NCBI RefSeq assembly: GCF_000428845.1
Contig: NZ_AUAS01000008.1
Coordinates: 186,001 to 250,000, forward strand
DNA: 64,000 nucleotides
Direction: 5' to 3'
Origin: Dyadobacter alkalitolerans DSM 23607
GTDB lineage: Bacteria > Bacteroidota > Bacteroidia > Cytophagales > Spirosomataceae
The notes below the pieces were generated by a model that saw nothing but the letters and a program-made list of their open reading frames with translations, was not told the DNA's origin and made no database searches. A program made the position numbers and the translations under genes. Below are positions 1 through 64,000 of this stretch, piece after piece; positions within the stretch are counted from its first letter, which is position 1; each line of letters opens with the position of its first letter.

Positions 1-1
1 T

Positions 2-274
2 AAAATCGGTATTAAAGTATGGATCTTCAAAGGAGAGCTTTACGGCAAGAGAGATTTGACTCCAAGTGCGGCAACAGCAGCATCTGACAGAGCAGAAAGA
101 AGTGCATCTGGCGGTAATGATCGTGGCGGCAATGACCGTGGCGGAAGAGATCGCAGAGGCGGTGGCCGTGATGGTGGAGCACCTCGTGGTGAAGGCGGTG
201 GCGGCGGAAGCGAAGCGGATCGTCGCAAACGCAATGCTGGCGGCAACACCAACAATAGAAATAAGAAGAAGTAA
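2..274 (+). CDS. rpsC: 30S ribosomal protein S3, C-terminal part (5' end outside window)
   Basis: The last 90 codons of S3, a head protein of the small subunit at the mRNA entry channel. The first visible residues (KIGIKVWIFKGELYGKR) are the conserved end of the S3 C-terminal domain. They are followed by an unusual tail of about 70 residues rich in Gly, Arg and Asp (repeats such as GGNDRGG and GGGRDGG), ending in lysines. Its place directly before rplP matches the universal S10 operon order. Identity is certain from motif and context; the function of the basic, probably disordered tail is unknown. Confidence 0.95.
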   Translation, partial: KIGIKVWIFKGELYGKRDLTPSAATAASDRAERSASGGNDRGGNDRGGRDRRGGGRDGGAPRGEGGGGGSEADRRKRNAGGNTNNRNKKK

Positions 275-318
275 TCAGACATTTTCCGATTTCGTATCGG
301 GTCAAATAGATTAAAATC

Positions 319-750
319 ATGTTACAGCCGAAAAGGACAAAATTTCGCAAGCAACAAAAAGGCAAGGGCTCATACAATGGTTTGGCTACTCGCGGACATG
401 AAATCGCATTTGGTTCTTTTGCTATCAAAGCGCTTGAACCAGGTTGGTTAACCGCACGTCAAATTGAGGCAGCACGTATTTCAGTAACTCGAGCGATGAA
501 ACGCGAAGGGCAAGTTTGGATTCGTGTATTCCCTGACAAGCCAATTACTAAGAAGCCAGCGGAAGTTCGTATGGGTAAGGGTAAAGGAGCTCCTGAATAT
601 TGGGTTGCACCAGTTAAGCCGGGAACGATCATCTTCGAAGCCACTGGTGTTACATTAGATACCGCTAACGAAGCATTGCGTTTGGCCGCACAAAAGTTGC
701 CAATCAAAACCAAGTTCGTGGTACGTCGGGATTATCAAGAAGCGAATTAA
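319..750 (+). CDS. rplP: 50S ribosomal protein L16
   Basis: L16, 143 aa, binds 23S rRNA near the A-site and peptidyl-transferase centre. The start [15 protein letters not shown], the internal [28 protein letters not shown] block and the [18 protein letters not shown] segment are classic L16. The length is normal for the family. It lies 44 nt after rpsC and 36 nt before rpmC, so it is an internal gene of the S10 operon. No clear Shine-Dalgarno sequence precedes the ATG, as usual in this phylum. Confidence 0.97.
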
Positions 751-786
751 CCCGAATGTTATTAAGAACGCTAATTATTTAAAGCA

Positions 787-981
787 ATGACTAGTAAAGA
801 AATTAAGGATCTGTCGCAGGATCAACTTAAAGAGCAGATCGCCCAGGAGCGGGAGCGCTTGTTACGGTTGAAGTTCGCACATGCGATTTCACCAATTGAA
901 AACCCTTTGCGTATTCGTACCTCGCGTAAGGAAATTGCAAAACTCTTAACCGAGCTGTCGGCTAAAAGTAACCAACAGTAA
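787..981 (+). CDS. rpmC: 50S ribosomal protein L29
   Basis: L29, 64 aa, a small two-helix protein near the polypeptide exit tunnel, where nascent-chain factors dock. The pattern MTSKEIKDLSQDQLKEQI, then FAHAISPIENPLRIRTSRKEIAKLLTEL, is the family signature. The order rplP-rpmC-rpsQ is the conserved S10 operon order, with 15 nt to the next gene. Identity rests on both the sequence and its position. Confidence 0.95.
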   Translation: MTSKEIKDLSQDQLKEQIAQERERLLRLKFAHAISPIENPLRIRTSRKEIAKLLTELSAKSNQQ

Positions 982-996
982 ATCAGTTTAGAAATT

Positions 997-1260
997 ATGG
1001 AGGCAACAGAAAGAAATTTACGTAAAGAAAGAGTTGGCAAAGTAGTGAGCAACAAAATGGAGAAATCCTGCGTGATCACTGTGGAGCGTAAAGTGAAGCA
1101 TGCCAAGTATGGTAAGTTTATGACTAAAACTACCAAGCTTATGGTGCATGACGAAACCAATCAGGTGGGCATCGGTGATACGATCCGCGTGATGGAAACA
1201 CGTCCGCTTAGTAAAAGTAAGCGTTGGAGATTAGTAGAAATCCTTGAAAGAGCTAAGTAA
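997..1260 (+). CDS. rpsQ: 30S ribosomal protein S17
   Basis: S17, 87 aa, an OB-fold protein that binds 16S rRNA early in assembly. Visible signatures are [27 protein letters not shown] and [25 protein letters not shown], the conserved centre and end of S17. The stop codon is followed directly by the rplN ATG with no spacer, so the two genes are probably translationally coupled. Confidence 0.97.
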
Positions 1261-1629
1261 ATGGTACAGCAAGAATCAAGACTGTCGGTAGCAGACAACA
1301 GCGGCGCAAAAGAAGTACTCGTAATTCGTGTACTTGGCGGAACTGGCAAACGCTATGCCTCAGTAGGCGATAAAATCGTCGTAACAGTTAAGTCCGCTCT
1401 TTCTTCGAGCAACATGAAAAAAGGAACGGTTTCGAAAGCCGTTGTGGTTCGTACAAAAAAAGAAGTACGCCGCAAAGATGGAACCTACATCAGATTTGAA
1501 GATAATGCGGCTGTTTTGTTAAACAACAACGACGAGCCTCGTGGTACTCGTATCTTTGGACCGGTTGCACGGGAATTGCGTGAAAAGCAATTCATGAAGA
1601 TCGTTTCATTGGCACCTGAGGTGTTGTAA
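1261..1629 (+). CDS. rplN: 50S ribosomal protein L14
   Basis: L14, 122 aa, the standard length, lies at the subunit interface. It begins [19 protein letters not shown] and contains [27 protein letters not shown] and [15 protein letters not shown], all diagnostic. The ATG follows the rpsQ stop without a gap. This is the conventional first gene of the spc operon; here no promoter is possible between it and the S10 genes, so the two operons read as one transcription unit at this point. Confidence 0.98.
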
Positions 1630-1677
1630 GAAATCAAAACTCTAGTATTTCTTTGAACTGATAAGAGAATATCTAAA

Positions 1678-2019
1678 ATGGAAAGCAAAAATAAAAAAGC
1701 ACCAGCTAAGTTGCACATTCGCACTGGAGATACTGTAAAGGTAATCTCAGGCAATGCAAAAGGCGAGACTGGTGTTATCAAGAAGGTGGATATTGAAAAG
1801 CTCAGAGCTGTTGTTGAAGGGGTAAACATGATTACAAAGCATGTTAAGCCTAATGCACAAACTCCACAAGGAAGCATTGAAAAGCGTGAAGGTGCAATTC
1901 ACATTAGTAACCTGATGGTAGTTGATCCTAAAACTGGCGAAGCAACCAGAACTGGTCGCAAAGCTGATGACAAAGGAAAGCTTCAGCGTTTTTCTAAAAA
2001 GACAGGAAATATTTTGTAA
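1678..2019 (+). CDS. rplX: 50S ribosomal protein L24
   Basis: L24, 113 aa, an assembly-initiator protein of the large subunit that sits near the tunnel exit. The KOW motif is visible at about residues 16-40 (GDTVKVISGNAKGETG). The later VEGVNMITKHVKPNAQTPQG block also fits the family. It lies 48 nt after rplN and 69 nt before rplE, as in the canonical spc operon. Confidence 0.96.
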   Translation: MESKNKKAPAKLHIRTGDTVKVISGNAKGETGVIKKVDIEKLRAVVEGVNMITKHVKPNAQTPQGSIEKREGAIHISNLMVVDPKTGEATRTGRKADDKGKLQRFSKKTGNIL

Positions 2020-2088
2020 TTCCCTGTTCGTATTGAACTGGAATAGAATATAAACGGTGGGTCGGTAATCCACAATAATATCTTCAAA

Positions 2089-2649
2089 ATGGCACAGCCG
2101 AGATTAAAAGAAAAGTATGTGAGCGAAGTCGTTTCGCAGCTGAAAGATAAATTTCAGTACAAGTCAGTGATGCAAGTTCCTCGTTTGACAAAGATCGTTA
2201 TTAACAAAGGAATTGGTGCAGCAGTAGCAGACAAAAAACTGGTTGACACTGGTGTTGAGGAATTGAGCCAGATCACTGGTCAAAAAGCAATCGCTACAAT
2301 TTCCAAGAAAGCGGTTTCGAACTTCAAGTTGCGTGAAAACATGCCGATTGGAGCTAAGGTTACACTTCGTGGCGATCGTATGTATGAGTTTCTTGACCGT
2401 TTGACTGCAATTGCAATGCCTCGGGTTAGAGACTTCAAAGGTATCAGTGATAAAGGATTTGACGGACGCGGAAATTATACGTTCGGTGTTAAAGAGCAAA
2501 TCATTTTCCCTGAGATTAGTATAGAAAAGGTAAATAAAATTACCGGTATGGATATCACATTTGTCACTTCTACCAATTCTGACGAAGAAAGTTATGAATT
2601 GTTGAAGGCATTGGGTATGCCATTTACAAATGCGAACAAACAAGGATAA
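2089..2649 (+). CDS. rplE: 50S ribosomal protein L5
   Basis: L5, 186 aa, binds 5S rRNA and contacts the P-site tRNA. Diagnostic stretches include [53 protein letters not shown] and [17 protein letters not shown]. The start ATG at 2089 gives the usual N-terminus ([10 protein letters not shown]). The gene sits between rplX and rpsN as in nearly all bacteria. Confidence 0.97.
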
Positions 2650-2675
2650 TTCTTAATATAAGATATTTACCGACA

Positions 2676-2945
2676 ATGGCAAAAGAATCAGTTAAAGCAC
2701 GGGAGAGAAAAAGAGAAGCCTTAGTAGCTAGGTTTGCTGAAAAGCGGACGAAATTGAAAGCTGCTGGTGATTGGGTTGGTTTAGATAAATTACCACGTAA
2801 CTCTTCTCCTGTACGTTTGCATAACAGGTGCAAGATCACGGGAAGACCTCGGGGTTATATGCGGAAATTTGGAATTTCCAGAGTTTGTTTCCGGGATATG
2901 GCTTCTGACGGCAAGATTCCGGGTGTTACAAAATCAAGTTGGTAA
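2676..2945 (+). CDS. rpsN: 30S ribosomal protein S14 (long, zinc-free form)
   Basis: S14, 89 aa, a head protein of the small subunit. This is the long form, without the two CxxC pairs of the short zinc-binding form; only isolated cysteines are present (NRCKITGR and RVCFRD). The motif [23 protein letters not shown] and the terminal GVTKSSW are diagnostic. A single-form, zinc-independent S14 agrees with the zinc-free L36 found at 8053. Confidence 0.96.
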
Positions 2946-2974
2946 GAATACTTTCAATTCTGATTTCAATTACT

Positions 2975-2982
2975 TAACTTTG
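2975..2982 (+). promoter_or_regulatory. Possible internal promoter -7 element before rpsH
   Basis: TAACTTTG matches the Bacteroidota sigma-A -7 consensus TAnnTTTG exactly and lies 39 nt before the rpsH ATG, in a 76-nt spacer that is longer than most in this operon. No TTG -33 element is present at the expected 17-23 nt distance, so this is only a candidate for an internal start within the spc operon. Confidence 0.4.
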
Positions 2983-3021
2983 CACTCCCGTTTCAAAGGG
3001 GTGTTTAAACTAGGCATAAAA

Positions 3022-3420
3022 ATGTTAACGGATCCCATAGCAGATTATCTGACGAGACTCAGAAACGCTATCAAAGCGAAGCACAGGGTTGTTGAGATAC
3101 CTGCATCCAACATTAAAAAAGAAATAACTAAGGTACTTTTTGATAAAGGGTATATTCAGAGTTATAAATTTGACGAAGTAGGTCCTCAGGGTGTAATCAA
3201 AATAGCTTTGAAATACAATCCTGTGACAAAGCAATCTGCAATTGTGAAATTGGAGAGGGTTAGTAAGCCTGGACTTCGTAAATATTCAGGTTCATCAACA
3301 TTACCACGCGTATTGGGTGGTTTAGGAACTGTCATCATTTCAACCTCTAAGGGTGTAATGACTGATAAGGAAGCTAAAACGCTTAATGTTGGCGGGGAAG
3401 TGTTATGTTTCGTGTATTAA
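3022..3420 (+). CDS. rpsH: 30S ribosomal protein S8
   Basis: S8, 132 aa, binds the central domain of 16S rRNA and in some bacteria represses the spc operon by binding its mRNA. The ATG at 3022 is chosen because the protein then begins MLTDPIADYLTRLRNA, the family's N-terminus; an upstream in-frame start at 2869 would overlap rpsN and add unrelated sequence. The end KYSGSSTLPRVLGGLG...GGEVLCFVY is typical, with the STS motif (IISTSKGVMTD) intact. Confidence 0.97.
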   Translation: MLTDPIADYLTRLRNAIKAKHRVVEIPASNIKKEITKVLFDKGYIQSYKFDEVGPQGVIKIALKYNPVTKQSAIVKLERVSKPGLRKYSGSSTLPRVLGGLGTVIISTSKGVMTDKEAKTLNVGGEVLCFVY

Positions 3421-3441
3421 TATTTAAAAGTTATTCAGGAA

Positions 3442-3999
3442 ATGTCACGTATAGGAAATAAAATTATCGTTTTGCCGGCAGGTGTTTCTGTATCAGTTGC
3501 AGAAGGTAATGTAGTATCAGTAAAAGGACCAAAGGGTACACTGCATCAGACAGTTGATAGCGATATCAGCGTTGAAATTGAAGGCAGTGAACTTAAAGTA
3601 AGTCGTCCAACTGAGCAGAAGCGTCACAAAGCGCTGCACGGCTTGTACAGATCTTTGATCAACAATATGGTGATCGGAGTAGATGCCGGATACAAGAAAG
3701 AGTTAGAGATTATTGGTGTGGGTTACAAGGCAAGTGCAGCAAATAATGTGCTGGAATTGCAATTGGGTTATTCTCACAATATTTTTATGGCTATTCCGGA
3801 AGAGATCAAGCTTACAACGACTTCCGAAAAGGGACAAAATCCCAAAGTTATTTTAGAAGGAATTGACAAGGAACTGATAGGATCGGTTGCAGCGAAAATC
3901 AAATCATTGCGTAAGGTTGAGCCTTACAAAGGAAAAGGTATTCGTTTTGTCGGTGAGGTTGTTCGTCGTAAGGCTGGAAAATCTGCTTCTAAAAAGTAG
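3442..3999 (+). CDS. rplF: 50S ribosomal protein L6
   Basis: L6, 185 aa, sits near the GTPase-associated centre. It has the two alpha/beta repeats of the family: the N-terminal half MSRIGNKIIVLPAGVSV...VKGPKGTL and the C-terminal half with the signature PYKGKGIRFVGEVVRRKAGKS. Length is normal. Spacing to rpsH is 21 nt and to rplR 44 nt. Confidence 0.97.
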   Translation: MSRIGNKIIVLPAGVSVSVAEGNVVSVKGPKGTLHQTVDSDISVEIEGSELKVSRPTEQKRHKALHGLYRSLINNMVIGVDAGYKKELEIIGVGYKASAANNVLELQLGYSHNIFMAIPEEIKLTTTSEKGQNPKVILEGIDKELIGSVAAKIKSLRKVEPYKGKGIRFVGEVVRRKAGKSASKK

Positions 4000-4043
4000 T
4001 AAGTCACGGAATTAGTTTATAAACAAGTAAGACAAGTTTGAAA

Positions 4044-4397
4044 ATGGCTACCGCAAAAGCAGATAGAAGACAACGCCTTAAATATCACATTCGCAAGAAA
4101 GTGAAAGGTAGTTCTGAGCGTCCGAGATTATCAGTCTTCCGCTCTAACACCAGCATTTATGCGCAAATTATAGATGATATAAATGGTGTAACGCTCGCGA
4201 GCGCATCATCAGTAGACCTTGGTGGAAGAAAAGAAAACGCTAACGTTGACACTGCTCTCCAGGTTGGTAAAAAAATTGCTGAAAAGGCACAAGAAGCAGG
4301 TATCCAGACTGTTGTTTTTGACAGAAACGGATATTTGTATCATGGTAAAGTAAAAGCATTGGCCGAAGGAGCTCGTGAGGGTGGCCTGAAATTCTAA
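4044..4397 (+). CDS. rplR: 50S ribosomal protein L18
   Basis: L18, 117 aa, binds 5S rRNA together with L5. The conserved blocks [47 protein letters not shown] are visible. The ATG at 4044 is preferred over a TTG two codons earlier, because it gives the usual [11 protein letters not shown] start. The order L6-L18-S5 is canonical. Confidence 0.97.
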
Positions 4398-4411
4398 GTA
4401 TAACAAAGACT

Positions 4412-4927
4412 ATGTCTACAAATACAAAACCTTCAAAGGTTAACGAATCGGACTTGAAAGAACGCGTAGTTGCGATCAATCGGGTAGCAAAAGTAGTAAA
4501 GGGTGGTCGTCGTTTTAGCTTTTCGGCTATCGTCGTTGTGGGTGATGGAAACGGTGTTGTAGGATACGGACTTGGCAAAGCAAACGAAGTTACGGATGCA
4601 ATCGCGAAGGGCATTGATGACGCTAAGAAGAATCTAATTCAAGTTCCAATGCTTAAACATACTGTTCCTCACCAGATGGAAGGTAAATTCAGCGGAGGTT
4701 TTGTATTGATCAAGCCAGCTGCGCCCGGAACAGGAGTTCTTGCTGGTGGACCAATGCGTGCCGTACTAGAAAGTGCTGGTATCAAAGATGTACTTGCTAA
4801 GTCTAAAGGATCTTCAAATCCTCACAACGTAATTAAGGCAACAATTGATGCTTTATTGAAAATGAGAGCTCCTCATCAGGTTGCTTTTCAGCGCGGTGTT
4901 AAATTGGACAAAGTATTCAACGGATAG
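4412..4927 (+). CDS. rpsE: 30S ribosomal protein S5
   Basis: S5, 171 aa, lies at the mRNA entry site and affects decoding accuracy. The double-stranded-RNA-binding-like N-terminal domain shows [23 protein letters not shown] and [18 protein letters not shown]; the C-terminal domain shows [22 protein letters not shown] and [16 protein letters not shown]. All are diagnostic. It lies 14 nt after rplR. Confidence 0.98.
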
Positions 4928-4960
4928 TCCTCCGGATTATTCCCTTATCTCTGAGTGATC

Positions 4961-5140
4961 ATGTCAAAAGTACGTATTACACAAGTAAAAAGCACAATCG
5001 ATCGTCCCGAAAGACAAAAGCTTACCATTAAGGCCTTAGGTCTTGGTAAGTTGAACAGAACGGTTGAGAAGGAAAATAGCGACGCCATAGCGGGTATGAT
5101 CCGTAAGGTAAGCCATCTAATTAAAGTAGAGGAAATCTAA
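4961..5140 (+). CDS. rpmD: 50S ribosomal protein L30
   Basis: L30, 59 aa, a small large-subunit protein missing in some bacteria but present here. The motif VRITQVKSTIDRPERQKLTIKALGLGKLNRTV is the family signature. The ATG at 4961 is preferred over a GTG two codons upstream. It sits between rpsE and rplO as in the canonical spc operon. Confidence 0.95.
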   Translation: MSKVRITQVKSTIDRPERQKLTIKALGLGKLNRTVEKENSDAIAGMIRKVSHLIKVEEI

Positions 5141-5154
5141 CATATATTTCAAGT

Positions 5155-5601
5155 ATGAATCTTAGTTCATTAAAACCAGCTGCTGGATCTGTAAAAACAG
5201 GAAAGCGTGTTGGACGTGGTCAGGGATCTGGAAAAGGTGGAACAGCTGCACGTGGACATAAAGGAGCACAATCTCGTTCTGGTTATAGCCGTAAGGTAGG
5301 TTTTGAAGGTGGACAAATGCCTCTTCAAAGACGTCTGCCTAAATTCGGGTTCAACAACATTAACAGAGTTGAATTCAAAGCGCTTAATCTGGACGCTATT
5401 CAGGCTCTTGCCGAAAAAACAAATGCTTCTGTAATTACGTTGGATCTTATTCGTGAAAACGGCTTGTGTGCAAAGAAAGACCTTGTAAAGATTTTGAATA
5501 GAGGCGAAATTTCAGCGGCTGTCGAAGTTCAGGCAAATGGTTTTTCTGCGGCTGCAATTGAGTCGATTGAAAAGGCAGGAGGCAAAGCGGTTAAACTATA
5601 A
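5155..5601 (+). CDS. rplO: 50S ribosomal protein L15
   Basis: L15, 148 aa, a late-assembly protein of the large subunit. The N-terminus MNLSSLKPAAGSVKTGKRVGRGQGSGKGGTAARGHKGAQSRSG is the flexible glycine-rich arm that threads into 23S rRNA. It is followed by GFEGGQMPLQRRLPKFGF, the family motif. It lies 14 nt after rpmD and 60 nt before secY. Confidence 0.98.
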   Translation: MNLSSLKPAAGSVKTGKRVGRGQGSGKGGTAARGHKGAQSRSGYSRKVGFEGGQMPLQRRLPKFGFNNINRVEFKALNLDAIQALAEKTNASVITLDLIRENGLCAKKDLVKILNRGEISAAVEVQANGFSAAAIESIEKAGGKAVKL

Positions 5602-5661
5602 TTTTGCTGTTTGCATTAAGCACAAGTTGTTTATAACAAATAGCTATTGTAAGCCCACGAC

Positions 5662-6975
5662 ATGAAACGATTTTTAGAGACTATAAAACACATATTTGCA
5701 ATTGAAGAGTTGAGAACGCGAATTCTCAACACTCTTTTGTTTATAACGATTTTCCGTTTGGGGTCTTACGTGGCTTTGCCCGGCGTTGAACCGGATCAAA
5801 TGAATGTTTCCACTCAGGGACTGTTAGGCCTTCTGGACACCTTTTTAGGAGGTGCGTTCAGCAAGGCCTCGATTTTTGCATTGGGTATTATGCCCTATAT
5901 CTCAGCCTCTATTGCTATTCAACTTTTGACAATGGCTTTGCCATATTTCCAAAAGATGCAAAAGGAGGGAGAATCTGGTCGTAAGAAGCTGAACCAGATC
6001 ACTAGGGTGCTTACAATTGTGGTTACGTTGGTTCAGGGGACTGCTTATTTGAATACTACTGTTCCTGATGAGGCTTTATTGGTTTCCAGAAGCCTTTTTT
6101 CTATTTCATCTGTATTCGTCTTGACCGCTGGAACAATGTTCTGCATGTGGCTGGGCGAGAGAATTACGGATAAAGGGATCGGTAACGGTATCTCCATGCT
6201 GATAATGATCGGGATTGTTTCAAGATTCCCAGGCGCGATCTACAAAGAGTTTGTATCTCGCGGTAGCGGTGGAATTTTGATCACTGTACTTGAAATCGTT
6301 GCGCTTTACTTTGTGATCATGGGTGCCGTAATGCTTACACAAGCGGTTCGCAGAATACCTATTCAGTATGCAAAGCAAGTTGTTGGTAGCCGTGTAATGG
6401 GCGGACAACGTCAATATTTGCCTTTGAAGTTGAACGCAGCTGGTGTGATGCCGATTATTTTTGCACAAGCGTTGATGTTTATTCCTTCGCTAGGAGCGTC
6501 CTACTTTGCTGAGAAGAGTGATTTCGCAAGTAATGTTGCTACGATTTTTGCAAACTATACCACTTGGCAATACAATTTGCTGTTTGCGTTTTTAATCATT
6601 GTATTTACATTCTTCTATACCGCGATATCGGTAAATCCGCAGCAGATTGCTGACGATATGAAGAGGGGTGGTGGGTTTATTCCTGGGGTAAAACCTGGTC
6701 AGCAGACATCTGAATATATCAGTTCGATTTTAGATAGAATTACTTTCCCTGGATCATTAATGCTTGCCCTTGTTGCAATATTGCCTGCATTTGCAAGTCT
6801 GTTAGGAGTGTCTACCGACTTTGCACATTTCTTCGGAGGAACATCCTTGCTTATTATGGTTGGCGTTGTTTTGGATACGCTTCAACAAATTGAAAGTTAT
6901 CTTTTGATGCGCAGATACGAAGGCCTGATGAAATCTGGTCGTGTAACTGGCAGAACTGAGAGCGTCGCCATCTGA
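5662..6975 (+). CDS. secY: Protein translocase subunit SecY
   Basis: SecY, 437 aa, the pore of the inner-membrane Sec translocon. The ten-helix architecture is visible as alternating hydrophobic segments across the protein. Signatures include ALGIMPYISASIAIQLLTMALP near residue 75, the plug-region sequence before it, GIGNGISMLIMIGI, the VGSRVMGGQRQYLPLKLNAAGVMPIIFAQALM block, and SVNPQQIADDMKRGGGFIPGVKPGQQT. The position at the end of the spc operon, with map 7 nt downstream, is canonical. Confidence 0.98.
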   Translation: MKRFLETIKHIFAIEELRTRILNTLLFITIFRLGSYVALPGVEPDQMNVSTQGLLGLLDTFLGGAFSKASIFALGIMPYISASIAIQLLTMALPYFQKMQKEGESGRKKLNQITRVLTIVVTLVQGTAYLNTTVPDEALLVSRSLFSISSVFVLTAGTMFCMWLGERITDKGIGNGISMLIMIGIVSRFPGAIYKEFVSRGSGGILITVLEIVALYFVIMGAVMLTQAVRRIPIQYAKQVVGSRVMGGQRQYLPLKLNAAGVMPIIFAQALMFIPSLGASYFAEKSDFASNVATIFANYTTWQYNLLFAFLIIVFTFFYTAISVNPQQIADDMKRGGGFIPGVKPGQQTSEYISSILDRITFPGSLMLALVAILPAFASLLGVSTDFAHFFGGTSLLIMVGVVLDTLQQIESYLLMRRYEGLMKSGRVTGRTESVAI

Positions 6976-6982
6976 TATTGCA

Positions 6983-7780
6983 ATGATTTATTTAAAAACG
7001 GAGGAGGAGATTGAGTTGATCAAACAGAGTGCGCAGGTTTTAGGTAAAGCGCATGCTGAGGTTGCATTATGGGTTAAGCCAGGTGTAACTACAAATAAAC
7101 TCGATGTGGTAGCAGAAGAATATATTAGAGATAACGGTGGCATCCCTTCTTTTAAGGGATTTAATAAATTTCCGGCATCACTTTGTATATCTGTAAATGA
7201 AGTGGTTGTTCATGGAATACCTGGAAACTACCCATTGAAAGAAGGTGATATAGTTTCGATTGATTGCGGAGTTAAATTAAATGGGTTTCATAGTGATAGT
7301 GCTTATACTTACCCTGTTGGTGAGGTGAAGCCGGAAGTTATGAAATTGTTGACTGCAACGAAAAAGTCGTTATACAAAGGCATTGAACAAGCGGTTGACG
7401 GACTCAGGATAGGGGATGTAGGATTTGCGGTTCAGAGTTATGTTGAGGAACGAGGATACACGGTTGTCCGGGAATTAGTAGGACACGGAGTGGGAAGAGA
7501 TCTTCACGAAAGCCCAGAAGTGCCAAACTACGGAAAACGAGGTAAAGGGATTCGGTTAAAAGAGGGAATGGTTCTTGCGATTGAGCCTATGATTAACCTA
7601 GGAGTAAAGACAGTAATGCAAGAGCGGGATGGATGGACAATCAGAACAAGTGACAGAAAATATTCAGCTCATTTTGAGCATACGGTTGTTGTCCGTAAAG
7701 GCAAAGCCGAAATTCTGACAACATTCGATTATATAGAAAAAGTGACGGCCAACACCAGCCTTATGGTTGAAGTAATGTAA
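6983..7780 (+). CDS. map: Type I methionine aminopeptidase
   Basis: Removes the N-terminal methionine from nascent proteins. The 265-aa protein has the pita-bread fold residues in place: substrate His77 and metal ligands Asp94, Asp105, His168, Glu201 and Glu232 (in SIDCGVKLNGFHSDSA, VGHGVGRDLHE, IEPMI and FEHTVVV). It lacks an N-terminal extension, as in the short type Ia enzymes. It begins 7 nt after secY and is followed after 12 nt by infA, the common secY-map-infA arrangement. Confidence 0.97.
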   Translation: MIYLKTEEEIELIKQSAQVLGKAHAEVALWVKPGVTTNKLDVVAEEYIRDNGGIPSFKGFNKFPASLCISVNEVVVHGIPGNYPLKEGDIVSIDCGVKLNGFHSDSAYTYPVGEVKPEVMKLLTATKKSLYKGIEQAVDGLRIGDVGFAVQSYVEERGYTVVRELVGHGVGRDLHESPEVPNYGKRGKGIRLKEGMVLAIEPMINLGVKTVMQERDGWTIRTSDRKYSAHFEHTVVVRKGKAEILTTFDYIEKVTANTSLMVEVM

Positions 7781-7792
7781 TTAACGCTACGA

Positions 7793-8011
7793 ATGGCAAA
7801 ACAAGCATCAATCGAACAAGACGGAGTAATTTTAGAAGCGCTTTCCAATGCAATGTTTCGTGTGATTTTAGAGAATAAGCATGAAGTTATTGCGCACATT
7901 TCGGGAAAGATGAGAATGCACTATATAAAGATATTACCGGGCGACCGTGTTAAGTTGGAAATGTCTCCTTACGACTTATCAAAGGCAAGAATTACTTACC
8001 GGTACAAATAA
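7793..8011 (+). CDS. infA: Translation initiation factor IF-1
   Basis: IF-1, 72 aa, an S1/OB-fold protein that occupies the A-site during initiation. The core [61 protein letters not shown] is diagnostic and full length. It sits between map and rpmJ, as in many bacterial alpha-operon regions. Confidence 0.97.
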
Positions 8012-8052
8012 GGAGAAGATCACCTCATTATTAACAACAAGTAACATTCGAG

Positions 8053-8169
8053 ATGAAAGTCAAAGCATCAGTAAAGAAACGCAGTGAGGACTGCAAGGTT
8101 ATACGCCGAAAGGGTAAAGTGTATGTTATTAACAAGAAGAACCCACGGTATAAACAAAGACAAGGTTAA
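8053..8169 (+). CDS. rpmJ: 50S ribosomal protein L36 (C-minus, non-zinc form)
   Basis: A 38-codon ORF found by reading the gap between infA and rpsM: it begins [16 protein letters not shown] and ends NPRYKQRQG, which is L36. The zinc-binding pattern of the C-plus form (three Cys and one His) is not kept; only one cysteine remains (in SEDCKV) and the later ligand positions are Asn and Tyr. The rpsM start is 5 nt downstream. This form does not need zinc; such L36 proteins are common in Bacteroidota. Confidence 0.95.
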
Positions 8170-8174
8170 TCATT

Positions 8175-8552
8175 ATGGCACGTATTTCAGGAGTTGATAT
8201 TCCCGACCGTAAAAGGGGCGAAATCTCACTAACTTATATCTTCGGAATTGGACGCAGTTCAGCGAAAAAAATTCTGGAAAAAGCAGGAGTTGACATCAAT
8301 AAGAAGGTGATTGACTGGAATGATGAAGAGTCAGGTGCAGTTCGCGCGGTTATAGCAGGTGAATATAAAGTAGAAGGTGCACTTAAATCAGAAGTTCAAC
8401 TGAGCATTAAGCGCTTAATGGATATCGCTTGTTACAGAGGTCTTCGTCACCGTAAAGGTTTACCATTGCGCGGACAAAGGACAAAGAACAACTCTCGTAC
8501 TCGTAAGGGTAAACGCAAAACAATCGCGAACAAGAAAAAGGCTACTAAATAA
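8175..8552 (+). CDS. rpsM: 30S ribosomal protein S13
   Basis: S13, 125 aa, a head protein that contacts L5 and the P-site tRNA across the subunit bridge. Diagnostic blocks are [30 protein letters not shown] and [27 protein letters not shown], followed by a lysine-rich tail that reaches the tRNA. It opens the canonical alpha gene order rpsM-rpsK-rpsD-rpoA-rplQ. Confidence 0.98.
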
Positions 8553-8593
8553 TCAGTGAGCGGTGGGTAAAACCACATTTCTATCCATAAGCA

Positions 8594-8989
8594 ATGGCAC
8601 AAAATAAAAGAAAAGATAAAGCTAAAAAGAGAGTTGTAGTTGTAGAGTCGGTGGGTCAGGTACACATCAAGGCTTCTTTCAACAACATTATCATCTCTAT
8701 CACAAATAACAACGGCCAGGTAATTTCCTGGGGATCTGCCGGTAAAATGGGCTTCCGTGGTTCTAAAAAGAACACTCCGTATGCTGCACAAACAGCTGCT
8801 CAAAGCTGTGCTCAGGTTGCTTTCGACCTGGGAATGCGTAAAGCTGAGGTGTTCGTTAAGGGACCGGGATCAGGCCGTGAGTCTGCGATCCGTACCATCC
8901 AGAATGCTGGAATCGAGGTAACAACGATCAGAGATATTACTCCGCTTCCACACAATGGTTGTCGTCCTCCAAAACGTCGGAGAGTATAG
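8594..8989 (+). CDS. rpsK: 30S ribosomal protein S11
   Basis: S11, 131 aa, on the platform of the small subunit near the Shine-Dalgarno helix. Blocks [46 protein letters not shown] and the terminal [18 protein letters not shown] are diagnostic. It is followed by an 86-nt spacer with a hairpin before rpsD. Confidence 0.98.
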
Positions 8990-9005
8990 TATTCAATTTG
9001 AATGC

Positions 9006-9045
9006 CCATTCGTAATTTGGACACTGGGGTTACAGAATGGTTTTT
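9006..9045 (+). promoter_or_regulatory. Hairpin with U-run in the rpsK-rpsD spacer
   Basis: CCATTCGTAA at 9006-9015 pairs with TTAC-A-GAATGG at 9030-9040, giving 10 pairs and one bulged A, with a 14-nt loop, followed by TTTTT at 9041-9045. It could be a weak terminator, an attenuator, or an S4-binding leader structure controlling rpsD. S4 is the known autoregulator of the alpha operon in other bacteria, but the target differs; the role here is inference. Confidence 0.45.
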
Positions 9046-9075
9046 AATCAATTTAAGTAAAACAACAAGTTTTTA

Positions 9076-9681
9076 ATGGCACGTTATACAGGTCCCAAAT
9101 CTAAGATTGCAAGACGTTACGGAGAACCCATCATGGGCCCAAGCAAAGCGCTTGCAAAGAAAAATTACCCTCCAGGAGTTCATGGAAAGGGTCGCCGCTC
9201 TAAAAAATCAGAGTATGCTTTGCAATTGATGGAAAAGCAGAAGGTGAAATTCATCTACGGTATTCTTGAAAGACAATTCCGTAATCTATTCGAAAAAGCT
9301 TCGGTTAAAGAAGGTATCACTGGTGAAAACCTTTTGAAATACTGCGAAGCTCGTCTTGATAACACAGTTTACCGCTTAGGCATCGCTCCAACCAGACGTG
9401 CTGCACGCCAGCTGGTTTCCCACAAACATATCCTTGTTGATGGTGAAATTGTAAACATCCCTTCTTATTCTCTTCGTCCTGGACAAATCGTTACAGTTCG
9501 TGAGAAATCCAAGTCTCTTGAATCAGTTTCAGAAAGCCTTGCTGGTCACAGCTCAAAAGGATTCAACTGGTTGGAGTGGGATGGTCAGCAATTGACAGGT
9601 AAGTTTGTAACCTTCCCGGAACGCGAGCAAATCCCGGAAAACATCAACGAGCAGCTTATCGTTGAATTGTATTCTAAATAA
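9076..9681 (+). CDS. rpsD: 30S ribosomal protein S4
   Basis: S4, 201 aa, starts assembly of the small-subunit body and in several bacteria represses the alpha operon. The N-terminus [18 protein letters not shown] and the S4 RNA-binding domain ([38 protein letters not shown]) are diagnostic, with the typical end after [27 protein letters not shown]. It lies between two spacers containing hairpins, which is unusual within this otherwise tightly packed operon. Confidence 0.97.
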
Positions 9682-9693
9682 TCTTCATATTAC

Positions 9694-9723
9694 AGCACGC
9701 CTAGTTTACCAGGCGTGCTTTTA
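9694..9723 (+). terminator. Terminator-like hairpin between rpsD and rpoA
   Basis: AGCACGCCT (9694-9702) pairs perfectly with AGGCGTGCT (9711-9719), an 8-nt loop between, followed by a run of T. It is a good intrinsic terminator placed inside the alpha operon. It could reduce read-through from the ribosomal genes into rpoA, which would then need its own promoter in 9724-9805. Confidence 0.7.
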
Positions 9724-9738
9724 GCCGGTAACGGCAAT

Positions 9739-9752
9739 TTTGCGATCGCAAA
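9739..9752. promoter_or_regulatory. Perfect 14-bp palindrome upstream of rpoA
   Basis: TTTGCGATCGCAAA is a perfect palindrome 53 nt before the rpoA ATG. It overlaps a near-consensus -7 element, CAATTTTG at 9735-9742, one mismatch from TAnnTTTG. It may be an operator over an rpoA promoter. The core GCGATCGC could also be chance. Confidence 0.3.
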
Positions 9753-9805
9753 GGTAACGGTAGCGTGATCAACTATCATTTACTACTATAAAAGGAGCAA
9801 GGACT

Positions 9806-10795
9806 ATGTCAATATTAGCTTTCCAAATGCCTGATAAGGTCGTCATGGAAAAAGCAGACGACTTTCACGGGTTGTTTGAGTTTAAGCCTTTAGAGAAAGG
9901 GTACGGCGTAACCATTGGTAATGCATTACGTAGAATACTTCTTTCATCTTTGGAGGGTTATGCCATTACGAGCGTGAAGTTCCCTGGTGTTCTTCATGAA
10001 TTTTCTTCTATCGAAGGTATAGTTGAGGATGTAACAGAAATCATCCTGAACCTTAAAATGGTTCGTTTTAAAAAAGTTTCTGATCTGAACGAAAGCAGAA
10101 TCGTTGTAAACCTTAAAAATGTATCCGTTATCACAGCTGGCGACATTGGCAAGTTTACCAACGCTTTTGAAGTTTTGAACCCGGATCAGGTTATTTGCCA
10201 TATTGATGACCAGAAAGAGTTCGAAATGGAACTGCTTTTGGACAAAGGAAGAGGATACGTTCCTGCTGATGAGCCACGTGCAAACGAGTTGCCGTTCGGA
10301 TACATCGCAGTGGATTCTATTTATACGCCAATTAAAAACGTTAAATACAGTGTTGAAAATACACGGGTAGAACAACGTACAGATTACGAGCGTCTTTTAA
10401 TTGATATCCAGACAGATGGTTCTATCCACCCTGAGGATGCATTGAAAGGTGCTGCAAACATTTTGATTCAACACTTCATGTTGTTCTCTGACCAAACAAT
10501 GACGTTTGAGAAGCAGAAAGCAGAAGAAGACAATCAGGTGGATGAAGAAATGTTGCGTATGAGAAAACTGCTTAAGACTTCATTGTCTGAGCTTGATCTT
10601 TCTGTACGTGCGTACAACTGTTTGAAATCAGCTGACGTAAAATCACTTGGTGATCTGGTTAGACTTGAAATTTCAGACATGATGAAATTCCGCAATTTTG
10701 GTAAAAAATCTCTTACTGAGTTGGAACAGCTTGTAGCTGACAAACAACTCACATTTGGAATGGATGTTGCCAAATACCGTTTGGACGAAGATTGA
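9806..10795 (+). CDS. rpoA: DNA-directed RNA polymerase subunit alpha
   Basis: RNA polymerase alpha, 329 aa. The N-terminal domain (about 1-235), which dimerises and binds beta and beta-prime, shows [33 protein letters not shown] and [12 protein letters not shown]. The C-terminal domain (about 255-320), which contacts UP elements and activators, shows [25 protein letters not shown] and [15 protein letters not shown]. It is followed by rplQ after 72 nt, the normal arrangement. Confidence 0.98.
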
Positions 10796-10867
10796 TAAAT
10801 AATTCCATAATAAGTCTGTATTCTGTAGCGCGCTAGCCGCCGCTCGAAGCAACTAAACAACAAAACA

Positions 10868-11443
10868 ATGAGACACGGTAAGAAAGATAATCATTTGGGA
10901 AGAACAGCATCTCACCGCAAGGCGATGCTTTCAAACATGGCTTCTTCATTGATTATCCACAAGAGAATTGAAACAACATTAGCGAAAGCGAAAGAACTTC
11001 GTAAATACGTTGAGCCTTTGCTAACCCGCGCCAAAGAAGATTCTACTCACAACAGAAGGATTGTTTTCTCTTATCTGAATGATAAAGAATCAACAAAAGA
11101 ACTTTTTGGCGTTGTTTCTGACAAAATTGCATCTCGCCCAGGTGGTTACACAAGAATCATTAAGCTTGGAAACAGACTTGGCGATGCTGCTGAAACGGCA
11201 CTGATCGAACTTGTAGATTTCAACGACGCATTGCTTCTTGCTAATGCCGACAAACCTGCAAAAACAAGACGTAGCAGAAGAGGTGGAGCGAAAAAAGAAG
11301 GCTCAGAAGTAGCCGCAGCTGCTCCTGTTAAAAAAGAAGATCATCCTGTGGTTGCAGAAGCAGAACCCGTAAATGACGAGCCTGCTGCTGACGAAACAGC
11401 TGGAGATAATGATTCACCAGCACCTACTACTGAAAAGGAATAG
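10868..11443 (+). CDS. rplQ: 50S ribosomal protein L17 with acidic/alanine-rich tail
   Basis: L17, near the tunnel exit. Residues 1-130 are the normal protein ([29 protein letters not shown]...[31 protein letters not shown]). The remaining roughly 55 residues form an extension: first basic ([12 protein letters not shown]), then rich in Ala, Glu, Pro and Asp. Total 191 aa compared with about 120-140 in most bacteria. Such tails occur in Bacteroidota; the function is unknown. It is the last gene of the ribosomal block. Confidence 0.96.
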
Positions 11444-11470
11444 TTTTGGATAGTCATTAAGAATATATGG

Positions 11471-11504
11471 AAAAGGGTTGAACGTTTCGTTTAACCCTTT
11501 TTTA
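11471..11504 (+). terminator. Terminator of the ribosomal protein/rpoA operon
   Basis: AAAAGGGTTGAAC (11471-11483) pairs with GTTTAACCCTTTT (11489-11501) through 13 pairs including one G-U, with the 5-nt loop GTTTC, followed by T residues. It is a strong intrinsic terminator 27 nt after the rplQ stop. Confidence 0.9.
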
Positions 11505-11518
11505 TGGGTAAAATTTTA

Positions 11519-11526
11519 TAATTTTG
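11519..11526 (+). promoter_or_regulatory. Candidate carA promoter -7 element
   Basis: TAATTTTG matches the Bacteroidota -7 consensus TAnnTTTG, directly after the rplQ terminator and 69 nt upstream of the carA ATG. No clear TTG -33 element is seen at the usual distance. Confidence 0.5.
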
Positions 11527-11595
11527 CACCGCAGTTTAAAAATACCCGGGCAATTCGCTCAACATAATTTGACAAACAATAGATTTAGCAATAAA

Positions 11596-12699
11596 ATGGG
11601 TCAAAAAAAGGAAGCTCTGTTATTACTTGAAGACGGGACAGCTTATAGAGGACTTGCTTTGGGAATAAGCGGGACCACCGGCGGGGAAATTTGTTTTAAT
11701 ACAGGTATGACAGGATATCAGGAAATTTATACCGATCCTTCCTACTATGGTCAAATCATTGTTAACACCAACTCGCACATCGGCAACTACGGAGTTCAGC
11801 TGGAAGACGAGGAAGAATCGGCTTCGGTGAAGATCCGCGGGATGGTTTGTAACACATTCTCTCCAATCTATTCCCGAGACACTGCTGATTTCTCATTACA
11901 GGAATATTTTGAACGGGCCAACATCGTGGGCGTAAGTAACGTCGACACAAGACACATTGTGCGCCACGTAAGACAAAGAGGCGTAATGAATGCGATCATT
12001 TCCTCCGAAATCCTGAATGAAAAGGAATTGATGGCCGAATTGAAAAAAATTCCATCGATGGATGGCTTGGAATTGTCTTCTGAAGTAACGACAGAAAGCG
12101 CTTACTACGTAGGAGAAGAAACCGGCAGCCAGTTCAGGATTGCAGTGATGGATTATGGAATTAAGAAAAGCATCCTGAAAAACCTTACTTCACGAGGATG
12201 TTACTGCAAAGTTTTTCCTGCAAAAACGCCTTTTGAAGAAGTAATGGCCTGGCAGCCTGATGGATTCTTTATATCCAACGGTCCTGGTGACCCGGCTGCA
12301 ATGCTTTACGCGGTTGCAAGTGTGAACCAGATGATCAAGACAAGCAAGCCGCTTTTCGGAATTTGCCTGGGACATCAGCTGCTGGCATTGTCGAGCGGGA
12401 TTAATACATATAAAATGCACCACGGTCACCGCGGGTTGAACCACCCGGTGAAAAACCTGATCACAGGATTCTGCGAAATCACTTCTCAAAACCATGGTTT
12501 CGCGGTGAATCCGGATGAAATTGAAAACCATCCTGACATTGAAATCACGCATGTGAATTTGAATGATAAAACAATTGAAGGAATTCGCAGAAAGGATTAT
12601 CCTGCATTCTCGGTGCAGTATCACCCCGAAGCATCACCAGGTCCGCACGATTCCCGCTATCTGTTTGATGAATTTATTAAATTGTTAAGAGCAAGCTGA
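11596..12699 (+). CDS. carA: Carbamoyl-phosphate synthase small (glutaminase) subunit
   Basis: Hydrolyses glutamine and passes ammonia to CarB for carbamoyl phosphate, used for pyrimidines and arginine. The 367-aa protein has the CarA N-terminal domain (1-150) and a class I glutamine amidotransferase domain with catalytic Cys257 (FGICLGHQ), His343 and Glu345 (YHPEASPGP). ATG 11596 is chosen because it gives the usual N-terminus; the longer reading frame from a TTG at 11524 starts inside the probable promoter. carB is not in the window. A carbamoyltransferase that would use the product is at the far end (63591). Confidence 0.96.
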   Translation: MGQKKEALLLLEDGTAYRGLALGISGTTGGEICFNTGMTGYQEIYTDPSYYGQIIVNTNSHIGNYGVQLEDEEESASVKIRGMVCNTFSPIYSRDTADFSLQEYFERANIVGVSNVDTRHIVRHVRQRGVMNAIISSEILNEKELMAELKKIPSMDGLELSSEVTTESAYYVGEETGSQFRIAVMDYGIKKSILKNLTSRGCYCKVFPAKTPFEEVMAWQPDGFFISNGPGDPAAMLYAVASVNQMIKTSKPLFGICLGHQLLALSSGINTYKMHHGHRGLNHPVKNLITGFCEITSQNHGFAVNPDEIENHPDIEITHVNLNDKTIEGIRRKDYPAFSVQYHPEASPGPHDSRYLFDEFIKLLRAS

Positions 12700-12707
12700 A
12701 AATATCG

Positions 12708-14061
<1,354 letters not shown>

Positions 14062-14072
14062 TATCATTAATC

Positions 14073-14101
14073 AAAACCGGAGCTTAATGCTCCGGTTTTT
14101 G
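14073..14101 (+). terminator. eno terminator
   Basis: AAAACCGGAGC (14073-14083) pairs with GCTCCGGTTTT (14089-14099), 5-nt loop TTAAT, then more T. A strong intrinsic terminator directly upstream of the divIC-like gene, whose ATG is only 20 nt further, so some read-through is likely. Confidence 0.9.
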
Positions 14102-14121
14102 TATATACACTCGCTTTCGTT

Positions 14122-14454
14122 ATGAAAAAAGGATCATTCTGGTCGCTCCAAACGCTCAAAAACTTCTATATAGCCACATTTCTGGCGTGGTTCGTCTGGA
14201 TCCTTTTCCTTGACAATAACAATATGCGGATCGTGATCTCCAACCGGATGAAAATGAAGGAACTGGAACACGAAAAAGGTATTTTGTTGGGAAAGATCAA
14301 AGAAGTTAAAAAGGAGCGGAATGAGGTTTTTGGTAATCCCAAAATGCTTGAAAAATGGGCGCGTGAAAATTTCATGATGCGCAAGCCCAACGAGGAAGTA
14401 TATGTAATCGTTGACGAGAAAAATCAGCCGGTCGAAGGCAAAAAAAGCGAGTAA
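14122..14454 (+). CDS. FtsB/DivIC-type septum formation initiator
   Basis: A 110-aa bitopic membrane protein: a short N-terminal cytoplasmic part, one transmembrane helix at about residues 15-32 (NFYIATFLAWFVWILFL), a coiled coil at about 37-70, and the conserved DivIC/FtsB end (NPKMLEKWARENFMMRKPNEEVYVI). In other bacteria these proteins join FtsL and FtsQ/DivIB in the divisome. Location next to eno is also seen for ftsB of gamma-proteobacteria, which supports the call. Named by family only, as FtsB and DivIC cannot be separated here. Confidence 0.88.
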   Translation: MKKGSFWSLQTLKNFYIATFLAWFVWILFLDNNNMRIVISNRMKMKELEHEKGILLGKIKEVKKERNEVFGNPKMLEKWARENFMMRKPNEEVYVIVDEKNQPVEGKKSE

Positions 14455-14498
14455 GCCCGCCATCGGCCATTGCGTGTTAATATTTAATTTCTAAGACA

Positions 14499-16031
14499 TT
14501 GAGCAAAAAAGTAATTCTTATAATCATGGACGGCTGGGGAATTGCCCAACCTGGCGAAGAAAGCCGTTCCGCTGTTTTAGCTGCCAACACTCCTTTTTAC
14601 GACAGCATTATGCAGAAATATCCGCATAGCAGACTTGCTGCAAGCGGACTGGCTGTGGGGCTTCCCGACGGACAGATGGGAAATTCAGAAGTAGGACATA
14701 CCAATCTTGGAGCAGGACGTGTCGTTTATCAAGATCTGGTAAAGATCAACCTGGCTGTTACCGAAGGAACATTAGGTCAGGAACCTGTCCTTACCAATGC
14801 CTTGGATTTTGCCAAAATAAATAACAAAAAAGTGCATTTCATCGGTTTGGTTTCCGATGGAGGCGTTCACTCACACATCGATCATTTAAAAGGACTCGTC
14901 AAAATCGCTGCCGACAGGGGTTTGACAAACGTTTTTGTGCATGCATTTACAGACGGCCGTGACTGCGATCCGAAGAGTGGCTTAGGCTTTTTAACAGAGC
15001 TTCAACAAACATTGGATCAGACAACTGGCCGCATTGCAAGCGTAACTGGTCGTTATTATGCAATGGACCGCGACAAGCGTTGGGAGCGTGTGAAGCTTGC
15101 TTATGACGCAATGGTGCATGGCGAAGGTGCGCATGTAGCATCCGGTGATGTCTTGAAAGCAATCAAAGATTCTTACGAAACAGGCGTTACTGACGAGTTT
15201 ATGATGCCTATCGTTGCAACAAATCCGGACGGGACACCAATTGGTGTTATCGAAGATGGAGATGTTGTATTATGTTTCAATTTCCGGACCGACCGCGGAC
15301 GCGAAATCACAGAAGTGCTGACGCAACAGGATTTTCATGAGCAGAATATGCACAAGCTAAACCTGAGATACATCACAATGACCAATTATGATGATACATA
15401 CACAGGCGTAGATGTGATTTTTGATAAAGACAATCTTAACAATACATTAGGCGAAGTGCTTGAAGCAGCGGGGAAAAAACAGATCCGCATTGCTGAAACG
15501 GAAAAATATCCGCACGTAACATTCTTTTTCTCGGGCGGACGCGAAAAGCCGTTTGAGGGTGAAAGCCGCTTACTTTGCCAGTCGCCAAAGGTTGCTACTT
15601 ACGATCTTCAACCCGAAATGTCAGCATTTGGCATCAGGGACTCGATAGTGCCTGAATTGGAAAAAGGAGAGGTGGATTTTGTTTGCCTCAACTTTGCAAA
15701 CCCGGATATGGTTGGACATACTGGCGTGTTTGAAGCTGCCGTTAAGGCATGCGAAACTGTTGATCAATGTGTGCAGGCTGTTGTTACCACTGGTTTAAAC
15801 CATGGTTATTCATCCATTATCATTGCCGATCACGGAAATTCGGACTATATGTTGAATGACGACGGCTCTCCCAATACTGCCCACTCATTGAACCTCGTGC
15901 CTTGCGTATTAGTAGATAATAATTATCAGAATCCGATAAAAGATGGCAAGCTGGCCGACATTGCACCTACAATTCTTGACTTGATGGGAATTCCAAAGCC
16001 GGCTGAGATGACGGGGGTTAGTATCCTCTAA
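14499..16031 (+). CDS. gpmI: 2,3-bisphosphoglycerate-independent phosphoglycerate mutase
   Basis: Interconverts 3- and 2-phosphoglycerate using two manganese ions and a phosphoserine intermediate. The 510-aa protein has metal ligand Asp11 (IIMDGWG), catalytic Ser63 (GQMGNSEVGHTNLGAGR), the HAFTDGRDCDPKSG motif of the transferase domain and C-terminal metal ligands in NFANPDMVGHTG and ADHGNSD. The start is a TTG at 14499; no suitable ATG is nearby and this start gives the family N-terminus MSKKVILIIMDG. Confidence 0.97.
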   Translation: MSKKVILIIMDGWGIAQPGEESRSAVLAANTPFYDSIMQKYPHSRLAASGLAVGLPDGQMGNSEVGHTNLGAGRVVYQDLVKINLAVTEGTLGQEPVLTNALDFAKINNKKVHFIGLVSDGGVHSHIDHLKGLVKIAADRGLTNVFVHAFTDGRDCDPKSGLGFLTELQQTLDQTTGRIASVTGRYYAMDRDKRWERVKLAYDAMVHGEGAHVASGDVLKAIKDSYETGVTDEFMMPIVATNPDGTPIGVIEDGDVVLCFNFRTDRGREITEVLTQQDFHEQNMHKLNLRYITMTNYDDTYTGVDVIFDKDNLNNTLGEVLEAAGKKQIRIAETEKYPHVTFFFSGGREKPFEGESRLLCQSPKVATYDLQPEMSAFGIRDSIVPELEKGEVDFVCLNFANPDMVGHTGVFEAAVKACETVDQCVQAVVTTGLNHGYSSIIIADHGNSDYMLNDDGSPNTAHSLNLVPCVLVDNNYQNPIKDGKLADIAPTILDLMGIPKPAEMTGVSIL

Positions 16032-16060
16032 ACTAAACCAGTTATAATGATGTTGTTTAC

Positions 16061-16089
16061 CGGAGAGTCCATTGGGCTCTCTGTTTTTT
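16061..16089 (+). terminator. gpmI terminator
   Basis: GGAGAGTCC pairs with GGGCTCTCT around the loop ATT, with a G-U pair, followed by TTTTTT (16083-16088). It lies 30 nt after the gpmI stop. Confidence 0.75.
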
Positions 16090-16121
16090 GGAACTTCCGC
16101 GTGATAAAGTCAACATTACCA

Positions 16122-16733
16122 ATGCGTTTTATATCAATACACTCTTCTAGCCGCCCTGTGTTCCTTAAAAGTAGCTTCCTCTATATCTTCATATGCCTGG
16201 CAATGTTAAGCGCTTGTCGGGAATCTGTCACGGATACTAATGAAAAGAAGGCATACTATGACCTCAAAGGCTTTGTAGAAAACCAAATTGTTTATCTGAA
16301 CGAGAAGAAGCCCAAGGTGGCAAAAACTGTTCAGCTGGATGGGAAGAAAGAACTGCGCGCTGAAATCGAGACAAACTGGAAAAAGGAGCTGGAACTGTTC
16401 GCACAAGCCGACATTAATAAGCCAGCATATAACAAAAGCTATTCGGTGACTCGAAATGATTCGTCTGTTTACGAATATAAAATCAGGGAAGGAGAAAATT
16501 TGCCGGTGCGTTATCTGATGATCAAAGTAGATAGCGCGACGCAGCAACCTGTGTTGGTAAAAGCACTGCTGCGTTCTGAAAATCGAATATATAGTTCAGA
16601 AAAGCTTATTGAACTGACTTCAAGCAGACGAAATAATCTGCTTGAAGTTTCGGGTTATTCGGTTAGAGGTTATCAAAAGCTATTGTTCATGGACCGCAAG
16701 TCTTTTGATATTACAGCAAAAATAGGATTATAG
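16122..16733 (+). CDS. Putative lipoprotein of unknown function
   Basis: No family recognised. From the ATG at 16122 the 203-aa product has a basic N-region, a hydrophobic stretch and a lipobox (LSAC, about residue 31), so it is probably an outer-membrane or periplasmic lipoprotein. The longer frame from 16047 is disfavoured because it starts within the gpmI terminator. The mature part is mixed alpha/beta and hydrophilic, with no repeats or obvious catalytic motif. It lies alone between gpmI and a terminator at 16861. Confidence 0.7.
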   Translation: MRFISIHSSSRPVFLKSSFLYIFICLAMLSACRESVTDTNEKKAYYDLKGFVENQIVYLNEKKPKVAKTVQLDGKKELRAEIETNWKKELELFAQADINKPAYNKSYSVTRNDSSVYEYKIREGENLPVRYLMIKVDSATQQPVLVKALLRSENRIYSSEKLIELTSSRRNNLLEVSGYSVRGYQKLLFMDRKSFDITAKIGL

Positions 16734-17060
16734 CGGGTTTTAAAATGATGTTTGTTTGTACTGTAACTCCATACTTTGGGTAAACATTACCCAATTTTCT
16801 AATTGACCAGCCCTGATACAGCCGTTCAGCCCTAATTTTCTAAGTTTAAAATTATAATTTAAAAAGAGGCTCAGTATCTTACTAAGCCTCTTTTTTAGTA
16901 TTATTTATATAAAAATTGAATGTTATAATCGCCTGTAATAAGTCCGAATCAGCAATTCGGCACAGAATTAGAGATTTTAAAATCAAATCCATGTAGACCC
17001 TAGGTGAATTTTAACCTGTCAACATGTAAACTAAATCACATTAATAAATTTTCTAAATCG
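16734..17060. other. Intergenic region, 327 nt, without a recognised gene
   Basis: Holds a strong terminator at 16861-16896, a small inverted repeat CCGAAT/ATTCGG at 16944-16960 and AT-rich sequence ahead of the coiled-coil gene. No tRNA, riboswitch or convincing small ORF was seen. A promoter for the 17061 gene must lie in the second half but no full consensus is visible. Confidence 0.6.
16861..16896 (+). terminator. Terminator downstream of the 16122 lipoprotein gene
   Basis: AAAAAGAGGCT (16861-16871) pairs with AGCCTCTTTTT (16885-16895), 13-nt loop, with a T-run as part of the 3' arm. Placed 127 nt after the stop, implying a 3' UTR of that length. Confidence 0.82.
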
Positions 17061-18014
17061 ATGGAACAAGAACAAAAGAATAAGCAAAGTATCGCCTGGG
17101 CAATGGTTGTTGTCCTTGGGCTTGCGACGGCCATGTTTGGCTACTTGTTTACGACTCAAAAAAATGAGTTGACTCAGCAGGAAACAATGGTTGTTGAAAA
17201 AGCCAGAGAATTGGCTGTAACCAAAACTAAATTAGACTCCATTTCGACAGTACTGGATGCGAAAATCGCTGAAATTGAAAAACTAGGTGGTGACGTATCA
17301 GAATTGACTAAGGTTAAAGAAAAACTGGAAGCAGATAAATTGGCTTTCAGCAGAAGCAAAAGAGTTGAGACCAATAAATATCTTGGCAAAATTAAGGAAT
17401 ACGAGAAATTCCTGGTAGAAAAAGACGAGGTGATCGCTCAATTGAAGCTTGAAAACGAGAAGTTGGTTGCATCAAATGACTCTTTGAGCACACACGTTGG
17501 AAGTTTAACCAGCGAACGTGAGAAATTGGTACAACGTCAGGCTGAACTGACCGACTCAGTAGTAACTTTTACAGCTGCTAACAAAGAGCTTAGCGCCAAA
17601 GTAACGAAGGCTGCTGCATTGAAAGCTGCAAATCTGAAAATTCTTACTGTTAATTCAAGAGGTAAGGTAAAAGATAAAGAAGAATACAAAGCAAGCCGTG
17701 TTGACAAAATCAAAATGGTGTTTACGCTTCCTGAAAATGAGTTGACAGCACAAGAATCAAAAGACATTTATGTGCGCGTGCTTGACCCAGAAGGAGCGGT
17801 TGTAGCAGATGACGCTACTGGATCAGGAGAGTTTGAAGTTGACGGCGCTCCATCTAAGTTCACGACACGTGAGTCTATTGCTTATCAAAACAATAACCAG
17901 AAAGTTGAATTGTTGTATGACAACAGCTCACAATTCCGTCCAGGGAAATACAATGTTGAATTGTATGCAGAAGGTTATAAAATTGGTGGTGGAAACTTCA
18001 CTATCAAGAAATAG
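17061..18014 (+). CDS. Membrane-anchored coiled-coil protein
   Basis: 317 aa, not assigned to a named family. Layout: about 10 polar residues, one transmembrane helix (about residues 12-32, IAWAMVVVLGLATAMFGYLF), a long charged coiled coil (about 35-190, heptads of Leu/Val with Lys and Glu), then a C-terminal domain of about 115 residues rich in beta strands (DIYVRVLDPEGAVV, GKYNVELYAEGYKIGGGNFTI) that looks like an immunoglobulin-type sandwich. Topology suggests an N-in protein reaching across the periplasm. ATG 17061 is chosen because 19 upstream codons have no membrane or coiled-coil character. Function unknown; it is monocistronic. Confidence 0.75.
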   Translation: MEQEQKNKQSIAWAMVVVLGLATAMFGYLFTTQKNELTQQETMVVEKARELAVTKTKLDSISTVLDAKIAEIEKLGGDVSELTKVKEKLEADKLAFSRSKRVETNKYLGKIKEYEKFLVEKDEVIAQLKLENEKLVASNDSLSTHVGSLTSEREKLVQRQAELTDSVVTFTAANKELSAKVTKAAALKAANLKILTVNSRGKVKDKEEYKASRVDKIKMVFTLPENELTAQESKDIYVRVLDPEGAVVADDATGSGEFEVDGAPSKFTTRESIAYQNNNQKVELLYDNSSQFRPGKYNVELYAEGYKIGGGNFTIKK

Positions 18015-18044
18015 GAATTTGAATTCACACCATGCATAACTATC

Positions 18045-18076
18045 AAAGGCGGCTGAATAATTCAGCCGCCTTTTTT
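18045..18076. terminator. Bidirectional terminator between convergent genes
   Basis: AAAGGCGGCTGAA (18045-18057) pairs perfectly with TTCAGCCGCCTTT (18061-18073) around a 3-nt loop. A T-run follows on the + strand and A residues flank it on the other side, so it can serve both the coiled-coil gene and the PPK2 gene. Confidence 0.9.
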
Positions 18077-18080
18077 GTGC

Positions 18081-18974
18081 TTAATCCTCAGTGTTCTGCG
18101 CATTAATCACATCGATAAAGTGATGCAGCTCTTCTGACCGCTCAGGGCCTGACTCCGGATAAGACATATCCATCTTTTTAAGTTCTTCCACGATAATGTT
18201 GGCCACTGTCAGCCTCAGATTCTTTTTGTCATCCGCTGGAACAACATACCATGGCGATTTCTTTGTAGCAGTGTTATTAATGCAGTCTTCGTAAGCCTGC
18301 ATATATTCATTCCACTGACTACGCACTTTCACATCCTGCTCCTCAAATTTCCAGTTTTTTGAAGGGTCTTCGATCCGTTCAATCAGACGCGAGGCTTGTT
18401 CTTCCTTTGACACATTCAGGAAAAACTTGATTACCCGGATGCCATTTCTGTAAAGATATTTTTCAAGGTTCCGGATATCCGAATATCTGTGTTTCCAAAG
18501 CTTGTCCATATCCTCCGTCAGTTCGACAGGCAGCCGTTGTGATTGCGTTACGATCTCGGGATTCACCTTGGCAACGAGCACTTCCTCGTAATAACTGCGG
18601 TTGAAGATTGTGATCGTTCCACGCTGAGGGAGCACAAGGTTACTACGCCACAGATAATCATGTTCCAGTTCTGTTTCCGTAGGCCTCTTAAATGAATGTA
18701 TTTTCACGCCCACCGGATTTACCCCTGCAAGCACATGCTTGATCGTCCCATCCTTGCCGGCCGCATCCATCGCCTGAAATATGACCAGTAAGCCATAACG
18801 ATTATGCGCGTACATCATACTTTGCAGCACATCCAGCTCCTTAGCCGACTCTGCCTGCATGGATTCATATTCTTCCTTATCCTTGTAAATGTCCTTGAAG
18901 CGCGTTTTGGCCTTTTTGATACTGAATTTCTCGGTCCCGTCGACGCGATAATCGCTTGCATTGAAGTCCGCCAT
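18081..18974 (-). CDS. Polyphosphate kinase 2 family (polyphosphate:nucleotide phosphotransferase)
   Basis: Transfers phosphate between polyphosphate and nucleotides. The 297-aa single-domain protein has a Walker A (FQAMDAAGKDGTIKHV, about residue 65), the conserved GVNPVGVKIHSFKRP segment, and a Walker B/lid region (TIFNRSYYEEVLV). The sequence style (MMYAHNRYGLLVIFQ..., LEHDYLWR) resembles class III PPK2 enzymes, which act on AMP and ADP; the class is inference. It lies between a bidirectional terminator and rdgB and is probably transcribed with rdgB (35 nt apart). Confidence 0.92.
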   Translation of the reverse strand: MADFNASDYRVDGTEKFSIKKAKTRFKDIYKDKEEYESMQAESAKELDVLQSMMYAHNRYGLLVIFQAMDAAGKDGTIKHVLAGVNPVGVKIHSFKRPTETELEHDYLWRSNLVLPQRGTITIFNRSYYEEVLVAKVNPEIVTQSQRLPVELTEDMDKLWKHRYSDIRNLEKYLYRNGIRVIKFFLNVSKEEQASRLIERIEDPSKNWKFEEQDVKVRSQWNEYMQAYEDCINNTATKKSPWYVVPADDKKNLRLTVANIIVEELKKMDMSYPESGPERSEELHHFIDVINAQNTED

Positions 18975-19009
18975 TTGAATGCTGTTTAAAAATGATGTTA
19001 ATCGTTACA

Positions 19010-19585
19010 TTATAGTTGCTTCAAAAAGCTGACCAGCCCCGCAAATGCGCGTGCCCGGTGGCTCAACTGTGATTTTTCTTCCAATGTCATTTCGGCAAAT
19101 GTTTTTTCCAAATCAGCAGGCATAAATACAGGATCATAACCAAAGCCATTGCTGCCTCTCTTTTCTGTGATAATGTTACCCTCCACCGTTCCTGCAAACT
19201 GCTGATACACGCCATTTATTACGAGTGTAATCACCGTCAGGAACCGGGCGTTGCGATCATTGTGAGCAGCCAGTTTGTTGAGCAGCAAATCCATGTTATC
19301 ATTCGCATCCCGCTGCGGCCCCGCATAATAGGCCGAATGAACGCCGGGTTCACCATTAAGCGCTGCGACTTCCAGCCCTGTGTCGTCAGCAAAGCAGTTG
19401 ATGCCGTAATTTTCCCAGACAAATCGGGCCTTAGCAGCCGAATTCTCAGCGATTGTTTCAAATGGCTCCAGAATATCGGCTTCACAGCCAATGTCGCTTA
19501 GCGTAACAAGCTCAAACTGGTCACCGAGCAATGCTTGTATCTCTTTTAACTTGTTCAGATTATTGGTGGCAAAGCAAAGTTTCAT
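19010..19585 (-). CDS. rdgB: Non-canonical purine NTP pyrophosphatase (RdgB/HAM1)
   Basis: Hydrolyses dITP, ITP and XTP to monophosphates to keep damaged purines out of DNA and RNA. The 191-aa protein shows the family N-terminus MKLCFATNNLNKLKEI, the catalytic FADDTGLEVAALNGEPGVHSAYYAG block (Asp67/Asp68), and GSNGFGYDPVFMP near the C-terminus with the final SHRARAF motif. Length is typical. A terminator lies upstream at 19622-19652, separating it from the FKBP gene. Confidence 0.95.
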   Translation of the reverse strand: MKLCFATNNLNKLKEIQALLGDQFELVTLSDIGCEADILEPFETIAENSAAKARFVWENYGINCFADDTGLEVAALNGEPGVHSAYYAGPQRDANDNMDLLLNKLAAHNDRNARFLTVITLVINGVYQQFAGTVEGNIITEKRGSNGFGYDPVFMPADLEKTFAEMTLEEKSQLSHRARAFAGLVSFLKQL

Positions 19586-19612
19586 GCTATAATGTTATGT
19601 TCTAAATGCATT

Positions 19613-19652
19613 TTACAAAAAAAAACGGCTACTCTTGTGAAGCAGCCGTTTT
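19613..19652 (-). terminator. Terminator of the FKBP gene
   Basis: On the minus strand AAAACGGCT and AGCCGTTTT (19644-19652 and 19622-19630) form a stem around a 13-nt loop, followed on that strand by a run of T (the A-run at 19613-19625). It lies 17 nt beyond the FKBP stop. Confidence 0.82.
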
Positions 19653-19668
19653 AATTCATATATGGTAA

Positions 19669-20571
19669 TTACCTTGTTGGCAGGCCAGGCTGTTGCTGCG
19701 CTGGCGCCTTTCCGAAATCGACCAATTCAACATCAAATAGCAGAACCGAGTTTGCAGGAATGGCTCCCGGCGATCCCTCAGCTCCGTAAGCAAGGCCAGA
19801 TGGAATGATCAATGTGCGTTTTCCGCCTTTTTTCATCATCATAATGCCTTCTTCCCAACCTGGAATAACCATTCCCACACCAACCTGGAAGTCAATAGGA
19901 CCGCGGCCGCCAGTCTGTGAGCTGTCAAACACTTTGCCGTCGAGCAATTTTCCTGTGTAATGTACTTTTACATTGTCACCTGCTTTTGGGCTGTCACCTG
20001 TTCCTGCAACGGCATCCACATAAGCCAGACCAGATGCTGTTTTCTGTGCTTTTCCTTTCAGGTTATTTTTTGCGATATAATCGTCAATTATTTTCGTATC
20101 GATCGCTTTTTGCTTGGAACCAGCTTCGGCAAGTTGTTTCTGGAATTCCTCAGGTGTAAGCACACTAACCACCTTCACGGTGAAGCTCAGATCAGATCCT
20201 TTTTTGATCATAGGAGGCATAGGCTGGCCGATTTTTGCAAACATTGAATCTGCATTGATCGATATTTTAGCACTGTCTCCCGCTGCAAGCAAAGCAAGCC
20301 CTTCTTCAAAACTGCCTTTGTACTGAGGAGCCTGCAAAACCATTTTTTGCGGTGTACCTTCTTTATATGTATCACGAAGCGTAGAATCGCTGCCGTTTTT
20401 CAACACAAAGTGGAATGTCATAATGTCTCCCAATTTGGCTTTTCGCGCTTCATCTTCGTGCTCGAAAATCTGGTATTTCAGTCCGGATTCAGTAACCTGC
20501 GTCTTATGTTGGTTGCAAGCCACTGCTAGAATAGTTACGCCCATTGCGTAACCTATTGATTTTAAATTCAT
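19669..20571 (-). CDS. FKBP-type peptidyl-prolyl isomerase lipoprotein
   Basis: A 300-aa envelope protein-folding factor. The signal peptide ends in a lipobox (LAVAC, about residue 19), so the mature protein is lipid-anchored. Two FKBP-like domains follow: a diverged one at about 30-135 and a canonical one at about 195-290 with VHYTGKLLDGKVFDSS, GMVIPGWEEGIMMMKKG and IIPSGLAYGAEG. The active-site aromatic and hydrophobic residues are present only in the second domain, so catalysis is expected there. Single gene with its own terminator. Confidence 0.93.
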   Translation of the reverse strand: MNLKSIGYAMGVTILAVACNQHKTQVTESGLKYQIFEHEDEARKAKLGDIMTFHFVLKNGSDSTLRDTYKEGTPQKMVLQAPQYKGSFEEGLALLAAGDSAKISINADSMFAKIGQPMPPMIKKGSDLSFTVKVVSVLTPEEFQKQLAEAGSKQKAIDTKIIDDYIAKNNLKGKAQKTASGLAYVDAVAGTGDSPKAGDNVKVHYTGKLLDGKVFDSSQTGGRGPIDFQVGVGMVIPGWEEGIMMMKKGGKRTLIIPSGLAYGAEGSPGAIPANSVLLFDVELVDFGKAPAQQQPGLPTR

Positions 20572-20625
20572 TGGATTGTGTTAATTGGAAAGATTATGAT
20601 GTGATTTTTGAAGTAAAATTTAAGC

Positions 20626-21660
20626 TTAGTCAACGTTTAAAAGTTCTTGTTGGTATTCCGGAAGAATATTTAGAAAAGTGGCAACCGTATCATGCACTGA
20701 TTGTTCCGATCTACCGCCAGATGCATTTTTGTGTCCGCCGCCATTGAAATAGGTGCTCGCCAGGTCTCTCACCGAGAATGTGCCTACCGAGCGGAAGGAA
20801 ATTTTCACTTCACCTTTTCTTTCAATGAACATAGCAGACATTACCACGTTTTCAACCTGCAAACCGTAATTAACGATTCCTTCGGTTTCTCCCGTGCTGG
20901 AATTGAATTTTTGCAGTTCCGCTTCCGTCAAAACCATGTAGGCAGTTCTGTATTCGGGTAAAACCACTAATTTCTGTGAGAGCACGTAACCTAGAAATTG
21001 CAAACGCGAGAGTGGTGCATTGTCATAAATAAGTCGGTGCACACGGCTGGAATCGAATCCCGTGAGCATCAGATCGGCAACGGCCAGATGAACCTCGGGC
21101 GTAACATTACCGTGTCTGAACGAACCTGTATCTGTCATTATTCCGGCGTACAAGCATTCAGCCATGGGGATGTCGAAGATCTCAGAAACCGGCGCATTAT
21201 GTTCCAACTCTTTGATCAGCTTGTAGATAAGCTGTGCCGTAGCAGCAGCATAAGTATCCCAAACCATCCATTTTGCAAAATGCTCAGGTTCAAGGTGATG
21301 GTCTACCATTAACTTCGGCGCAGCGGCTTCTTCCACAATCCTTCCCAAATCTTTAAGTCTGGAAAGTGCAGAAAAATCGAGACAGCATATCAATGTAGCA
21401 TTTGCAATTTTATCCTTGCATTTAACCTGATCCCCCTGCTTTTCGTAAACCAGAACATGCTCAATGCCAGACAACCAACGTAAATTAGCCGTGTAGTCTG
21501 TCGGACTGATGACGGTAACTTGGTGTCCTTTTTTAATTAAATAACTTGCCCAGCCCAATGACGATCCCAGCGCGTCAGCGTCAGGGTCACGATGCATCGT
21601 AATGATGATTTTTTGGGGGTGGGATAAAAAAGAGCTAAGCTCTTCAACGGTTTGATTCAC
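20626..21660 (-). CDS. DHH/DHHA1 family phosphoesterase (NrnA-like oligoribonuclease/pAp phosphatase)
   Basis: 344 aa. The N-terminal DHH domain has the metal-binding motifs HRDPDADALGSSLG (about 24-37), a central ICCLDFSA Asp motif and VDHHLEPEHF (about 118). The C-terminal DHHA1 domain ends with the substrate motif GGGHKNASGG. This is the NrnA pattern: enzymes that degrade short RNA oligomers and dephosphorylate pAp. Which activity dominates cannot be read from the sequence. It has a good promoter match on its upstream side (21707-21738). Confidence 0.92.
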   Translation of the reverse strand: MNQTVEELSSFLSHPQKIIITMHRDPDADALGSSLGWASYLIKKGHQVTVISPTDYTANLRWLSGIEHVLVYEKQGDQVKCKDKIANATLICCLDFSALSRLKDLGRIVEEAAAPKLMVDHHLEPEHFAKWMVWDTYAAATAQLIYKLIKELEHNAPVSEIFDIPMAECLYAGIMTDTGSFRHGNVTPEVHLAVADLMLTGFDSSRVHRLIYDNAPLSRLQFLGYVLSQKLVVLPEYRTAYMVLTEAELQKFNSSTGETEGIVNYGLQVENVVMSAMFIERKGEVKISFRSVGTFSVRDLASTYFNGGGHKNASGGRSEQSVHDTVATFLNILPEYQQELLNVD

Positions 21661-21706
21661 AGTTACTTAATTCGGAAAGAAGAAAATTCGGTTCGTATTC
21701 AGCCCA

Positions 21707-21738
21707 CAAAATTAATAAAACTGTTGGGATTTGCTCAA
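21707..21738 (-). promoter_or_regulatory. Promoter for the NrnA-like gene
   Basis: On the minus strand TTG (complement of 21736-21738) is followed after 21 nt by TAATTTTG (complement of 21707-21714), matching the full Bacteroidota TTG-N17-23-TAnnTTTG promoter. It lies 47 nt upstream of the start codon. This is the best two-part promoter match I found in the window. Confidence 0.7.
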
Positions 21739-21830
21739 TGTTATGCCCTAAAGCCTGGTTATCAGGCTATGTTTTAACCTGCGCGCCGCCCCGCAAACCG
21801 AACGGCAAGGATATAAAATGAAAAAATGCA

Positions 21831-21838
21831 TAGTTTTG
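21831..21838 (+). promoter_or_regulatory. Candidate ndk promoter -7 element
   Basis: TAGTTTTG fits TAnnTTTG and lies 25 nt before the ndk ATG. No TTG -33 partner is seen at the usual distance. Confidence 0.5.
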
Positions 21839-21863
21839 CAGCAAATAAATTCTAGCCAACAGT

Positions 21864-22283
21864 ATGCCAACAAATAGAACATTCACAATGATTAAGCCGG
21901 ATGCCGTTAAGGACGGACATTCCGGAGCCATTATCAAAATGATTGAGGAGGCCGGGTTCCGGATTGTAGCCGTAAAAAAAACTCAGCTTAGCGCGGAACG
22001 TGCCGGAGAATTTTACGCAGTCCACAAAGAGCGTCCTTTTTACAATGATTTATGTAAATATATGTCTTCCGGCCCGATCATTCCGATGATCCTGGAAAAG
22101 GAAAACGGCGTTGCAGACTTCCGTACTTTGATCGGTGCTACCAATCCTGCCAATGCAGACGAAGGCACCATTCGCAAATTGTTTGCAAAATCCATGGAGG
22201 CTAACGCCATCCACGGTTCGGATTCCGACGAGAATGCTGCCATTGAAGGAAACTTCTTCTTTGCCCATATCGAGCAATTCTAG
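21864..22283 (+). CDS. ndk: Nucleoside diphosphate kinase
   Basis: Balances NTP and dNTP pools by a ping-pong mechanism through a phosphohistidine. The 139-aa protein begins [14 protein letters not shown] (family start) and has the active-site His117 in the [12 protein letters not shown] motif, with the phosphate-binding KERPFY segment. Length and motifs are standard. It is monocistronic, between a divergent NrnA-like gene and a convergent fasciclin gene. Confidence 0.97.
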
Positions 22284-22303
22284 ACATTAGGGTTACCAAA
22301 AAG

Positions 22304-22335
22304 ATCGGCCCGGTGGAACATTCAACCGGGCCGAT
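22304..22335. terminator. Bidirectional terminator between ndk and the fasciclin gene
   Basis: ATCGGCCCGGT (22304-22314) pairs perfectly with ACCGGGCCGAT (22325-22335), 10-nt loop, with A residues upstream and T residues downstream. It can serve both convergent genes. Confidence 0.87.
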
Positions 22336-22356
22336 TTATTTTAGCTTCTTTTTATA

Positions 22357-22866
22357 TCATTTTACGGCAAGGCTGTCGATAATGTGGATAACCCCGTTTG
22401 CAGCGCTGATATCAGAAAGGATAATGTCCGCTCTGTTTACCGAAAAAATGCTGTCCGTTTTGGTAATGCTTAGTTCTTTGCCTCCGAGCGTCTTCTTCTT
22501 TCCTTCTTTAAGCCTGTTGTAATCAAGCCGCTCTTTTCCCACAATGTGGTTATTGATCAGTTTCCGGATCGAATCCTCCGGCAACATAGTTAATTCGGAA
22601 GCGGAGAAAATATTCGCGCGGCCAAAGGCAGCATTGTCAGGTGCAAAAAAAGTTACGTCCCCGGTCCGCAATCCGTCGCTCATCTTGGCATAGAGCATAA
22701 GATCTTTCAGAATGCTGAAACGCTCATTCTCCATGATGACTTCTGTAATCGTTTTGCCCTTTACTATGTCTTCACTCTTCTCAGTGCAGGAAATAATTAC
22801 TCCTGACGGCAGCACTGCAAGTAAAAAAAATGCCAGACAACGCCCTACAAAACGGTTTTTTTTCAT
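22357..22866 (-). CDS. Fasciclin (FAS1) domain lipoprotein
   Basis: 169 aa. The signal peptide ends with a lipobox (IISC, about residue 27). The rest is one FAS1 domain, with its two conserved boxes visible: VTFFAPDNAAFG (H1 region) and GVIHIIDSLAVK (H2 region, at the end). FAS1 domains mediate cell-surface adhesion or matrix binding; no specific partner can be deduced. A near-consensus -7 element (TAGTTTTA) precedes the gene on the minus strand. Confidence 0.88.
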   Translation of the reverse strand: MKKNRFVGRCLAFFLLAVLPSGVIISCTEKSEDIVKGKTITEVIMENERFSILKDLMLYAKMSDGLRTGDVTFFAPDNAAFGRANIFSASELTMLPEDSIRKLINNHIVGKERLDYNRLKEGKKKTLGGKELSITKTDSIFSVNRADIILSDISAANGVIHIIDSLAVK

Positions 22867-22961
22867 AGCTTTCCCATTGGTTAATTTCCGTAAAACTAAT
22901 GGAAAATGTATTTTGACGGAATTCTAACTGAAATTTTTTTAATCCTAACCCCCAATTTATT

Positions 22962-23597
22962 ATGTTAAAACTTCGACAACTTATAGTGCTCTGTGCGACT
23001 ATATTGTTACTGAACTCCGCATTTTCTGTATTCACAGCACCCGTTCCCGCGCCACTGAAAAAGCCTGTTAAGTTATTTAATGGCAAAGATCTGAGCGGCT
23101 GGAAAGTCAACGGGACCGAAAAATGGTATGTAGAAAACGGTGAACTGATCTGCGAAAGCGGACCGGACAAACAATATGGCTACCTAACTACCGACAAGTT
23201 CTACAAGAATTTTGACCTTTCCCTGCAATTCAAGCAAGAGGCGAATGGTAATAGCGGCGTGTTTTTCCGCTCCACGGTTACCGGAACGAAAGTTTCGGGC
23301 TGGCAGGTTGAAGTTGCGCCACCAAACCATGACACAGGTGGCATTTACGAATCTTACGGCCGTAACTGGCTGGTACAGATCCCGGACGAAAAAGAAGGTT
23401 TCCTGAAAATGGGTGAATGGAACACATTGAGAATCCGCGCTGTAGGGGATAATGTTAAAACCTATCTTAATGGTAATCAAATGGTTGATTTCACAGATGC
23501 TAAAATCGGTGCCGGAGAAGGCTCAATAGCATTGCAGATCCACGATGGCGGCGGCATTAAAGTGCGTTGGAAAAATATTACTCTGGAAGAGCTTTAA
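22962..23597 (+). CDS. Secreted DUF1080 (3-keto-disaccharide hydrolase family) protein
   Basis: 211 aa with a signal peptide of about 25 residues. The DUF1080 domain (concanavalin-like beta sandwich) is clear from KLFNGKDLSGWKV, the WYVENGELIC and NFDLSLQFKQ strands, GNSGVFFRS, and the end EGSIALQIHDGGGIKVRWKNITLEEL. Members have been linked to hydrolysis of 3-keto-glycosides, but many have unknown substrates, so activity is not certain here. It is followed by an unusually long hairpin at 23675-23731. Confidence 0.88.
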   Translation: MLKLRQLIVLCATILLLNSAFSVFTAPVPAPLKKPVKLFNGKDLSGWKVNGTEKWYVENGELICESGPDKQYGYLTTDKFYKNFDLSLQFKQEANGNSGVFFRSTVTGTKVSGWQVEVAPPNHDTGGIYESYGRNWLVQIPDEKEGFLKMGEWNTLRIRAVGDNVKTYLNGNQMVDFTDAKIGAGEGSIALQIHDGGGIKVRWKNITLEEL

Positions 23598-23674
23598 GCT
23601 TCCTTCTTCATTCCGGCTGCAACGGCGTTCATACATTCGAAATAAGCAGTTCGTCGGAAAACGCTTACCATAGG

Positions 23675-23737
23675 GCTTCATGGCTGATAGATTTGTGTAA
23701 ACAAGTAACACAAGTCTATTAGCCATGAAGCTTTTTT
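23675..23737 (+). terminator. Very long hairpin followed by T-run, downstream of the DUF1080 gene
   Basis: A 24-nt arm (23675-23698, starting GCTTCATGGCT) pairs with 23708-23731 (ending AGCCATGAAGC); 22 Watson-Crick and two G-U pairs, loop of 9 nt, then TTTTTT. It is more than twice the usual terminator stem. It probably ends the DUF1080 transcript, but its size and the ORF that begins within its 3' arm suggest it may do more. Confidence 0.75.
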
Positions 23738-23829
23738 ATTTTAAGTATCCGGAGAAAACCAGCGCCTTATTAAAGGATGCAGAATCAATTGGCAAATCAG
23801 AATGGATGCTAGCCCAGACTAATCAGTAA
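23725..23829 (+). CDS. Possible 34-aa small protein
   Basis: A 34-codon ORF that begins with ATG inside the 3' arm of the long hairpin and ends 20 nt before the histidine kinase start. The peptide begins MKLFYFKYPEKTSALL and continues with a charged, helical-looking stretch ending AQTNQ. No homologue is recognised. Normal codon use and the position just before a kinase are suggestive, but an ORF of this size can occur by chance. Could be a leader peptide, a gene remnant, or nothing. Confidence 0.3.
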   Translation: MKLFYFKYPEKTSALLKDAESIGKSEWMLAQTNQ

Positions 23830-23849
23830 CATTGCGTTTCACTTAAATT

Positions 23850-25319
23850 ATGAACGAAAAAGGAACGAAGCGTCTGCGGATGACGGCATCATCACTGGAT
23901 GGAAGGGATTTTAGTAATATGGATCTTGAAAATGCTGATTTTAGCTTCTCAAGCCTCAAAGACATCAATTTCGATGGCGCTAACCTGCGCAATGCGAAGC
24001 TTCGTTTCGCTGCATTGGACCGCACCACATTCCGGAATTCCGACCTGCGCAATGCCGATTTGAGTTTCAGCAGCTTAACCGATGTTGACCTCACCGGTGC
24101 CCGGGTGGAGGGGGCCAATTTCAGTTTTACCTCACAAGAAAAATCATTTAACTGGCGTGATCTTAACCTAATAGGCATCATTCAAAATCAGGGTTGGATA
24201 GGGACAGTGGTCGCTGTTATCCTGGGCGCCACTGTGTTGTACGGGATTAATGCGATCTCTTATTTTACTGCTGAAATCTACTTCACCAATGAGCCCGTCC
24301 GGATCAAGCTGTATCAATATCTGGTTTCCCAAAATGTTATAGCGGGCGTTTTTACCATTCTGCTAACCCAGGGAATCACCATATGGCTCGACGTTTTCAT
24401 TACCCGAACCATTCTTAAGCACATTATTTTATCGGTAATTGTGCTCATAATGAACAATTTGCTCGCAGTAGCCGTCTATTTTCTTTTTGGCGTAACGCTG
24501 GTAGATAATTACAGGAATCTTTATCCCAATGAAGCAGCACAGGATGCGCCCTGGTACTGGTATATGTGGGGACCGATCATTGTTGCTAATATTTTCTACT
24601 TTCTGAGCCGCGAAGGCAAACAGATTTCCAGGAAGATTTCCGATCAGGAATTTCAATTACTAAACCTGGAAAAGCTGAAAACCCGCGCCGAGCTGGACGC
24701 ATTGCAGGCACGCATTAACCCTCATTTTTTATACAATTCCTTAAACAGCATTGCCAGCCTCGTCCATGAGGATCCCGATAAGGCCGAGGAAATGACACTT
24801 TTGCTTTCCAAACTGTTCAGATACACGACCGGAAGGAAAACGAACGATTATTTTGATACAATCGAGAATGAGCTGGAAATGGTTGCCACTTATCTGCAAG
24901 TGGAGAAAGTACGGTTTGGGGAGAGGCTCAGATTTACTGTTGAGGTGACCGATCCTGCACTGAAAGAATTGCATGTTCCCAAATTCATTTTACAGCCCAT
25001 CGTGGAAAACGCAATTAAGCACGGCGTTGCCAAACTGGCCGAACAAGGCGCAATCGTAGTCCGCATTTACGAAGAAGACGAGTGGCTGCATTTATGTGTG
25101 CACGACAATGGCCCGCCGTTTTCTGAAACAATGGGCGCCGGATATGGAATGAGGAGCATTCAGGACAAATTAAAATTGCTTTATGGCGATGCCGCGCGCC
25201 TTGAACTGCATAATGAGCCGCGCAAATCGGTCAACATTTCGATACAAAAATCTGCTATTATACAAAATCAACATCAAGGCCATGACCCAATTCCCGCTGA
25301 AAACGATTCTCATAGATGA
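23850..25319 (+). CDS. LytS-type histidine kinase with N-terminal pentapeptide repeats
   Basis: 489 aa. Residues about 15-95 are pentapeptide repeats of the A(D/N)LxF type (for example ENADFSFSSL, GANLRNAKL, RNADLSFSSL), expected to form a quadrilateral beta helix. Four hydrophobic segments follow (about 114-136, 155-180, 188-215, 238-252). The HisKA-like (His_kinase/LytS) domain has phospho-acceptor His292 in ARINPHFLYNSLNSIA and an N-box PIVENAIKHGV and G-box GYGMRSIQDKL for ATP. The gene overlaps the LytTR regulator by 38 nt, so the pair is a two-component system. A soluble repeat domain in front of the membrane part is unusual. Confidence 0.93.
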   Translation: MNEKGTKRLRMTASSLDGRDFSNMDLENADFSFSSLKDINFDGANLRNAKLRFAALDRTTFRNSDLRNADLSFSSLTDVDLTGARVEGANFSFTSQEKSFNWRDLNLIGIIQNQGWIGTVVAVILGATVLYGINAISYFTAEIYFTNEPVRIKLYQYLVSQNVIAGVFTILLTQGITIWLDVFITRTILKHIILSVIVLIMNNLLAVAVYFLFGVTLVDNYRNLYPNEAAQDAPWYWYMWGPIIVANIFYFLSREGKQISRKISDQEFQLLNLEKLKTRAELDALQARINPHFLYNSLNSIASLVHEDPDKAEEMTLLLSKLFRYTTGRKTNDYFDTIENELEMVATYLQVEKVRFGERLRFTVEVTDPALKELHVPKFILQPIVENAIKHGVAKLAEQGAIVVRIYEEDEWLHLCVHDNGPPFSETMGAGYGMRSIQDKLKLLYGDAARLELHNEPRKSVNISIQKSAIIQNQHQGHDPIPAENDSHR

Positions 25320-26067
25320 CGAGCCGCTGGCATTAAGCCGGCTTCGAAGGCTTTTGGAAAAGCACAACAATGTTTTTACCATTGTATCCGAAGCAAAAAA
25401 CGGCGCAGAAGGGTTGGTCGAGATTGACAAGCATAGTCCCGATATCATCTTCCTCGACATTGAAATGCCCCTTTTAAATGGTTTCGAAATGCTCGCCAAG
25501 CTGACCAAGATGCCGCTGGTGATATTTTCAACGGCCTACGATCAGTATGCGATCCGCGCTTTTGAGGAAAATTCTGTTGATTATCTGCTAAAACCTGTCG
25601 AGAACGAGCGGCTGGTTAAGACCATTGAGAAGATCCGCAACATTACCAAAGCAGGCGCCAACAATCTCGCCACGGTAAATCCTTATTCCGAAAACCTGCT
25701 CAGGCTGTTGGAGGAAATGAAACCTAAAAGAGAGATCTTCTCCTTGTCGGTGAAATCAGGCGACCGGATCTTGCTCATTCCCCTGACTGAGATCACCCAT
25801 TTCGAAGCAGAGGAAAAGTATGTTTTTTTAAACACATTAGACGGACAAAAATATCTGCTCAATTATACGCTGACATCTCTGGAAGAGAAGCTTCCCAACC
25901 AATATCTGCGCATTAGCCGCGCCGGGATCGTTAATTCCCACCACATCAAAGAAATCCAAAAGCATTTCAACAGCAAGTATGTCATTATCATGCGCGACCG
26001 CAAGGCATCCCAGCTCACAAGCGGCAGCACATATGGAGAAGCAATCCGCCATCTTCTTGATAATTAA
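25282..26067 (+). CDS. LytTR-family response regulator
   Basis: 261 aa. The receiver domain (1-120) has the acidic pair in IDDEP, phospho-acceptor Asp59 (IIFLDIEMP), the conserved Thr/Ser (IFSTA) and Lys (YLLKPV). The LytTR DNA-binding domain occupies about 150-245 (LLIPLTEITHFEAEEKYVFL, LRISRAGIVNSHHIKEI). ATG 25282 gives a proper receiver start; a longer frame from 25183 would add unrelated residues inside the kinase gene. Overlap with the kinase stop (25319) implies translational coupling and a dedicated partner. Confidence 0.95.
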   Translation: MTQFPLKTILIDDEPLALSRLRRLLEKHNNVFTIVSEAKNGAEGLVEIDKHSPDIIFLDIEMPLLNGFEMLAKLTKMPLVIFSTAYDQYAIRAFEENSVDYLLKPVENERLVKTIEKIRNITKAGANNLATVNPYSENLLRLLEEMKPKREIFSLSVKSGDRILLIPLTEITHFEAEEKYVFLNTLDGQKYLLNYTLTSLEEKLPNQYLRISRAGIVNSHHIKEIQKHFNSKYVIIMRDRKASQLTSGSTYGEAIRHLLDN

Positions 26068-26385
26068 TCGGGTTACTCCTTCCCCGGACACAAAATAATG
26101 ATTTTGAAGAGGGCTTACTTATTCCTAAATTGCGCCCTGATTTTAAATTCCATTACTATTTTTGAGGTTAATCAACTGTTCATCAGAACGTTTTTAGCAA
26201 TTTGAGACGGAGCTAAGACTAATATTTTTTTAGTTTTCGACACAGAATGCTGCGTTCCTGCGTATCGTGATGTACAAAGTGATCCCTTTAAAAAAGCGGG
26301 AGATTTAAATTTTGATCTTAGTAGAAAAGATCCTCGCTGTAGTTCATTTTGTTTTTGTTAAAAAAGGTTAAAGGGGTCAGGAATA
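26068..26385. other. Intergenic region, 318 nt, upstream of uppS
   Basis: AT-rich and without a gene. It contains TATTTTTG at 26157-26164, a TAnnTTTG match with a TTG 24 nt upstream (26130-26132), slightly beyond the usual spacing: a candidate start of the uppS-bamA-ompH transcript with a leader of about 215 nt. No terminator for the regulator gene with a clear T-run is visible. No RNA gene recognised. Confidence 0.5.
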
Positions 26386-27138
26386 ATGAAGGAGCTCATT
26401 GATACGGGCAATCTGCCAAAGCACATCGCCGTTATCATGGACGGTAACGGAAGATGGGCCCAAAACCAGGGAGCAGCGCGCATTTTCGGCCATCGCAACG
26501 CGATTAAGGCCGTTAGGGAAGTAACCGAAGGTTGTGCAGAACTGGGTGTCGGTTTTTTGACACTTTATGCATTTTCAACTGAAAACTGGGCTCGTCCCGA
26601 GTTTGAAGTGAGGGCTTTGATGGAATTACTGGTTCAGTCTATTGGAAACGAGCTGCCAACTATGCTCAAAAACAATGTAAAGCTGGACACGATCGGTGAC
26701 ACGGAAAGTCTGCCAAAAAGCTGCCGCAGAACATTGGCAGAAGCTGTTGAAGCCACAAAGGCAAATACAGGCCTTAACCTGATCCTGGCGCTGGGTTACA
26801 GCGGAAAATGGGACATTACCCAGGCTGCGAGGAAGATTGCGGAGGATGTGAAGAATGGTGTGATTGCACCGCAGGAGATCAACGAAGAAATGCTGGCCGC
26901 GAATCTGGCAACCCAAAACCGCCCGGAAGTGGACCTGATGCTGCGCACAGGCGGTGATCACAGGATCAGCAATTTTCTTTTATGGCAGCTTGCTTACGCC
27001 GAGCTGTATTTTTACGAGAACCTTTTCTGGCCGGATTTCAGGCGGGAACATTTATATGAAGCGATTGCCGCCTTTCAAAACAGAGAGCGTCGTTTTGGCA
27101 AAACTGGTGAACAAATCAAAGCGAATAGTGCTAAGTAA
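26386..27138 (+). CDS. uppS: Isoprenyl transferase (undecaprenyl diphosphate synthase)
   Basis: Makes the C55 lipid carrier for peptidoglycan and other envelope polymers by cis-prenyl condensation of isopentenyl diphosphate. The 250-aa protein has the catalytic motif IAVIMDGNGRWA (Asp19), the GHRNAIKAVRE segment, LYAFSTENWARP, and the RTGGDHRISNFLLWQLAYAELYF region near the C-terminus. All are diagnostic. bamA follows 4 nt later, so the cluster links lipid-carrier synthesis to outer-membrane assembly. Confidence 0.97.
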   Translation: MKELIDTGNLPKHIAVIMDGNGRWAQNQGAARIFGHRNAIKAVREVTEGCAELGVGFLTLYAFSTENWARPEFEVRALMELLVQSIGNELPTMLKNNVKLDTIGDTESLPKSCRRTLAEAVEATKANTGLNLILALGYSGKWDITQAARKIAEDVKNGVIAPQEINEEMLAANLATQNRPEVDLMLRTGGDHRISNFLLWQLAYAELYFYENLFWPDFRREHLYEAIAAFQNRERRFGKTGEQIKANSAK

Positions 27139-27142
27139 TAAT

Positions 27143-29743
27143 ATGAACCTTGTGAAAAATTTGAATAGATCATTAGCACACCTCAAAAGTATTTTAGCAT
27201 TGATCCTGCTTTGCTGGTGTTTTTCAGCAAATGCACAAAAGGTCGGGCTGGGAGCTGCGGGATCAAAGCCTGCTTCTGCCGCCGCCGGTTTGGGCATTGA
27301 CCCGGCTAATCCAAAAGAATTTACAATTGCAGAAGTGACTGTTTCAGGAACCCAGTTCCTGGATCCTAATTCCATGGTTTCCATCTCAGGCTTGAAACCT
27401 GGCGATAAAATCCGCGTGCCGGGACCAGCAATTCCATCGTCGATCAGAAGAATGATGGATTTCGGGACATTGAATGATGTCGAGATCATGGCTACGAAAG
27501 TGGAAGGCGAAAAGATCTGGTTGAACATTCACATCAAAGAGCGTCCGAGACTTTACAAAGTTTCCTTCTCAGGCATCCGCAAAGGCGAGCGCGAAACATT
27601 GAATGATAAGGTGAAATTGATCAAAGGGCGTGTTATTACGCCAACCGTAATCAAGAACACCCAGCTTGTTATCAAGAAATATTACATGGATAAAGGGTTT
27701 TACAACACCAAGGTAAAGGTGTTGCAAATCCCGGATTCGACGCGTGGACAGGCTACGCTTAACTTTACCATTACAAAAGGTAAGAAGGTTAAGATCGAGG
27801 AAATTGACATTCAGGGAAATACGGCGGTGAGCGATAAAATCCTCAAACGCAAAATGAAAGGCACCAAGCAGAAAAGAATTGGCCGTCTTTTCAACCCATC
27901 CAAATACATTCCTAAAAAATACGACGAAGACAAGGAAAAACTCATCGCCTACTATCGTAAGAATGGTTACCGCGATGCAACGATTGAATTTGACTCCATA
28001 AAAAATGGTGATGAAACGATCAGCATTGTCATGAAGATTGACGAGGGAACCAAGTATTTCTATCGCGACATAACCTGGTCAGGAAATTACCTTTATACAT
28101 CTGCTTATCTGGGTGAGCGTCTGGGTGTTAAGAAGGGCGACGTTTACAATCCCGAAGAACTAGACAAAAAGATCAATGGTATCCCCGGTGCCGACGTTAG
28201 CTCCATTTATATGGACGACGGTTACCTGTATTTCCGCATTGAGCCTACGGAAAAGGCAGTTGAAGGCGATTCTATCGACGTTGAATTAAGAATGTTTGAA
28301 GGAAAGCAGGCAACGATCAACCGCATTTTGCTGAATGGTAACACCAAAACCAGTGACCGGGTGGTGTTAAGGGAGCTTTTCACATTGCCCGGACAAAAAT
28401 TCAGTAAAACAGAGATTATCAACACACAACGTCAATTATCCCAAATGGGCTATTTTGACCCTGAAAAAATCCAGATCAATCCGATCCCCAACCAGCAGGA
28501 CGGAACGGTGGATATCGAATACACCGTAGAAGAAAAGCCGTCTGACCAGATCGAATTATCCGGTGGATGGGGTGGATACATTGGTTTTGTTGGAACGCTT
28601 GGTTTGGTATTCAATAACTTCTCACTGAAAAACATTCCTAACCGTGAAACCTGGCGGCCATTGCCTTCTGGTGACGGTCAAAAACTATCGTTGCGTTTCC
28701 AGGCGAACGGAAAGCAGTATCAAACCTACTCGCTGTCATTCAGTGAACCATGGCTTGGCGGCAAGAAACCGATCAACTTTGGTGTGTCCTTACAGCGCAC
28801 AGTTTACCGGATGACAGATCCACGTTCTTTTTATAACAATTTGGGACAAGGTAACGGAGGTTTGAGCTACCGCGGTGGTTATTTCAATAATGGAATTACC
28901 TTATCACTTGGTCGTCGTCTTAAAGAACCGGATCGCAATCTTGTTATGACCCATTCGCTTGCTTATCAGCGATACAGACTGGACGATCTGGACATTTTCA
29001 GGATTGGATATAGCAATGGTGTATCAAACAATATTTCGTTCAACACAACGATATCCAGAAATACCCTGAGCGATTTCCAATTCCCAAGAAACGGAAGCAA
29101 CATTTCCCTAAGCGGAACGTTCACGCCGCCTTATTCAGCATTTAGGAAGAAGACTTTCACAGACAAGACCGACACATATCGTTGGGTAGAATATCACAAA
29201 TGGATGTTTGACGCCAGCTATTATGCAACCATCACAGGAAAGCTTGTATTGAGCGCTCGTACGCACATGGGTTTCCTTGGAGCCTATGGAGACAAAGTTG
29301 GTTACAGCCCATTCGGCCGCTTCATCGTGGGTGGATCGGGGCTGGCAGGTCAAGGTTCATTCTCACTTGCTGACCAGGACATTATCGGTTTGCGTGGTTA
29401 CCAGGATCAGAAAGTCGGGCCTCAGAACGCGGACGGATTTCCTGCATCCGGAGGTGGAATTGTGTATAACAAATTTGTAATGGAGCTTCGTTACCCTGTT
29501 TCATTGAACCCGCAAGCAACCATCTTTATTTTAGGTTTCGCAGAAGGTGGAAACAACTGGGGCACGTATAAAGAGTTTAACCCATTTGACCTTAAGCGTT
29601 CAGCCGGGGTTGGTGCTCGTATATTTATGCCAGCATTCGGCCTTCTGGGAATTGACTGGGGTTATGGGTTTGATAAAATACAGGGAGACCCAAAACGAAG
29701 CGGACCACAATTCCATTTTACGATTGGTCAGCAGATCAGATAA
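27143..29743 (+). CDS. bamA: Outer membrane protein assembly factor BamA
   Basis: Inserts beta-barrel proteins into the outer membrane. The 866-aa protein has a signal peptide (ends near SANAQ), POTRA domains over about residues 60-420 (for example TVSGTQFLDPNS, LYKVSFSG, EEIDIQGNTAVSD, INRILLNGNTKTSDRVVLRE), and a 16-strand Omp85 barrel with the VGGSGLAG...GLRGY loop-6 motif (VRGF/Y type) and a C-terminal Phe/aromatic strand. ATG 27143 is chosen; a frame opening at 26954 overlaps uppS and lacks a signal peptide there. It is followed by two Skp-like chaperones. Confidence 0.96.
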   Translation: MNLVKNLNRSLAHLKSILALILLCWCFSANAQKVGLGAAGSKPASAAAGLGIDPANPKEFTIAEVTVSGTQFLDPNSMVSISGLKPGDKIRVPGPAIPSSIRRMMDFGTLNDVEIMATKVEGEKIWLNIHIKERPRLYKVSFSGIRKGERETLNDKVKLIKGRVITPTVIKNTQLVIKKYYMDKGFYNTKVKVLQIPDSTRGQATLNFTITKGKKVKIEEIDIQGNTAVSDKILKRKMKGTKQKRIGRLFNPSKYIPKKYDEDKEKLIAYYRKNGYRDATIEFDSIKNGDETISIVMKIDEGTKYFYRDITWSGNYLYTSAYLGERLGVKKGDVYNPEELDKKINGIPGADVSSIYMDDGYLYFRIEPTEKAVEGDSIDVELRMFEGKQATINRILLNGNTKTSDRVVLRELFTLPGQKFSKTEIINTQRQLSQMGYFDPEKIQINPIPNQQDGTVDIEYTVEEKPSDQIELSGGWGGYIGFVGTLGLVFNNFSLKNIPNRETWRPLPSGDGQKLSLRFQANGKQYQTYSLSFSEPWLGGKKPINFGVSLQRTVYRMTDPRSFYNNLGQGNGGLSYRGGYFNNGITLSLGRRLKEPDRNLVMTHSLAYQRYRLDDLDIFRIGYSNGVSNNISFNTTISRNTLSDFQFPRNGSNISLSGTFTPPYSAFRKKTFTDKTDTYRWVEYHKWMFDASYYATITGKLVLSARTHMGFLGAYGDKVGYSPFGRFIVGGSGLAGQGSFSLADQDIIGLRGYQDQKVGPQNADGFPASGGGIVYNKFVMELRYPVSLNPQATIFILGFAEGGNNWGTYKEFNPFDLKRSAGVGARIFMPAFGLLGIDWGYGFDKIQGDPKRSGPQFHFTIGQQIR

Positions 29744-29795
29744 TATTTCTGATTGTAGTTTCGTTAAGAAGTTTGCAAATTATTAGCTCCCTGGC

Positions 29796-30422
29796 ATGAA
29801 GAAGTTTTTTATTTTACTAGTTTTGTCAATTCTATGTGGATCAGCGTCCTGGGCGCAAAAGATAGGTTACACAGACATGGAATTCATCACAAGTAAAATG
29901 CCTGAGTACCAAATGGCACAAACGGAGATGAAGAAGTTCTCTGACAAGTGGGCCAAAGAGATCCAGGATAAATTTCTGGAAGTCGATCGCATGCAGCGTG
30001 CTTATATGGCTGAGGAGATCCTGCTCACCGAAGATCTGAAACGGAAAAGGCAGAGCGAGATTAAGGAAAAAGAACTCGAAGCCGGAGAGTACAATAGTAA
30101 GATCTTTGGCATGGAAGGGCTTCTTTTTCAGAAGAAGAAAGAATTGATGAAGCCTGTCCTTGAAAAAGTGCAGCGAGCAGTTACCAAGGTTTGCAGCCAG
30201 CGCCGGCTCGATTTTATGTTTGATAAGTCCAGCGATGTAGGCATGCTTTATACAAATCCCAAGCACGATTACTCGGATTATGTGATGGAGGAGCTTGGTA
30301 TCAATCCAAAAGCAACAAAAGCGGCTGCGGAAGAGAAAGTAGGAAAGGCAGAGCAGCCGCCTGTACAGGCCCCGACACAAAACTCACCAAAACAAAAAAG
30401 TACAAACAGTAAACTTAAGTAA
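29796..30422 (+). CDS. OmpH/Skp family periplasmic chaperone (first copy)
   Basis: 208 aa with a signal peptide of 20 residues (cleavage after SWA). The mature protein starts QKIGYTDMEFITSKMPEYQ, the OmpH opening, then a long helical arm region with many Lys and Glu, and closes with the body strand (RLDFMFDKSSDVGMLYTNPKHDYSDYVMEELG). Skp-type chaperones hold unfolded outer-membrane proteins on the way to BamA. It lies 52 nt after bamA and 7 nt before a second paralogue. Confidence 0.93.
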   Translation: MKKFFILLVLSILCGSASWAQKIGYTDMEFITSKMPEYQMAQTEMKKFSDKWAKEIQDKFLEVDRMQRAYMAEEILLTEDLKRKRQSEIKEKELEAGEYNSKIFGMEGLLFQKKKELMKPVLEKVQRAVTKVCSQRRLDFMFDKSSDVGMLYTNPKHDYSDYVMEELGINPKATKAAAEEKVGKAEQPPVQAPTQNSPKQKSTNSKLK

Positions 30423-30429
30423 CAAAGCA

Positions 30430-31104
30430 ATGAAACAAAAATTGATAGCTTTTTTGGTCGTAATGACCATTATTACAACCCCTCTGTTAGCACAAACGAC
30501 TCCTGCAAGCGGACTTACTAAAATCGGTTATACCAATGTTGATTATATAATTGGCAAGTTACCAGAAAGTAAAGTAATGCAGAACCAGCTTGAAGTTACA
30601 AAGGCTCAGTTGGATAAAGCATTAGGAGAAACATACAAGGAAGCACAGGAGAAGTATGAAGCCTATCAGAAAAATGGCGCTAACATGACTGATGTCATTC
30701 GTGCAGATAAAGAAAAAGAATTGCAAAACCTGCAAACAAGAATTCAGGAAATGCAAAACAATGCTCAGACGTCGTTACAGACTAAGCAGCAGCAATTGCT
30801 TGAACCGATCTTGACGAAGGTTAACAACGCGATCCAGGAAGTTGGAAAAGAAAGCGGATTCCTTTACATCCTGAACATGGATGCAGGCGCTGGAACAACA
30901 CCGATCATTTTGTTTGCAGCTTCTGAAGACAACAATGCAACCAATCTTATCCTAAGAAAATTGGGTGTGGATCCTGACAAAATCGAAGCAGCAGCTCCTG
31001 CGGCAGCGAAGCCGGGAACAGCTGCACCAGTAGCAGCACCTGCAAAAACAGGCGCAGCAGCACCAGCTACAACGCCTGCGGCTACAACGCCAAAGAAAAA
31101 ATAG
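30430..31104 (+). CDS. OmpH/Skp family periplasmic chaperone (second copy)
   Basis: 224 aa with a signal peptide ending near LLAQT. The OmpH opening TKIGYTNVDYIIGKLPESK is clear and the coiled arm is followed by the body strand (GFLYILNMDAGAG, NATNLILRKLGVDP). It has an extra 40-residue tail of Ala, Pro and Thr repeats (AAPAAAKPGTAAPVAAP type). It is a tandem paralogue of the previous gene, with the same fold but a different C-terminal tail, suggesting a duplication and some specialisation. Confidence 0.93.
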   Translation: MKQKLIAFLVVMTIITTPLLAQTTPASGLTKIGYTNVDYIIGKLPESKVMQNQLEVTKAQLDKALGETYKEAQEKYEAYQKNGANMTDVIRADKEKELQNLQTRIQEMQNNAQTSLQTKQQQLLEPILTKVNNAIQEVGKESGFLYILNMDAGAGTTPIILFAASEDNNATNLILRKLGVDPDKIEAAAPAAAKPGTAAPVAAPAKTGAAAPATTPAATTPKKK

Positions 31105-31124
31105 TAGCAGCTTCATTGAACTTA

Positions 31125-31168
31125 AAATACCGGAGGGTAGTCTTTAAAATGGCTCCCTCCGGTATTTG
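31125..31168 (+). terminator. Terminator of the uppS-bamA-ompH operon
   Basis: AAATACCGGAGGG (31125-31137) pairs with CCCTCCGGTATTT (31155-31167), 17-nt loop, 13 perfect pairs. It lies 20 nt after the last stop; the T-run is short. Confidence 0.82.
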
Positions 31169-31298
31169 TATTTAACAAGGCCGACGTTTTTACACTGCAC
31201 TATATTTGAAATGTCCAAAATCACTCTGATTAGCCGGACTTCCGTTTTCAAATATCAATTTAAAAATTATTCAAAACGCTTTTCTATATAGTATTTGC

Positions 31299-31306
31299 TA
31301 GTTTTG
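31299..31306 (+). promoter_or_regulatory. Candidate -7 element upstream of the 31360 gene
   Basis: TAGTTTTG matches TAnnTTTG 53 nt before the ATG; no TTG -33 element at the usual distance. Confidence 0.4.
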
Positions 31307-31359
31307 CGTTAGACTCAAAGGGTTTCTCGACACATGGAATTAATTATATTTTGGAAGTT

Positions 31360-32958
31360 ATGATTACAAAGCATATTCATAAAATACTGATACTTCTGAC
31401 GGCCGTTTTCTTATTCTCAAAGGCGCAGGGGCAGGATAATATGAAGAGTTCTGCAACAGGCCCCTTGCAGATTGTTTTCCCGAATGAATCCGAATGGAAT
31501 GTGCTGAGTGAAGGGAAGGAGATCAATTTCCATCTTCAGACCAAAGGTGGAAAAAGCGATTCCGTGCGATATAGCATTTCTACCGGTTATCTTAAAGAAA
31601 TGAAGTTTGACTCACTCGGTCATTTCGTGTGGACGCCGGGTTACGACATTGCCGACCGGATCAATACATCAAAATCCTTTCCGGTGGTGTTTGAAGCACA
31701 GAGCACATCCGGTGAAAGTGCTTCCCGAGAAGTGGTTTTTAAAGTACTGCACGTGAACCGCCCCCCGCAAGTTGACGAATTAAAGCCTTTCTACATTCAA
31801 TACAGAACTCAGAATACCTATCAGATCGATATGAACTCTGTCCGTGATCCGGATGGTGATCCCGTCGTGTTTGTCCCCATTCTGGAAGAAATGCCTGAGG
31901 GAATGAAGCTTTCGGCAGCAGGTGAAATCGTCTGGGAGCCTTCGACCAAGCAGTTTAACATCTTGAAGGAATCTCCTAAATACGTTGAGTTTTACGTAGA
32001 AGATCAGCCGTCCAAGGAGCGGACAAAAGGCAGGTTGCGATTGAACATTACGCAAATGGACCTGGCACCTGACTTTACGATTGTGCCACAGGTTTCCACG
32101 ATCAGGAGCGCAGAAAACAACCGCATTAACCTGCGTTTCGCATTGTCCGATCCAAACGGAGAAGACGATATTTCCACATTTGCATTCATTTCCGAGAATA
32201 AGAATGTTCCAAAAGAAGCTTTGGTAAAAAATGCGCCTACCAGTTATGAGTTCATATGGGAGCCAGGATATGATTTTGTAAAAGATCCGTTTGATACCCT
32301 TTCCTTCAACATCATTTTTTACGTGATGGACAAGGCGCAGAACAAAAAGGAGAAGACAATCCGGTTTGTGATCAAAAACACTGTGGATGAAAGTCTTCGT
32401 GACGCGTATGTGTACGGCTTATACAAGGGCGCACTCGTGAATGCATGGGGGCTTCTGGAGCAAATGCAGGAGAAAGAAATTTACCTGAAAAAAGCATATT
32501 CCAAAGCGAAGCGCGGGAAGAGGAGCAGATCCTTGCTAAATGCTTCGCTAGGAGCAACGACCGGGCTAGCGCCACAGTTTACAGACGATAATGGAAAAGC
32601 CAGGGGTTACATTACAACCATTGGCGGTACGACAGTTGCGACGGTTGGAACATTGGAAGCAACCGAGGTGATAGGTAAATCCACAAACGGACTGTTAGAT
32701 CGTTTTAATTACGTATTGCAAAAGAAAAATGAGCTGCAAAATAAGGGAGATGTTTTTGCCCGTGAGTATGCTCAGAAATCTGCGCGAAGAACACCTGATT
32801 TTATCCGTAAACTCGACGAATTCAAAGCGCTTATGAACCTTAGTGGTTTGGTAGCATTGGAACTGGATGCGAATTGGGAAAGCAAGAAGGAAGCGACAGA
32901 TGCTGCACTAAAAAAGTCCTTTAAGGATTTCGTGCCACTAACCAAAGATGAGAATTAA
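31360..32958 (+). CDS. Secreted protein with Ig-like/cadherin-like domains
   Basis: 532 aa with a signal peptide (about 1-25, ending AQGQ). The first 340 residues are beta-rich repeated domains in the style of putative Ig or cadherin folds: each has a WTPGYD or WEPS/WEPGYD motif (FVWTPGYDIADR, IVWEPSTKQ, FIWEPGYDFV) and RDPDGDPV or DPNGEDD calcium-like loops. The C-terminal 190 residues are helical and lysine-rich with a Gly/Thr-rich stretch in between. It is not tied to a known family by me. ATG 31360 is preferred to a TTG three codons earlier. Probably periplasmic or surface-exposed. Confidence 0.78.
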   Translation: MITKHIHKILILLTAVFLFSKAQGQDNMKSSATGPLQIVFPNESEWNVLSEGKEINFHLQTKGGKSDSVRYSISTGYLKEMKFDSLGHFVWTPGYDIADRINTSKSFPVVFEAQSTSGESASREVVFKVLHVNRPPQVDELKPFYIQYRTQNTYQIDMNSVRDPDGDPVVFVPILEEMPEGMKLSAAGEIVWEPSTKQFNILKESPKYVEFYVEDQPSKERTKGRLRLNITQMDLAPDFTIVPQVSTIRSAENNRINLRFALSDPNGEDDISTFAFISENKNVPKEALVKNAPTSYEFIWEPGYDFVKDPFDTLSFNIIFYVMDKAQNKKEKTIRFVIKNTVDESLRDAYVYGLYKGALVNAWGLLEQMQEKEIYLKKAYSKAKRGKRSRSLLNASLGATTGLAPQFTDDNGKARGYITTIGGTTVATVGTLEATEVIGKSTNGLLDRFNYVLQKKNELQNKGDVFAREYAQKSARRTPDFIRKLDEFKALMNLSGLVALELDANWESKKEATDAALKKSFKDFVPLTKDEN

Positions 32959-32976
32959 AACCAAGATCATATCAAA

Positions 32977-33008
32977 CGAAAAAAGAGAGCCTTAGCTCTC
33001 TTTTTTCG
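32977..33008. terminator. Bidirectional terminator overlapping the lspA stop
   Basis: CGAAAAAAGAGAGC (32977-32990) pairs perfectly over 14 bp with GCTCTCTTTTTTCG (32995-33008) around CTTA. It serves the Ig-like gene on + and, read on -, holds the last five codons and the stop of lspA (stop in the loop, 32992-32994). Confidence 0.9.
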
Positions 33009-33699
33009 TTTCGTCATCTTCCAGTTTAACAGGAGTGGAAGGAATGTCTGCGGGCTCATCCGTTGCGCTTACTGACGTTTCAACGGGCGTTTCATCCTCA
33101 TCTTTATGATCTGAATGATCCGAGTGAAAGCTTCCCTGGAATATCAGAATGCTGCATACGCCGATGAAAATGCATGAATCGGCAATGTTGAAGATCGGTG
33201 TAGAGTAATATTGGCCTCCCCAAACTGGAATCCATTCCGGAATAAAGCCTTCCCAGAAATCAACAAAAATCATGTCTATAACCTGGCCATGAAACCATGG
33301 AGTAGGAGAGCCGTAAGGCGCATTTTTAAGCAAAACGCCATAAAATGTGCTGTCAATTACATTGCCGACAGCGCCGGCAAGAATCATAGACAATGCCCAA
33401 AGCAATCCCTTTGAAGCGCCTGAACGGGCAAGATGGATCAAATACCAGCCGATGGCACACATGGCCACAAGGCGGAACAATGTCAGGAAAAGCTTGCCAT
33501 ATTCATGCCCCAGTTGCATTCCGAACGCCATCCCCGGATTGAGCACATAATGTAGTTTCAGCCAATTGCCAATCAGAGGGATCTGGCCAGAGAATCCAGG
33601 TTCCATATATTTGTAAACCAGGAACTTAGAGAGCTGATCCAGCACGATAAGCAGCAAACTGAGAACTAAATATGGCGTTGGATTTCGGGATTGATTCAT
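32992..33699 (-). CDS. lspA: Lipoprotein signal peptidase (signal peptidase II)
   Basis: Cleaves signal peptides of diacylglyceryl-modified prolipoproteins in the inner membrane. The 235-aa protein has four hydrophobic helices and the two catalytic aspartates: Asp116 (VGNVIDSTFYG) and Asp174 (FNIADSCIFIG). The NPGMAFG motif is also typical. After the last helix it has an extra acidic tail of about 45 residues (starting FHSDHSDHKDEDE), absent from short family members. ATG 33699 is chosen over a TTG at 33714. Many lipoproteins in this window depend on it. Confidence 0.95.
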   Translation of the reverse strand: MNQSRNPTPYLVLSLLLIVLDQLSKFLVYKYMEPGFSGQIPLIGNWLKLHYVLNPGMAFGMQLGHEYGKLFLTLFRLVAMCAIGWYLIHLARSGASKGLLWALSMILAGAVGNVIDSTFYGVLLKNAPYGSPTPWFHGQVIDMIFVDFWEGFIPEWIPVWGGQYYSTPIFNIADSCIFIGVCSILIFQGSFHSDHSDHKDEDETPVETSVSATDEPADIPSTPVKLEDDETKKES

Positions 33700-33749
33700 T
33701 CGTTTTTCAAACAATTGACAATTTCAAGAATGCGAAAGTAATAAGTTAC

Positions 33750-34952
33750 TTATAAAGAACCGATTCCCCTCCGTTTCAATTCACTTTTAACCAGCAGATA
33801 CTCCCTGCTGCTTTGGCCCGCAATGGAGGTGTTTTCCTCCGCACGACGGATCAGGTAAGGCAAAACAGCGTCAATCGGGCCGTAAGGAACATACTTGGCA
33901 ACATTATATCCGGCCTTCGACAAGTTAAAGGAAATGTTATCGCTCATGCCCAGCAATTGTGCAAACCAGATCCGGTCATCGTTCCGGCTGATGCCCTGTT
34001 TTTTCATCTTGGCAGCGCAGTATTGCGAGCTGTATTCATTATGTGTGCCCAGGCAGATTGAAATGTGTTCAATGTGATCCAGGCTGAAATCGATGGCTGC
34101 GTTGTAGTCCGTGTCCGTTGCTTCTTTTGAAACGTGGATAGGATTAAAATATTCGTTTTCTCTCGCTCTGAGCCGCTCTTTTTCCATATATGCACCCCTA
34201 ACCAGCTTTCCGCCAAGGAAATAGCCTTTCTGCCGTGCGGCGAGATAAGCACTCTTCAATCCTTCCAGCGTATCATGCCTGTAAAGTTGGTATGTGTTGT
34301 AAACGATGGCTTTTTCGCGGTTGAATTTTTGCATCATTCGGTAGGTCAGATCGTCGATGATGCCCTGAATCCAGCTTTCTTCCGCATCCACAAAAATGCG
34401 GACGTTCTTATCATGTGCATGGCGGCATAATGTCTCCACACGCTCCTGAATGCGGGCATATGCGACCTCTTCCTCGTTCGTAAGCTCCTCATTACGCTGT
34501 ATTTTTTCCAGCAGATCTGCGGAAGCAACACCGGTAACCTTAAACACAGAAAAAGGGATCGTTTCCGATGAAGCCGCTTTGTCGATCGTTTTCAGTATTT
34601 CATTCGTTGTAGCATCGAAGCTTGCTTCGTCGTCTTCGCCTTCCACCGAGTAATCCAGGATGGTGCCAATGCCCGACCGGCCGAGTAACGAAATGGTTGG
34701 GTCGCAGTCCCTAATCGTCTCACCGCCACAGAATTGTTCAAAAATGGTAAGACGGATAACATTTTTTATCGGTAAGTGAAGTTTTAGTGCGAGCTTTATA
34801 AAAAAAGTGCCTAAATTTACCACTCGAGCCTGATTCATGAGGCTGAATAACCAGTAAGTTTTCCGTAACTGAGCGTCTGATTTTGATGCAAATGCGACGG
34901 AAGTATCTTCAAAAAATACAGGTATTTCGTCTTTTGGAGAAGGATATGCCAT
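33750..34952 (-). CDS. Proline dehydrogenase
   Basis: FAD enzyme for the first step of proline catabolism. The 400-aa monofunctional protein has the PRODH barrel: the VFKVTGVAS and VRIFVDAEESWIQG strands, YNTYQLYRHDTLEG, the KLVRGAYMEKERLRA motif, and the substrate-binding end YVPYGPIDAVLPYLIRRAEEN. It is not fused to an aldehyde dehydrogenase, as often the case outside proteobacteria. The partner P5C dehydrogenase gene is not in the window. Confidence 0.93.
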   Translation of the reverse strand: MAYPSPKDEIPVFFEDTSVAFASKSDAQLRKTYWLFSLMNQARVVNLGTFFIKLALKLHLPIKNVIRLTIFEQFCGGETIRDCDPTISLLGRSGIGTILDYSVEGEDDEASFDATTNEILKTIDKAASSETIPFSVFKVTGVASADLLEKIQRNEELTNEEEVAYARIQERVETLCRHAHDKNVRIFVDAEESWIQGIIDDLTYRMMQKFNREKAIVYNTYQLYRHDTLEGLKSAYLAARQKGYFLGGKLVRGAYMEKERLRARENEYFNPIHVSKEATDTDYNAAIDFSLDHIEHISICLGTHNEYSSQYCAAKMKKQGISRNDDRIWFAQLLGMSDNISFNLSKAGYNVAKYVPYGPIDAVLPYLIRRAEENTSIAGQSSREYLLVKSELKRRGIGSL

Positions 34953-35036
34953 TTTTTAATTATACGTTTTTCCTAAGTGAAAGTTTAGTGTTTTTACTTA
35001 AAATCACTGGAAGAAAGTAGTACGCATTAAGAAGTT

Positions 35037-35070
35037 GATTGACTTTTGTTATATCAAATGTACGTCAATC
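35037..35070. promoter_or_regulatory. Inverted repeat upstream of the DAHP synthase gene
   Basis: GATTGAC (35037-35043) and GTCAATC (35064-35070) form a 7-bp inverted repeat with a 20-nt spacer in the region between two divergent genes, 71 nt before the next ATG. A direct repeat TACGCATWA flanks it. May be an operator for one of the genes, or chance. Confidence 0.3.
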
Positions 35071-35140
35071 CCAGAAATACGCATAACACCGGATCAAAAT
35101 ATTACAATTATCATTTTTTATTAAGGACAAGTTTTTGAAT

Positions 35141-36235
35141 ATGAATGCTTCTTTAGATATCCTTCCGTTAAGCAGTTGGATCAATACCGAAGGTAAGCCT
35201 TTGGTAATCGCCGGACCTTGCAGCGCAGAGACCGAGGAACAAATGTTAGAAACCGCAATCCAAATCAAAGAGGAAGGATTTGCGCACGTAATCCGTGCGG
35301 GAATTTGGAAACCGAGGACTCGTCCAGGAAGTTTTGAAGGCATGGGAGAAGCTGCTTTACCCTGGTTACAGGAAGTAAAGAAACAAACCGGAATGCCTGT
35401 TGCTGTTGAAGTTGCAAATCCTCAGCACATTGAATTAGCATTGAAATATGGTGTGGATATACTTTGGATCGGTGCGCGTACAACCGTGAACCCATTCAAT
35501 GTTCAGGAACTTGCCGATGCATTGAAAGGTATTGATGTCCCTGTTTTGGTAAAAAACCCTGTAAACCCTGACCTGCAATTGTGGATCGGTGCTTTGGAGC
35601 GTTTGAACCAGGCTGGCGTGAGAAAATTAGGTGCTATTCACCGCGGATTCTCTAATGCACAGGAAACGAAGTTCCGCAACTCTCCAATGTGGAACATTGC
35701 TATCGAATTGAAAACACTTTTCCCTGAATTGCCTGTTATCGGTGATCCAAGCCACATGGCCGGAAAACGTGCTTACTTATATGAATTGGCACAGCGTGCG
35801 CTTGATTTGAACTACGAAGGTCTGATCATCGAGTCACACCGCGAGCCGGACAAAGCATGGTCTGATGCTGCTCAGCAGTTGACACCAGCTGCCCTTGGTC
35901 AAATGTTGCACGACCTGCACGTTCGTAAAGAATCTTACGGAAGCGATTACCAATCTCAGTTGGAGATCATTCGTAGCAAAATTGACAACCTCGACCGTGA
36001 AATGCTTGAAACATTGGCAAACCGCATGGCTTTGGTTGAGAAATTGGCTGAATACAAACGCGATAACAACGTTGCCGCTTACCAGGTGGACCGTTTCCGT
36101 GAAGTTTTGGAAACACGCGCAGGATGGGGTAAAAGCATGAATTTGTATCCAAACCTTGTTGACGAGCTTTTCAAACTTGTTCACATGGAATCTATCCGCA
36201 AGCAGACTGAGGTGATGAACCAGGTGAATGTTTAG
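35141..36235 (+). CDS. Bifunctional DAHP synthase/chorismate mutase
   Basis: Acts at the entry and a branch of aromatic amino-acid synthesis. Residues 1-260 are a KDPG-aldolase-like DAHP synthase (VIAGPCSAETEEQML, RAGIWKPRTRPGSFEG, GDPSHMAGKR, IIESHREPDKAWSDA). Residues about 275-360 are an AroQ chorismate mutase (IIRSKIDNLDREMLETLANRMALVEKLAEYKRDNN). The fused mutase commonly makes the synthase sensitive to prephenate or similar products; which ligand applies here is unknown. ATG 35141 is used rather than a TTG six nt upstream. Length (364 aa) is typical of the Bacteroidota form. Confidence 0.93.
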   Translation: MNASLDILPLSSWINTEGKPLVIAGPCSAETEEQMLETAIQIKEEGFAHVIRAGIWKPRTRPGSFEGMGEAALPWLQEVKKQTGMPVAVEVANPQHIELALKYGVDILWIGARTTVNPFNVQELADALKGIDVPVLVKNPVNPDLQLWIGALERLNQAGVRKLGAIHRGFSNAQETKFRNSPMWNIAIELKTLFPELPVIGDPSHMAGKRAYLYELAQRALDLNYEGLIIESHREPDKAWSDAAQQLTPAALGQMLHDLHVRKESYGSDYQSQLEIIRSKIDNLDREMLETLANRMALVEKLAEYKRDNNVAAYQVDRFREVLETRAGWGKSMNLYPNLVDELFKLVHMESIRKQTEVMNQVNV

Positions 36236-36253
36236 GATTTAATATAGTATAGC

Positions 36254-36287
36254 AAAACGGCTGCTTCGGAAGAGGCAGCCGTTTTTG
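36254..36287. terminator. Terminator between DAHP synthase and the SGNH hydrolase gene
   Basis: AAAACGGCTGC (36254-36264) pairs with GCAGCCGTTTT (36275-36285), 10-nt loop, then T. The convergent SGNH gene ends at 36290, so it probably works in both directions. Confidence 0.85.
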
Positions 36288-36289
36288 TT

Positions 36290-36931
36290 TTAAATCCCTT
36301 TTTTAACCAAAACCTTTTTGATCTCCCTCGCCCAGATCTCGTAAGCTTTTTCATTCAAATGCGTTTTGTCTACGGCATATTCCGCTTTCAAACCCGTCGA
36401 GTCGGAGATAAATCTGTTCAGGTCAATGTAATCCACGTCGTGCTGGCTGCAATAGTTAATCAGGAAGGCATTCAATGTGTCGACTTCCTTTTTGCTTATG
36501 GGATCATCTTGCTCGTAGACGGTCAGCGTGACTACGGGGATGATGTTATTTTCTATTATTTTATCTAAAATAGCCTTATAAAAACCCTGCATTTTCTCTT
36601 GCGATACGCCGACTGTAATGTCATTGATGCCGCCTTTGACAAAACAGATCTTCGGATGCAGGTTAATGACGTGTGAAGGGAGCAATTGCAGGAAGTGGTA
36701 AGTGCTCATGCCGGGAAGTCCGTTGTTCAGGACATCCGTCCGGTCCAGTAACGCGGTCCATTTTCCCTGCGCTGTGATCGAATTTCCGTACATGACAATG
36801 GTCGGGTTTCCTTTCATGGCGACAAATCTTTGCATAATCTTATCACGATAAATGTATGAGAAGACGCAAATTGAAATGATCAGAAACACATTGAGCGCAA
36901 GTGATGCGACAAGCCAGTTCCCGGTTTTCAT
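36290..36931 (-). CDS. SGNH/GDSL-type hydrolase, membrane-anchored
   Basis: 213 aa. One N-terminal transmembrane helix (about residues 7-28) anchors a periplasmic SGNH hydrolase: block I at [11 protein letters not shown] (nucleophile Ser about 50), block III GGINDI (about 100) and block V DKTHLN (catalytic Asp-x-x-His). The substrate (lipid, acetyl group or peptidoglycan-linked ester) cannot be told. It overlaps the start of thymidine kinase gene by 4 nt (ATGA), so it lies downstream in the same minus-strand operon. Confidence 0.88.
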
Positions 36932-37515
36932 ACTTGTTCACCCAGGTTAAAGCAGCGGCGGCATCGTGCTTCGTAGAGATCGGTTTCACCTAATAAAACG
37001 CGCTCATTGGATGGAGAAAGCCGGTAGGAATGGGAGGCGACTTCCCCGCAGACCATGCATATGGCATGAACTTTCGTGACATACTCAGCGACGGCCATCA
37101 GTTGCGGCATGCATCCAAAGGGTTTTCCCATATAATCCATATCCAGCCCCGCCACGATCACCCGCTTGCCGGAGTCCGCCAGTAAGGTGCATACTTCGAC
37201 GATTTTCTCATCAAAAAATTGAGCTTCATCCAGGCCGACCACCTCACAGTTTTCGGCTCGGTCCAGGATTTCAAGCGATATTTGGACTGGAATAGAGCGG
37301 ATTGAATTGTCATTATGAGAAACAATGTTCTCCTCGTGATAGCGTTTATCCAACGCAGGCTTGAAAATTTGTATCCGTTGCCGGGCTATTTTGGCGCGGT
37401 TCAGTCTGCGGATCAATTCCTCCGTTTTTCCGGAAAACATTGATCCACAGATCACTTCGATCCAGCCGGTTCTCGGACTCTCGTTTTCTTTCCTATGCGA
37501 TGGTTCTATGAACAT
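36928..37515 (-). CDS. tdk: Thymidine kinase
   Basis: Salvages thymidine by ATP-dependent phosphorylation. The 195-aa protein has the P-loop ([17 protein letters not shown]), the DEAQFF motif with catalytic Glu, the lasso-like C-terminal zinc finger (two Cys-x-x-Cys pairs: CMVC and CRRC) and the YEARCRRC end. ATG 37515 is preferred: the longer TTG start at 37548 lies in an AT-rich stretch that looks like the promoter. First gene of a two-gene unit with the SGNH hydrolase. Confidence 0.94.
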
Positions 37516-37617
37516 GTTTGACGAGATACGGGGCTGCCGAACAGGCAAATTTCTTTATCTTTACAAATCAAGCACATTTTTTTTTAAACACGACGTTATC
37601 AAAAGCTCTTATTCGTT

Positions 37618-38730
37618 ATGCCGGATAATTTGAATTTAATTGCACTCAACCAATACGCTGCCAGGTTCACCACAACGATCTTAAATGAGATGTACCGGGA
37701 CCAGGATACGATCTCAGGAGCCGGATTACTGAAACTCACGCCCGTAAGACAAGTAAACCTGGGAATTTTGAACCGGTTATTTGACGCCTGGAGAAGTAAT
37801 GCAGAACAGTTTCGCAGCCCCTATTTTGATTTTACCAATGAAGAGGTAAAAAAGGCACTGGAAGATTTTATGAACACGGCTTCGCAACACATTGCTGTGA
37901 AACGCGCCGATCTGGAACCTATATTATCAGACTCTGTGAAGGATGCGCTGAGGTTATTATTGGCTCCGGAAAGTTATTTCGAGGATAAAATCAGGGAAAA
38001 GCAGGACGCGGAATTTACGCATGAAAAGGCAGAGCATCTTGTTAAATATACCCACATTCACCGTGGACTCGCAGAGGCGATGTTGGCCCGCCTGACAGAC
38101 AGCGGCTCAAATTCGGTTTATCAGACGCAGGCCGTTAGCTGGTTATATGAATTAAAAGGCAATCCGGACCTGATCGACAATTTGGACCCTTATTTACTGC
38201 AATTCTCCGATGTTTTCCCGCTTAATTTGTCAGATCTGAGAATTTCTGAAAGTGGTAGAAATACATCAACCAGCGGCAGAAATGAATCCAGATCATTCTT
38301 CGATTCAGCATTCAATGAGCTGGACGCACCTGCTAAGCCCGCGCCACCACGCGCAGAACCTGCTTCGGCGGTTATTGGTGAGATTATTGCGAAAACAAAT
38401 TCTACCGAAAAAGACAGCCTTAACAGCCGCTACAAAGTAGAGCTCCCAAAACATGACGACGACAAGTCATACGGAAGCGTTCCGGTAAGAGTGGAGAGCA
38501 TTGCGGGTTCTATTCCTTTGGGACAGCGCTTCATGTTTGTTAATCAGCTTTTTGATAAAAACAGCGAGCATTTCGACAAAGCCATTTATGAACTGGATAT
38601 GGTGAAAAGTTTTGAGGAAGCACAAAACCTGATCTGGCATCGTTATGCTTCCAAATATGCCTGGGATGTGAATGGAGAGGCGGTTACAGCGCTGTTAGCG
38701 ATTGTAAAACGTAAATTTTCAGGTCAATAG
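37618..38730 (+). CDS. Uncharacterised protein, Bacteroidota-typical
   Basis: 370 aa, cytosolic (no signal peptide). I know of no function. N-terminal 200 residues are helical; 220-280 is polar and low-complexity (many Ser, Asn, Pro, Ala), probably a linker; 290-368 is a compact helical domain (PLGQRFMFVNQLFDKNSEHFDKAIYELDM...NLIWHRYASKYAW...ALLAIVKRKF) that I recognise as a conserved C-terminal module seen in many Bacteroidota proteins. It is divergent from thymidine kinase over a 102-nt gap, alone in its operon. Confidence 0.72.
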   Translation: MPDNLNLIALNQYAARFTTTILNEMYRDQDTISGAGLLKLTPVRQVNLGILNRLFDAWRSNAEQFRSPYFDFTNEEVKKALEDFMNTASQHIAVKRADLEPILSDSVKDALRLLLAPESYFEDKIREKQDAEFTHEKAEHLVKYTHIHRGLAEAMLARLTDSGSNSVYQTQAVSWLYELKGNPDLIDNLDPYLLQFSDVFPLNLSDLRISESGRNTSTSGRNESRSFFDSAFNELDAPAKPAPPRAEPASAVIGEIIAKTNSTEKDSLNSRYKVELPKHDDDKSYGSVPVRVESIAGSIPLGQRFMFVNQLFDKNSEHFDKAIYELDMVKSFEEAQNLIWHRYASKYAWDVNGEAVTALLAIVKRKFSGQ

Positions 38731-38734
38731 ACAT

Positions 38735-39577
38735 TTATACCAATTGAAGGAACTGCTCACGAGCGTTTTGCAAAGCCTGCAAATCCAGATTGAGCAGTTC
38801 TTTTTTTTCTTTCGCAAATTCCACCAGATTTTCGGTCGGCATATTTCCTACGAGCTCGTCCTGCGCCATGGGACAACCGCCGTAACCCAGCATTGCGCCA
38901 TCAAAACGCCGGCAACCTGCCTCATATGCTGCTGCAACTTTCTCCCTCCATTGACCAGGTGTTGTATGAAAATGCGCCCCGAATTCCAGATCATGCCGGA
39001 GTGCCAGCATTTGTGAAAATACATTCCTGATGTCGGCTTCCCGCGCTAGACCTACAGTATCGGCCAGTGAAAATGTACGAATGCCATATTGGGCCAGCTT
39101 TTCAATGTTCTCAAACACAATTTCAGCATTCCAGGCGTCTCCATAGGGATTTCCAAAACCCATTGAAATATAAATAACAAGCGCTTTACCATTGTCTCCG
39201 GCCAAAGCTGCAATGCGCTTCGCTCTTTCCAGCGATTCCGCAATCGTGGAATTGGTATTTCGGATCTGAAAAGTTTCGGAAATAGAAAAGGGAAAACCAA
39301 TGTCGGTGATCTGAGGAAACTGGCATGCATCGATGGCGCCGCGCTCGTTAGCAACAATGGCAAGCAACCTGGTAGTGGAGCCAGCTGTATTCAGCTTGCT
39401 TATTAATTCCGCAGTGTCGCTCACCTGAGGCATGGCCTTGGGAGAAACGAAACTCCCAAAGTCAATGGTATCAAACCCAACCCGCAGCAGCTGATTAATG
39501 TAATGCGCCTTTTTCTCAGTAGGAATCAAGCGATGAACCCCCTGCCAGGCATCACGCGGACATTCGATGATTTTCAA
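38735..39577 (-). CDS. Hydroxymethylglutaryl-CoA lyase family enzyme
   Basis: 280 aa, a TIM-barrel lyase of the HMG-CoA lyase family (leucine or ketone-body catabolism). It has the IIECPRDAWQG start (metal Asp), the FSLADTVGLA segment, GAHFHTTPG (metal His motif) and the GGCPMAQDELVGNMPTE loop, close to the GGCP(Y/F)A signature Cys of HMG-CoA lyase. The start is a TTG at 39577, which gives the family N-terminus. The upstream epimerase gene is separated by an 8-bp tandem repeat. Confidence 0.88.
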   Translation of the reverse strand: MKIIECPRDAWQGVHRLIPTEKKAHYINQLLRVGFDTIDFGSFVSPKAMPQVSDTAELISKLNTAGSTTRLLAIVANERGAIDACQFPQITDIGFPFSISETFQIRNTNSTIAESLERAKRIAALAGDNGKALVIYISMGFGNPYGDAWNAEIVFENIEKLAQYGIRTFSLADTVGLAREADIRNVFSQMLALRHDLEFGAHFHTTPGQWREKVAAAYEAGCRRFDGAMLGYGGCPMAQDELVGNMPTENLVEFAKEKKELLNLDLQALQNAREQFLQLV

Positions 39578-39582
39578 GGTTC

Positions 39583-39674
39583 AATGAGTTAATGAGTGAA
39601 TGAGTGAATGACTGAATGAGTGAATAAATGAACCATTGAAATTCACTCATTCACTCATTCAAAATTCACTCATT
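39583..39674. repeat. 8-bp tandem repeat, direct and inverted (AATGAGTG unit)
   Basis: Six degenerate direct copies of AATGAGTG at 39583-39630 face three inverted copies (CACTCATT) at 39643-39674. An 18-nt arm, 39591-39608, pairs perfectly with 39642-39659. It fills the gap between the epimerase stop (39675) and the lyase start. Possible roles are an intergenic hairpin or terminator for minus-strand transcripts; copy number could vary by slippage. Confidence 0.85.
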
Positions 39675-40734
39675 ATTTCAATATCGGCGCCAAATCTTTC
39701 TCATTTTCAGCCAGCCACGCTGCAATGTCTTCGACGATCTGGCGGATGCCGATTTCAGGTTTCCAGCCTGTAAGTGCTGTTACTTTCGTGTTATCCGTTA
39801 CGTAAAGCCGGATGTCGGCGGTGCGGTTTTCAGGTACTACTTTAATAGGGATCGTTTTGCCGGTAACTTCCTGGCAAACTTTCGTTAATTCCTGCAGGGA
39901 TGCACTGCTTTCCAGTCCGCCGCCTGCATTCAGGATTTCACCATTTACTTTATCAAGGTTGTGCAATTGCCAGTCGATCAGGCAGTAAAGGTCTGCCACG
40001 TGCAACATATCACGGATTTGCTTGCCAGTTCCACCGTAGCCGAAGTAACCCAGTTGTTGTTCAAAATAATGTTTTGCAATCCAAAGCACCATCACGCCCT
40101 GATCCACTTTGCCCATCTGCCACGGACCTGTGATCACGCCGCAGCGGTTAATAACCGTTTTGAGATTATAAAACTCGTTGTATTCCTGGATAATGAGCTC
40201 AGAAGCCAGTTTGGTAGTTCCATATAAAGAGCGCGCACCATTCAATGGGAAATCTTCCGCAATCCCTTTGGAAGAAACACCGGCAACAGGCTGGTTGTCC
40301 GACAATGCAAAACGCGTAGGCTCTTCTACAAAGTTTAATGTTTCAATGGTTTTGATCGGATAAACCCGGCTCGTGGAAAGGAAAATAAAGCCAGCTTTAT
40401 GCTTCAATGCATAATTAAGGCAGTTGATGGTTCCAACCAGGTTCGTATTAATCAGGTAATCAGGTGTGCCGTCCAGGCCAGCCAGAACCGAAGGTTCAGC
40501 AGAAGCTTCGATCACCACGTCAACAGCCGGGATGGAGTCAAAATCTTCTTTATTTCTGATGTCGCCATGCACGAATTCAACGCCCTGTGCTTTCAGTCGG
40601 CTCAAATTGAGCTCGGAACCCCTGCGTTTAAGGTTATCCAATGCATAAACCTGGTAATCAGGATAATTAACTTTCAGGGATATGGCTAATGCGGAACCTA
40701 CGAAACCGGCTCCTCCGGTAATTAAAATTTTCAT
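39673..40734 (-). CDS. NAD-dependent sugar-nucleotide epimerase/dehydratase
   Basis: 353 aa, an extended SDR enzyme. NAD-binding GGAGFVGSALA (7-17) is followed by the RRGSELNLSRL and VHGDIRN segments, the SAEPSVLAGLDGTPDYLINTN block, and catalytic Tyr-x-x-x-Lys (YGTTKLASE, about residue 172). These features most resemble CDP-paratose 2-epimerases and relatives, but the substrate cannot be fixed from sequence alone. Probably first in a two-gene minus unit with the lyase. Confidence 0.85.
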   Translation of the reverse strand: MKILITGGAGFVGSALAISLKVNYPDYQVYALDNLKRRGSELNLSRLKAQGVEFVHGDIRNKEDFDSIPAVDVVIEASAEPSVLAGLDGTPDYLINTNLVGTINCLNYALKHKAGFIFLSTSRVYPIKTIETLNFVEEPTRFALSDNQPVAGVSSKGIAEDFPLNGARSLYGTTKLASELIIQEYNEFYNLKTVINRCGVITGPWQMGKVDQGVMVLWIAKHYFEQQLGYFGYGGTGKQIRDMLHVADLYCLIDWQLHNLDKVNGEILNAGGGLESSASLQELTKVCQEVTGKTIPIKVVPENRTADIRLYVTDNTKVTALTGWKPEIGIRQIVEDIAAWLAENEKDLAPILK

Positions 40735-40875
40735 AAAGCGATTTTATGTGTAAGCAAAAAGTGTGGAAGTAAACTGTTTTCAAAGTTAGGAGATTCCATA
40801 AGAACGGATAAATTTGCCAGGAATATTTATATTTAAAACTTGTTATGTATAACATCGAAATCTAATTAATTTGAA

Positions 40876-40883
40876 TAAATTTG
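40876..40883 (+). promoter_or_regulatory. Candidate -7 element upstream of the receptor operon
   Basis: TAAATTTG matches TAnnTTTG at 96 nt before the 40979 start. No TTG is at the usual distance upstream; if real it would give a leader of nearly 90 nt. Confidence 0.35.
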
Positions 40884-40978
40884 GAATGTAGTAACTTATG
40901 TTCACATCCTTTTCAGCATACTCCACTGCAACAATTCGTTAGCTCTACTTCGTACTAAGCATAACAAACCGGGCATAC

Positions 40979-41701
40979 ATGCGTATTTGTACTTTTACTA
41001 TTTTTCTTCTTTGTTGTCTCGCATTCCAGTCATTCGGGCAAAACAGTGGCGTAGCCGAGGCCAAAGAAACCGCATATCCGATCGCCATGTACAAGGAGGC
41101 GACCAGCCAGTCTCAGAACCTTTACAACGGCCGGCAATATTACGTTTACGACAACCGGTCGGAGGAACATCAGTTTTTTGAGTTCAGGAAATGGCATAAC
41201 GGCGTGATCATGTACGATGGCCAGCGCTTTGACAGCATTCCCATGCTTTACGACATCTTTAAAGATGAGCTCATAATCAAACATTTCAACGGCGATCACA
41301 TCCTTTTGCAATCCGAAAAGGTCGACTATTTCAAAGTAGACAACCACAATTTTGTGCGATATGAGGCCGGTAAGGACATTAATGAGCAAATGCGCACCGG
41401 GTTTTATGATGTTTTATACGAAGGCAAATCTCGTACAATTGTCCGCCGGGTAAAACAGCGCCAGGAAAAGATCGTGGATAAAATGGTGATCGCATTATAT
41501 CCCCGGAAAAATAACTTCTTCATCAGGAAAGGCGACCGTTACTATGGCGTCAGTTCCAAAAAATCAGCGCTAAATCTGTTTCCTGAATACAAAAGGGAGT
41601 TGCGTAAAGTGCTTAAAGATCAAAGAATTAAGTTCCGAAAGAATAGGGAAACTGCCATCGTCACCATTGTCGACACTTACGACAAACTAGCCAAACAATG
41701 A
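40979..41701 (+). CDS. Secreted protein of unknown function, first gene of receptor operon
   Basis: 240 aa with a signal peptide (about 1-20, ending SFGQ). No family recognised. The mature part is mixed alpha/beta, with many Tyr and Asp/Glu in the first half (QNLYNGRQYYVYD, GDHILLQSEKVDYF) and Lys/Arg-rich at the end. The stop overlaps the ATG of the receptor by 4 nt (ATGA), showing a common transcript and translational coupling. Role is likely in the same envelope system as the receptor. Confidence 0.75.
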   Translation: MRICTFTIFLLCCLAFQSFGQNSGVAEAKETAYPIAMYKEATSQSQNLYNGRQYYVYDNRSEEHQFFEFRKWHNGVIMYDGQRFDSIPMLYDIFKDELIIKHFNGDHILLQSEKVDYFKVDNHNFVRYEAGKDINEQMRTGFYDVLYEGKSRTIVRRVKQRQEKIVDKMVIALYPRKNNFFIRKGDRYYGVSSKKSALNLFPEYKRELRKVLKDQRIKFRKNRETAIVTIVDTYDKLAKQ

Positions 41702-44469
41702 AAATACTTTTACCCTTAATGATCTTATTGAGTGTCGGGTTGTTTTCCAGAGATGCTTACGCACAGTCGGCACAGGAAAAGAAAATCACCATGCGCCTGG
41801 ATTCAGCGCGCTTCAATGACTTCGTAAAACAGGTCGAAAGCCAAACGGGCTACTATTTTTACTACGACGCCTCCAAATTCGACAGCCTGACGCTGGATCT
41901 GAACGTTAAAGATCTCGCGATCCGCGAAGTGCTCGACCAGGTTTTTAAGGGCTCGGAATTTGAATATTCCATTGATGCGCAAAAACGCATTTACATTACC
42001 CAGGGCCAGCGGATCATTACACAACTCACGCCCGGGCTTTTTGAACCCGATCTGGCGGGTGACAACGCAACTATCGCTTATTCCGGTCCGGAAAACGACC
42101 TGAAAGAACGCCTGCTTTCCACCGCTGAAAGCAAATTACACGAAATAGGCATCAAAAAACACCGCATAACTCCCGGAACCTCAACCATAACCGGCTACGT
42201 GCGGAATGCTGTTACCGGCGAGCCGGTGATCGGTGCGGCGGTATTCATCACATCACCTTCCATTGGCGTTACTACGGATGCATTGGGATTGTACGCGCTT
42301 ACCATCCCGCGTGGAAAGCAGATTGTACACATTAAGAGCACCGGAATGCGCGAAACGCAACGCCAGGTCATGCTGTATTCCGATGGAAAGCTGGACGTGG
42401 AAATGCGTGAAAGTGTGATCGCGTTGAAGGAAGTTTCGGTGAAGGCGGGGATGGATAAGAATGTAGTAGGCACACAAATGGGAACGGTTAAGCTGACCAT
42501 TAAAAACCTGAAACAAGTGCCAACCGTGTTCGGAGAAACGGATCTGCTGCGTACAGTGCTGACATTGCCGGGTATCAAGTCAGTGGGTGAAAACAGCACA
42601 GGACTGAATGTTCGCGGTGGTTCAACGGACCAGAATCTGATCCAGTATAATGATGCCGTTATCTATAATCCGTCCCACCTTTTCGGGTTTTTCTCAGCAT
42701 TCAACCCGGATGTTTTAAAAGACGTGGAGCTTTATAAAAGCACGATTCCGGCTAAGTTCGGCGGGAGGCTGGCTTCGGTTCTGGACATTAGCAGCCGGGA
42801 TGGGAACAAGAAAAAGTTTGTGGCATCCGGCGGAATCGGCTTGGTAACGGGTCGCCTGACGTTGGAAGGGCCATTGGTTAAAGACAAAACATCATTCTTG
42901 CTGGGCGGCCGTTCAACTTATTCCAGCTGGCTGATCAAGAGGTTGGATAATGAGAATTATAACAAGAGCTCGGCTTCTTTTTACGATGTAAACCTGCATA
43001 TAAGCCACGAAATCAATGAAAAGAATAGCTTATTTCTCACCGGATACATTAGCGATGACCGGTTCAGGCTGTATGGCGACACGCTTTACTCGTATCAGAA
43101 CCAGCTGGGATCATTGAAATGGAAACATACATTTAATGACAGGTTATACAGTGTTTTCACTGCTGCCCACACCAAGTATCAGTATGCAATGGGCGCTGCG
43201 GGTCTGCCGCTTAATTCTTTTGATCTCAAATTTGACATTAATCAATCCAACTTCAAAGCCGATCTGAGCTATGTCCTGCATCCGAAGCATACATTGGATT
43301 TTGGACTGAGCACCATTTACTACAAGCTGCATCCCGGCTCATTCCAGCCAAAAGGCCCTGAATCCCTGATTGTTCCGGATGAGCTGGAACCTGAGCAGGG
43401 CACCGAAAGCGCCATTTACATTGAAGATAAATTTGAGGTTAATCCAAGGCTTTCGATCACTGCCGGGATCCGTTATTCATTTTATCAATATTTGGGGCCA
43501 AGAAGTGTAAACACTTATGTGCCAGGCCTTCCGATCGAATATATTTATCAGAATGGTGTAAAGGAATATGGCGCGGGCAAGAAAATTAAGTCCTATGGCG
43601 GCCCGGAATATCGTGCTTCGGTGCGTTACAGTGTCTTTGACAATCTATCGCTTAAAGTGAGTTACAATACATTGCGCCAGTATATCCACTTGCTAACCAA
43701 CACCATGACGGTGTCGCCAACGGACATCTGGAAGCTCAGCGATAATTATGTAAAGCCGCAAATCGGCGATCAGATCTCGGTGGGGTTATATCGGAATTTC
43801 AGGGGGAATAAGATCGAGGTTTCACTGGAAGGTTATTACAAAAACATTCAAAACTTCCTGGATTACAAAGGCGGTGACTCGCTGATCATGAACCACAACA
43901 TAGAAGCCGCCGTCCTGAACACGAAAGCCAAAGCTTACGGGGTGGAATTTATGATCAAGAAAATGACCGGTAAGCTAAATGGCTGGCTGGGCTACACCTA
44001 TGCCCGAACATTGCTGCGGGCCATTGACCGCGATTCCCCCGACGCGCCTAATGATGGCAATTTCTATCCAAGTAACTATGATAAGCCACACGATTTTACA
44101 TTGATTTCCAATTACAGATTTTCGCACCGGGTAAGCTTTTCATTCAATTTTACATACAGCACAGGAAGGCCGTACACGCCACCGATCGGGAAATATCTGA
44201 TCGATGGCTCTCAGCGCGTTTATTATGCAGACAGAAACCAGTTCAGGATCCCGGATTATTATCGCACAGACGTTTCGCTGAACCTGGAAGGCAATCACAG
44301 GATTAAAAAGCTGGCACATAGTTCCTGGACGCTGGCCGTATACAATGTACTCGGGCGCAAAAACCCGACTTCCGTTTATTTCCAGACCGTAGGCGGCAAG
44401 GTAAGCGGTTACCAACTTTCTATTTTTGGACAACCTATCCCGACCATCACTTATAATTTCAGATTCTAA
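41698..44469 (+). CDS. TonB-dependent receptor with STN and carboxypeptidase-regulatory domains
   Basis: 923 aa outer-membrane receptor. Layout: signal peptide (1-22, DAYAQS), secretin/TonB short N-terminal (STN) domain (about 30-105), carboxypeptidase-regulatory-like domain (about 165-245, TITGYVRNAVTGEPVIGAAV), plug (about 265-370, GINVRGGSTDQNLIQ-like, here STGLNVRGGSTDQNL) and a barrel to the end, finishing in an aromatic strand (ITYNFRF). An STN domain can indicate signalling to an anti-sigma factor, but no such gene is next to it. It is typical of SusC-type nutrient receptors, but no SusD partner is present; a DUF4249 lipoprotein follows instead. Confidence 0.93.
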   Translation: MKILLPLMILLSVGLFSRDAYAQSAQEKKITMRLDSARFNDFVKQVESQTGYYFYYDASKFDSLTLDLNVKDLAIREVLDQVFKGSEFEYSIDAQKRIYITQGQRIITQLTPGLFEPDLAGDNATIAYSGPENDLKERLLSTAESKLHEIGIKKHRITPGTSTITGYVRNAVTGEPVIGAAVFITSPSIGVTTDALGLYALTIPRGKQIVHIKSTGMRETQRQVMLYSDGKLDVEMRESVIALKEVSVKAGMDKNVVGTQMGTVKLTIKNLKQVPTVFGETDLLRTVLTLPGIKSVGENSTGLNVRGGSTDQNLIQYNDAVIYNPSHLFGFFSAFNPDVLKDVELYKSTIPAKFGGRLASVLDISSRDGNKKKFVASGGIGLVTGRLTLEGPLVKDKTSFLLGGRSTYSSWLIKRLDNENYNKSSASFYDVNLHISHEINEKNSLFLTGYISDDRFRLYGDTLYSYQNQLGSLKWKHTFNDRLYSVFTAAHTKYQYAMGAAGLPLNSFDLKFDINQSNFKADLSYVLHPKHTLDFGLSTIYYKLHPGSFQPKGPESLIVPDELEPEQGTESAIYIEDKFEVNPRLSITAGIRYSFYQYLGPRSVNTYVPGLPIEYIYQNGVKEYGAGKKIKSYGGPEYRASVRYSVFDNLSLKVSYNTLRQYIHLLTNTMTVSPTDIWKLSDNYVKPQIGDQISVGLYRNFRGNKIEVSLEGYYKNIQNFLDYKGGDSLIMNHNIEAAVLNTKAKAYGVEFMIKKMTGKLNGWLGYTYARTLLRAIDRDSPDAPNDGNFYPSNYDKPHDFTLISNYRFSHRVSFSFNFTYSTGRPYTPPIGKYLIDGSQRVYYADRNQFRIPDYYRTDVSLNLEGNHRIKKLAHSSWTLAVYNVLGRKNPTSVYFQTVGGKVSGYQLSIFGQPIPTITYNFRF

Positions 44470-44470
44470 C

Positions 44471-45622
44471 ATGGTCACACGGAAATGGTTTTCTGTTAAA
44501 AAAATGCATTGGGGTTACCAGGCGACGGTTTTCCTGGCATTGACCTTGGTTGTATACGGCTGTATCGAGCCTTTTTCGCCGCCGGAAGTGACCAATACGG
44601 AAAGCTTTCTGGTGGTGGATGGATTTCTGAATGTAGGAAGTGATACCAGCAAGATCACCTTGCGGTTGACACAGAATACAAATGAGGACATGCGGCCCAT
44701 CGTGGAAAGCGGCGCGCGGATTTCGGCGGAAGCGGAAAGTGGTGAAAAGTATGATTTTGAAGAAAAGGGAGAGGGAGTTTATTTTCTGCCGCCTGTGAAT
44801 TTCAATATGACCACCAAATATCGCCTGCGCATTCGCCGGTCGAACGGCAAAGAATATTTATCCGATTATGTGGTTGTGACGCAAACACCTCCTATTGACA
44901 GTTTGACCTACAAGCTGGATTTGAGAAGAAATGCAATGATTATTTACGTGAACACGCACGATCCTGCAAATAACACGCGATTTTATCGGTGGAAATTTGA
45001 AGAGACTTTTGAATACCGGAGCGCCTATTATTCCGGGTTAATGCGTGATCCTGAAACAGGTGCCATTGTTAACCGGCCCGACGACATTAATACTTGCTGG
45101 AACACATTAGAGTCCAGGGATATCAAATTGGGATCTACCATTAAGCTGAACCAGGATATTATTAAAGATCTTCCAATCAATATCATTGATATTCCCACAA
45201 ATAAGCTGCTTATCAAGTACAGCATTCTTGTCAAACAATATGCATTGTCTCAGCAAGCATTTGAATACTGGACAGATCTGGCGAAGACCACGCAGGGAAC
45301 GGGAAGTCTTTTTGATCCGCAACCTTCCCAGGTGACGGGTAACATCAAGAATACAAGTGATCCTAAGGAGCTGGTTTTCGGATATTTCAGTGTGGTCAAC
45401 GAACAAAAACAACGTATTTTTCTATCGCCCGCGCTCGGCAGTTATCCTACCTGCATCGCTCCCGACACGCTCACGCCGAAAGACGCCGCAACTTCCTATG
45501 GTGTGCTGTTGAACTCTTTTATTGATGCCGCGGGAAGAACATTCTATTTGAGCTCCTCCGAAGAATGTGCCGATTGCAGGGTGCAAGGAGGGGTAACCAG
45601 GCGACCATATTTTTGGAAATGA
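44471..45622 (+). CDS. DUF4249 lipoprotein
   Basis: 383 aa. A lipobox (VYGC) after a hydrophobic N-terminus marks it as a lipoprotein. The sequence CIEPFSPPEVTNTESFLVVDGFLN is the DUF4249 opening; the domain continues to a Cys-rich C-terminus (ECADCRVQGG). DUF4249 proteins repeatedly follow TonB-dependent receptors in Bacteroidota, so a surface binding role analogous to SusD is plausible but not proven. ATG 44471 lies 1 nt after the receptor stop and is preferred to a TTG at 44426. Confidence 0.88.
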   Translation: MVTRKWFSVKKMHWGYQATVFLALTLVVYGCIEPFSPPEVTNTESFLVVDGFLNVGSDTSKITLRLTQNTNEDMRPIVESGARISAEAESGEKYDFEEKGEGVYFLPPVNFNMTTKYRLRIRRSNGKEYLSDYVVVTQTPPIDSLTYKLDLRRNAMIIYVNTHDPANNTRFYRWKFEETFEYRSAYYSGLMRDPETGAIVNRPDDINTCWNTLESRDIKLGSTIKLNQDIIKDLPINIIDIPTNKLLIKYSILVKQYALSQQAFEYWTDLAKTTQGTGSLFDPQPSQVTGNIKNTSDPKELVFGYFSVVNEQKQRIFLSPALGSYPTCIAPDTLTPKDAATSYGVLLNSFIDAAGRTFYLSSSEECADCRVQGGVTRRPYFWK

Positions 45623-45645
45623 TATTTCAATGATCATATAATTTT

Positions 45646-48048
45646 ATGAAAAGGACTTTATTCTACTGCTGTATATTGCTCTGCGCCGCTTTTTCCGCAA
45701 AGGCGCAGGACGATGCCATGGTCAAATCAATCCAGCAGCGGTTTGGCTTATATACAGAAAGGGCGTTGCAGGAAAAAATGTATGTTCACCTCGATCGCCC
45801 TTTGTATCTCATCGGGGAGACGATCTGGTTTAAGGCTTATAATTTAAATGCATCCTCACATCGGTTTCTGGATGTAAGCAAAGTGGCTTATCTGGAAGTG
45901 CTTGATGCGGAAAACAATGCTTTGATCCAAACCAAATTCTCACTCGCGGACGGCAAAGGGAACGGCTCCGTCCTGATCCCGTCTACAATTCCAAGTGGGA
46001 AATACAAGGTGCGTTGCTATACCAATTGGATGAAAAATTACGGCCCCGAATATTTCTTTGAAACTTCAATCTCCGTCGTGAATCCATTTGTCCGCTTCGA
46101 CCCGGACAGGCTGGCCAAGGAAGCCGAGAAATATGACGTACAGTTTTTCCCCGAAGGCGGATATCTGGTCCAGGGAATTGAAAGCAAAGTCGCATTCAGG
46201 GCAATTGGAAAAGAGGGTACTGGCATCAGCTTCACAGGTGACATTGTCAACAGCCAGAACGAAAGCATTACCAAGTTTCAGCCTGAAAAGAATGGGATTG
46301 GGTTTTTTACATTAAAACCTGAATCAGGCGTTACTTACAATGCAGTAATAAAAGATAGTAAGGGACAGCAATTCACTTTCCCACTGCCCAAAGCGGAGGA
46401 AAGGGGATATGTTATGCAGCTGAAAGATTCTACCATGAACCTGCTGAAAGTCACTGTAACGGCAACGGTTGTAAGTGATGAGCCCGTGCCGGTTTATCTC
46501 ATGAGCCACACGCGGCAGCTTAATGCAACCGCGGACAGGAAATATCTGAAAAATAACAAGGCAGTTTTTGTTCTGGACAAATCCAAATTAGGAGAAGGGA
46601 TTTCGCACATTACGATCTTCAATGAAAAACTGAAACCACTTTGTGAAAGGTTATATTTCAAAAGACCCGCGAAAGAGCTGGCCATTGAAGCAACGATTAA
46701 AAATGCCTTTGTAACAAGGGAAAAAGTGAATATGGACATTTCGGCGGCCGTCGGTTCGGCCAGTGCATCGGAACTCGCCAATGTCTCTGTCGCTATTTAT
46801 TTGGCAGATTCTATTGTTAGCCAGCCGCAATCGGACATTACCAGCCATTTGTGGCTTTCTTCAGACTTAAAAGGCAGTGTCGAATCTCCCGAATATTATT
46901 TTTCAAACAACAATACCGATACAGACAGGCAGCTGGACAACTTAATGCTCACGCACGGCTGGCGCCGGTTTAAATGGGAAAATGTGTTCGTAGGCCAGGC
47001 CGTTCCGTTCGAATTCCTGCCGGAGTTTGATGGGCATTTGATCCAGGGCAGGGTTATCAACAAAATTGACAGCACACCCGCCAAAGGCATTGACACATAT
47101 CTCGCAGCGCTCGACTTTCCGGCGCGGTTATATGTTGCCCAAAGTGATCAGAAAGGCAATGTTATGTATGAAGTCAGGAAATTCACCGGGCCAAAAGAAA
47201 TTACATTACAGACCAATCTGAACATGGATTCTACGCATCGTATCGAGATAGCTAGTCCATTTTTCAAACAATTCGCCACCAGGCCGCTGGCGCCGTTCGT
47301 TTTTAGCAAAACCTGGGAAAACCAGCTGCTTACCCGGGCCATTAACATGCAGACTGCCAATGTGTTCCTGCCGCCGGTGGTAGTTGAACAAAAAGCAACA
47401 TTAGCCGATTCTGTTGCGTTTTTTGGCGTGCCGGACGAAAAGTATTTCCTCGATGATTTCACCCGTTTTCCTACTATGGAGGAGGTTTTGAGAGAATATG
47501 TGCGTGGTGTGCTTGTTAGAAAGAGACAAAAGGAATTCCATTTCCGCATGGTGGATAAGCTGCTTCCGAACACATTTTACACCACCGATCCGCTGGTGTT
47601 GCTGGACGGCATTCCGATCTTCGACACAGACAAGATCATGGAAATGGATCCTTTGAAGATCAAAAAAATAGAAGTTTTGAACTCCCGTTACTTCCTTGGG
47701 CCGATGACCTTTACCGGAATTGCCAGCTTTTCGACTTATCGCAATGATCTGGCGGGCTTTGAGCTGGATCCCAAAGTGACGGTTATGCCTTATGAAGGCG
47801 TGCAGGTGCAACGCGAATTTTATTCGCCCCGGTACGACAAAGGCAATGCCGACAGCCGCATCCCGGATTTCAGGAACCTACTACATTGGGCACCCAACAT
47901 TACCACTGACGCTTCCGGAAAGGCAAAACTGGATTTCTACACTTCCGATCAAACGGGACGTTACCAGGTTGTAATCCAGGGCATCACGCCTTCCGGAGTT
48001 TCAGGAAGTAAAACGCTTTCTTTCAGTGTGGGCAAAAGCAGCCTTTGA
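45646..48048 (+). CDS. Secreted MG2-domain protein with plug-like C-terminal part
   Basis: 800 aa with a signal peptide (ends SAKAQ). An MG2 macroglobulin domain at about 40-145 has MYVHLDRPLYLIGETIWFKAYNLN and GKYKVRCYTNWM. More beta-sandwich domains follow (about 160-560), then a region with LLDGIPIFDTDKIMEMDPLKIKKIEVL (about 640-670), which resembles the plug motif of TonB-dependent receptors. It ends in an MG-like strand set (GRYQVVIQGITPSG). It is not a complete receptor, as there is no barrel. It is the last gene of the operon; the next gene, on the other strand, abuts it directly. Confidence 0.85.
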   Translation: MKRTLFYCCILLCAAFSAKAQDDAMVKSIQQRFGLYTERALQEKMYVHLDRPLYLIGETIWFKAYNLNASSHRFLDVSKVAYLEVLDAENNALIQTKFSLADGKGNGSVLIPSTIPSGKYKVRCYTNWMKNYGPEYFFETSISVVNPFVRFDPDRLAKEAEKYDVQFFPEGGYLVQGIESKVAFRAIGKEGTGISFTGDIVNSQNESITKFQPEKNGIGFFTLKPESGVTYNAVIKDSKGQQFTFPLPKAEERGYVMQLKDSTMNLLKVTVTATVVSDEPVPVYLMSHTRQLNATADRKYLKNNKAVFVLDKSKLGEGISHITIFNEKLKPLCERLYFKRPAKELAIEATIKNAFVTREKVNMDISAAVGSASASELANVSVAIYLADSIVSQPQSDITSHLWLSSDLKGSVESPEYYFSNNNTDTDRQLDNLMLTHGWRRFKWENVFVGQAVPFEFLPEFDGHLIQGRVINKIDSTPAKGIDTYLAALDFPARLYVAQSDQKGNVMYEVRKFTGPKEITLQTNLNMDSTHRIEIASPFFKQFATRPLAPFVFSKTWENQLLTRAINMQTANVFLPPVVVEQKATLADSVAFFGVPDEKYFLDDFTRFPTMEEVLREYVRGVLVRKRQKEFHFRMVDKLLPNTFYTTDPLVLLDGIPIFDTDKIMEMDPLKIKKIEVLNSRYFLGPMTFTGIASFSTYRNDLAGFELDPKVTVMPYEGVQVQREFYSPRYDKGNADSRIPDFRNLLHWAPNITTDASGKAKLDFYTSDQTGRYQVVIQGITPSGVSGSKTLSFSVGKSSL

Positions 48049-48510
48049 TCAGATGTAAAATTCTGATGTATGCTTGATTTCTTTGAGTACAAATGTGCTG
48101 TTAAGCACGCCGATGTTGTCGATTTTGGAAAGTTTGTATTTGACGAAGTCGTGGTAATCGTCCAGGCTGGCGACATTGATTTTTAACAAAAAGTCAACTT
48201 GTCCGGCCATATGATAACATTCCTGGACCTCCTGCAAATTCTGGATTTCCTGCTCGAATTTTTCAATAAAAGCCTCATTATGGTAACGCATTGAAACCTG
48301 ACAGATCGTCGTTACCTGCCGGTTAATCAGCTTCTTGTCCAGGATCGCCACGTAATGTTTGATATATCCCAGGCTTTCCAATCTTCTTATCCTTTCATAG
48401 ATCGGCGAGACCGTCAGATTTAGCATTGTAGCAATTTCTTTGGTCGTCTTTTTCGCGTCTTTTTGCAAGATGCGCAGGATCTTGGTATCAATTTTGTCCA
48501 ACTGTTCCAT
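48049..48510 (-). CDS. Lrp/AsnC family transcriptional regulator
   Basis: 153 aa. N-terminal helix-turn-helix (DTKILRILQKDAKKTTKEIATMLNLTVSPIYERIRRLESLGYIKHYVAILD) and C-terminal RAM ligand-binding/oligomer domain. It lies divergent to the threonine dehydrogenase gene (48682) over a 171-nt gap and convergent to, with no spacer, the MG2 gene. Regulators of this family often respond to amino acids, so control of the adjacent threonine pathway is likely but not shown. Confidence 0.92.
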   Translation of the reverse strand: MEQLDKIDTKILRILQKDAKKTTKEIATMLNLTVSPIYERIRRLESLGYIKHYVAILDKKLINRQVTTICQVSMRYHNEAFIEKFEQEIQNLQEVQECYHMAGQVDFLLKINVASLDDYHDFVKYKLSKIDNIGVLNSTFVLKEIKHTSEFYI

Positions 48511-48681
48511 GGTGCAAGAATATTTACTGTGAGTCGAAAGCTTAGTGAAGTTTAAAAGTAATATTTTCTTTGGATCTATGATAGTGCAGGAACGTTTCCT
48601 GTCAATCGGGTTAAATATTGAGTTTATTATTCGAATTCGGGAAATTGCAAGTGATTAATGCTTTATCAAAACAGGCTTGTC

Positions 48682-49635
48682 ATGAGATCAGAATGCATAT
48701 TAGTGATCGGTGCGAACGGACAAATTGGTTCGGTGCTGGTAGAATATTTAAGAGAGATTTACGGAGTTGAAAAAGTAGTTGCATCAGACATCAGGTTGCC
48801 GGATCGCCAAACCGGATTTTTTGAAAAATTGGATGCAACCGACGGCAATGCTTTGGCTGCATTGGTAAAAAAATACAAGGTTACCCAGATTTATCACCTG
48901 GCTGCAATCCTGTCTGCGAAGGGTGAGCAGGAGCCATTGAAAACGTGGCATATCAACATGCAAACTTATTTTAACGTGCTGGAAGTAGCCCGGGAAAATA
49001 ATGTTGCAAAGGTTTTTTACCCCAGTTCTATTGCGGTTTTTGGAGATAATGTGGATACGAAGGCAGAGCAATGGTCTTATCTGGATCCAGCGACGGTATA
49101 CGGGATTAGCAAAGCAGCCGGTGAAAACTGGTCGAACTATTATTTTAAAAGATATGGCATGGATATCCGGTCGCTGAGATATCCGGGCATCATCGGTTAT
49201 CAGTCAATGCCGGGTGGCGGTACGACGGATTATGCCGTTGATATTTACCACAAGGCCGTTCAGGGAGAGGCATTTGAATGTTTCCTGGAAGCCGGAACAA
49301 CACTTCCGATGATCTACATCAGCGATGCAATGGACGCAACCGTGCGTTTAATGGAAGCACCTAAGGATAAAATCACGGTACGAACGAGTTACAATCTCGC
49401 TGGAATCAGTTTTTCCCCGGAAGAAGTAGCAGCAAGCATTGGCAAGATTATCCCTGATTTTAAAATTTCCTACAAGCCTGATTTCCGCCAGAAAATTGCC
49501 GAATCATGGCCTGCGCAAATTGATGATTCCCAAGCCAGAAAAGATTGGGGATGGCGCCCGGCTTACAATTTGGATAAAATGACGGAGGAAATGATTTTTG
49601 AATTGAAAAAAAAATATCAATCCGTTAAAAGCTGA
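48682..49635 (+). CDS. SDR-type L-threonine 3-dehydrogenase
   Basis: 317 aa, an NAD-dependent extended SDR (GalE-like) enzyme. It has the Rossmann glycine motif ([16 protein letters not shown]), [11 protein letters not shown] with catalytic Tyr-x-x-x-Lys, and [31 protein letters not shown], the substrate loop typical of bacterial/archaeal threonine dehydrogenases of this type. The next gene (kbl, 35 nt away) encodes the second step, which decides the assignment over other epimerases. The start ATG at 48682 is preferred to an ATG eight codons upstream on sequence grounds; both are possible. Confidence 0.88.
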
Positions 49636-49670
49636 AAAGCGATTACATATCAACATTTAAAATCAGATTT

Positions 49671-50855
49671 ATGAACGCTAGCATTCAGGAAGAACTGCAT
49701 CAGGAGCTGGAAGCCATTAAGGCAGCCGGTTTATATAAAAAAGAAAGAGTTATCACCACGCCGCAGGCCGCTCAGATCGCAACCGACGGAAAGGATGTGC
49801 TTAATTTTTGCGCAAACAATTACCTGGGGCTTTCTTCTCACCCTGAGGTGATTAAGGCCGGCATAGAAGCCATTAACACACACGGCTTTGGTATGTCTTC
49901 TGTTCGTTTTATTTGCGGAACGCAGGACATTCATAAAGAATTGGAAAGCAAAACTGCGGCTTTTTTAGGCATGGAAGACTGCATTCTCTACGCAGCAGCA
50001 TTCGACGCCAACGGCGGCGTTTTTGAACCATTACTAAACGAAAAAGACGCTGTAATCTCCGACGAACTGAATCACGCTTCCTTAATTGACGGCATCAGGC
50101 TGTGTAAAGCGAAACGTTTCCGCTACAAGCACAATGACATGGCCGATTTGGAACAGCAACTCAAAGACGCAGCCGGAAGCCGCCGTATCCTGATCGTAAC
50201 CGACGGCGTATTCTCCATGGACGGGACTATCGCACAGCTCGACAAGATCTGCGACCTGGCCGAGGCAAACGACGCCATGGTCATGATCGATGAATGTCAC
50301 GCATCGGGTTTTATGGGTAAAACGGGCCGCGGCTCGCACGAATTCCGCAATGTTATGGGCCGGATTGATATCATTACCGGCACTTACGGAAAGGCGTTGG
50401 GCGGTGCTTCGGGTGGTTTTACAGCTGCTAAAAAGGAAATCGTTGAGATTCTGCGCCAGCGTTCAAGGCCTTATTTATTCTCCAATACACTTGCACCCTC
50501 CATCGTAGGCGCATCCATCAAAGTGCTGGATCTGCTTTCTTCATCAACGGCACTGCGCGATAAGCTGGAAAAAAACACAGCCTATTTCCGCAAAGCCATG
50601 ACAGAGGCCGGTTTCGATATCTTACCAGGGGAACACCCTATCGTACCAATCATGCTCTACGACGCAAAGCTCGCGCAGGAATTTGCGTCAAAATTATTAG
50701 AAGAAGGCATTTACGTGATCGGCTTCTTCTACCCGGTAGTGCCGCAAGGCAAAGCCCGCATTCGCGTACAAATTTCCGCCGGACACGAGCAGGAACATCT
50801 GGAAAAGGCTGTGGCGGCGTTTACGAAGGTAGGGAAAGGGTTGGGGGTTATTTAA
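49671..50855 (+). CDS. kbl: Glycine C-acetyltransferase (2-amino-3-ketobutyrate CoA ligase)
   Basis: 394 aa, a PLP enzyme of the alpha-oxoamine synthase family. Cleaves 2-amino-3-ketobutyrate with CoA into glycine and acetyl-CoA. Diagnostic motifs: [49 protein letters not shown], and the PLP Lys in [14 protein letters not shown]. With the dehydrogenase it forms the threonine-to-glycine pathway, probably regulated by the adjacent Lrp protein. Confidence 0.95.
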
Positions 50856-50889
50856 AGACTAATCATTCCACCTGTCACGCTAAGCACTT

Positions 50890-50967
50890 CCCCTGTCAGC
50901 CTGAGCGGAGTCGAAGGCACGCTACTAGCAAGTAGCGCGCCTTCGGCTCCGCTCAGGCTGACAGGGG
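50890..50967. repeat. REP-like palindrome (CCTGAGCGGAGTCGAAGG type)
   Basis: A 78-nt near-perfect palindrome. The left part starts CCCCTGTCAGCCTGAGCGGAG and the right part ends CTCCGCTCAGGCTGACAGGGG; a few mismatches lie near the middle (around GTCGAAGGCA versus GCCTTCGG) and a central CGCTACT/AGTAGCG stem has a 4-nt loop. A degenerate half copy (CCTGTCACGCTAAGC) lies just upstream at 50871-50885. Palindromes with the core GCGGAGTCGAAGG occur widely in bacterial genomes. It separates the kbl and transglutaminase stops and could act as a terminator on both strands. Confidence 0.85.
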
Positions 50968-51004
50968 GATGTAAGACAAAGCCGGCACCCAGCTTGTCCA
51001 AGCC

Positions 51005-51811
51005 TCAATTCCCCGGCTCCGGCTCTAAAAGCTCTGCTTCAACATGCAGCGATTGCAATGTAGCATTGCCATACTGCGTTACCATCGCTACATCGGCAGC
51101 GTCGCGGCCGTGGGCGATTTCTATTCTGTATCCATCGGTTTTTTCCTGTACTGCGTCGAATGTATACCATTGTCCACCAATATATACGTCAAACCAGGCG
51201 TGCAAGTCCATTACTTTAAGCCTGTCCAGATAGCCAACGGTCATTCTGGCCGGGATGCACAGGTTACGGCACAAGGCGATGGCCAGGTGGGTGAAATCAC
51301 GGCATACGCCTATACGATTGCGCGCCACATCCAGTGCTGTCGTGCTGGAATCTGTTACGCCGTACTGATATTTTACATTCTGGTGAATCCAGGTCCGGAT
51401 CGCTTCAACTTGCTCATAACCAGGTGCCAGATTGCCTGCGATGTTCATCACAAGCATATTGATTTCGTGCAGGTCCGACTCGCAATAACGGCTTGGCAGG
51501 ATATAATGCATGACTTCATCAGGCAAATCGCCAACCAGCATGAATGTCGGCGGCGGATTTGGAATGGACTTCGTTACGCTCACCTGTGCCTGAACTTCGG
51601 TGGTAATGGTCACCCTGCCCACCGGCAGGATTGTACGCTGGCACGGATTGCCGTATATATCGGTGTATTCTGAAAAAGGAACGGACGGCTCAATGTTGAA
51701 ACCTTCCTGAATGATAGACTGGCCTTCTTGTCTGCGGGGGCGTAACATGGTCGTTACGGTTGTGGGCGCATACACGTCATACGTGAATATGCTTCTTCCC
51801 TTCATTTTCAT
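51005..51811 (-). CDS. Transglutaminase-like protein (first copy)
   Basis: 268 aa, cytosolic by sequence (no signal peptide). A beta-rich N-terminal domain (about 1-130) precedes a papain-like transglutaminase core with Cys in GVCRDFTHLAIALCR, His in DLHAWFDVYIGG and Asp in WYTFDAVQ. These proteins may be proteases or amide-transferring enzymes; the true substrate is not known. It shares this core with the gene at 58981, but the two are only distantly similar outside the catalytic motifs. Alone in its operon. Confidence 0.9.
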   Translation of the reverse strand: MKMKGRSIFTYDVYAPTTVTTMLRPRRQEGQSIIQEGFNIEPSVPFSEYTDIYGNPCQRTILPVGRVTITTEVQAQVSVTKSIPNPPPTFMLVGDLPDEVMHYILPSRYCESDLHEINMLVMNIAGNLAPGYEQVEAIRTWIHQNVKYQYGVTDSSTTALDVARNRIGVCRDFTHLAIALCRNLCIPARMTVGYLDRLKVMDLHAWFDVYIGGQWYTFDAVQEKTDGYRIEIAHGRDAADVAMVTQYGNATLQSLHVEAELLEPEPGN

Positions 51812-52018
51812 GTATGAGTCGATTTAATATATTTGGTAAATGTTATGACAACGAGTGAGTTAAAAATTACGTGCCATTATTTTCGTTTAAACATGCAATA
51901 CGGGCTGAATTAAAACATTTTAATGGACGTTTATACGTCAGGATTGCTAATTTTAGGATGAATAACAGCACCGGGACGTTCCCGTCTGCAGTTTTTGTAG
52001 AATCTAAATTCTTTATCT

Positions 52019-52552
52019 ATGTCAGTTACAAAATGGATCGTAGACCCGGTACATTCGGAAGTACAGTTTAAGATTAAACACCTCGTCATTTCCACCATTA
52101 CAGGCTCCTTTAATAACTTCGAAGGTGGCGCAACTTCCGACCTGAATAACTTCGAAAATGCTGAAATCCATTTTTCGCTGGATGTGAGCAGTATCGACAC
52201 CAAGGTTGATTTGCGCGATGCACATTTAAGGTCGGCAGATTTTTTTGATGCAGAACAATTCCCGCATATCACTTTTCAGTCCAATTACTTTCATAAAGTG
52301 AAGGGCGATAATTATAAGCTCTCCGGGTTGCTTACATTAAAAGGCATTACAAAGCCCATCGAGCTGAATGCAGAATATGGCGGTTCCGAGCGTGATGCGG
52401 ATGGGAAACTCAGGATTGGTTTTGAAGTAGAAGGTAGGATCAGCCGCCAGGAATTTGGCCTTAATTACATGCAATTGACCGATTCCGGAGGCTTGGTCAT
52501 CGGAGAAGATGTAAAGCTGATTGCGAACATTCAATTGGTTAAACAATCTTAA
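52019..52552 (+). CDS. YceI family protein
   Basis: 177 aa, a lipocalin-like beta-barrel protein that binds isoprenoid-type lipids in known members. The family pattern is visible: WIVDPVHSEVQFKIKHLVISTITGSF, the IDTKVDLRDAHLRSADFFDAEQFPHITFQS segment, and the LTLKGITKPIEL and GFEVEGRISRQEFGLNY strands. There is no signal peptide, so it may be cytosolic. It ends with its own terminator. Confidence 0.93.
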   Translation: MSVTKWIVDPVHSEVQFKIKHLVISTITGSFNNFEGGATSDLNNFENAEIHFSLDVSSIDTKVDLRDAHLRSADFFDAEQFPHITFQSNYFHKVKGDNYKLSGLLTLKGITKPIELNAEYGGSERDADGKLRIGFEVEGRISRQEFGLNYMQLTDSGGLVIGEDVKLIANIQLVKQS

Positions 52553-52586
52553 ATCATACTATTTACCCGGTCAGTCCGGGATAATG

Positions 52587-52622
52587 CCCGACATCAGCCG
52601 TCACGGAATGTCGGGTTTTTTA
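52587..52622 (+). terminator. yceI-type gene terminator
   Basis: CCCGACAT (52587-52594) pairs with ATGTCGGG (52608-52615), 13-nt loop, followed by TTTTTT. A second small hairpin (CCCGG/CCGGG) lies just upstream at 52566-52579. Confidence 0.85.
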
Positions 52623-52688
52623 TGATGAGGATAAAACAAATGTTTGCTCCTTTTGCATATTGGTAACCTAACCTCCCACATTCAATTA

Positions 52689-54041
52689 ATGAGATTCCTT
52701 CGAATTTTCCTGCGCATCATCGGGGTGATCGTACTGCTCTTGATACTGACCATTGCTACGATGATCACGACAATGGACGATACGCCATATAAGGAAATGC
52801 CCTATTACGGTCAATGGAAAAAGCAGATCAGTAATGTTAAGAAAGATACGGCGAGCGCTTCCGGGCAGTTGCAGGCAGGCTGGGCCAAAGTGAACATTAC
52901 GCCGCCATCGCCTACACCCACAGCAGGTTATGGCAAGCGCAAGGGCAAGTTGTACACCGCCGTTCACGACTCTGTTTATGTGCGCGCAATGGTCGTAGAC
53001 AATGGCGGGATCCAGGCAGCAATCATCGCCGCTGACCTGCTGATTGTGCCTCCTACGGTGATCAAGCTGTTACAAGCAAGGCTTACTGAAAAGGAAATTC
53101 CCTTCAATCAGGTCTTTTTCGGCGCAACGCATAGCCATAATAGTGTAGGTGGTTGGGGAACGGGGATCTCTTCTTTGTTTTTTTCGGGAGAATATAATCC
53201 AGCCACAGTAGAACGTCTTGCAGATGCTATTTTTGAAGCCATCGTACAAGCCAAGGCAAAGCTGGAACCTGTCTCACTGACTTACATGGAATCGATTGAC
53301 AATGTGGATATCCGGAACAGGCTGGTACGAGAGGAAGGAGAGGTCGATCCTGAGATCCGTTCCGCAGCATTCATTACTAAAAGTGGGAAAAAGGCGATTT
53401 TGAGCTCCTATGCGGCACATTCTACGATTTTGAATTCTAATAACGTTGTTTTGTCGAGGGATTATCCCGGCATCCTGGTGGATTCGCTTGAAAAAGGTCG
53501 ATACGACTTTGCTATGTACATGGCTGGCGCTGTTGGCAGCATGGGGCCGATTGAAAAAGGCTCGGATGATTTCGATGAGTTGAAAAATCAGGCATATGGT
53601 GTACAAAAAGCATTACTATCTGATTCAGCATTAAAAGAAAAATCAAGTGGCGCCATGTTGCAGGCAATTACATTGCCCTTGCCCCTGCGTGACCCGTCTC
53701 CAAGGCTCACGATGAGCATTAACCTTCGTTCTTGGGTGTTTAAGAAGGCTTTTGGAGATTATCCGGTGTTTGTAAAAGCTTTGCGGATGGGGAACATTCT
53801 CATGGTTGGGATGCCGTGCGATTTTTCGGGTGAGCTCGTTGCGGGACTTGATGCTTATGCCAAGACAAAAGGTCTTAATTTAATGGTTACCAGCTTCAAC
53901 GGAGGCTATATCGGTTACATTACGCATGACAAGCATTTTGATAAAGACCTTTACGAAACCAAAACCATGAGCTGGTATGGCCCTTATAATGGTGCTTATT
54001 TGCAAGAGGTGATCAAAGACATTATTGATAAGTTATCCTAA
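52689..54041 (+). CDS. Neutral/alkaline ceramidase-like membrane hydrolase
   Basis: 450 aa. A transmembrane helix at about residues 8-28 anchors a periplasmic domain resembling the N-terminal domain of neutral/alkaline non-lysosomal ceramidases: GWAKVNITPPSPTPTAGYGKR, the FFGATHSHNSVGGWG zinc-ligand motif, and SSYAAHSTIL, where a further His binds metal in the family. It lacks the C-terminal Ig-like domain, so the substrate (a sphingolipid or another amide) is uncertain. ATG 52689 is preferred to an upstream TTG. The oxidoreductase follows 12 nt downstream. Confidence 0.78.
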   Translation: MRFLRIFLRIIGVIVLLLILTIATMITTMDDTPYKEMPYYGQWKKQISNVKKDTASASGQLQAGWAKVNITPPSPTPTAGYGKRKGKLYTAVHDSVYVRAMVVDNGGIQAAIIAADLLIVPPTVIKLLQARLTEKEIPFNQVFFGATHSHNSVGGWGTGISSLFFSGEYNPATVERLADAIFEAIVQAKAKLEPVSLTYMESIDNVDIRNRLVREEGEVDPEIRSAAFITKSGKKAILSSYAAHSTILNSNNVVLSRDYPGILVDSLEKGRYDFAMYMAGAVGSMGPIEKGSDDFDELKNQAYGVQKALLSDSALKEKSSGAMLQAITLPLPLRDPSPRLTMSINLRSWVFKKAFGDYPVFVKALRMGNILMVGMPCDFSGELVAGLDAYAKTKGLNLMVTSFNGGYIGYITHDKHFDKDLYETKTMSWYGPYNGAYLQEVIKDIIDKLS

Positions 54042-54053
54042 ACCAAATCGAAT

Positions 54054-55139
54054 ATGAAAACATTGCTGCTTTGTTTACTAGCGCTTTTTAGCATTCAATC
54101 TATGGCACAAGCACCTTTAAAAATCGCGGTAGCCGGGCTGAGCCATGGTCACGTCGGCTGGGTTTTCAACCGTTCAGATAAGAAGGATATTGAAATTGTG
54201 GGTATTTACGAAACAAACCCGGACCTTGTTCACTTGTTCATGACCAAATACAAGCTGGACAAGAAACTTTTTTATACGGATTTGAATAAAATGCTGGAAG
54301 AGGCCAAGCCGGAAGCGGTTTCGGCATTTGGGGCAATAAATGAACATATTGCCATTGTACGCGCCTGTGCGCCCAAAAAAATCCACGTAATGGTGGAAAA
54401 ACCACTGGCAACTACATTCGCAGATGCAAAGGAAATTCAGAAACTGGCGGATCAGAATGGCATCCAGGTGCTGACCAATTATGAAACATCCTGGTATGCG
54501 AGCAATCAGCATGTCCGTGATTTGGTAGAACAAGGGAAACTGGGCGAGATCAGGAAAGTAATGGTGAATGACGGCCACCAGGGGCCGAAAGAAATTGGTG
54601 TCAGCAAAGAATTCCTGGCCATTCTCACCGATCCCGTGAAAAACGGAGCAGGAGCATTGGTCGATTTTGGCTGCTATGGAGCCAACTTGATGACTTGGCT
54701 TTTGAAGGGTGAACGCCCGCTGTCCGTTACCGCGGTTACGCACCAGAACAAGCCGGACATTTACAAAGAAGTAGATGATGAAGCAACGATCATTTTGCAA
54801 TATCCTAAGGCACAATGTGTCATTCAGGGTTCGTGGAACTGGTCTTTCGCGCGGAAGGATATGGAAGTGTTTGGGAATAAGGGTTATGCAGTTGCTGTAA
54901 ATCCTACAACCGTGCGGCAGCGCCTTGCAGAAAAGACGCCGGAAGAAACGATCAAGCTTGATCCGCGCCCTGCGCCGTTCACCGATCCCTTCTCGGTTTT
55001 GGCTGATGTAGTGCAGGGTAGATTGAAGCTCGAAAAGAATGATCTTTATGGATTGCCGGTCAATGTCACGGTCGTTGAAATATTAGAAACGGCAAAAGAG
55101 TCCGCCAAATCGGGAAAAACCGTTTATTTGAAGAAATAA
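54054..55139 (+). CDS. Secreted Gfo/Idh/MocA family oxidoreductase
   Basis: 361 aa. A signal peptide (about 1-19, ending SMAQ) precedes the Rossmann domain (IAVAGLSHGHVGW, about 24-36) and the family motif EKPLATTFADAKEIQK (about 120). The C-terminal alpha/beta domain has DFGCYGANLMTW. Such NAD-dependent proteins act on sugars or polyols; a periplasmic location is unusual for a soluble NAD enzyme, but tightly bound cofactor is known in the family. It lies between a ceramidase-like gene and a thioesterase gene in a tight run. Confidence 0.86.
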   Translation: MKTLLLCLLALFSIQSMAQAPLKIAVAGLSHGHVGWVFNRSDKKDIEIVGIYETNPDLVHLFMTKYKLDKKLFYTDLNKMLEEAKPEAVSAFGAINEHIAIVRACAPKKIHVMVEKPLATTFADAKEIQKLADQNGIQVLTNYETSWYASNQHVRDLVEQGKLGEIRKVMVNDGHQGPKEIGVSKEFLAILTDPVKNGAGALVDFGCYGANLMTWLLKGERPLSVTAVTHQNKPDIYKEVDDEATIILQYPKAQCVIQGSWNWSFARKDMEVFGNKGYAVAVNPTTVRQRLAEKTPEETIKLDPRPAPFTDPFSVLADVVQGRLKLEKNDLYGLPVNVTVVEILETAKESAKSGKTVYLKK

Positions 55140-55154
55140 CCTAACATTAAGCAT

Positions 55155-55712
55155 TTGGAACCTCGCTCAGTTCGATTTTCACAGACCACATTAACGGAAC
55201 TCATGATTCCGTCCTACGCTAATTTCGGCGGAAAAATACATGGAGGCATCCTATTATCGTTGATTGACAAGGTCGCTTATGCATGTGCCGCGCGACATGC
55301 GGGTACTTATTGCGTGACGGTTTCAGTCGATGGCGTGGATTTTTTAGAGCCGGTGGAAGTTGGGGATCTGGTTTCGCTCCATGCGTCCGTCAATTATGTA
55401 GGCAGGACCTCGCTGGTGATTGGGATCCGGGTGATTGCGGAAAATGTTAAAAACGGAACACAAAGGCATACAAACACTTCCTATGTAACAATGGTGGCGA
55501 AGGGAGACGATGATAAACCCACAGTTGTGCCCGAGTTACTGCTCGAAACTGAGGATGATGCCCGCAGATTTCTGGAAGCGATCAAACGTCGTGAATTGAA
55601 AGAGAATTATAAGGATGCATTTGATAATGCGAAAACAAGAATGGATGTGCAGGATAATTTGCACAAGCTATCGAATCAGCGCTGTGTAATTGGTTGGGAA
55701 ACAGATAAATAA
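55155..55712 (+). CDS. Acyl-CoA thioesterase, hotdog fold
   Basis: 185 aa. Single hotdog domain with the acyl-CoA thioesterase motifs: FGGKIHGGILLSLIDKVAYACAARH (the active-site Asp/Asn region), VDGVDFLEPVEVGDLVSLHASVNYVGRTSL. A 60-residue helical C-terminal tail follows. The start is TTG 55155, with no ATG in frame near the family N-terminus. The next ORF starts 2 nt after the stop, so the genes are coupled. Confidence 0.88.
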   Translation: MEPRSVRFSQTTLTELMIPSYANFGGKIHGGILLSLIDKVAYACAARHAGTYCVTVSVDGVDFLEPVEVGDLVSLHASVNYVGRTSLVIGIRVIAENVKNGTQRHTNTSYVTMVAKGDDDKPTVVPELLLETEDDARRFLEAIKRRELKENYKDAFDNAKTRMDVQDNLHKLSNQRCVIGWETDK

Positions 55713-55714
55713 AG

Positions 55715-56134
55715 ATGATTATGCTTGTATGGATTGTGAGTTGCCTGCTAGGCTGTTTTGTGGAACCGGCAATGACATTAAACGTTGAGTTTACCAACAT
55801 CAAAAAGGGTCAGGGAAAACTCTGGATCGCTATTTACAAGCCTGAGGAGAAATTTGCCAGTAAGGAAAAGCCTAAAATTTACAGAATTGTTGACGTGAAA
55901 GGTGCTGCGCCTCAGCTTGTTGCATTTGACCTTGCTCCTGGCCGCTATGCATTGGCCGTTTACCACGACCTGAACAGCAACGGTGTGCTGGATAAAAACT
56001 TTGTCGGTATTCCTAAAGAACCATACGGTTTCAGCAAAAACTTTCGGCCAAAGTTTTCTGCCCCGAAATTTGAAGATTGTGAATTCGTTTTCAAAGATCC
56101 GGGACAGAAAATTAATGTGAAGCTTACAGACTAG
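55715..56134 (+). CDS. DUF2141 secreted protein
   Basis: 139 aa. A hydrophobic signal-like N-terminus (about 1-20) with a Cys at LLGC; lipoprotein status is possible. The rest is a single DUF2141 domain: LNVEFTNIKKGQGKLWIAIYKPEE, AVYHDLNSNGVLDKNFVGIPKEPYGFS (diagnostic), and the final DCEFVFKDPGQKINVKL strands. Function is unknown; a beta-sandwich in the envelope is expected. Overlaps the end of the herA-like gene on the opposite strand by 4 nt. Confidence 0.85.
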   Translation: MIMLVWIVSCLLGCFVEPAMTLNVEFTNIKKGQGKLWIAIYKPEEKFASKEKPKIYRIVDVKGAAPQLVAFDLAPGRYALAVYHDLNSNGVLDKNFVGIPKEPYGFSKNFRPKFSAPKFEDCEFVFKDPGQKINVKLTD

Positions 56135-57687
56135 AAGCCAAACAACCCGCCACTTTTCTTGCGGGTACCCGTTGTTTTTTTACCAAATAACATTCCGAAA
56201 ACGCCCCTGACAACCTCTCTGCCGATTTGTTTGGCCAATGGTGAGTTAAGTGCTTCGGAGAGCATTCCTTTTTCTTCTTTCCCTTTTTTTACTTCCGCAA
56301 CTTCTTCCTGGGCTTTTGCTTCCACCTGTGCATGCGCTTCCATCCGCTTGGTAAGCATTTCATAAGCACTTTCAGGATCGATAGGATCTTTGTATTTCAG
56401 GTAAACGTCTGATTGTCTGACGTGGTTATCGTAATCTGCCTGCACCATTGGCCCCATGATCGAGTTAGGCGGAAGCAAATGCGTTGCTGCCACTTCTGTC
56501 GGGATTCCTTTTTCATTTAAAACCGTGATCAATGCCTGACCGATCCCTAATGTGGTCAGGATCTGATCGATCGCATAAAAATCTGATTTCGGATATGTCT
56601 TAACCGTTTGTTTCAGCGCATCCGCATCCTGCGGCGTAAATGCCCTCAAAACGTGCTGCACGCGGTTTCCTAATTGGGACAAGACCGACACCGGAACGTC
56701 CTGGGCCATTTGTGTACAAAAGAAAATTCCAACCCCTTTCGAACGGATAAGCCGCACAACCTGCTCAATTTGATCTAAGAAAGCTTTGGGCGCATCTTTG
56801 AACAGCAAATGTGCTTCGTCGAGGAAGAAAACCAGCTTGGGTTTATCTAGGTCTCCCGCCTCAGGCAACTTAGTATAGAGCTCGGCCAACAGACTGAGCA
56901 TGAATGTCGAAAACAATGCAGGCTTGTCCTGAACATCGGAAATGTTGAGCAAGCTGATCACGCCCTGGCCGTCGACGCGGTTGATAAGATCCGTAATGTC
57001 AAAGGATTTTTCACCAAAAATTGTCCCTACGCCCTGTTGTTCAAGGGCAACGATCTTGCGCAGGATTGTCCCCGCTGTGGAGCTTGAAATGCTGCCATAG
57101 TCTGCTTTTATCTCTGCTGCTCCCGGTCCCTGGGAAAGATAGTTGAGTACTTTTTTCAAATCGTTGAGATCCACCATAGGCAGATCTTTATCATCGGCAT
57201 ACTTGAAAAGAATGGCCAGAACGCCTGACTGCGTGTCGTTTAGTTCAAATATTTTGGAAAGCAATATCGGCCCGAATTCCAGGATCGTAGCGCGCATCTG
57301 AGCGCCTTTCTGGCCGCTTAGAGAATAGAGTTCAACCGGATAACCTTTCGGTTCGAACACCGTTCCCAACGCTGCTGACCTATCCTGCAATGCAGCATTG
57401 GTTTGTCCCGCTTGCGCAATGCCCGATAAATCGCCTTTTATATCCGACATAAAAACCGGCACACCCGCAGCAGAAAGCTGTTCTGCTAGCACTTGCAACG
57501 TCCGTGTTTTTCCCGATCCCGTTGCGCCAGCCACCAATCCATGCCGGTTCATCATGCGCAAAGGCAGATTAACCTGTGCTTCTTCAAGGATTTCGCCGTC
57601 CAGGATGGCGGAACCTAAATGGATCACAGGTTTGTCGGTTCGGTAGGATTTTTGGATAGCTGCAACAAATTGTTCTTTTTTTGACAC
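56131..57687 (-). CDS. HerA-like ATPase (DUF853 family)
   Basis: 518 aa, a FtsK/HerA-type AAA+ ATPase. Walker A: GATGSGKTRTLQVLAEQL (about residues 54-62); Walker B: KLVFFLDEAHLLF (about 287); arginine-finger region follows (LGNRVQHVLRAFTPQDADAL). The fold matches bacterial HerA-like proteins of COG0433/DUF853, whose role in DNA processing is not settled. The C-terminus is rich in Gly, Lys and Thr (TTGTRKKSGGLFGF). Stands alone, with a 218-nt gap to the alpha-E gene. Confidence 0.9.
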   Translation of the reverse strand: MSKKEQFVAAIQKSYRTDKPVIHLGSAILDGEILEEAQVNLPLRMMNRHGLVAGATGSGKTRTLQVLAEQLSAAGVPVFMSDIKGDLSGIAQAGQTNAALQDRSAALGTVFEPKGYPVELYSLSGQKGAQMRATILEFGPILLSKIFELNDTQSGVLAILFKYADDKDLPMVDLNDLKKVLNYLSQGPGAAEIKADYGSISSSTAGTILRKIVALEQQGVGTIFGEKSFDITDLINRVDGQGVISLLNISDVQDKPALFSTFMLSLLAELYTKLPEAGDLDKPKLVFFLDEAHLLFKDAPKAFLDQIEQVVRLIRSKGVGIFFCTQMAQDVPVSVLSQLGNRVQHVLRAFTPQDADALKQTVKTYPKSDFYAIDQILTTLGIGQALITVLNEKGIPTEVAATHLLPPNSIMGPMVQADYDNHVRQSDVYLKYKDPIDPESAYEMLTKRMEAHAQVEAKAQEEVAEVKKGKEEKGMLSEALNSPLAKQIGREVVRGVFGMLFGKKTTGTRKKSGGLFGF

Positions 57688-57905
57688 GGGAATAAAGGTT
57701 ATGTTTATGGATTGTTAATTTACAAAAATTAAATGTTTCAGGAATTTTTCACACAATCGCCCCTTATTTTCTTGTTATAATAATCTTTCGAGAACTTATA
57801 TTACTTTTCGTAGGTTATTGTATTTGCAAAATTTTATTAGGTATTTTGGTATGATTGCTTAGGAATTATTCTGATTAAACATTTTAAAGACAACAGTTTC
57901 AATTT

Positions 57906-58946
57906 ATGCTTAGCCGAGTTGCCAATTCAATATACTGGATGAATCGTTACATAGAACGGGTTGAAAACTACGCTCGGTTTGTGGGAGTTAATTTTAATCT
58001 GGCATTGGACCTGCCGCCCGACGTGGACGAGCAATGGGAACCGCTTCTGATTGCAACTGCTGATCATTATTTGTTTTATAAATATTACGAAAAGCCTACG
58101 AAAGAGGACGTTATACATTTTATGACGTTTGATAAGAGAAATCCCAATTCCATCATTAGTTGCTTGTACGAAGCGCGTGAAAATGCGCGGACGATCCGGG
58201 AAACCATTTCTAAGGAAATGTGGGAGAGTATCAATACTTTTTATCTTTCCATCCGCAGCACAAATCCGGATAATTTCCGGAATATGGACCATATGCAGTC
58301 CTATTTCACGGATATCCGCAAGAGTTGCCAGCTTTTTCACGGCGTTGTGGATTCTTCCATTACACGCAATGAGGCGTGGCATTTTGGGCGTTTAGGACGG
58401 CATATAGAGCGTGCAGACAAATGTTCGCGTTTTCTGGATGTGAAGTATTTTACATTGTTACAAGACTCCGGAACGTCAGGTTCCACGCTTGATTTAATGC
58501 TCTGGACGGCGGTTTTGAAATCGGTAAGCGCATATAATATGTACAGGCAGACGCACCGTGCGCTCACGCCGATGAACATTGTGGCTTTCCTTATTCTGGA
58601 TAAGTTATTCCCGAGATCCATTGCTTATTGCGTGCGGCAGGCCGAGCTTTCCTTGTACGCGATTGCCGGGTCGATTCCCGAACGCGGCCACACTAATGCT
58701 GCTGAACGTGTATTAAGCAAAATCCGGACAGAACTGGAATTTACAGACGTGGAAGACGTTTTTAAAATGGGCCTTCATGAGTATCTGGATAAATTTCAGA
58801 CTAAAAATAACGAAGTAGACAACGCGATTTTCGATATGTATTTTGGCTTGGAAAAAGGTCAGTCTCAAAGCCAGTCCCAGGGGAATTCACAGAGTCAGAC
58901 GCAAAGCCAATCATCCGGGCAGTTCAAAACGCAGTGGATGAATTGA
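57906..58946 (+). CDS. Alpha-E domain protein with Gln/Ser-rich tail
   Basis: 346 aa. The family start MLSRVANSIYWMNRYIERVENYARF is clear, followed by the all-helical alpha-E fold (ESINTFYLSIRSTN, NEAWHFGRLGRHIERADKCSRFLDVKYF). The last 30 residues are a Gln/Ser repeat (QSQSQSQ type), probably disordered and sticky. In many genomes alpha-E genes stand in a set with a circularly permuted ATP-grasp protein and a transglutaminase and are proposed to make a peptide-like product. Here the transglutaminase is present but no ATP-grasp gene is adjacent. Confidence 0.9.
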   Translation: MLSRVANSIYWMNRYIERVENYARFVGVNFNLALDLPPDVDEQWEPLLIATADHYLFYKYYEKPTKEDVIHFMTFDKRNPNSIISCLYEARENARTIRETISKEMWESINTFYLSIRSTNPDNFRNMDHMQSYFTDIRKSCQLFHGVVDSSITRNEAWHFGRLGRHIERADKCSRFLDVKYFTLLQDSGTSGSTLDLMLWTAVLKSVSAYNMYRQTHRALTPMNIVAFLILDKLFPRSIAYCVRQAELSLYAIAGSIPERGHTNAAERVLSKIRTELEFTDVEDVFKMGLHEYLDKFQTKNNEVDNAIFDMYFGLEKGQSQSQSQGNSQSQTQSQSSGQFKTQWMN

Positions 58947-58980
58947 CCAAAACCATCACAACTAATTGACCGGAAAGTTT

Positions 58981-59823
58981 ATGAATTTAAAAGTCCGGCA
59001 CGCTCTGGAATATCAGTACACTGCTCCGATAGTCCTGGAAATGCACACATTGTATTTGTATCCAAGATCTTATCCGCACCAGCGATTACTGGAATATAAC
59101 CTGTCCATTGATCCGCAACCCTCTAAAATCGTTAAAAATGTAGATGTCGAAGGCAATGTTCAGCATTTGATTTACTTCTATAATCAACCTTACAGCAGGC
59201 TTTTTGTAGAAGCATCCATAACCGTGAGCTCGGAGCCGGTGAATGTTTTCGACTTTGTGTTTTATCCTTTCGAGACCAGCAAAATCCCTTTTTTATACGA
59301 TAACCGGATTTATAAATACCTGATCCCGTATCTGGACAAAACTGACGCAACGCAGCAAGTGGAGCAGTTTGCCCGGAAAATCGCTGCGCATGTTAACTAC
59401 GCAACCATTCCTTTCCTGGTGGAAATGAGCCAGTATATCAGCCAAAACTTTGTGTATCAGCACCGTGAATATGGCAATGCTTATCCTCCGGATGATACAT
59501 TGCGGGATAGGAGCGGGTCATGCCGTGAATTCGCCCGTTTGTTCATTGGCGCTTGCCGAAGCCTGGGAATTGCGGCAAGATTCGTGAGCGGATATTTATA
59601 CGGAAATCCTCAGCAGGCACACGAATTGCATGCATGGGCGGAAGTCTTTCTGCCCGGCGCAGGTTGGCGGGGATTTGACCCCACGGAAGGTAAAGCTGTG
59701 ATAAACAAACATATCAGCATGGGAACATCCGCAGATTACGACCAGCTGGCGCCTGTGATGGGTTCATTTTTGGGATATACAGGCTCCCGGCTTACGACCA
59801 ATGTAGACATTGAGTTACTATAA
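58981..59823 (+). CDS. Transglutaminase-like protein of alpha-E cluster (second copy)
   Basis: 280 aa. The N-terminal beta-domain (1-160, LKVRHALEYQYTAPIVLEMHTLYLYPRSYPHQRLL) is typical of the alpha-E-linked transglutaminase-like proteins. The catalytic triad is visible: Cys in GSCREFARLFIGACRSLG, His in HELHAWAEVFLPG, Asp in RGFDPTEGK. ATG 58981 is preferred to a TTG 15 nt upstream. The gap to the alpha-E stop is 34 nt, so the two form a gene pair. Confidence 0.92.
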   Translation: MNLKVRHALEYQYTAPIVLEMHTLYLYPRSYPHQRLLEYNLSIDPQPSKIVKNVDVEGNVQHLIYFYNQPYSRLFVEASITVSSEPVNVFDFVFYPFETSKIPFLYDNRIYKYLIPYLDKTDATQQVEQFARKIAAHVNYATIPFLVEMSQYISQNFVYQHREYGNAYPPDDTLRDRSGSCREFARLFIGACRSLGIAARFVSGYLYGNPQQAHELHAWAEVFLPGAGWRGFDPTEGKAVINKHISMGTSADYDQLAPVMGSFLGYTGSRLTTNVDIELL

Positions 59824-59895
59824 GGCTAGCACCAACGATAAGTCAAATGTTACTTTTGTTTCAAGAAAAATCGGACAGTAGAGAGGGAAATTTAG

Positions 59896-59903
59896 TATTT
59901 TTG
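59896..59903 (+). promoter_or_regulatory. Candidate glmM promoter -7 element
   Basis: TATTTTTG matches TAnnTTTG 29 nt before the GTG start of glmM; no TTG -33 partner at the usual distance. Confidence 0.5.
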
Positions 59904-59932
59904 CAACCAAACAAAAAGAGGAATTCTAGATC

Positions 59933-61345
59933 GTGACGTTAATTAAATCTATCTCAGGAATCAGAGGTATCGTGGGTGGAAAATCGGGTGAGGCGCTGAC
60001 TCCGATTGATGTTGTTAAGTTTGCAGCGGCTTACGGAACATGGCTGAGGCGTACAAATCCACAAAATTTAAAGGTTATTATTGGCAGGGACGCACGCTTA
60101 TCCGGTGAAATGGTGAGCCGCCTTGTTGCCGGGACATTGCAGGGAGTCGGACTTCATGTAACTGATCTGGGCCTATCCACTACGCCTACTGTTGAGATTG
60201 CCGTTACGGCCGAAGGAGCAGCAGGAGGGATTATTTTAACAGCAAGCCACAACCCGATTCAATGGAATGCGCTGAAACTGCTGAACCACGACGGAGAATT
60301 TATTTCCGAGGAAGAAGGTGCAGAAGTTTTGAGGATTGCCGACGAGGAAGATTTTGTTTTTGTTGACGTTAAAAAATTGGGAAGCTACGTTGCGGATGAT
60401 ACATATTTACAAAAGCATATAGATCAGGTTCTTGCACTTCCGTTGGTGGATGTGGAAGCCATTACGAATGCAAATTTCAGGATCGTTGTTGATGCTGTCA
60501 ATTCTACGGGCGGAATCGTTGTTCCGATGCTCCTGGAAGCGTTAGGTGTTTCTACAAAGAACATTAAGAAGTTAAATTGCGAGCCTACCGGCAATTTTGC
60601 CCACAATCCGGAGCCGCTTCCTGAACATTTGCGTGAGATCAGCAAAGAGCTGAATGATGGTTCTTTCAATCTCGGCATTGTCGTGGATCCAGATGTGGAC
60701 CGTCTGGCGCTGATGTGTGAGGACGGAACGCCGTTCGGAGAAGAATATACATTGGTGGCCGTTGCAGATTATGTGCTTAAAAACACACCTGGTAACACGG
60801 TTTCCAACTTATCGTCCACGGCAGCATTACGCGACGTGACGATTAAAGCAGGAGGAAAATATTTTGCTTCGGCAGTAGGTGAGGTGAATGTTGTGAATAT
60901 GATGAAAGCGAATCAAGCGATCATTGGTGGTGAAGGAAATGGCGGGGTGATTTATCCTGAAAGCCATTACGGACGCGATGCTTTGGTTGGAATTGCTTTA
61001 TTTCTGACGCATTTGGCTAAGTTCGGCAAAACTGCTTCTGTGCTGCGCCGCTCATATCCAAGTTATTATATTTCAAAAAATAAGATTGAATTAACGCCGG
61101 ATATCAATGTGGACAACATTCTAAGCCGCATTCAAACGCGTTATTCTAAACAACCTTTGAACACCATTGATGGTGTGCGCATTGAATTTGACAGGGAATG
61201 GGTGCATTTGCGCAAATCCAATACAGAGCCGATTATTCGCATTTATTCTGAGTCGGAAACGCAAACGACTGCCATTAACCTGGCGAACAAGATCATTTCA
61301 GACATTAAGGAGATCATCTCCGAGCCAAAAAACAGGCAACAATGA
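59933..61345 (+). CDS. glmM: Phosphoglucosamine mutase (phosphohexomutase family)
   Basis: Converts glucosamine-6-phosphate to glucosamine-1-phosphate for UDP-GlcNAc. The 470-aa protein has the catalytic phosphoserine Ser105 (ILTASHNPIQW), the metal loop (DPDVDRLAL), GGEGNGGVIYP sugar-binding loop, and the phosphate-binding RKSNTEPIIRIYSE at the C-terminus. The start is GTG at 59933. Annotated as GlmM by comparison with Bacteroidota enzymes; other phosphohexomutase activities cannot be excluded. Overlaps the cysteine desulfurase gene by 4 nt (ATGA). Confidence 0.9.
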   Translation: MTLIKSISGIRGIVGGKSGEALTPIDVVKFAAAYGTWLRRTNPQNLKVIIGRDARLSGEMVSRLVAGTLQGVGLHVTDLGLSTTPTVEIAVTAEGAAGGIILTASHNPIQWNALKLLNHDGEFISEEEGAEVLRIADEEDFVFVDVKKLGSYVADDTYLQKHIDQVLALPLVDVEAITNANFRIVVDAVNSTGGIVVPMLLEALGVSTKNIKKLNCEPTGNFAHNPEPLPEHLREISKELNDGSFNLGIVVDPDVDRLALMCEDGTPFGEEYTLVAVADYVLKNTPGNTVSNLSSTAALRDVTIKAGGKYFASAVGEVNVVNMMKANQAIIGGEGNGGVIYPESHYGRDALVGIALFLTHLAKFGKTASVLRRSYPSYYISKNKIELTPDINVDNILSRIQTRYSKQPLNTIDGVRIEFDREWVHLRKSNTEPIIRIYSESETQTTAINLANKIISDIKEIISEPKNRQQ

Positions 61346-62490
61346 AAGTTTATTTGGACAACGCTGCTACTACGCGCCTTGATCCGGAAGTGTTGGAGGT
61401 CATGTTGCCGCTTATGACCGAGCAATTCGGCAATCCTTCTTCCATACATTCCTTCGGGAGGGCAGTCAGGTCATCTATTGAAAAAGCCAGAAAAAGCATT
61501 GCAGGGATTTTAAATGCAGCTCCTGCGGAAATATTCTTTACATCAGGCGGCACGGAAGCAGATAACACAGCGATCCGTTCCAGCATTGAAACACTTGGAT
61601 TAAAACACGCCATCACGTCCCGCATCGAGCATCATGCCGTTTTGCATACGCTCGAACATCTTCAAAAGTCGGGACAAATTCAGCTGAGTTTTGTAAATCT
61701 TAACGAAAAAGGAGAGGTTGATTTACAGCATTTGGAAACATTGCTGCAATCCAATTCCCGCTCGCTGGTTTCGTTAATGCATGGCAACAACGAGATTGGC
61801 AATTTGCTCGATCTGGAAGCAGTAGGCGACATTTGCGAAAAATACAATGCTGTTTTTCACAGCGATACGGTGCAGACGATGGGTCATTATAAACATGATC
61901 TTCAAAAGTTGAAAACCAATTTTATCGTCGGCGCTGCCCATAAATTCAATGGCCCGAAAGGCGTTGGTTTCTTGTATATGCGTCCGGGAATCAAGATTGC
62001 TCCTTTCGTACACGGAGGCGCGCAGGAGCGTAACATGCGTGGCGGAACGGAAAACATTTACGGTATTGTGGGCTTAGTAAAAGCATTGGAAATCGCCTAC
62101 CGCGACATGGATGCGCACCGTAAGCACATTGAAAACCTGAAACTTCGCATGATCGACAAATTGACGAACAGCATTGAAGGCATCACATTCAACGGCAATT
62201 CGGCGGATTTGGACAAAAGTCTTTACACTGTGCTGAATGTCAGCCTGCCGCCTTCCGATATTAGTGATATGCTGCTTTTCAACCTGGATATTGCAGGCGT
62301 TGCAGTCTCAGGAGGAAGCGCTTGCGCTAGTGGGACGGAAATAGGGTCACACGTGCTGACGGAGTTGAAAATAGATGAGAACCGCGCTAATGTTCGTTTC
62401 TCTTTTGGAAAATATAATACGGAAGATGAAATTGATTACGCCGTGCATACGCTGGCGGAATTGTATAAAAAGGAAAGTGTAGTTTTATAA
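61342..62490 (+). CDS. Cysteine desulfurase (NifS/IscS family)
   Basis: Donates sulfur from cysteine for Fe-S clusters and other uses. The 382-aa protein has YLDNAATT, GNPSSIHSFGR, FTSGGTEADNTAI, the PLP Lys201 in GAAHKFNGPKGVGF and the catalytic Cys328 in SGGSACASGT. These are class I (NifS/IscS) features; no Fe-S scaffold genes are adjacent, so IscS versus NifS cannot be decided. Starts inside the last codons of glmM. Confidence 0.94.
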   Translation: MKVYLDNAATTRLDPEVLEVMLPLMTEQFGNPSSIHSFGRAVRSSIEKARKSIAGILNAAPAEIFFTSGGTEADNTAIRSSIETLGLKHAITSRIEHHAVLHTLEHLQKSGQIQLSFVNLNEKGEVDLQHLETLLQSNSRSLVSLMHGNNEIGNLLDLEAVGDICEKYNAVFHSDTVQTMGHYKHDLQKLKTNFIVGAAHKFNGPKGVGFLYMRPGIKIAPFVHGGAQERNMRGGTENIYGIVGLVKALEIAYRDMDAHRKHIENLKLRMIDKLTNSIEGITFNGNSADLDKSLYTVLNVSLPPSDISDMLLFNLDIAGVAVSGGSACASGTEIGSHVLTELKIDENRANVRFSFGKYNTEDEIDYAVHTLAELYKKESVVL

Positions 62491-62493
62491 AGC

Positions 62494-62522
62494 AAAAAAG
62501 CGGTTATCAAACCGCTTTTTTT
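62494..62522. terminator. Bidirectional terminator; contains the hemH stop in its loop
   Basis: AAAAAAGCGGTT (62494-62505) pairs with AACCGCTTTTTT (62510-62521), 4-nt loop ATCA holding the minus-strand TGA stop of hemH (62507-62509). It ends both convergent transcripts. Confidence 0.9.
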
Positions 62523-63589
62523 ATGATGTCTTCCAAAGTTTCGATCCAGATGTCACTGTCATTCAAGCTCTCCACCAACTGCCAGTGCTGACCGCCTTCT
62601 TTCTCAAAAATCTCTTTATATTCTTCACCAACTTCAATCGTCGTTTCCAAACAATCGGCAACGAATGCAGGCGAAAATGCAAGGACGCTTTTCACACCTT
62701 TTTTGGTCAATTCAGGAATCACTTCATCCGTATAAGGCTTTATCCAGGGATTTTTGCCCAATCGTGACTGGAAGCAAGTCGTATAAGTGCCTTCTTTTAA
62801 GCCCAATCCTTTCACCAGCAAACGAGTCGTTTCAAAGCATTGCGCACGATAACAATGTTGGTTTCTTGCATCCAAATGATCGCAGCAAGATCCGAATTGG
62901 CAGAAACTGCCTGTTACGTCGCCTTTTGTAATCTGTCTTTCAGGCAATCCGTGGTAACTGAAAATCACATGGTCATAATGTTGCTGCGCCATGTATTTTT
63001 TGCCCAGATTCACAAAACCTTCGATAAATTTAGGATGATCCAGGAAGCGGTTGATGAATTTGATCTCCGGCAAAACTTCCCAATCCTGCACCACGCGCAT
63101 CACTTCTTTGTATACAGAACCTGTTGAAGCTGAGGCATATTGTGGGAAAAATGGAACGATAATGATTTCGGAAAGTGTTTGCTTTCTTAATTCTTTCAAA
63201 CCGTTTTCAATGCTCGGGCTTTGGTAACGCATCGCAAGTTCCACAACATAATCATCACCGAGCACGCGCTGCAATTTTTCCTTTACCGAAAAGCCGTAAA
63301 TTTTCAAAGGCGATCCGTCCGGTCTCCAAAGCTGCTTGTAAACTTTTGCTGATTTTGGAGCCCTGAATGGTGCGATTATGAGGTTAATCAGCATCCACCG
63401 GTTAATGTATGGAATGTCGATCACACGCTCGTCCATCAGGAACTCGCGCAGATATTTGCGTACATCAGGCACGGACGGGCTATCCGGCGTTCCCAGATTA
63501 ACGATCAGGACGCCTGTTTTGCGGACCGATTTTATGTTTGTTGAGCTGTCTGGCTGTGCCAATGTTTCCGTATTCATTCTTTCAATCAT
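62507..63589 (-). CDS. hemH: Ferrochelatase
   Basis: Inserts ferrous iron into protoporphyrin IX (last step of haem synthesis). From the ATG at 63589 it is 360 aa: GVLIVNLGTPDSP opening, FSYHGLPERQ (iron-ligand His), PFFPQYASAS and the C-terminal active-site Glu region (SPAFVADCLETTIEV). A run of cysteines in FCQFGSCCDH and NQHCYRAQC is unusual but seen in some family members. ATG 63589 is chosen because it lies 1 nt after the stop of the previous gene (argF-type); a longer frame to 63658 would overlap it. Confidence 0.95.
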   Translation of the reverse strand: MIERMNTETLAQPDSSTNIKSVRKTGVLIVNLGTPDSPSVPDVRKYLREFLMDERVIDIPYINRWMLINLIIAPFRAPKSAKVYKQLWRPDGSPLKIYGFSVKEKLQRVLGDDYVVELAMRYQSPSIENGLKELRKQTLSEIIIVPFFPQYASASTGSVYKEVMRVVQDWEVLPEIKFINRFLDHPKFIEGFVNLGKKYMAQQHYDHVIFSYHGLPERQITKGDVTGSFCQFGSCCDHLDARNQHCYRAQCFETTRLLVKGLGLKEGTYTTCFQSRLGKNPWIKPYTDEVIPELTKKGVKSVLAFSPAFVADCLETTIEVGEEYKEIFEKEGGQHWQLVESLNDSDIWIETLEDIIKKAV

Positions 63590-63590
63590 T

Positions 63591-64000
63591 TCAAATATGT
63601 AGCAAAACTTCACGCAACGCCGCCTGCGCGGACCATTCGCGGTTTGCCGCTTGTTCAATCACCAGTGATCTTGGTCCATCCAAAACCTCATCCGCAACTT
63701 TCATATTCCGGCGCAAGGGCAGGCAATGCATGAATTTTCCATTATCCGTCCGGGACATTTTCGCTTCCGTGATCATCCAGGAAGGATCGCTCGTCAGAAC
63801 CTGTCCGTAATGCTGGTAGGACGACCAGTTTTTGCCATAAACAAAATCGGCACCTTCCAGGGCCTTGTCCTGATCGTAAATCACCTGACCTTTTCCAACA
63901 AATTCCGGCGCAAGATCATAACCTTCGGGATGTGTGATCACAAGTTCCACGTCCATCGGGTTCATCCATTCGCAAAACGAATTGGCAACGGCCTGCGGCA
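63591..64000 (-). CDS. N-acyl-ornithine carbamoyltransferase, C-terminal part (5' end outside window)
   Basis: The last 136 residues of an aspartate/ornithine carbamoyltransferase family protein, reading on the minus strand off the right end. The region PQAVANSFCEWMNPMDVELVITHPEGYDL and the HCLPLRRNMKVADEVLDG motif (catalytic HCLP) are diagnostic of the acetyl/succinyl-ornithine carbamoyltransferase found in Bacteroidota arginine synthesis, which use carbamoyl phosphate (carA is at 11596). Which acyl group it takes cannot be read from this part. Stop directly precedes hemH. Confidence 0.88.
   Translation of the reverse strand, partial: PQAVANSFCEWMNPMDVELVITHPEGYDLAPEFVGKGQVIYDQDKALEGADFVYGKNWSSYQHYGQVLTSDPSWMITEAKMSRTDNGKFMHCLPLRRNMKVADEVLDGPRSLVIEQAANREWSAQAALREVLLHI

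Follow-up and report, generated by a model that had tools for sequence, protein, structure and literature searches.

A LytS-type histidine kinase of Dyadobacter alkalitolerans DSM 23607 carries a predicted beta helix of pentapeptide repeats ahead of four predicted membrane helices and a conserved kinase core, a new domain architecture within a known kind of two-component system. Its gene lies in a stretch of 64,000 nucleotides that was analysed as a whole (the window; Table 1). An earlier note on this DNA knew of no described function for such a fusion, and in the open-licence PMC literature we likewise found no paper on it. Across related genomes the same kinase occurs with nothing, a pentapeptide domain, a Toastrack domain or a shrunken repeat remnant before its first membrane helix (TM1), several of these in one gene neighbourhood. 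This is a natural matched series, in which the contribution of a cytoplasmic beta solenoid to a membrane sensor becomes directly measurable. Pentapeptide repeats are common, but few are known to have a role beyond gyrase protection. On balance we favour a docking role for this one: a cytoplasmic beta solenoid that tunes or positions the kinase and is not needed for the basic relay.

Table 1. Features of the window discussed in the text
Feature	Position	Strand	Basis and remarks
Hairpin followed by a T run, terminator-like	23674..23737	+	-40.0 kcal/mol in the window
Deletion scar	23725..23829	+	By-eye comparison with loci L039 and L011
LytS-type histidine kinase gene	23850..25319	+	489 aa: pentapeptide beta helix, linker, 4 TM helices, DHp (His292), ATPase core
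Predicted pentapeptide-repeat beta helix, residues 11-95	23880..24134	+	4 coils, Phe ladder F33/F53/F73/F93; Pfam, AlphaFold2, MfpA match
Four predicted membrane helices, ~residues 116-256	24195..24617	+	AlphaFold2 helices; modest charge bias of loops
Kinase core, residues 280-466	24687..25247	+	Phospho-acceptor His292 at 24723-24725; PF06580 E 5.3e-27; GanS fold match
LytTR response regulator (REC + LytTR), 261 aa	25282..26067	+	Pfam; overlaps kinase by 38 nt

The kinase is encoded by one open frame, and since other genera, and 45 of the 48 genomes from the same genus, have it open too, a misjoined frame, which the earlier note had named as a possible undoing of its reading, is ruled out. The canonical His292 core that the note described is confirmed by PF06580 (94.3 bits against a cut-off of 25.2, residues 280-360), by the NPHFLYN His box and by the invariance of H292 across an alignment of 44 sequences. 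PF02518 scored below its cut-off (23.7 vs 26.4); the HATPase domain was recognised by its predicted fold, the kinase core matching the GanS kinase domain 6swj with Z 17.6 and rmsd 4.7 over 180 residues (VIA-align). The four hydrophobic segments seen earlier correspond to AlphaFold2 helices at residues 116-145, 149-183, 187-224 and 235-286, the last continuing into the kinase. The model was built on the 44-sequence alignment and has a pTM of 0.45, so that only its individual domains are trusted and the position of the beta helix relative to membrane and kinase is left unfixed by it. The 50 Foldseek matches listed for the model were all kinases or phytochromes, the beta-helix match coming from the VIA-align list. 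The N-terminal membrane sensor of LytS is of the 5TM-LYT type. That family is absent among the eight Pfam matches of the window kinase up to E 1, which argues for a LytS-type core and not a LytS orthologue; the membrane helices themselves have no Pfam sensor match above cut-off, nor did any other known sensor domain, the second possibility that the note had raised against itself, score above cut-off. Dyadobacter sp. CY347 (L039) and D. psychrophilus (L069) are the nearest named neighbours of the window locus in the trees, and the L039 kinase is 96% identical to that of the window.

Several lines of evidence support a right-handed quadrilateral beta helix of four coils as the predicted fold of the N-terminal domain. 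PF00805 matches the first 95 residues at E 1.1e-14 (54.1 bits against a cut-off of 20.2), and PF13599 lies barely above its cut-off (38.2 vs 38). Approximately 16 five-residue repeats span residues 14-93; in a simple scan 13 units run unbroken in one register, a number reached in none of 20,000 shuffled versions of this 104-residue stretch (maximum 8, mean 2.1). AlphaFold2 places strands at residues 10-12, 30-33, 50-53, 70-73 and 90-93, that is every 20 residues, with pLDDT 83-93, and the domain superimposes on the MfpA structures of M. smegmatis and M. tuberculosis with Z 12.7 and rmsd 2.1 over 88 and 89 residues (VIA-align). Repeats at about residues 15-95, and a beta helix formed by them, were therefore rightly read from the sequence; the A(D/N)LxF pattern proposed for them is found at every fourth repeat only, where Phe occupies the i+2 position (33, 53, 73 and 93), and does not describe the remaining repeats. 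The cytoplasmic location suggested earlier is also what we predict, since an even number of membrane helices (four) separates the domain from a cytoplasmic kinase. The loop charges lend this topology modest sequence-based support, with a mean K+R of 2.57 in the inner loop and 6.45 after TM4, the outer loops averaging 1.34 and 2.30; in outer loop 3 the K+R of 2.30 is matched by a D+E of 2.34.

The domain is well conserved. Measured as 1 minus normalised entropy over the 44 sequences, conservation is 0.71 in the pentapeptide part, 0.50 in the linker, 0.57 in the membrane part and 0.82 in the kinase. Side chains at i+2 point outward in the pentapeptide beta-helix fold. Among outward positions, faces A, C, D and B score 0.77, 0.72, 0.66 and 0.46, figures that carry no shuffle control and set faces A and C little apart; the ladder lies on face A, with Phe at positions 33, 53, 73 and 93 in 43, 38, 38 and 40 of 43-44 sequences. 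By the Nei-Gojobori method, dN/dS between the window and L039 is 0.014 in the pentapeptide domain, 0.035 in the membrane part and 0.020 in the kinase; L039 is the comparison to be read here, dS being near or past saturation in the others. At the level of coding sequence, these ratios show strong purifying selection on the domain. The conservation of the faces may reflect no more than folding or dimerisation.

Of 48 same-genus genomes, 45 have a match that covers the repeat domain, and such matches extend to Rhabdobacter, Telluribacter, Persicitalea, Spirosoma, Fibrisoma, Rudanella and Arsenicibacter; the loci labelled as pentapeptide number 70, in Dyadobacter and eleven other genera. Of 222 genomes of the family, the Spirosomataceae, 150 have the 4TM-kinase part at E <= 1e-45. 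Among 395 genomes sampled from the phylum Bacteroidota, seven matched at E <= 1e-50. Four of these, one being the window's genome and the others belonging to its family, match over nearly the full length; the remaining three span residues 172-472 at most, without the repeat domain. The scan of genome contigs used close-family patterns. One further record with a match that covers the repeats, named Flavobacterium sp. SUN052 (L084), has the operon with a kinase that branches with Rudanella, and is either a mislabelled genome or a case of transfer. Two further pentapeptide-repeat frames are present in the window's genome, at G000:C2:322599-322943 (212 aa) and C1:229258-229623 (194 aa).

The slot before TM1 is variable. 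Among 124 kinase loci, drawn from two genome collections so that some genomes are counted twice, 70 have the pentapeptide domain, 25 have Toastrack in its place, 23 have neither and six are distant kinases picked up by the scan of genome contigs; the labels were assigned with two profiles that had themselves been made from loci of these sets, the Toastrack profile from 17 of its 25. The 23 loci with neither domain are mixed: most have a short N-terminus, L142 has a remnant of the repeats, L172 has another long N-terminus and L185-L188 are distant. L172 encodes a 623-aa kinase of another genus, its different long N-terminal part beginning with a signal-peptide-like start. At L085 (pentapeptide) and L174 (Toastrack) the N-terminal domain lies in an adjoining frame and not in that of the kinase, which is a true frameshift or a sequencing error. 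Pfam identified the Toastrack domain in all four Emticicia and Runella kinases scanned, with PF13349 above cut-off at E 3e-7 to 3e-11. AlphaFold2 models a beta region at residues 16-334 of a Toastrack kinase with pLDDT mostly 80-95; 4QRK is cited as a Toastrack structure in the excerpted text of PMC11237479, and Foldseek matches the region to 4qrk at E 4.3e-6, but with a TM-score of 0.28 and an rmsd of 15.5.

An unrooted tree of the shared 4TM-kinase part places the Toastrack kinases in one clade with support 100/100 when long branches are left out; when these are included two changes are required for Toastrack because L170 wanders. The pentapeptide kinases and L142 likewise form one clade (84/98 without long branches, 97/97 in the other tree), and a topology separating 34 pentapeptide rows from L142 is rejected (p-AU 8e-6). 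Empty-slot kinases L151-L157 fall beside the pentapeptide clade, which makes a single gain the simplest reading of this unrooted tree: the domain was apparently joined once to a 4TM-LytS kinase, to judge from the sequences available. L142, of the Spirosoma genus (g5), would then be a clear case of one later loss, its pentapeptide domain shrunk to a remnant of ~40 residues with the frames of kinase and regulator open. L141 may represent another loss; a similar linker is kept, the repeats are absent, and both frames are again open. Part of this distribution may go back to paralogues that were lost differentially, given that the Runella genome G211 contains both a pentapeptide (L144) and a Toastrack (L145) kinase and that some Runella kinases have no adjoining regulator; G212 also has two matches.

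The gene neighbourhood ties these forms together. An order common to many loci is a TonB-receptor-like gene (CarbopepD_reg_2, with Plug above cut-off in one of two scanned), a gene for a ~215-aa secreted protein (its start resembles a signal peptide; Pfam gave nothing above cut-off), the kinase and the LytTR regulator. The ~215-aa gene lies upstream in 46/70 pentapeptide, 11/25 Toastrack and 15/23 other loci and the receptor-like gene in 42/70, 8/25 and 11/23, counts taken from 1.5-5 kb of upstream DNA in which misses include truncation, a few hits are partial and some genomes are counted twice. A regulator homologue follows within 600 nt of the kinase in 66/70, 25/25 and 19/23 loci, respectively. 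On the downstream side, Dyadobacter, Rhabdobacter, Telluribacter and Persicitalea have uppS, bamA and skp, the first two of which also stand after kinases without the domain (L141, L151 and L155-L157); these genes were not found beside the Spirosoma, Runella and Emticicia kinases in the stretches examined. It is these common neighbours that argue most strongly for the three forms of the slot being a single system whose front end can be exchanged. The window's genome also has a distant copy of the ~215-aa gene (33%) at G000:C1:559175-559813; the kinase core of a further LytS-type kinase is matched ~0.6 kb beyond it (C1:560383, region to 560619).

The window locus itself is a trimmed version of this operon. 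In L039 the receptor and ~215-aa genes sit between a 3-keto-disaccharide hydrolase gene and the kinase. From the window they have been deleted, leaving a scar, read in the window only, that contains the first receptor codons (ATG 23725) and two fragments of the ~215-aa gene (from ~23757; stop 23827-23829). Because kinase and regulator were kept after the deletion, their task outlasts the receptor and ~215-aa genes. The terminator-like hairpin was found by a fixed-motif search in the window and in 13 of 52 loci; in L039 the receptor start codon lies inside its 3' arm, and it may attenuate the operon. In L043 a two-sided pair change in the hairpin was noted by eye.

Across 36 Dyadobacter, Rhabdobacter and Telluribacter loci the ~215-aa gene is present in 24, counting L042 where it was found alone, and absent in 12, a distribution that needs nine changes on the tree. 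With the labels shuffled the mean is 10.2 changes, and 114 of 500 such runs gave a number as low as the observed nine, so that presence of the gene hardly follows kinship. The receptor/~215-aa pair thus comes and goes about nine times while kinase and regulator persist; it may be regained by recombination, and one guess is that phage or bacteriocin pressure acting through the receptor drives the turnover. Two Dyadobacter genomes (G029 and G040) have neither kinase nor regulator upstream of uppS, indicating that the system is dispensable in those genomes.

The regulator of the window has REC (E 6.7e-22) and LytTR (E 5e-20) domains, and its 38-nt overlap with the kinase (25282-25319) is exactly as the earlier note gave it. 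Among named Dyadobacter loci the identical overlap is present in L039 only; in the rest it is shorter or missing, and it varies in other genera. For four Runella pentapeptide kinases (L143, L144, L148 and L191; genus g62) no adjoining regulator was found. Upstream of all four lies a SpoIIM-family gene, assigned by PF01944 in L148 and by membership of the same cluster in the others. Between the regulator and uppS of the window, at 26116-26136, is a 21-nt element, TACTTATTCCTAAATTGCGCC. At up to three mismatches it has one copy in the window's genome and is present in 48/48 same-genus genomes, a reversed control pattern matching in 4/48. It was dropped as a LytTR site of this regulator because it stays with uppS in G040 and G029, where kinase and regulator are absent from a 12-kb stretch (a third Dyadobacter genome, G032, has too little upstream DNA for this to be judged); possibly it is a uppS leader or promoter. 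No LytTR target site was identified. Rfam gave no gathering-level match in 23000-27500.

What might the beta helix do? The earlier note proposed an input or scaffolding module. An obligatory input is unlikely, given that kinases in the same place and operon lack the domain, that L142 has lost most of it with its frames open, and that a whole clade has Toastrack in the slot; the scaffolding half of the proposal, as an accessory docking surface, fits these observations better. Uneven conservation of the faces, the Phe ladder and the absence or loss of the domain in related kinases together point to such a surface and not to a core switch. In the mechanism we have in mind, the beta solenoid would present a docking surface beneath the inner membrane, and the conserved face, on which every fourth repeat has Phe at i+2, would bind a partner protein or the kinase/membrane interface. 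By docking there, the module would determine the location or the ease of kinase switching by the 4TM sensor; phosphate would then pass from His292 to the LytTR regulator, and the regulator would bind its promoters. The basic relay would run without the module.

A possible alternative, to which we give clearly less weight, is that the beta helix binds nothing else and acts through intrinsic dimerisation or as a rigid spacer, stabilising the kinase dimer or holding the N-terminus off the membrane. LytS-type kinases act as dimers and MfpA-like proteins dimerise, both of which suit this explanation, as does the short linker between beta helix and TM1 (~20 residues in the AlphaFold2 model). However, the difference in conservation between face A and face B exceeds what a spacer needs, even if the face of a homodimer would be conserved too, and related kinases that lack the domain still have open frames and a regulator in the same position. 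We consider it unlikely that the domain is instead a direct sensor whose input is a small molecule, an ion, a nucleic acid or gyrase, the last as a DNA mimic in the manner of Qnr and MfpA. Its fold match to MfpA and the negative net charge of residues 11-96 in 44/44 sequences (-1 to -9) are what such a sensor would lead one to expect, but the charge is mild, there are four coils only, and the domain is absent or lost in related kinases. Nor is it a member of the DNA-mimic, gyrase-protecting proteins, scoring far below the NCBIfam cut-offs for the listed models of those families (for instance MfpA 21.5 vs 360 bits, Qnr 20 vs 240). That the repeats are a neutral passenger, captured once by fusion and with no function of their own, is highly improbable: they are shrunk in L142 and missing in L141 beside open kinase and regulator frames, but their dN/dS against L039 is below that of the membrane and kinase parts and they are retained throughout most of the genus and at 70 loci of 12 genera. 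An accessory docking module remains our preferred reading.

Compared with known systems, the window protein shares with LytS-type kinases (PF06580) that pair with LytTR regulators the NPHFLYN His box, the kinase core and an adjoining REC-LytTR gene, the GanS kinase domain being its best solved relative. It differs from them in its four membrane helices, which lack a Pfam sensor match, and in its N-terminal pentapeptide beta helix. A signalling kinase fused to pentapeptide repeats is also represented in cyanobacteria (SpkB, Slr1697); in the excerpted text of PMC2176072 and PMC1262709 these are Ser/Thr kinases of another phylum with C-terminal repeats, to which that text assigns no role within the kinase. 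The Toastrack (DUF4097) proteins of the Lia/PSP envelope-stress systems are a further comparison. As excerpted, their Toastrack is likewise a right-handed beta helix, proposed to be intracellular and linked to membrane modules and two-component systems, and it is Toastrack that fills the same slot in the sister kinases; the window kinase, unlike Lia/PSP proteins, has no PF13349, PspC or LiaI-LiaF match in Pfam. In the same excerpts (PMC11237479), Toastrack tends to sit C-terminal to membrane domains and is proposed as an intracellular surface for sub-membrane complexes.

The HAAS-PadR systems offer a parallel, for there, in the excerpted part of PMC11237479, one signalling domain, HAAS, has either of these two beta solenoids, Toastrack or pentapeptide repeats, as its fusion partner. 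Those systems are not two-component, and the pentapeptide form of HAAS is found mostly in Firmicutes. Because the alternation recurs in an unrelated signalling system, a shared role is plausible, and we tentatively raise the possibility that pentapeptide and Toastrack solenoids, though unrelated in sequence, are interchangeable sub-membrane adaptors in both 4TM-LytS kinases and HAAS proteins. If so, the ladder of either solenoid would form a flat surface, and membrane-linked partners of one class would dock on both.
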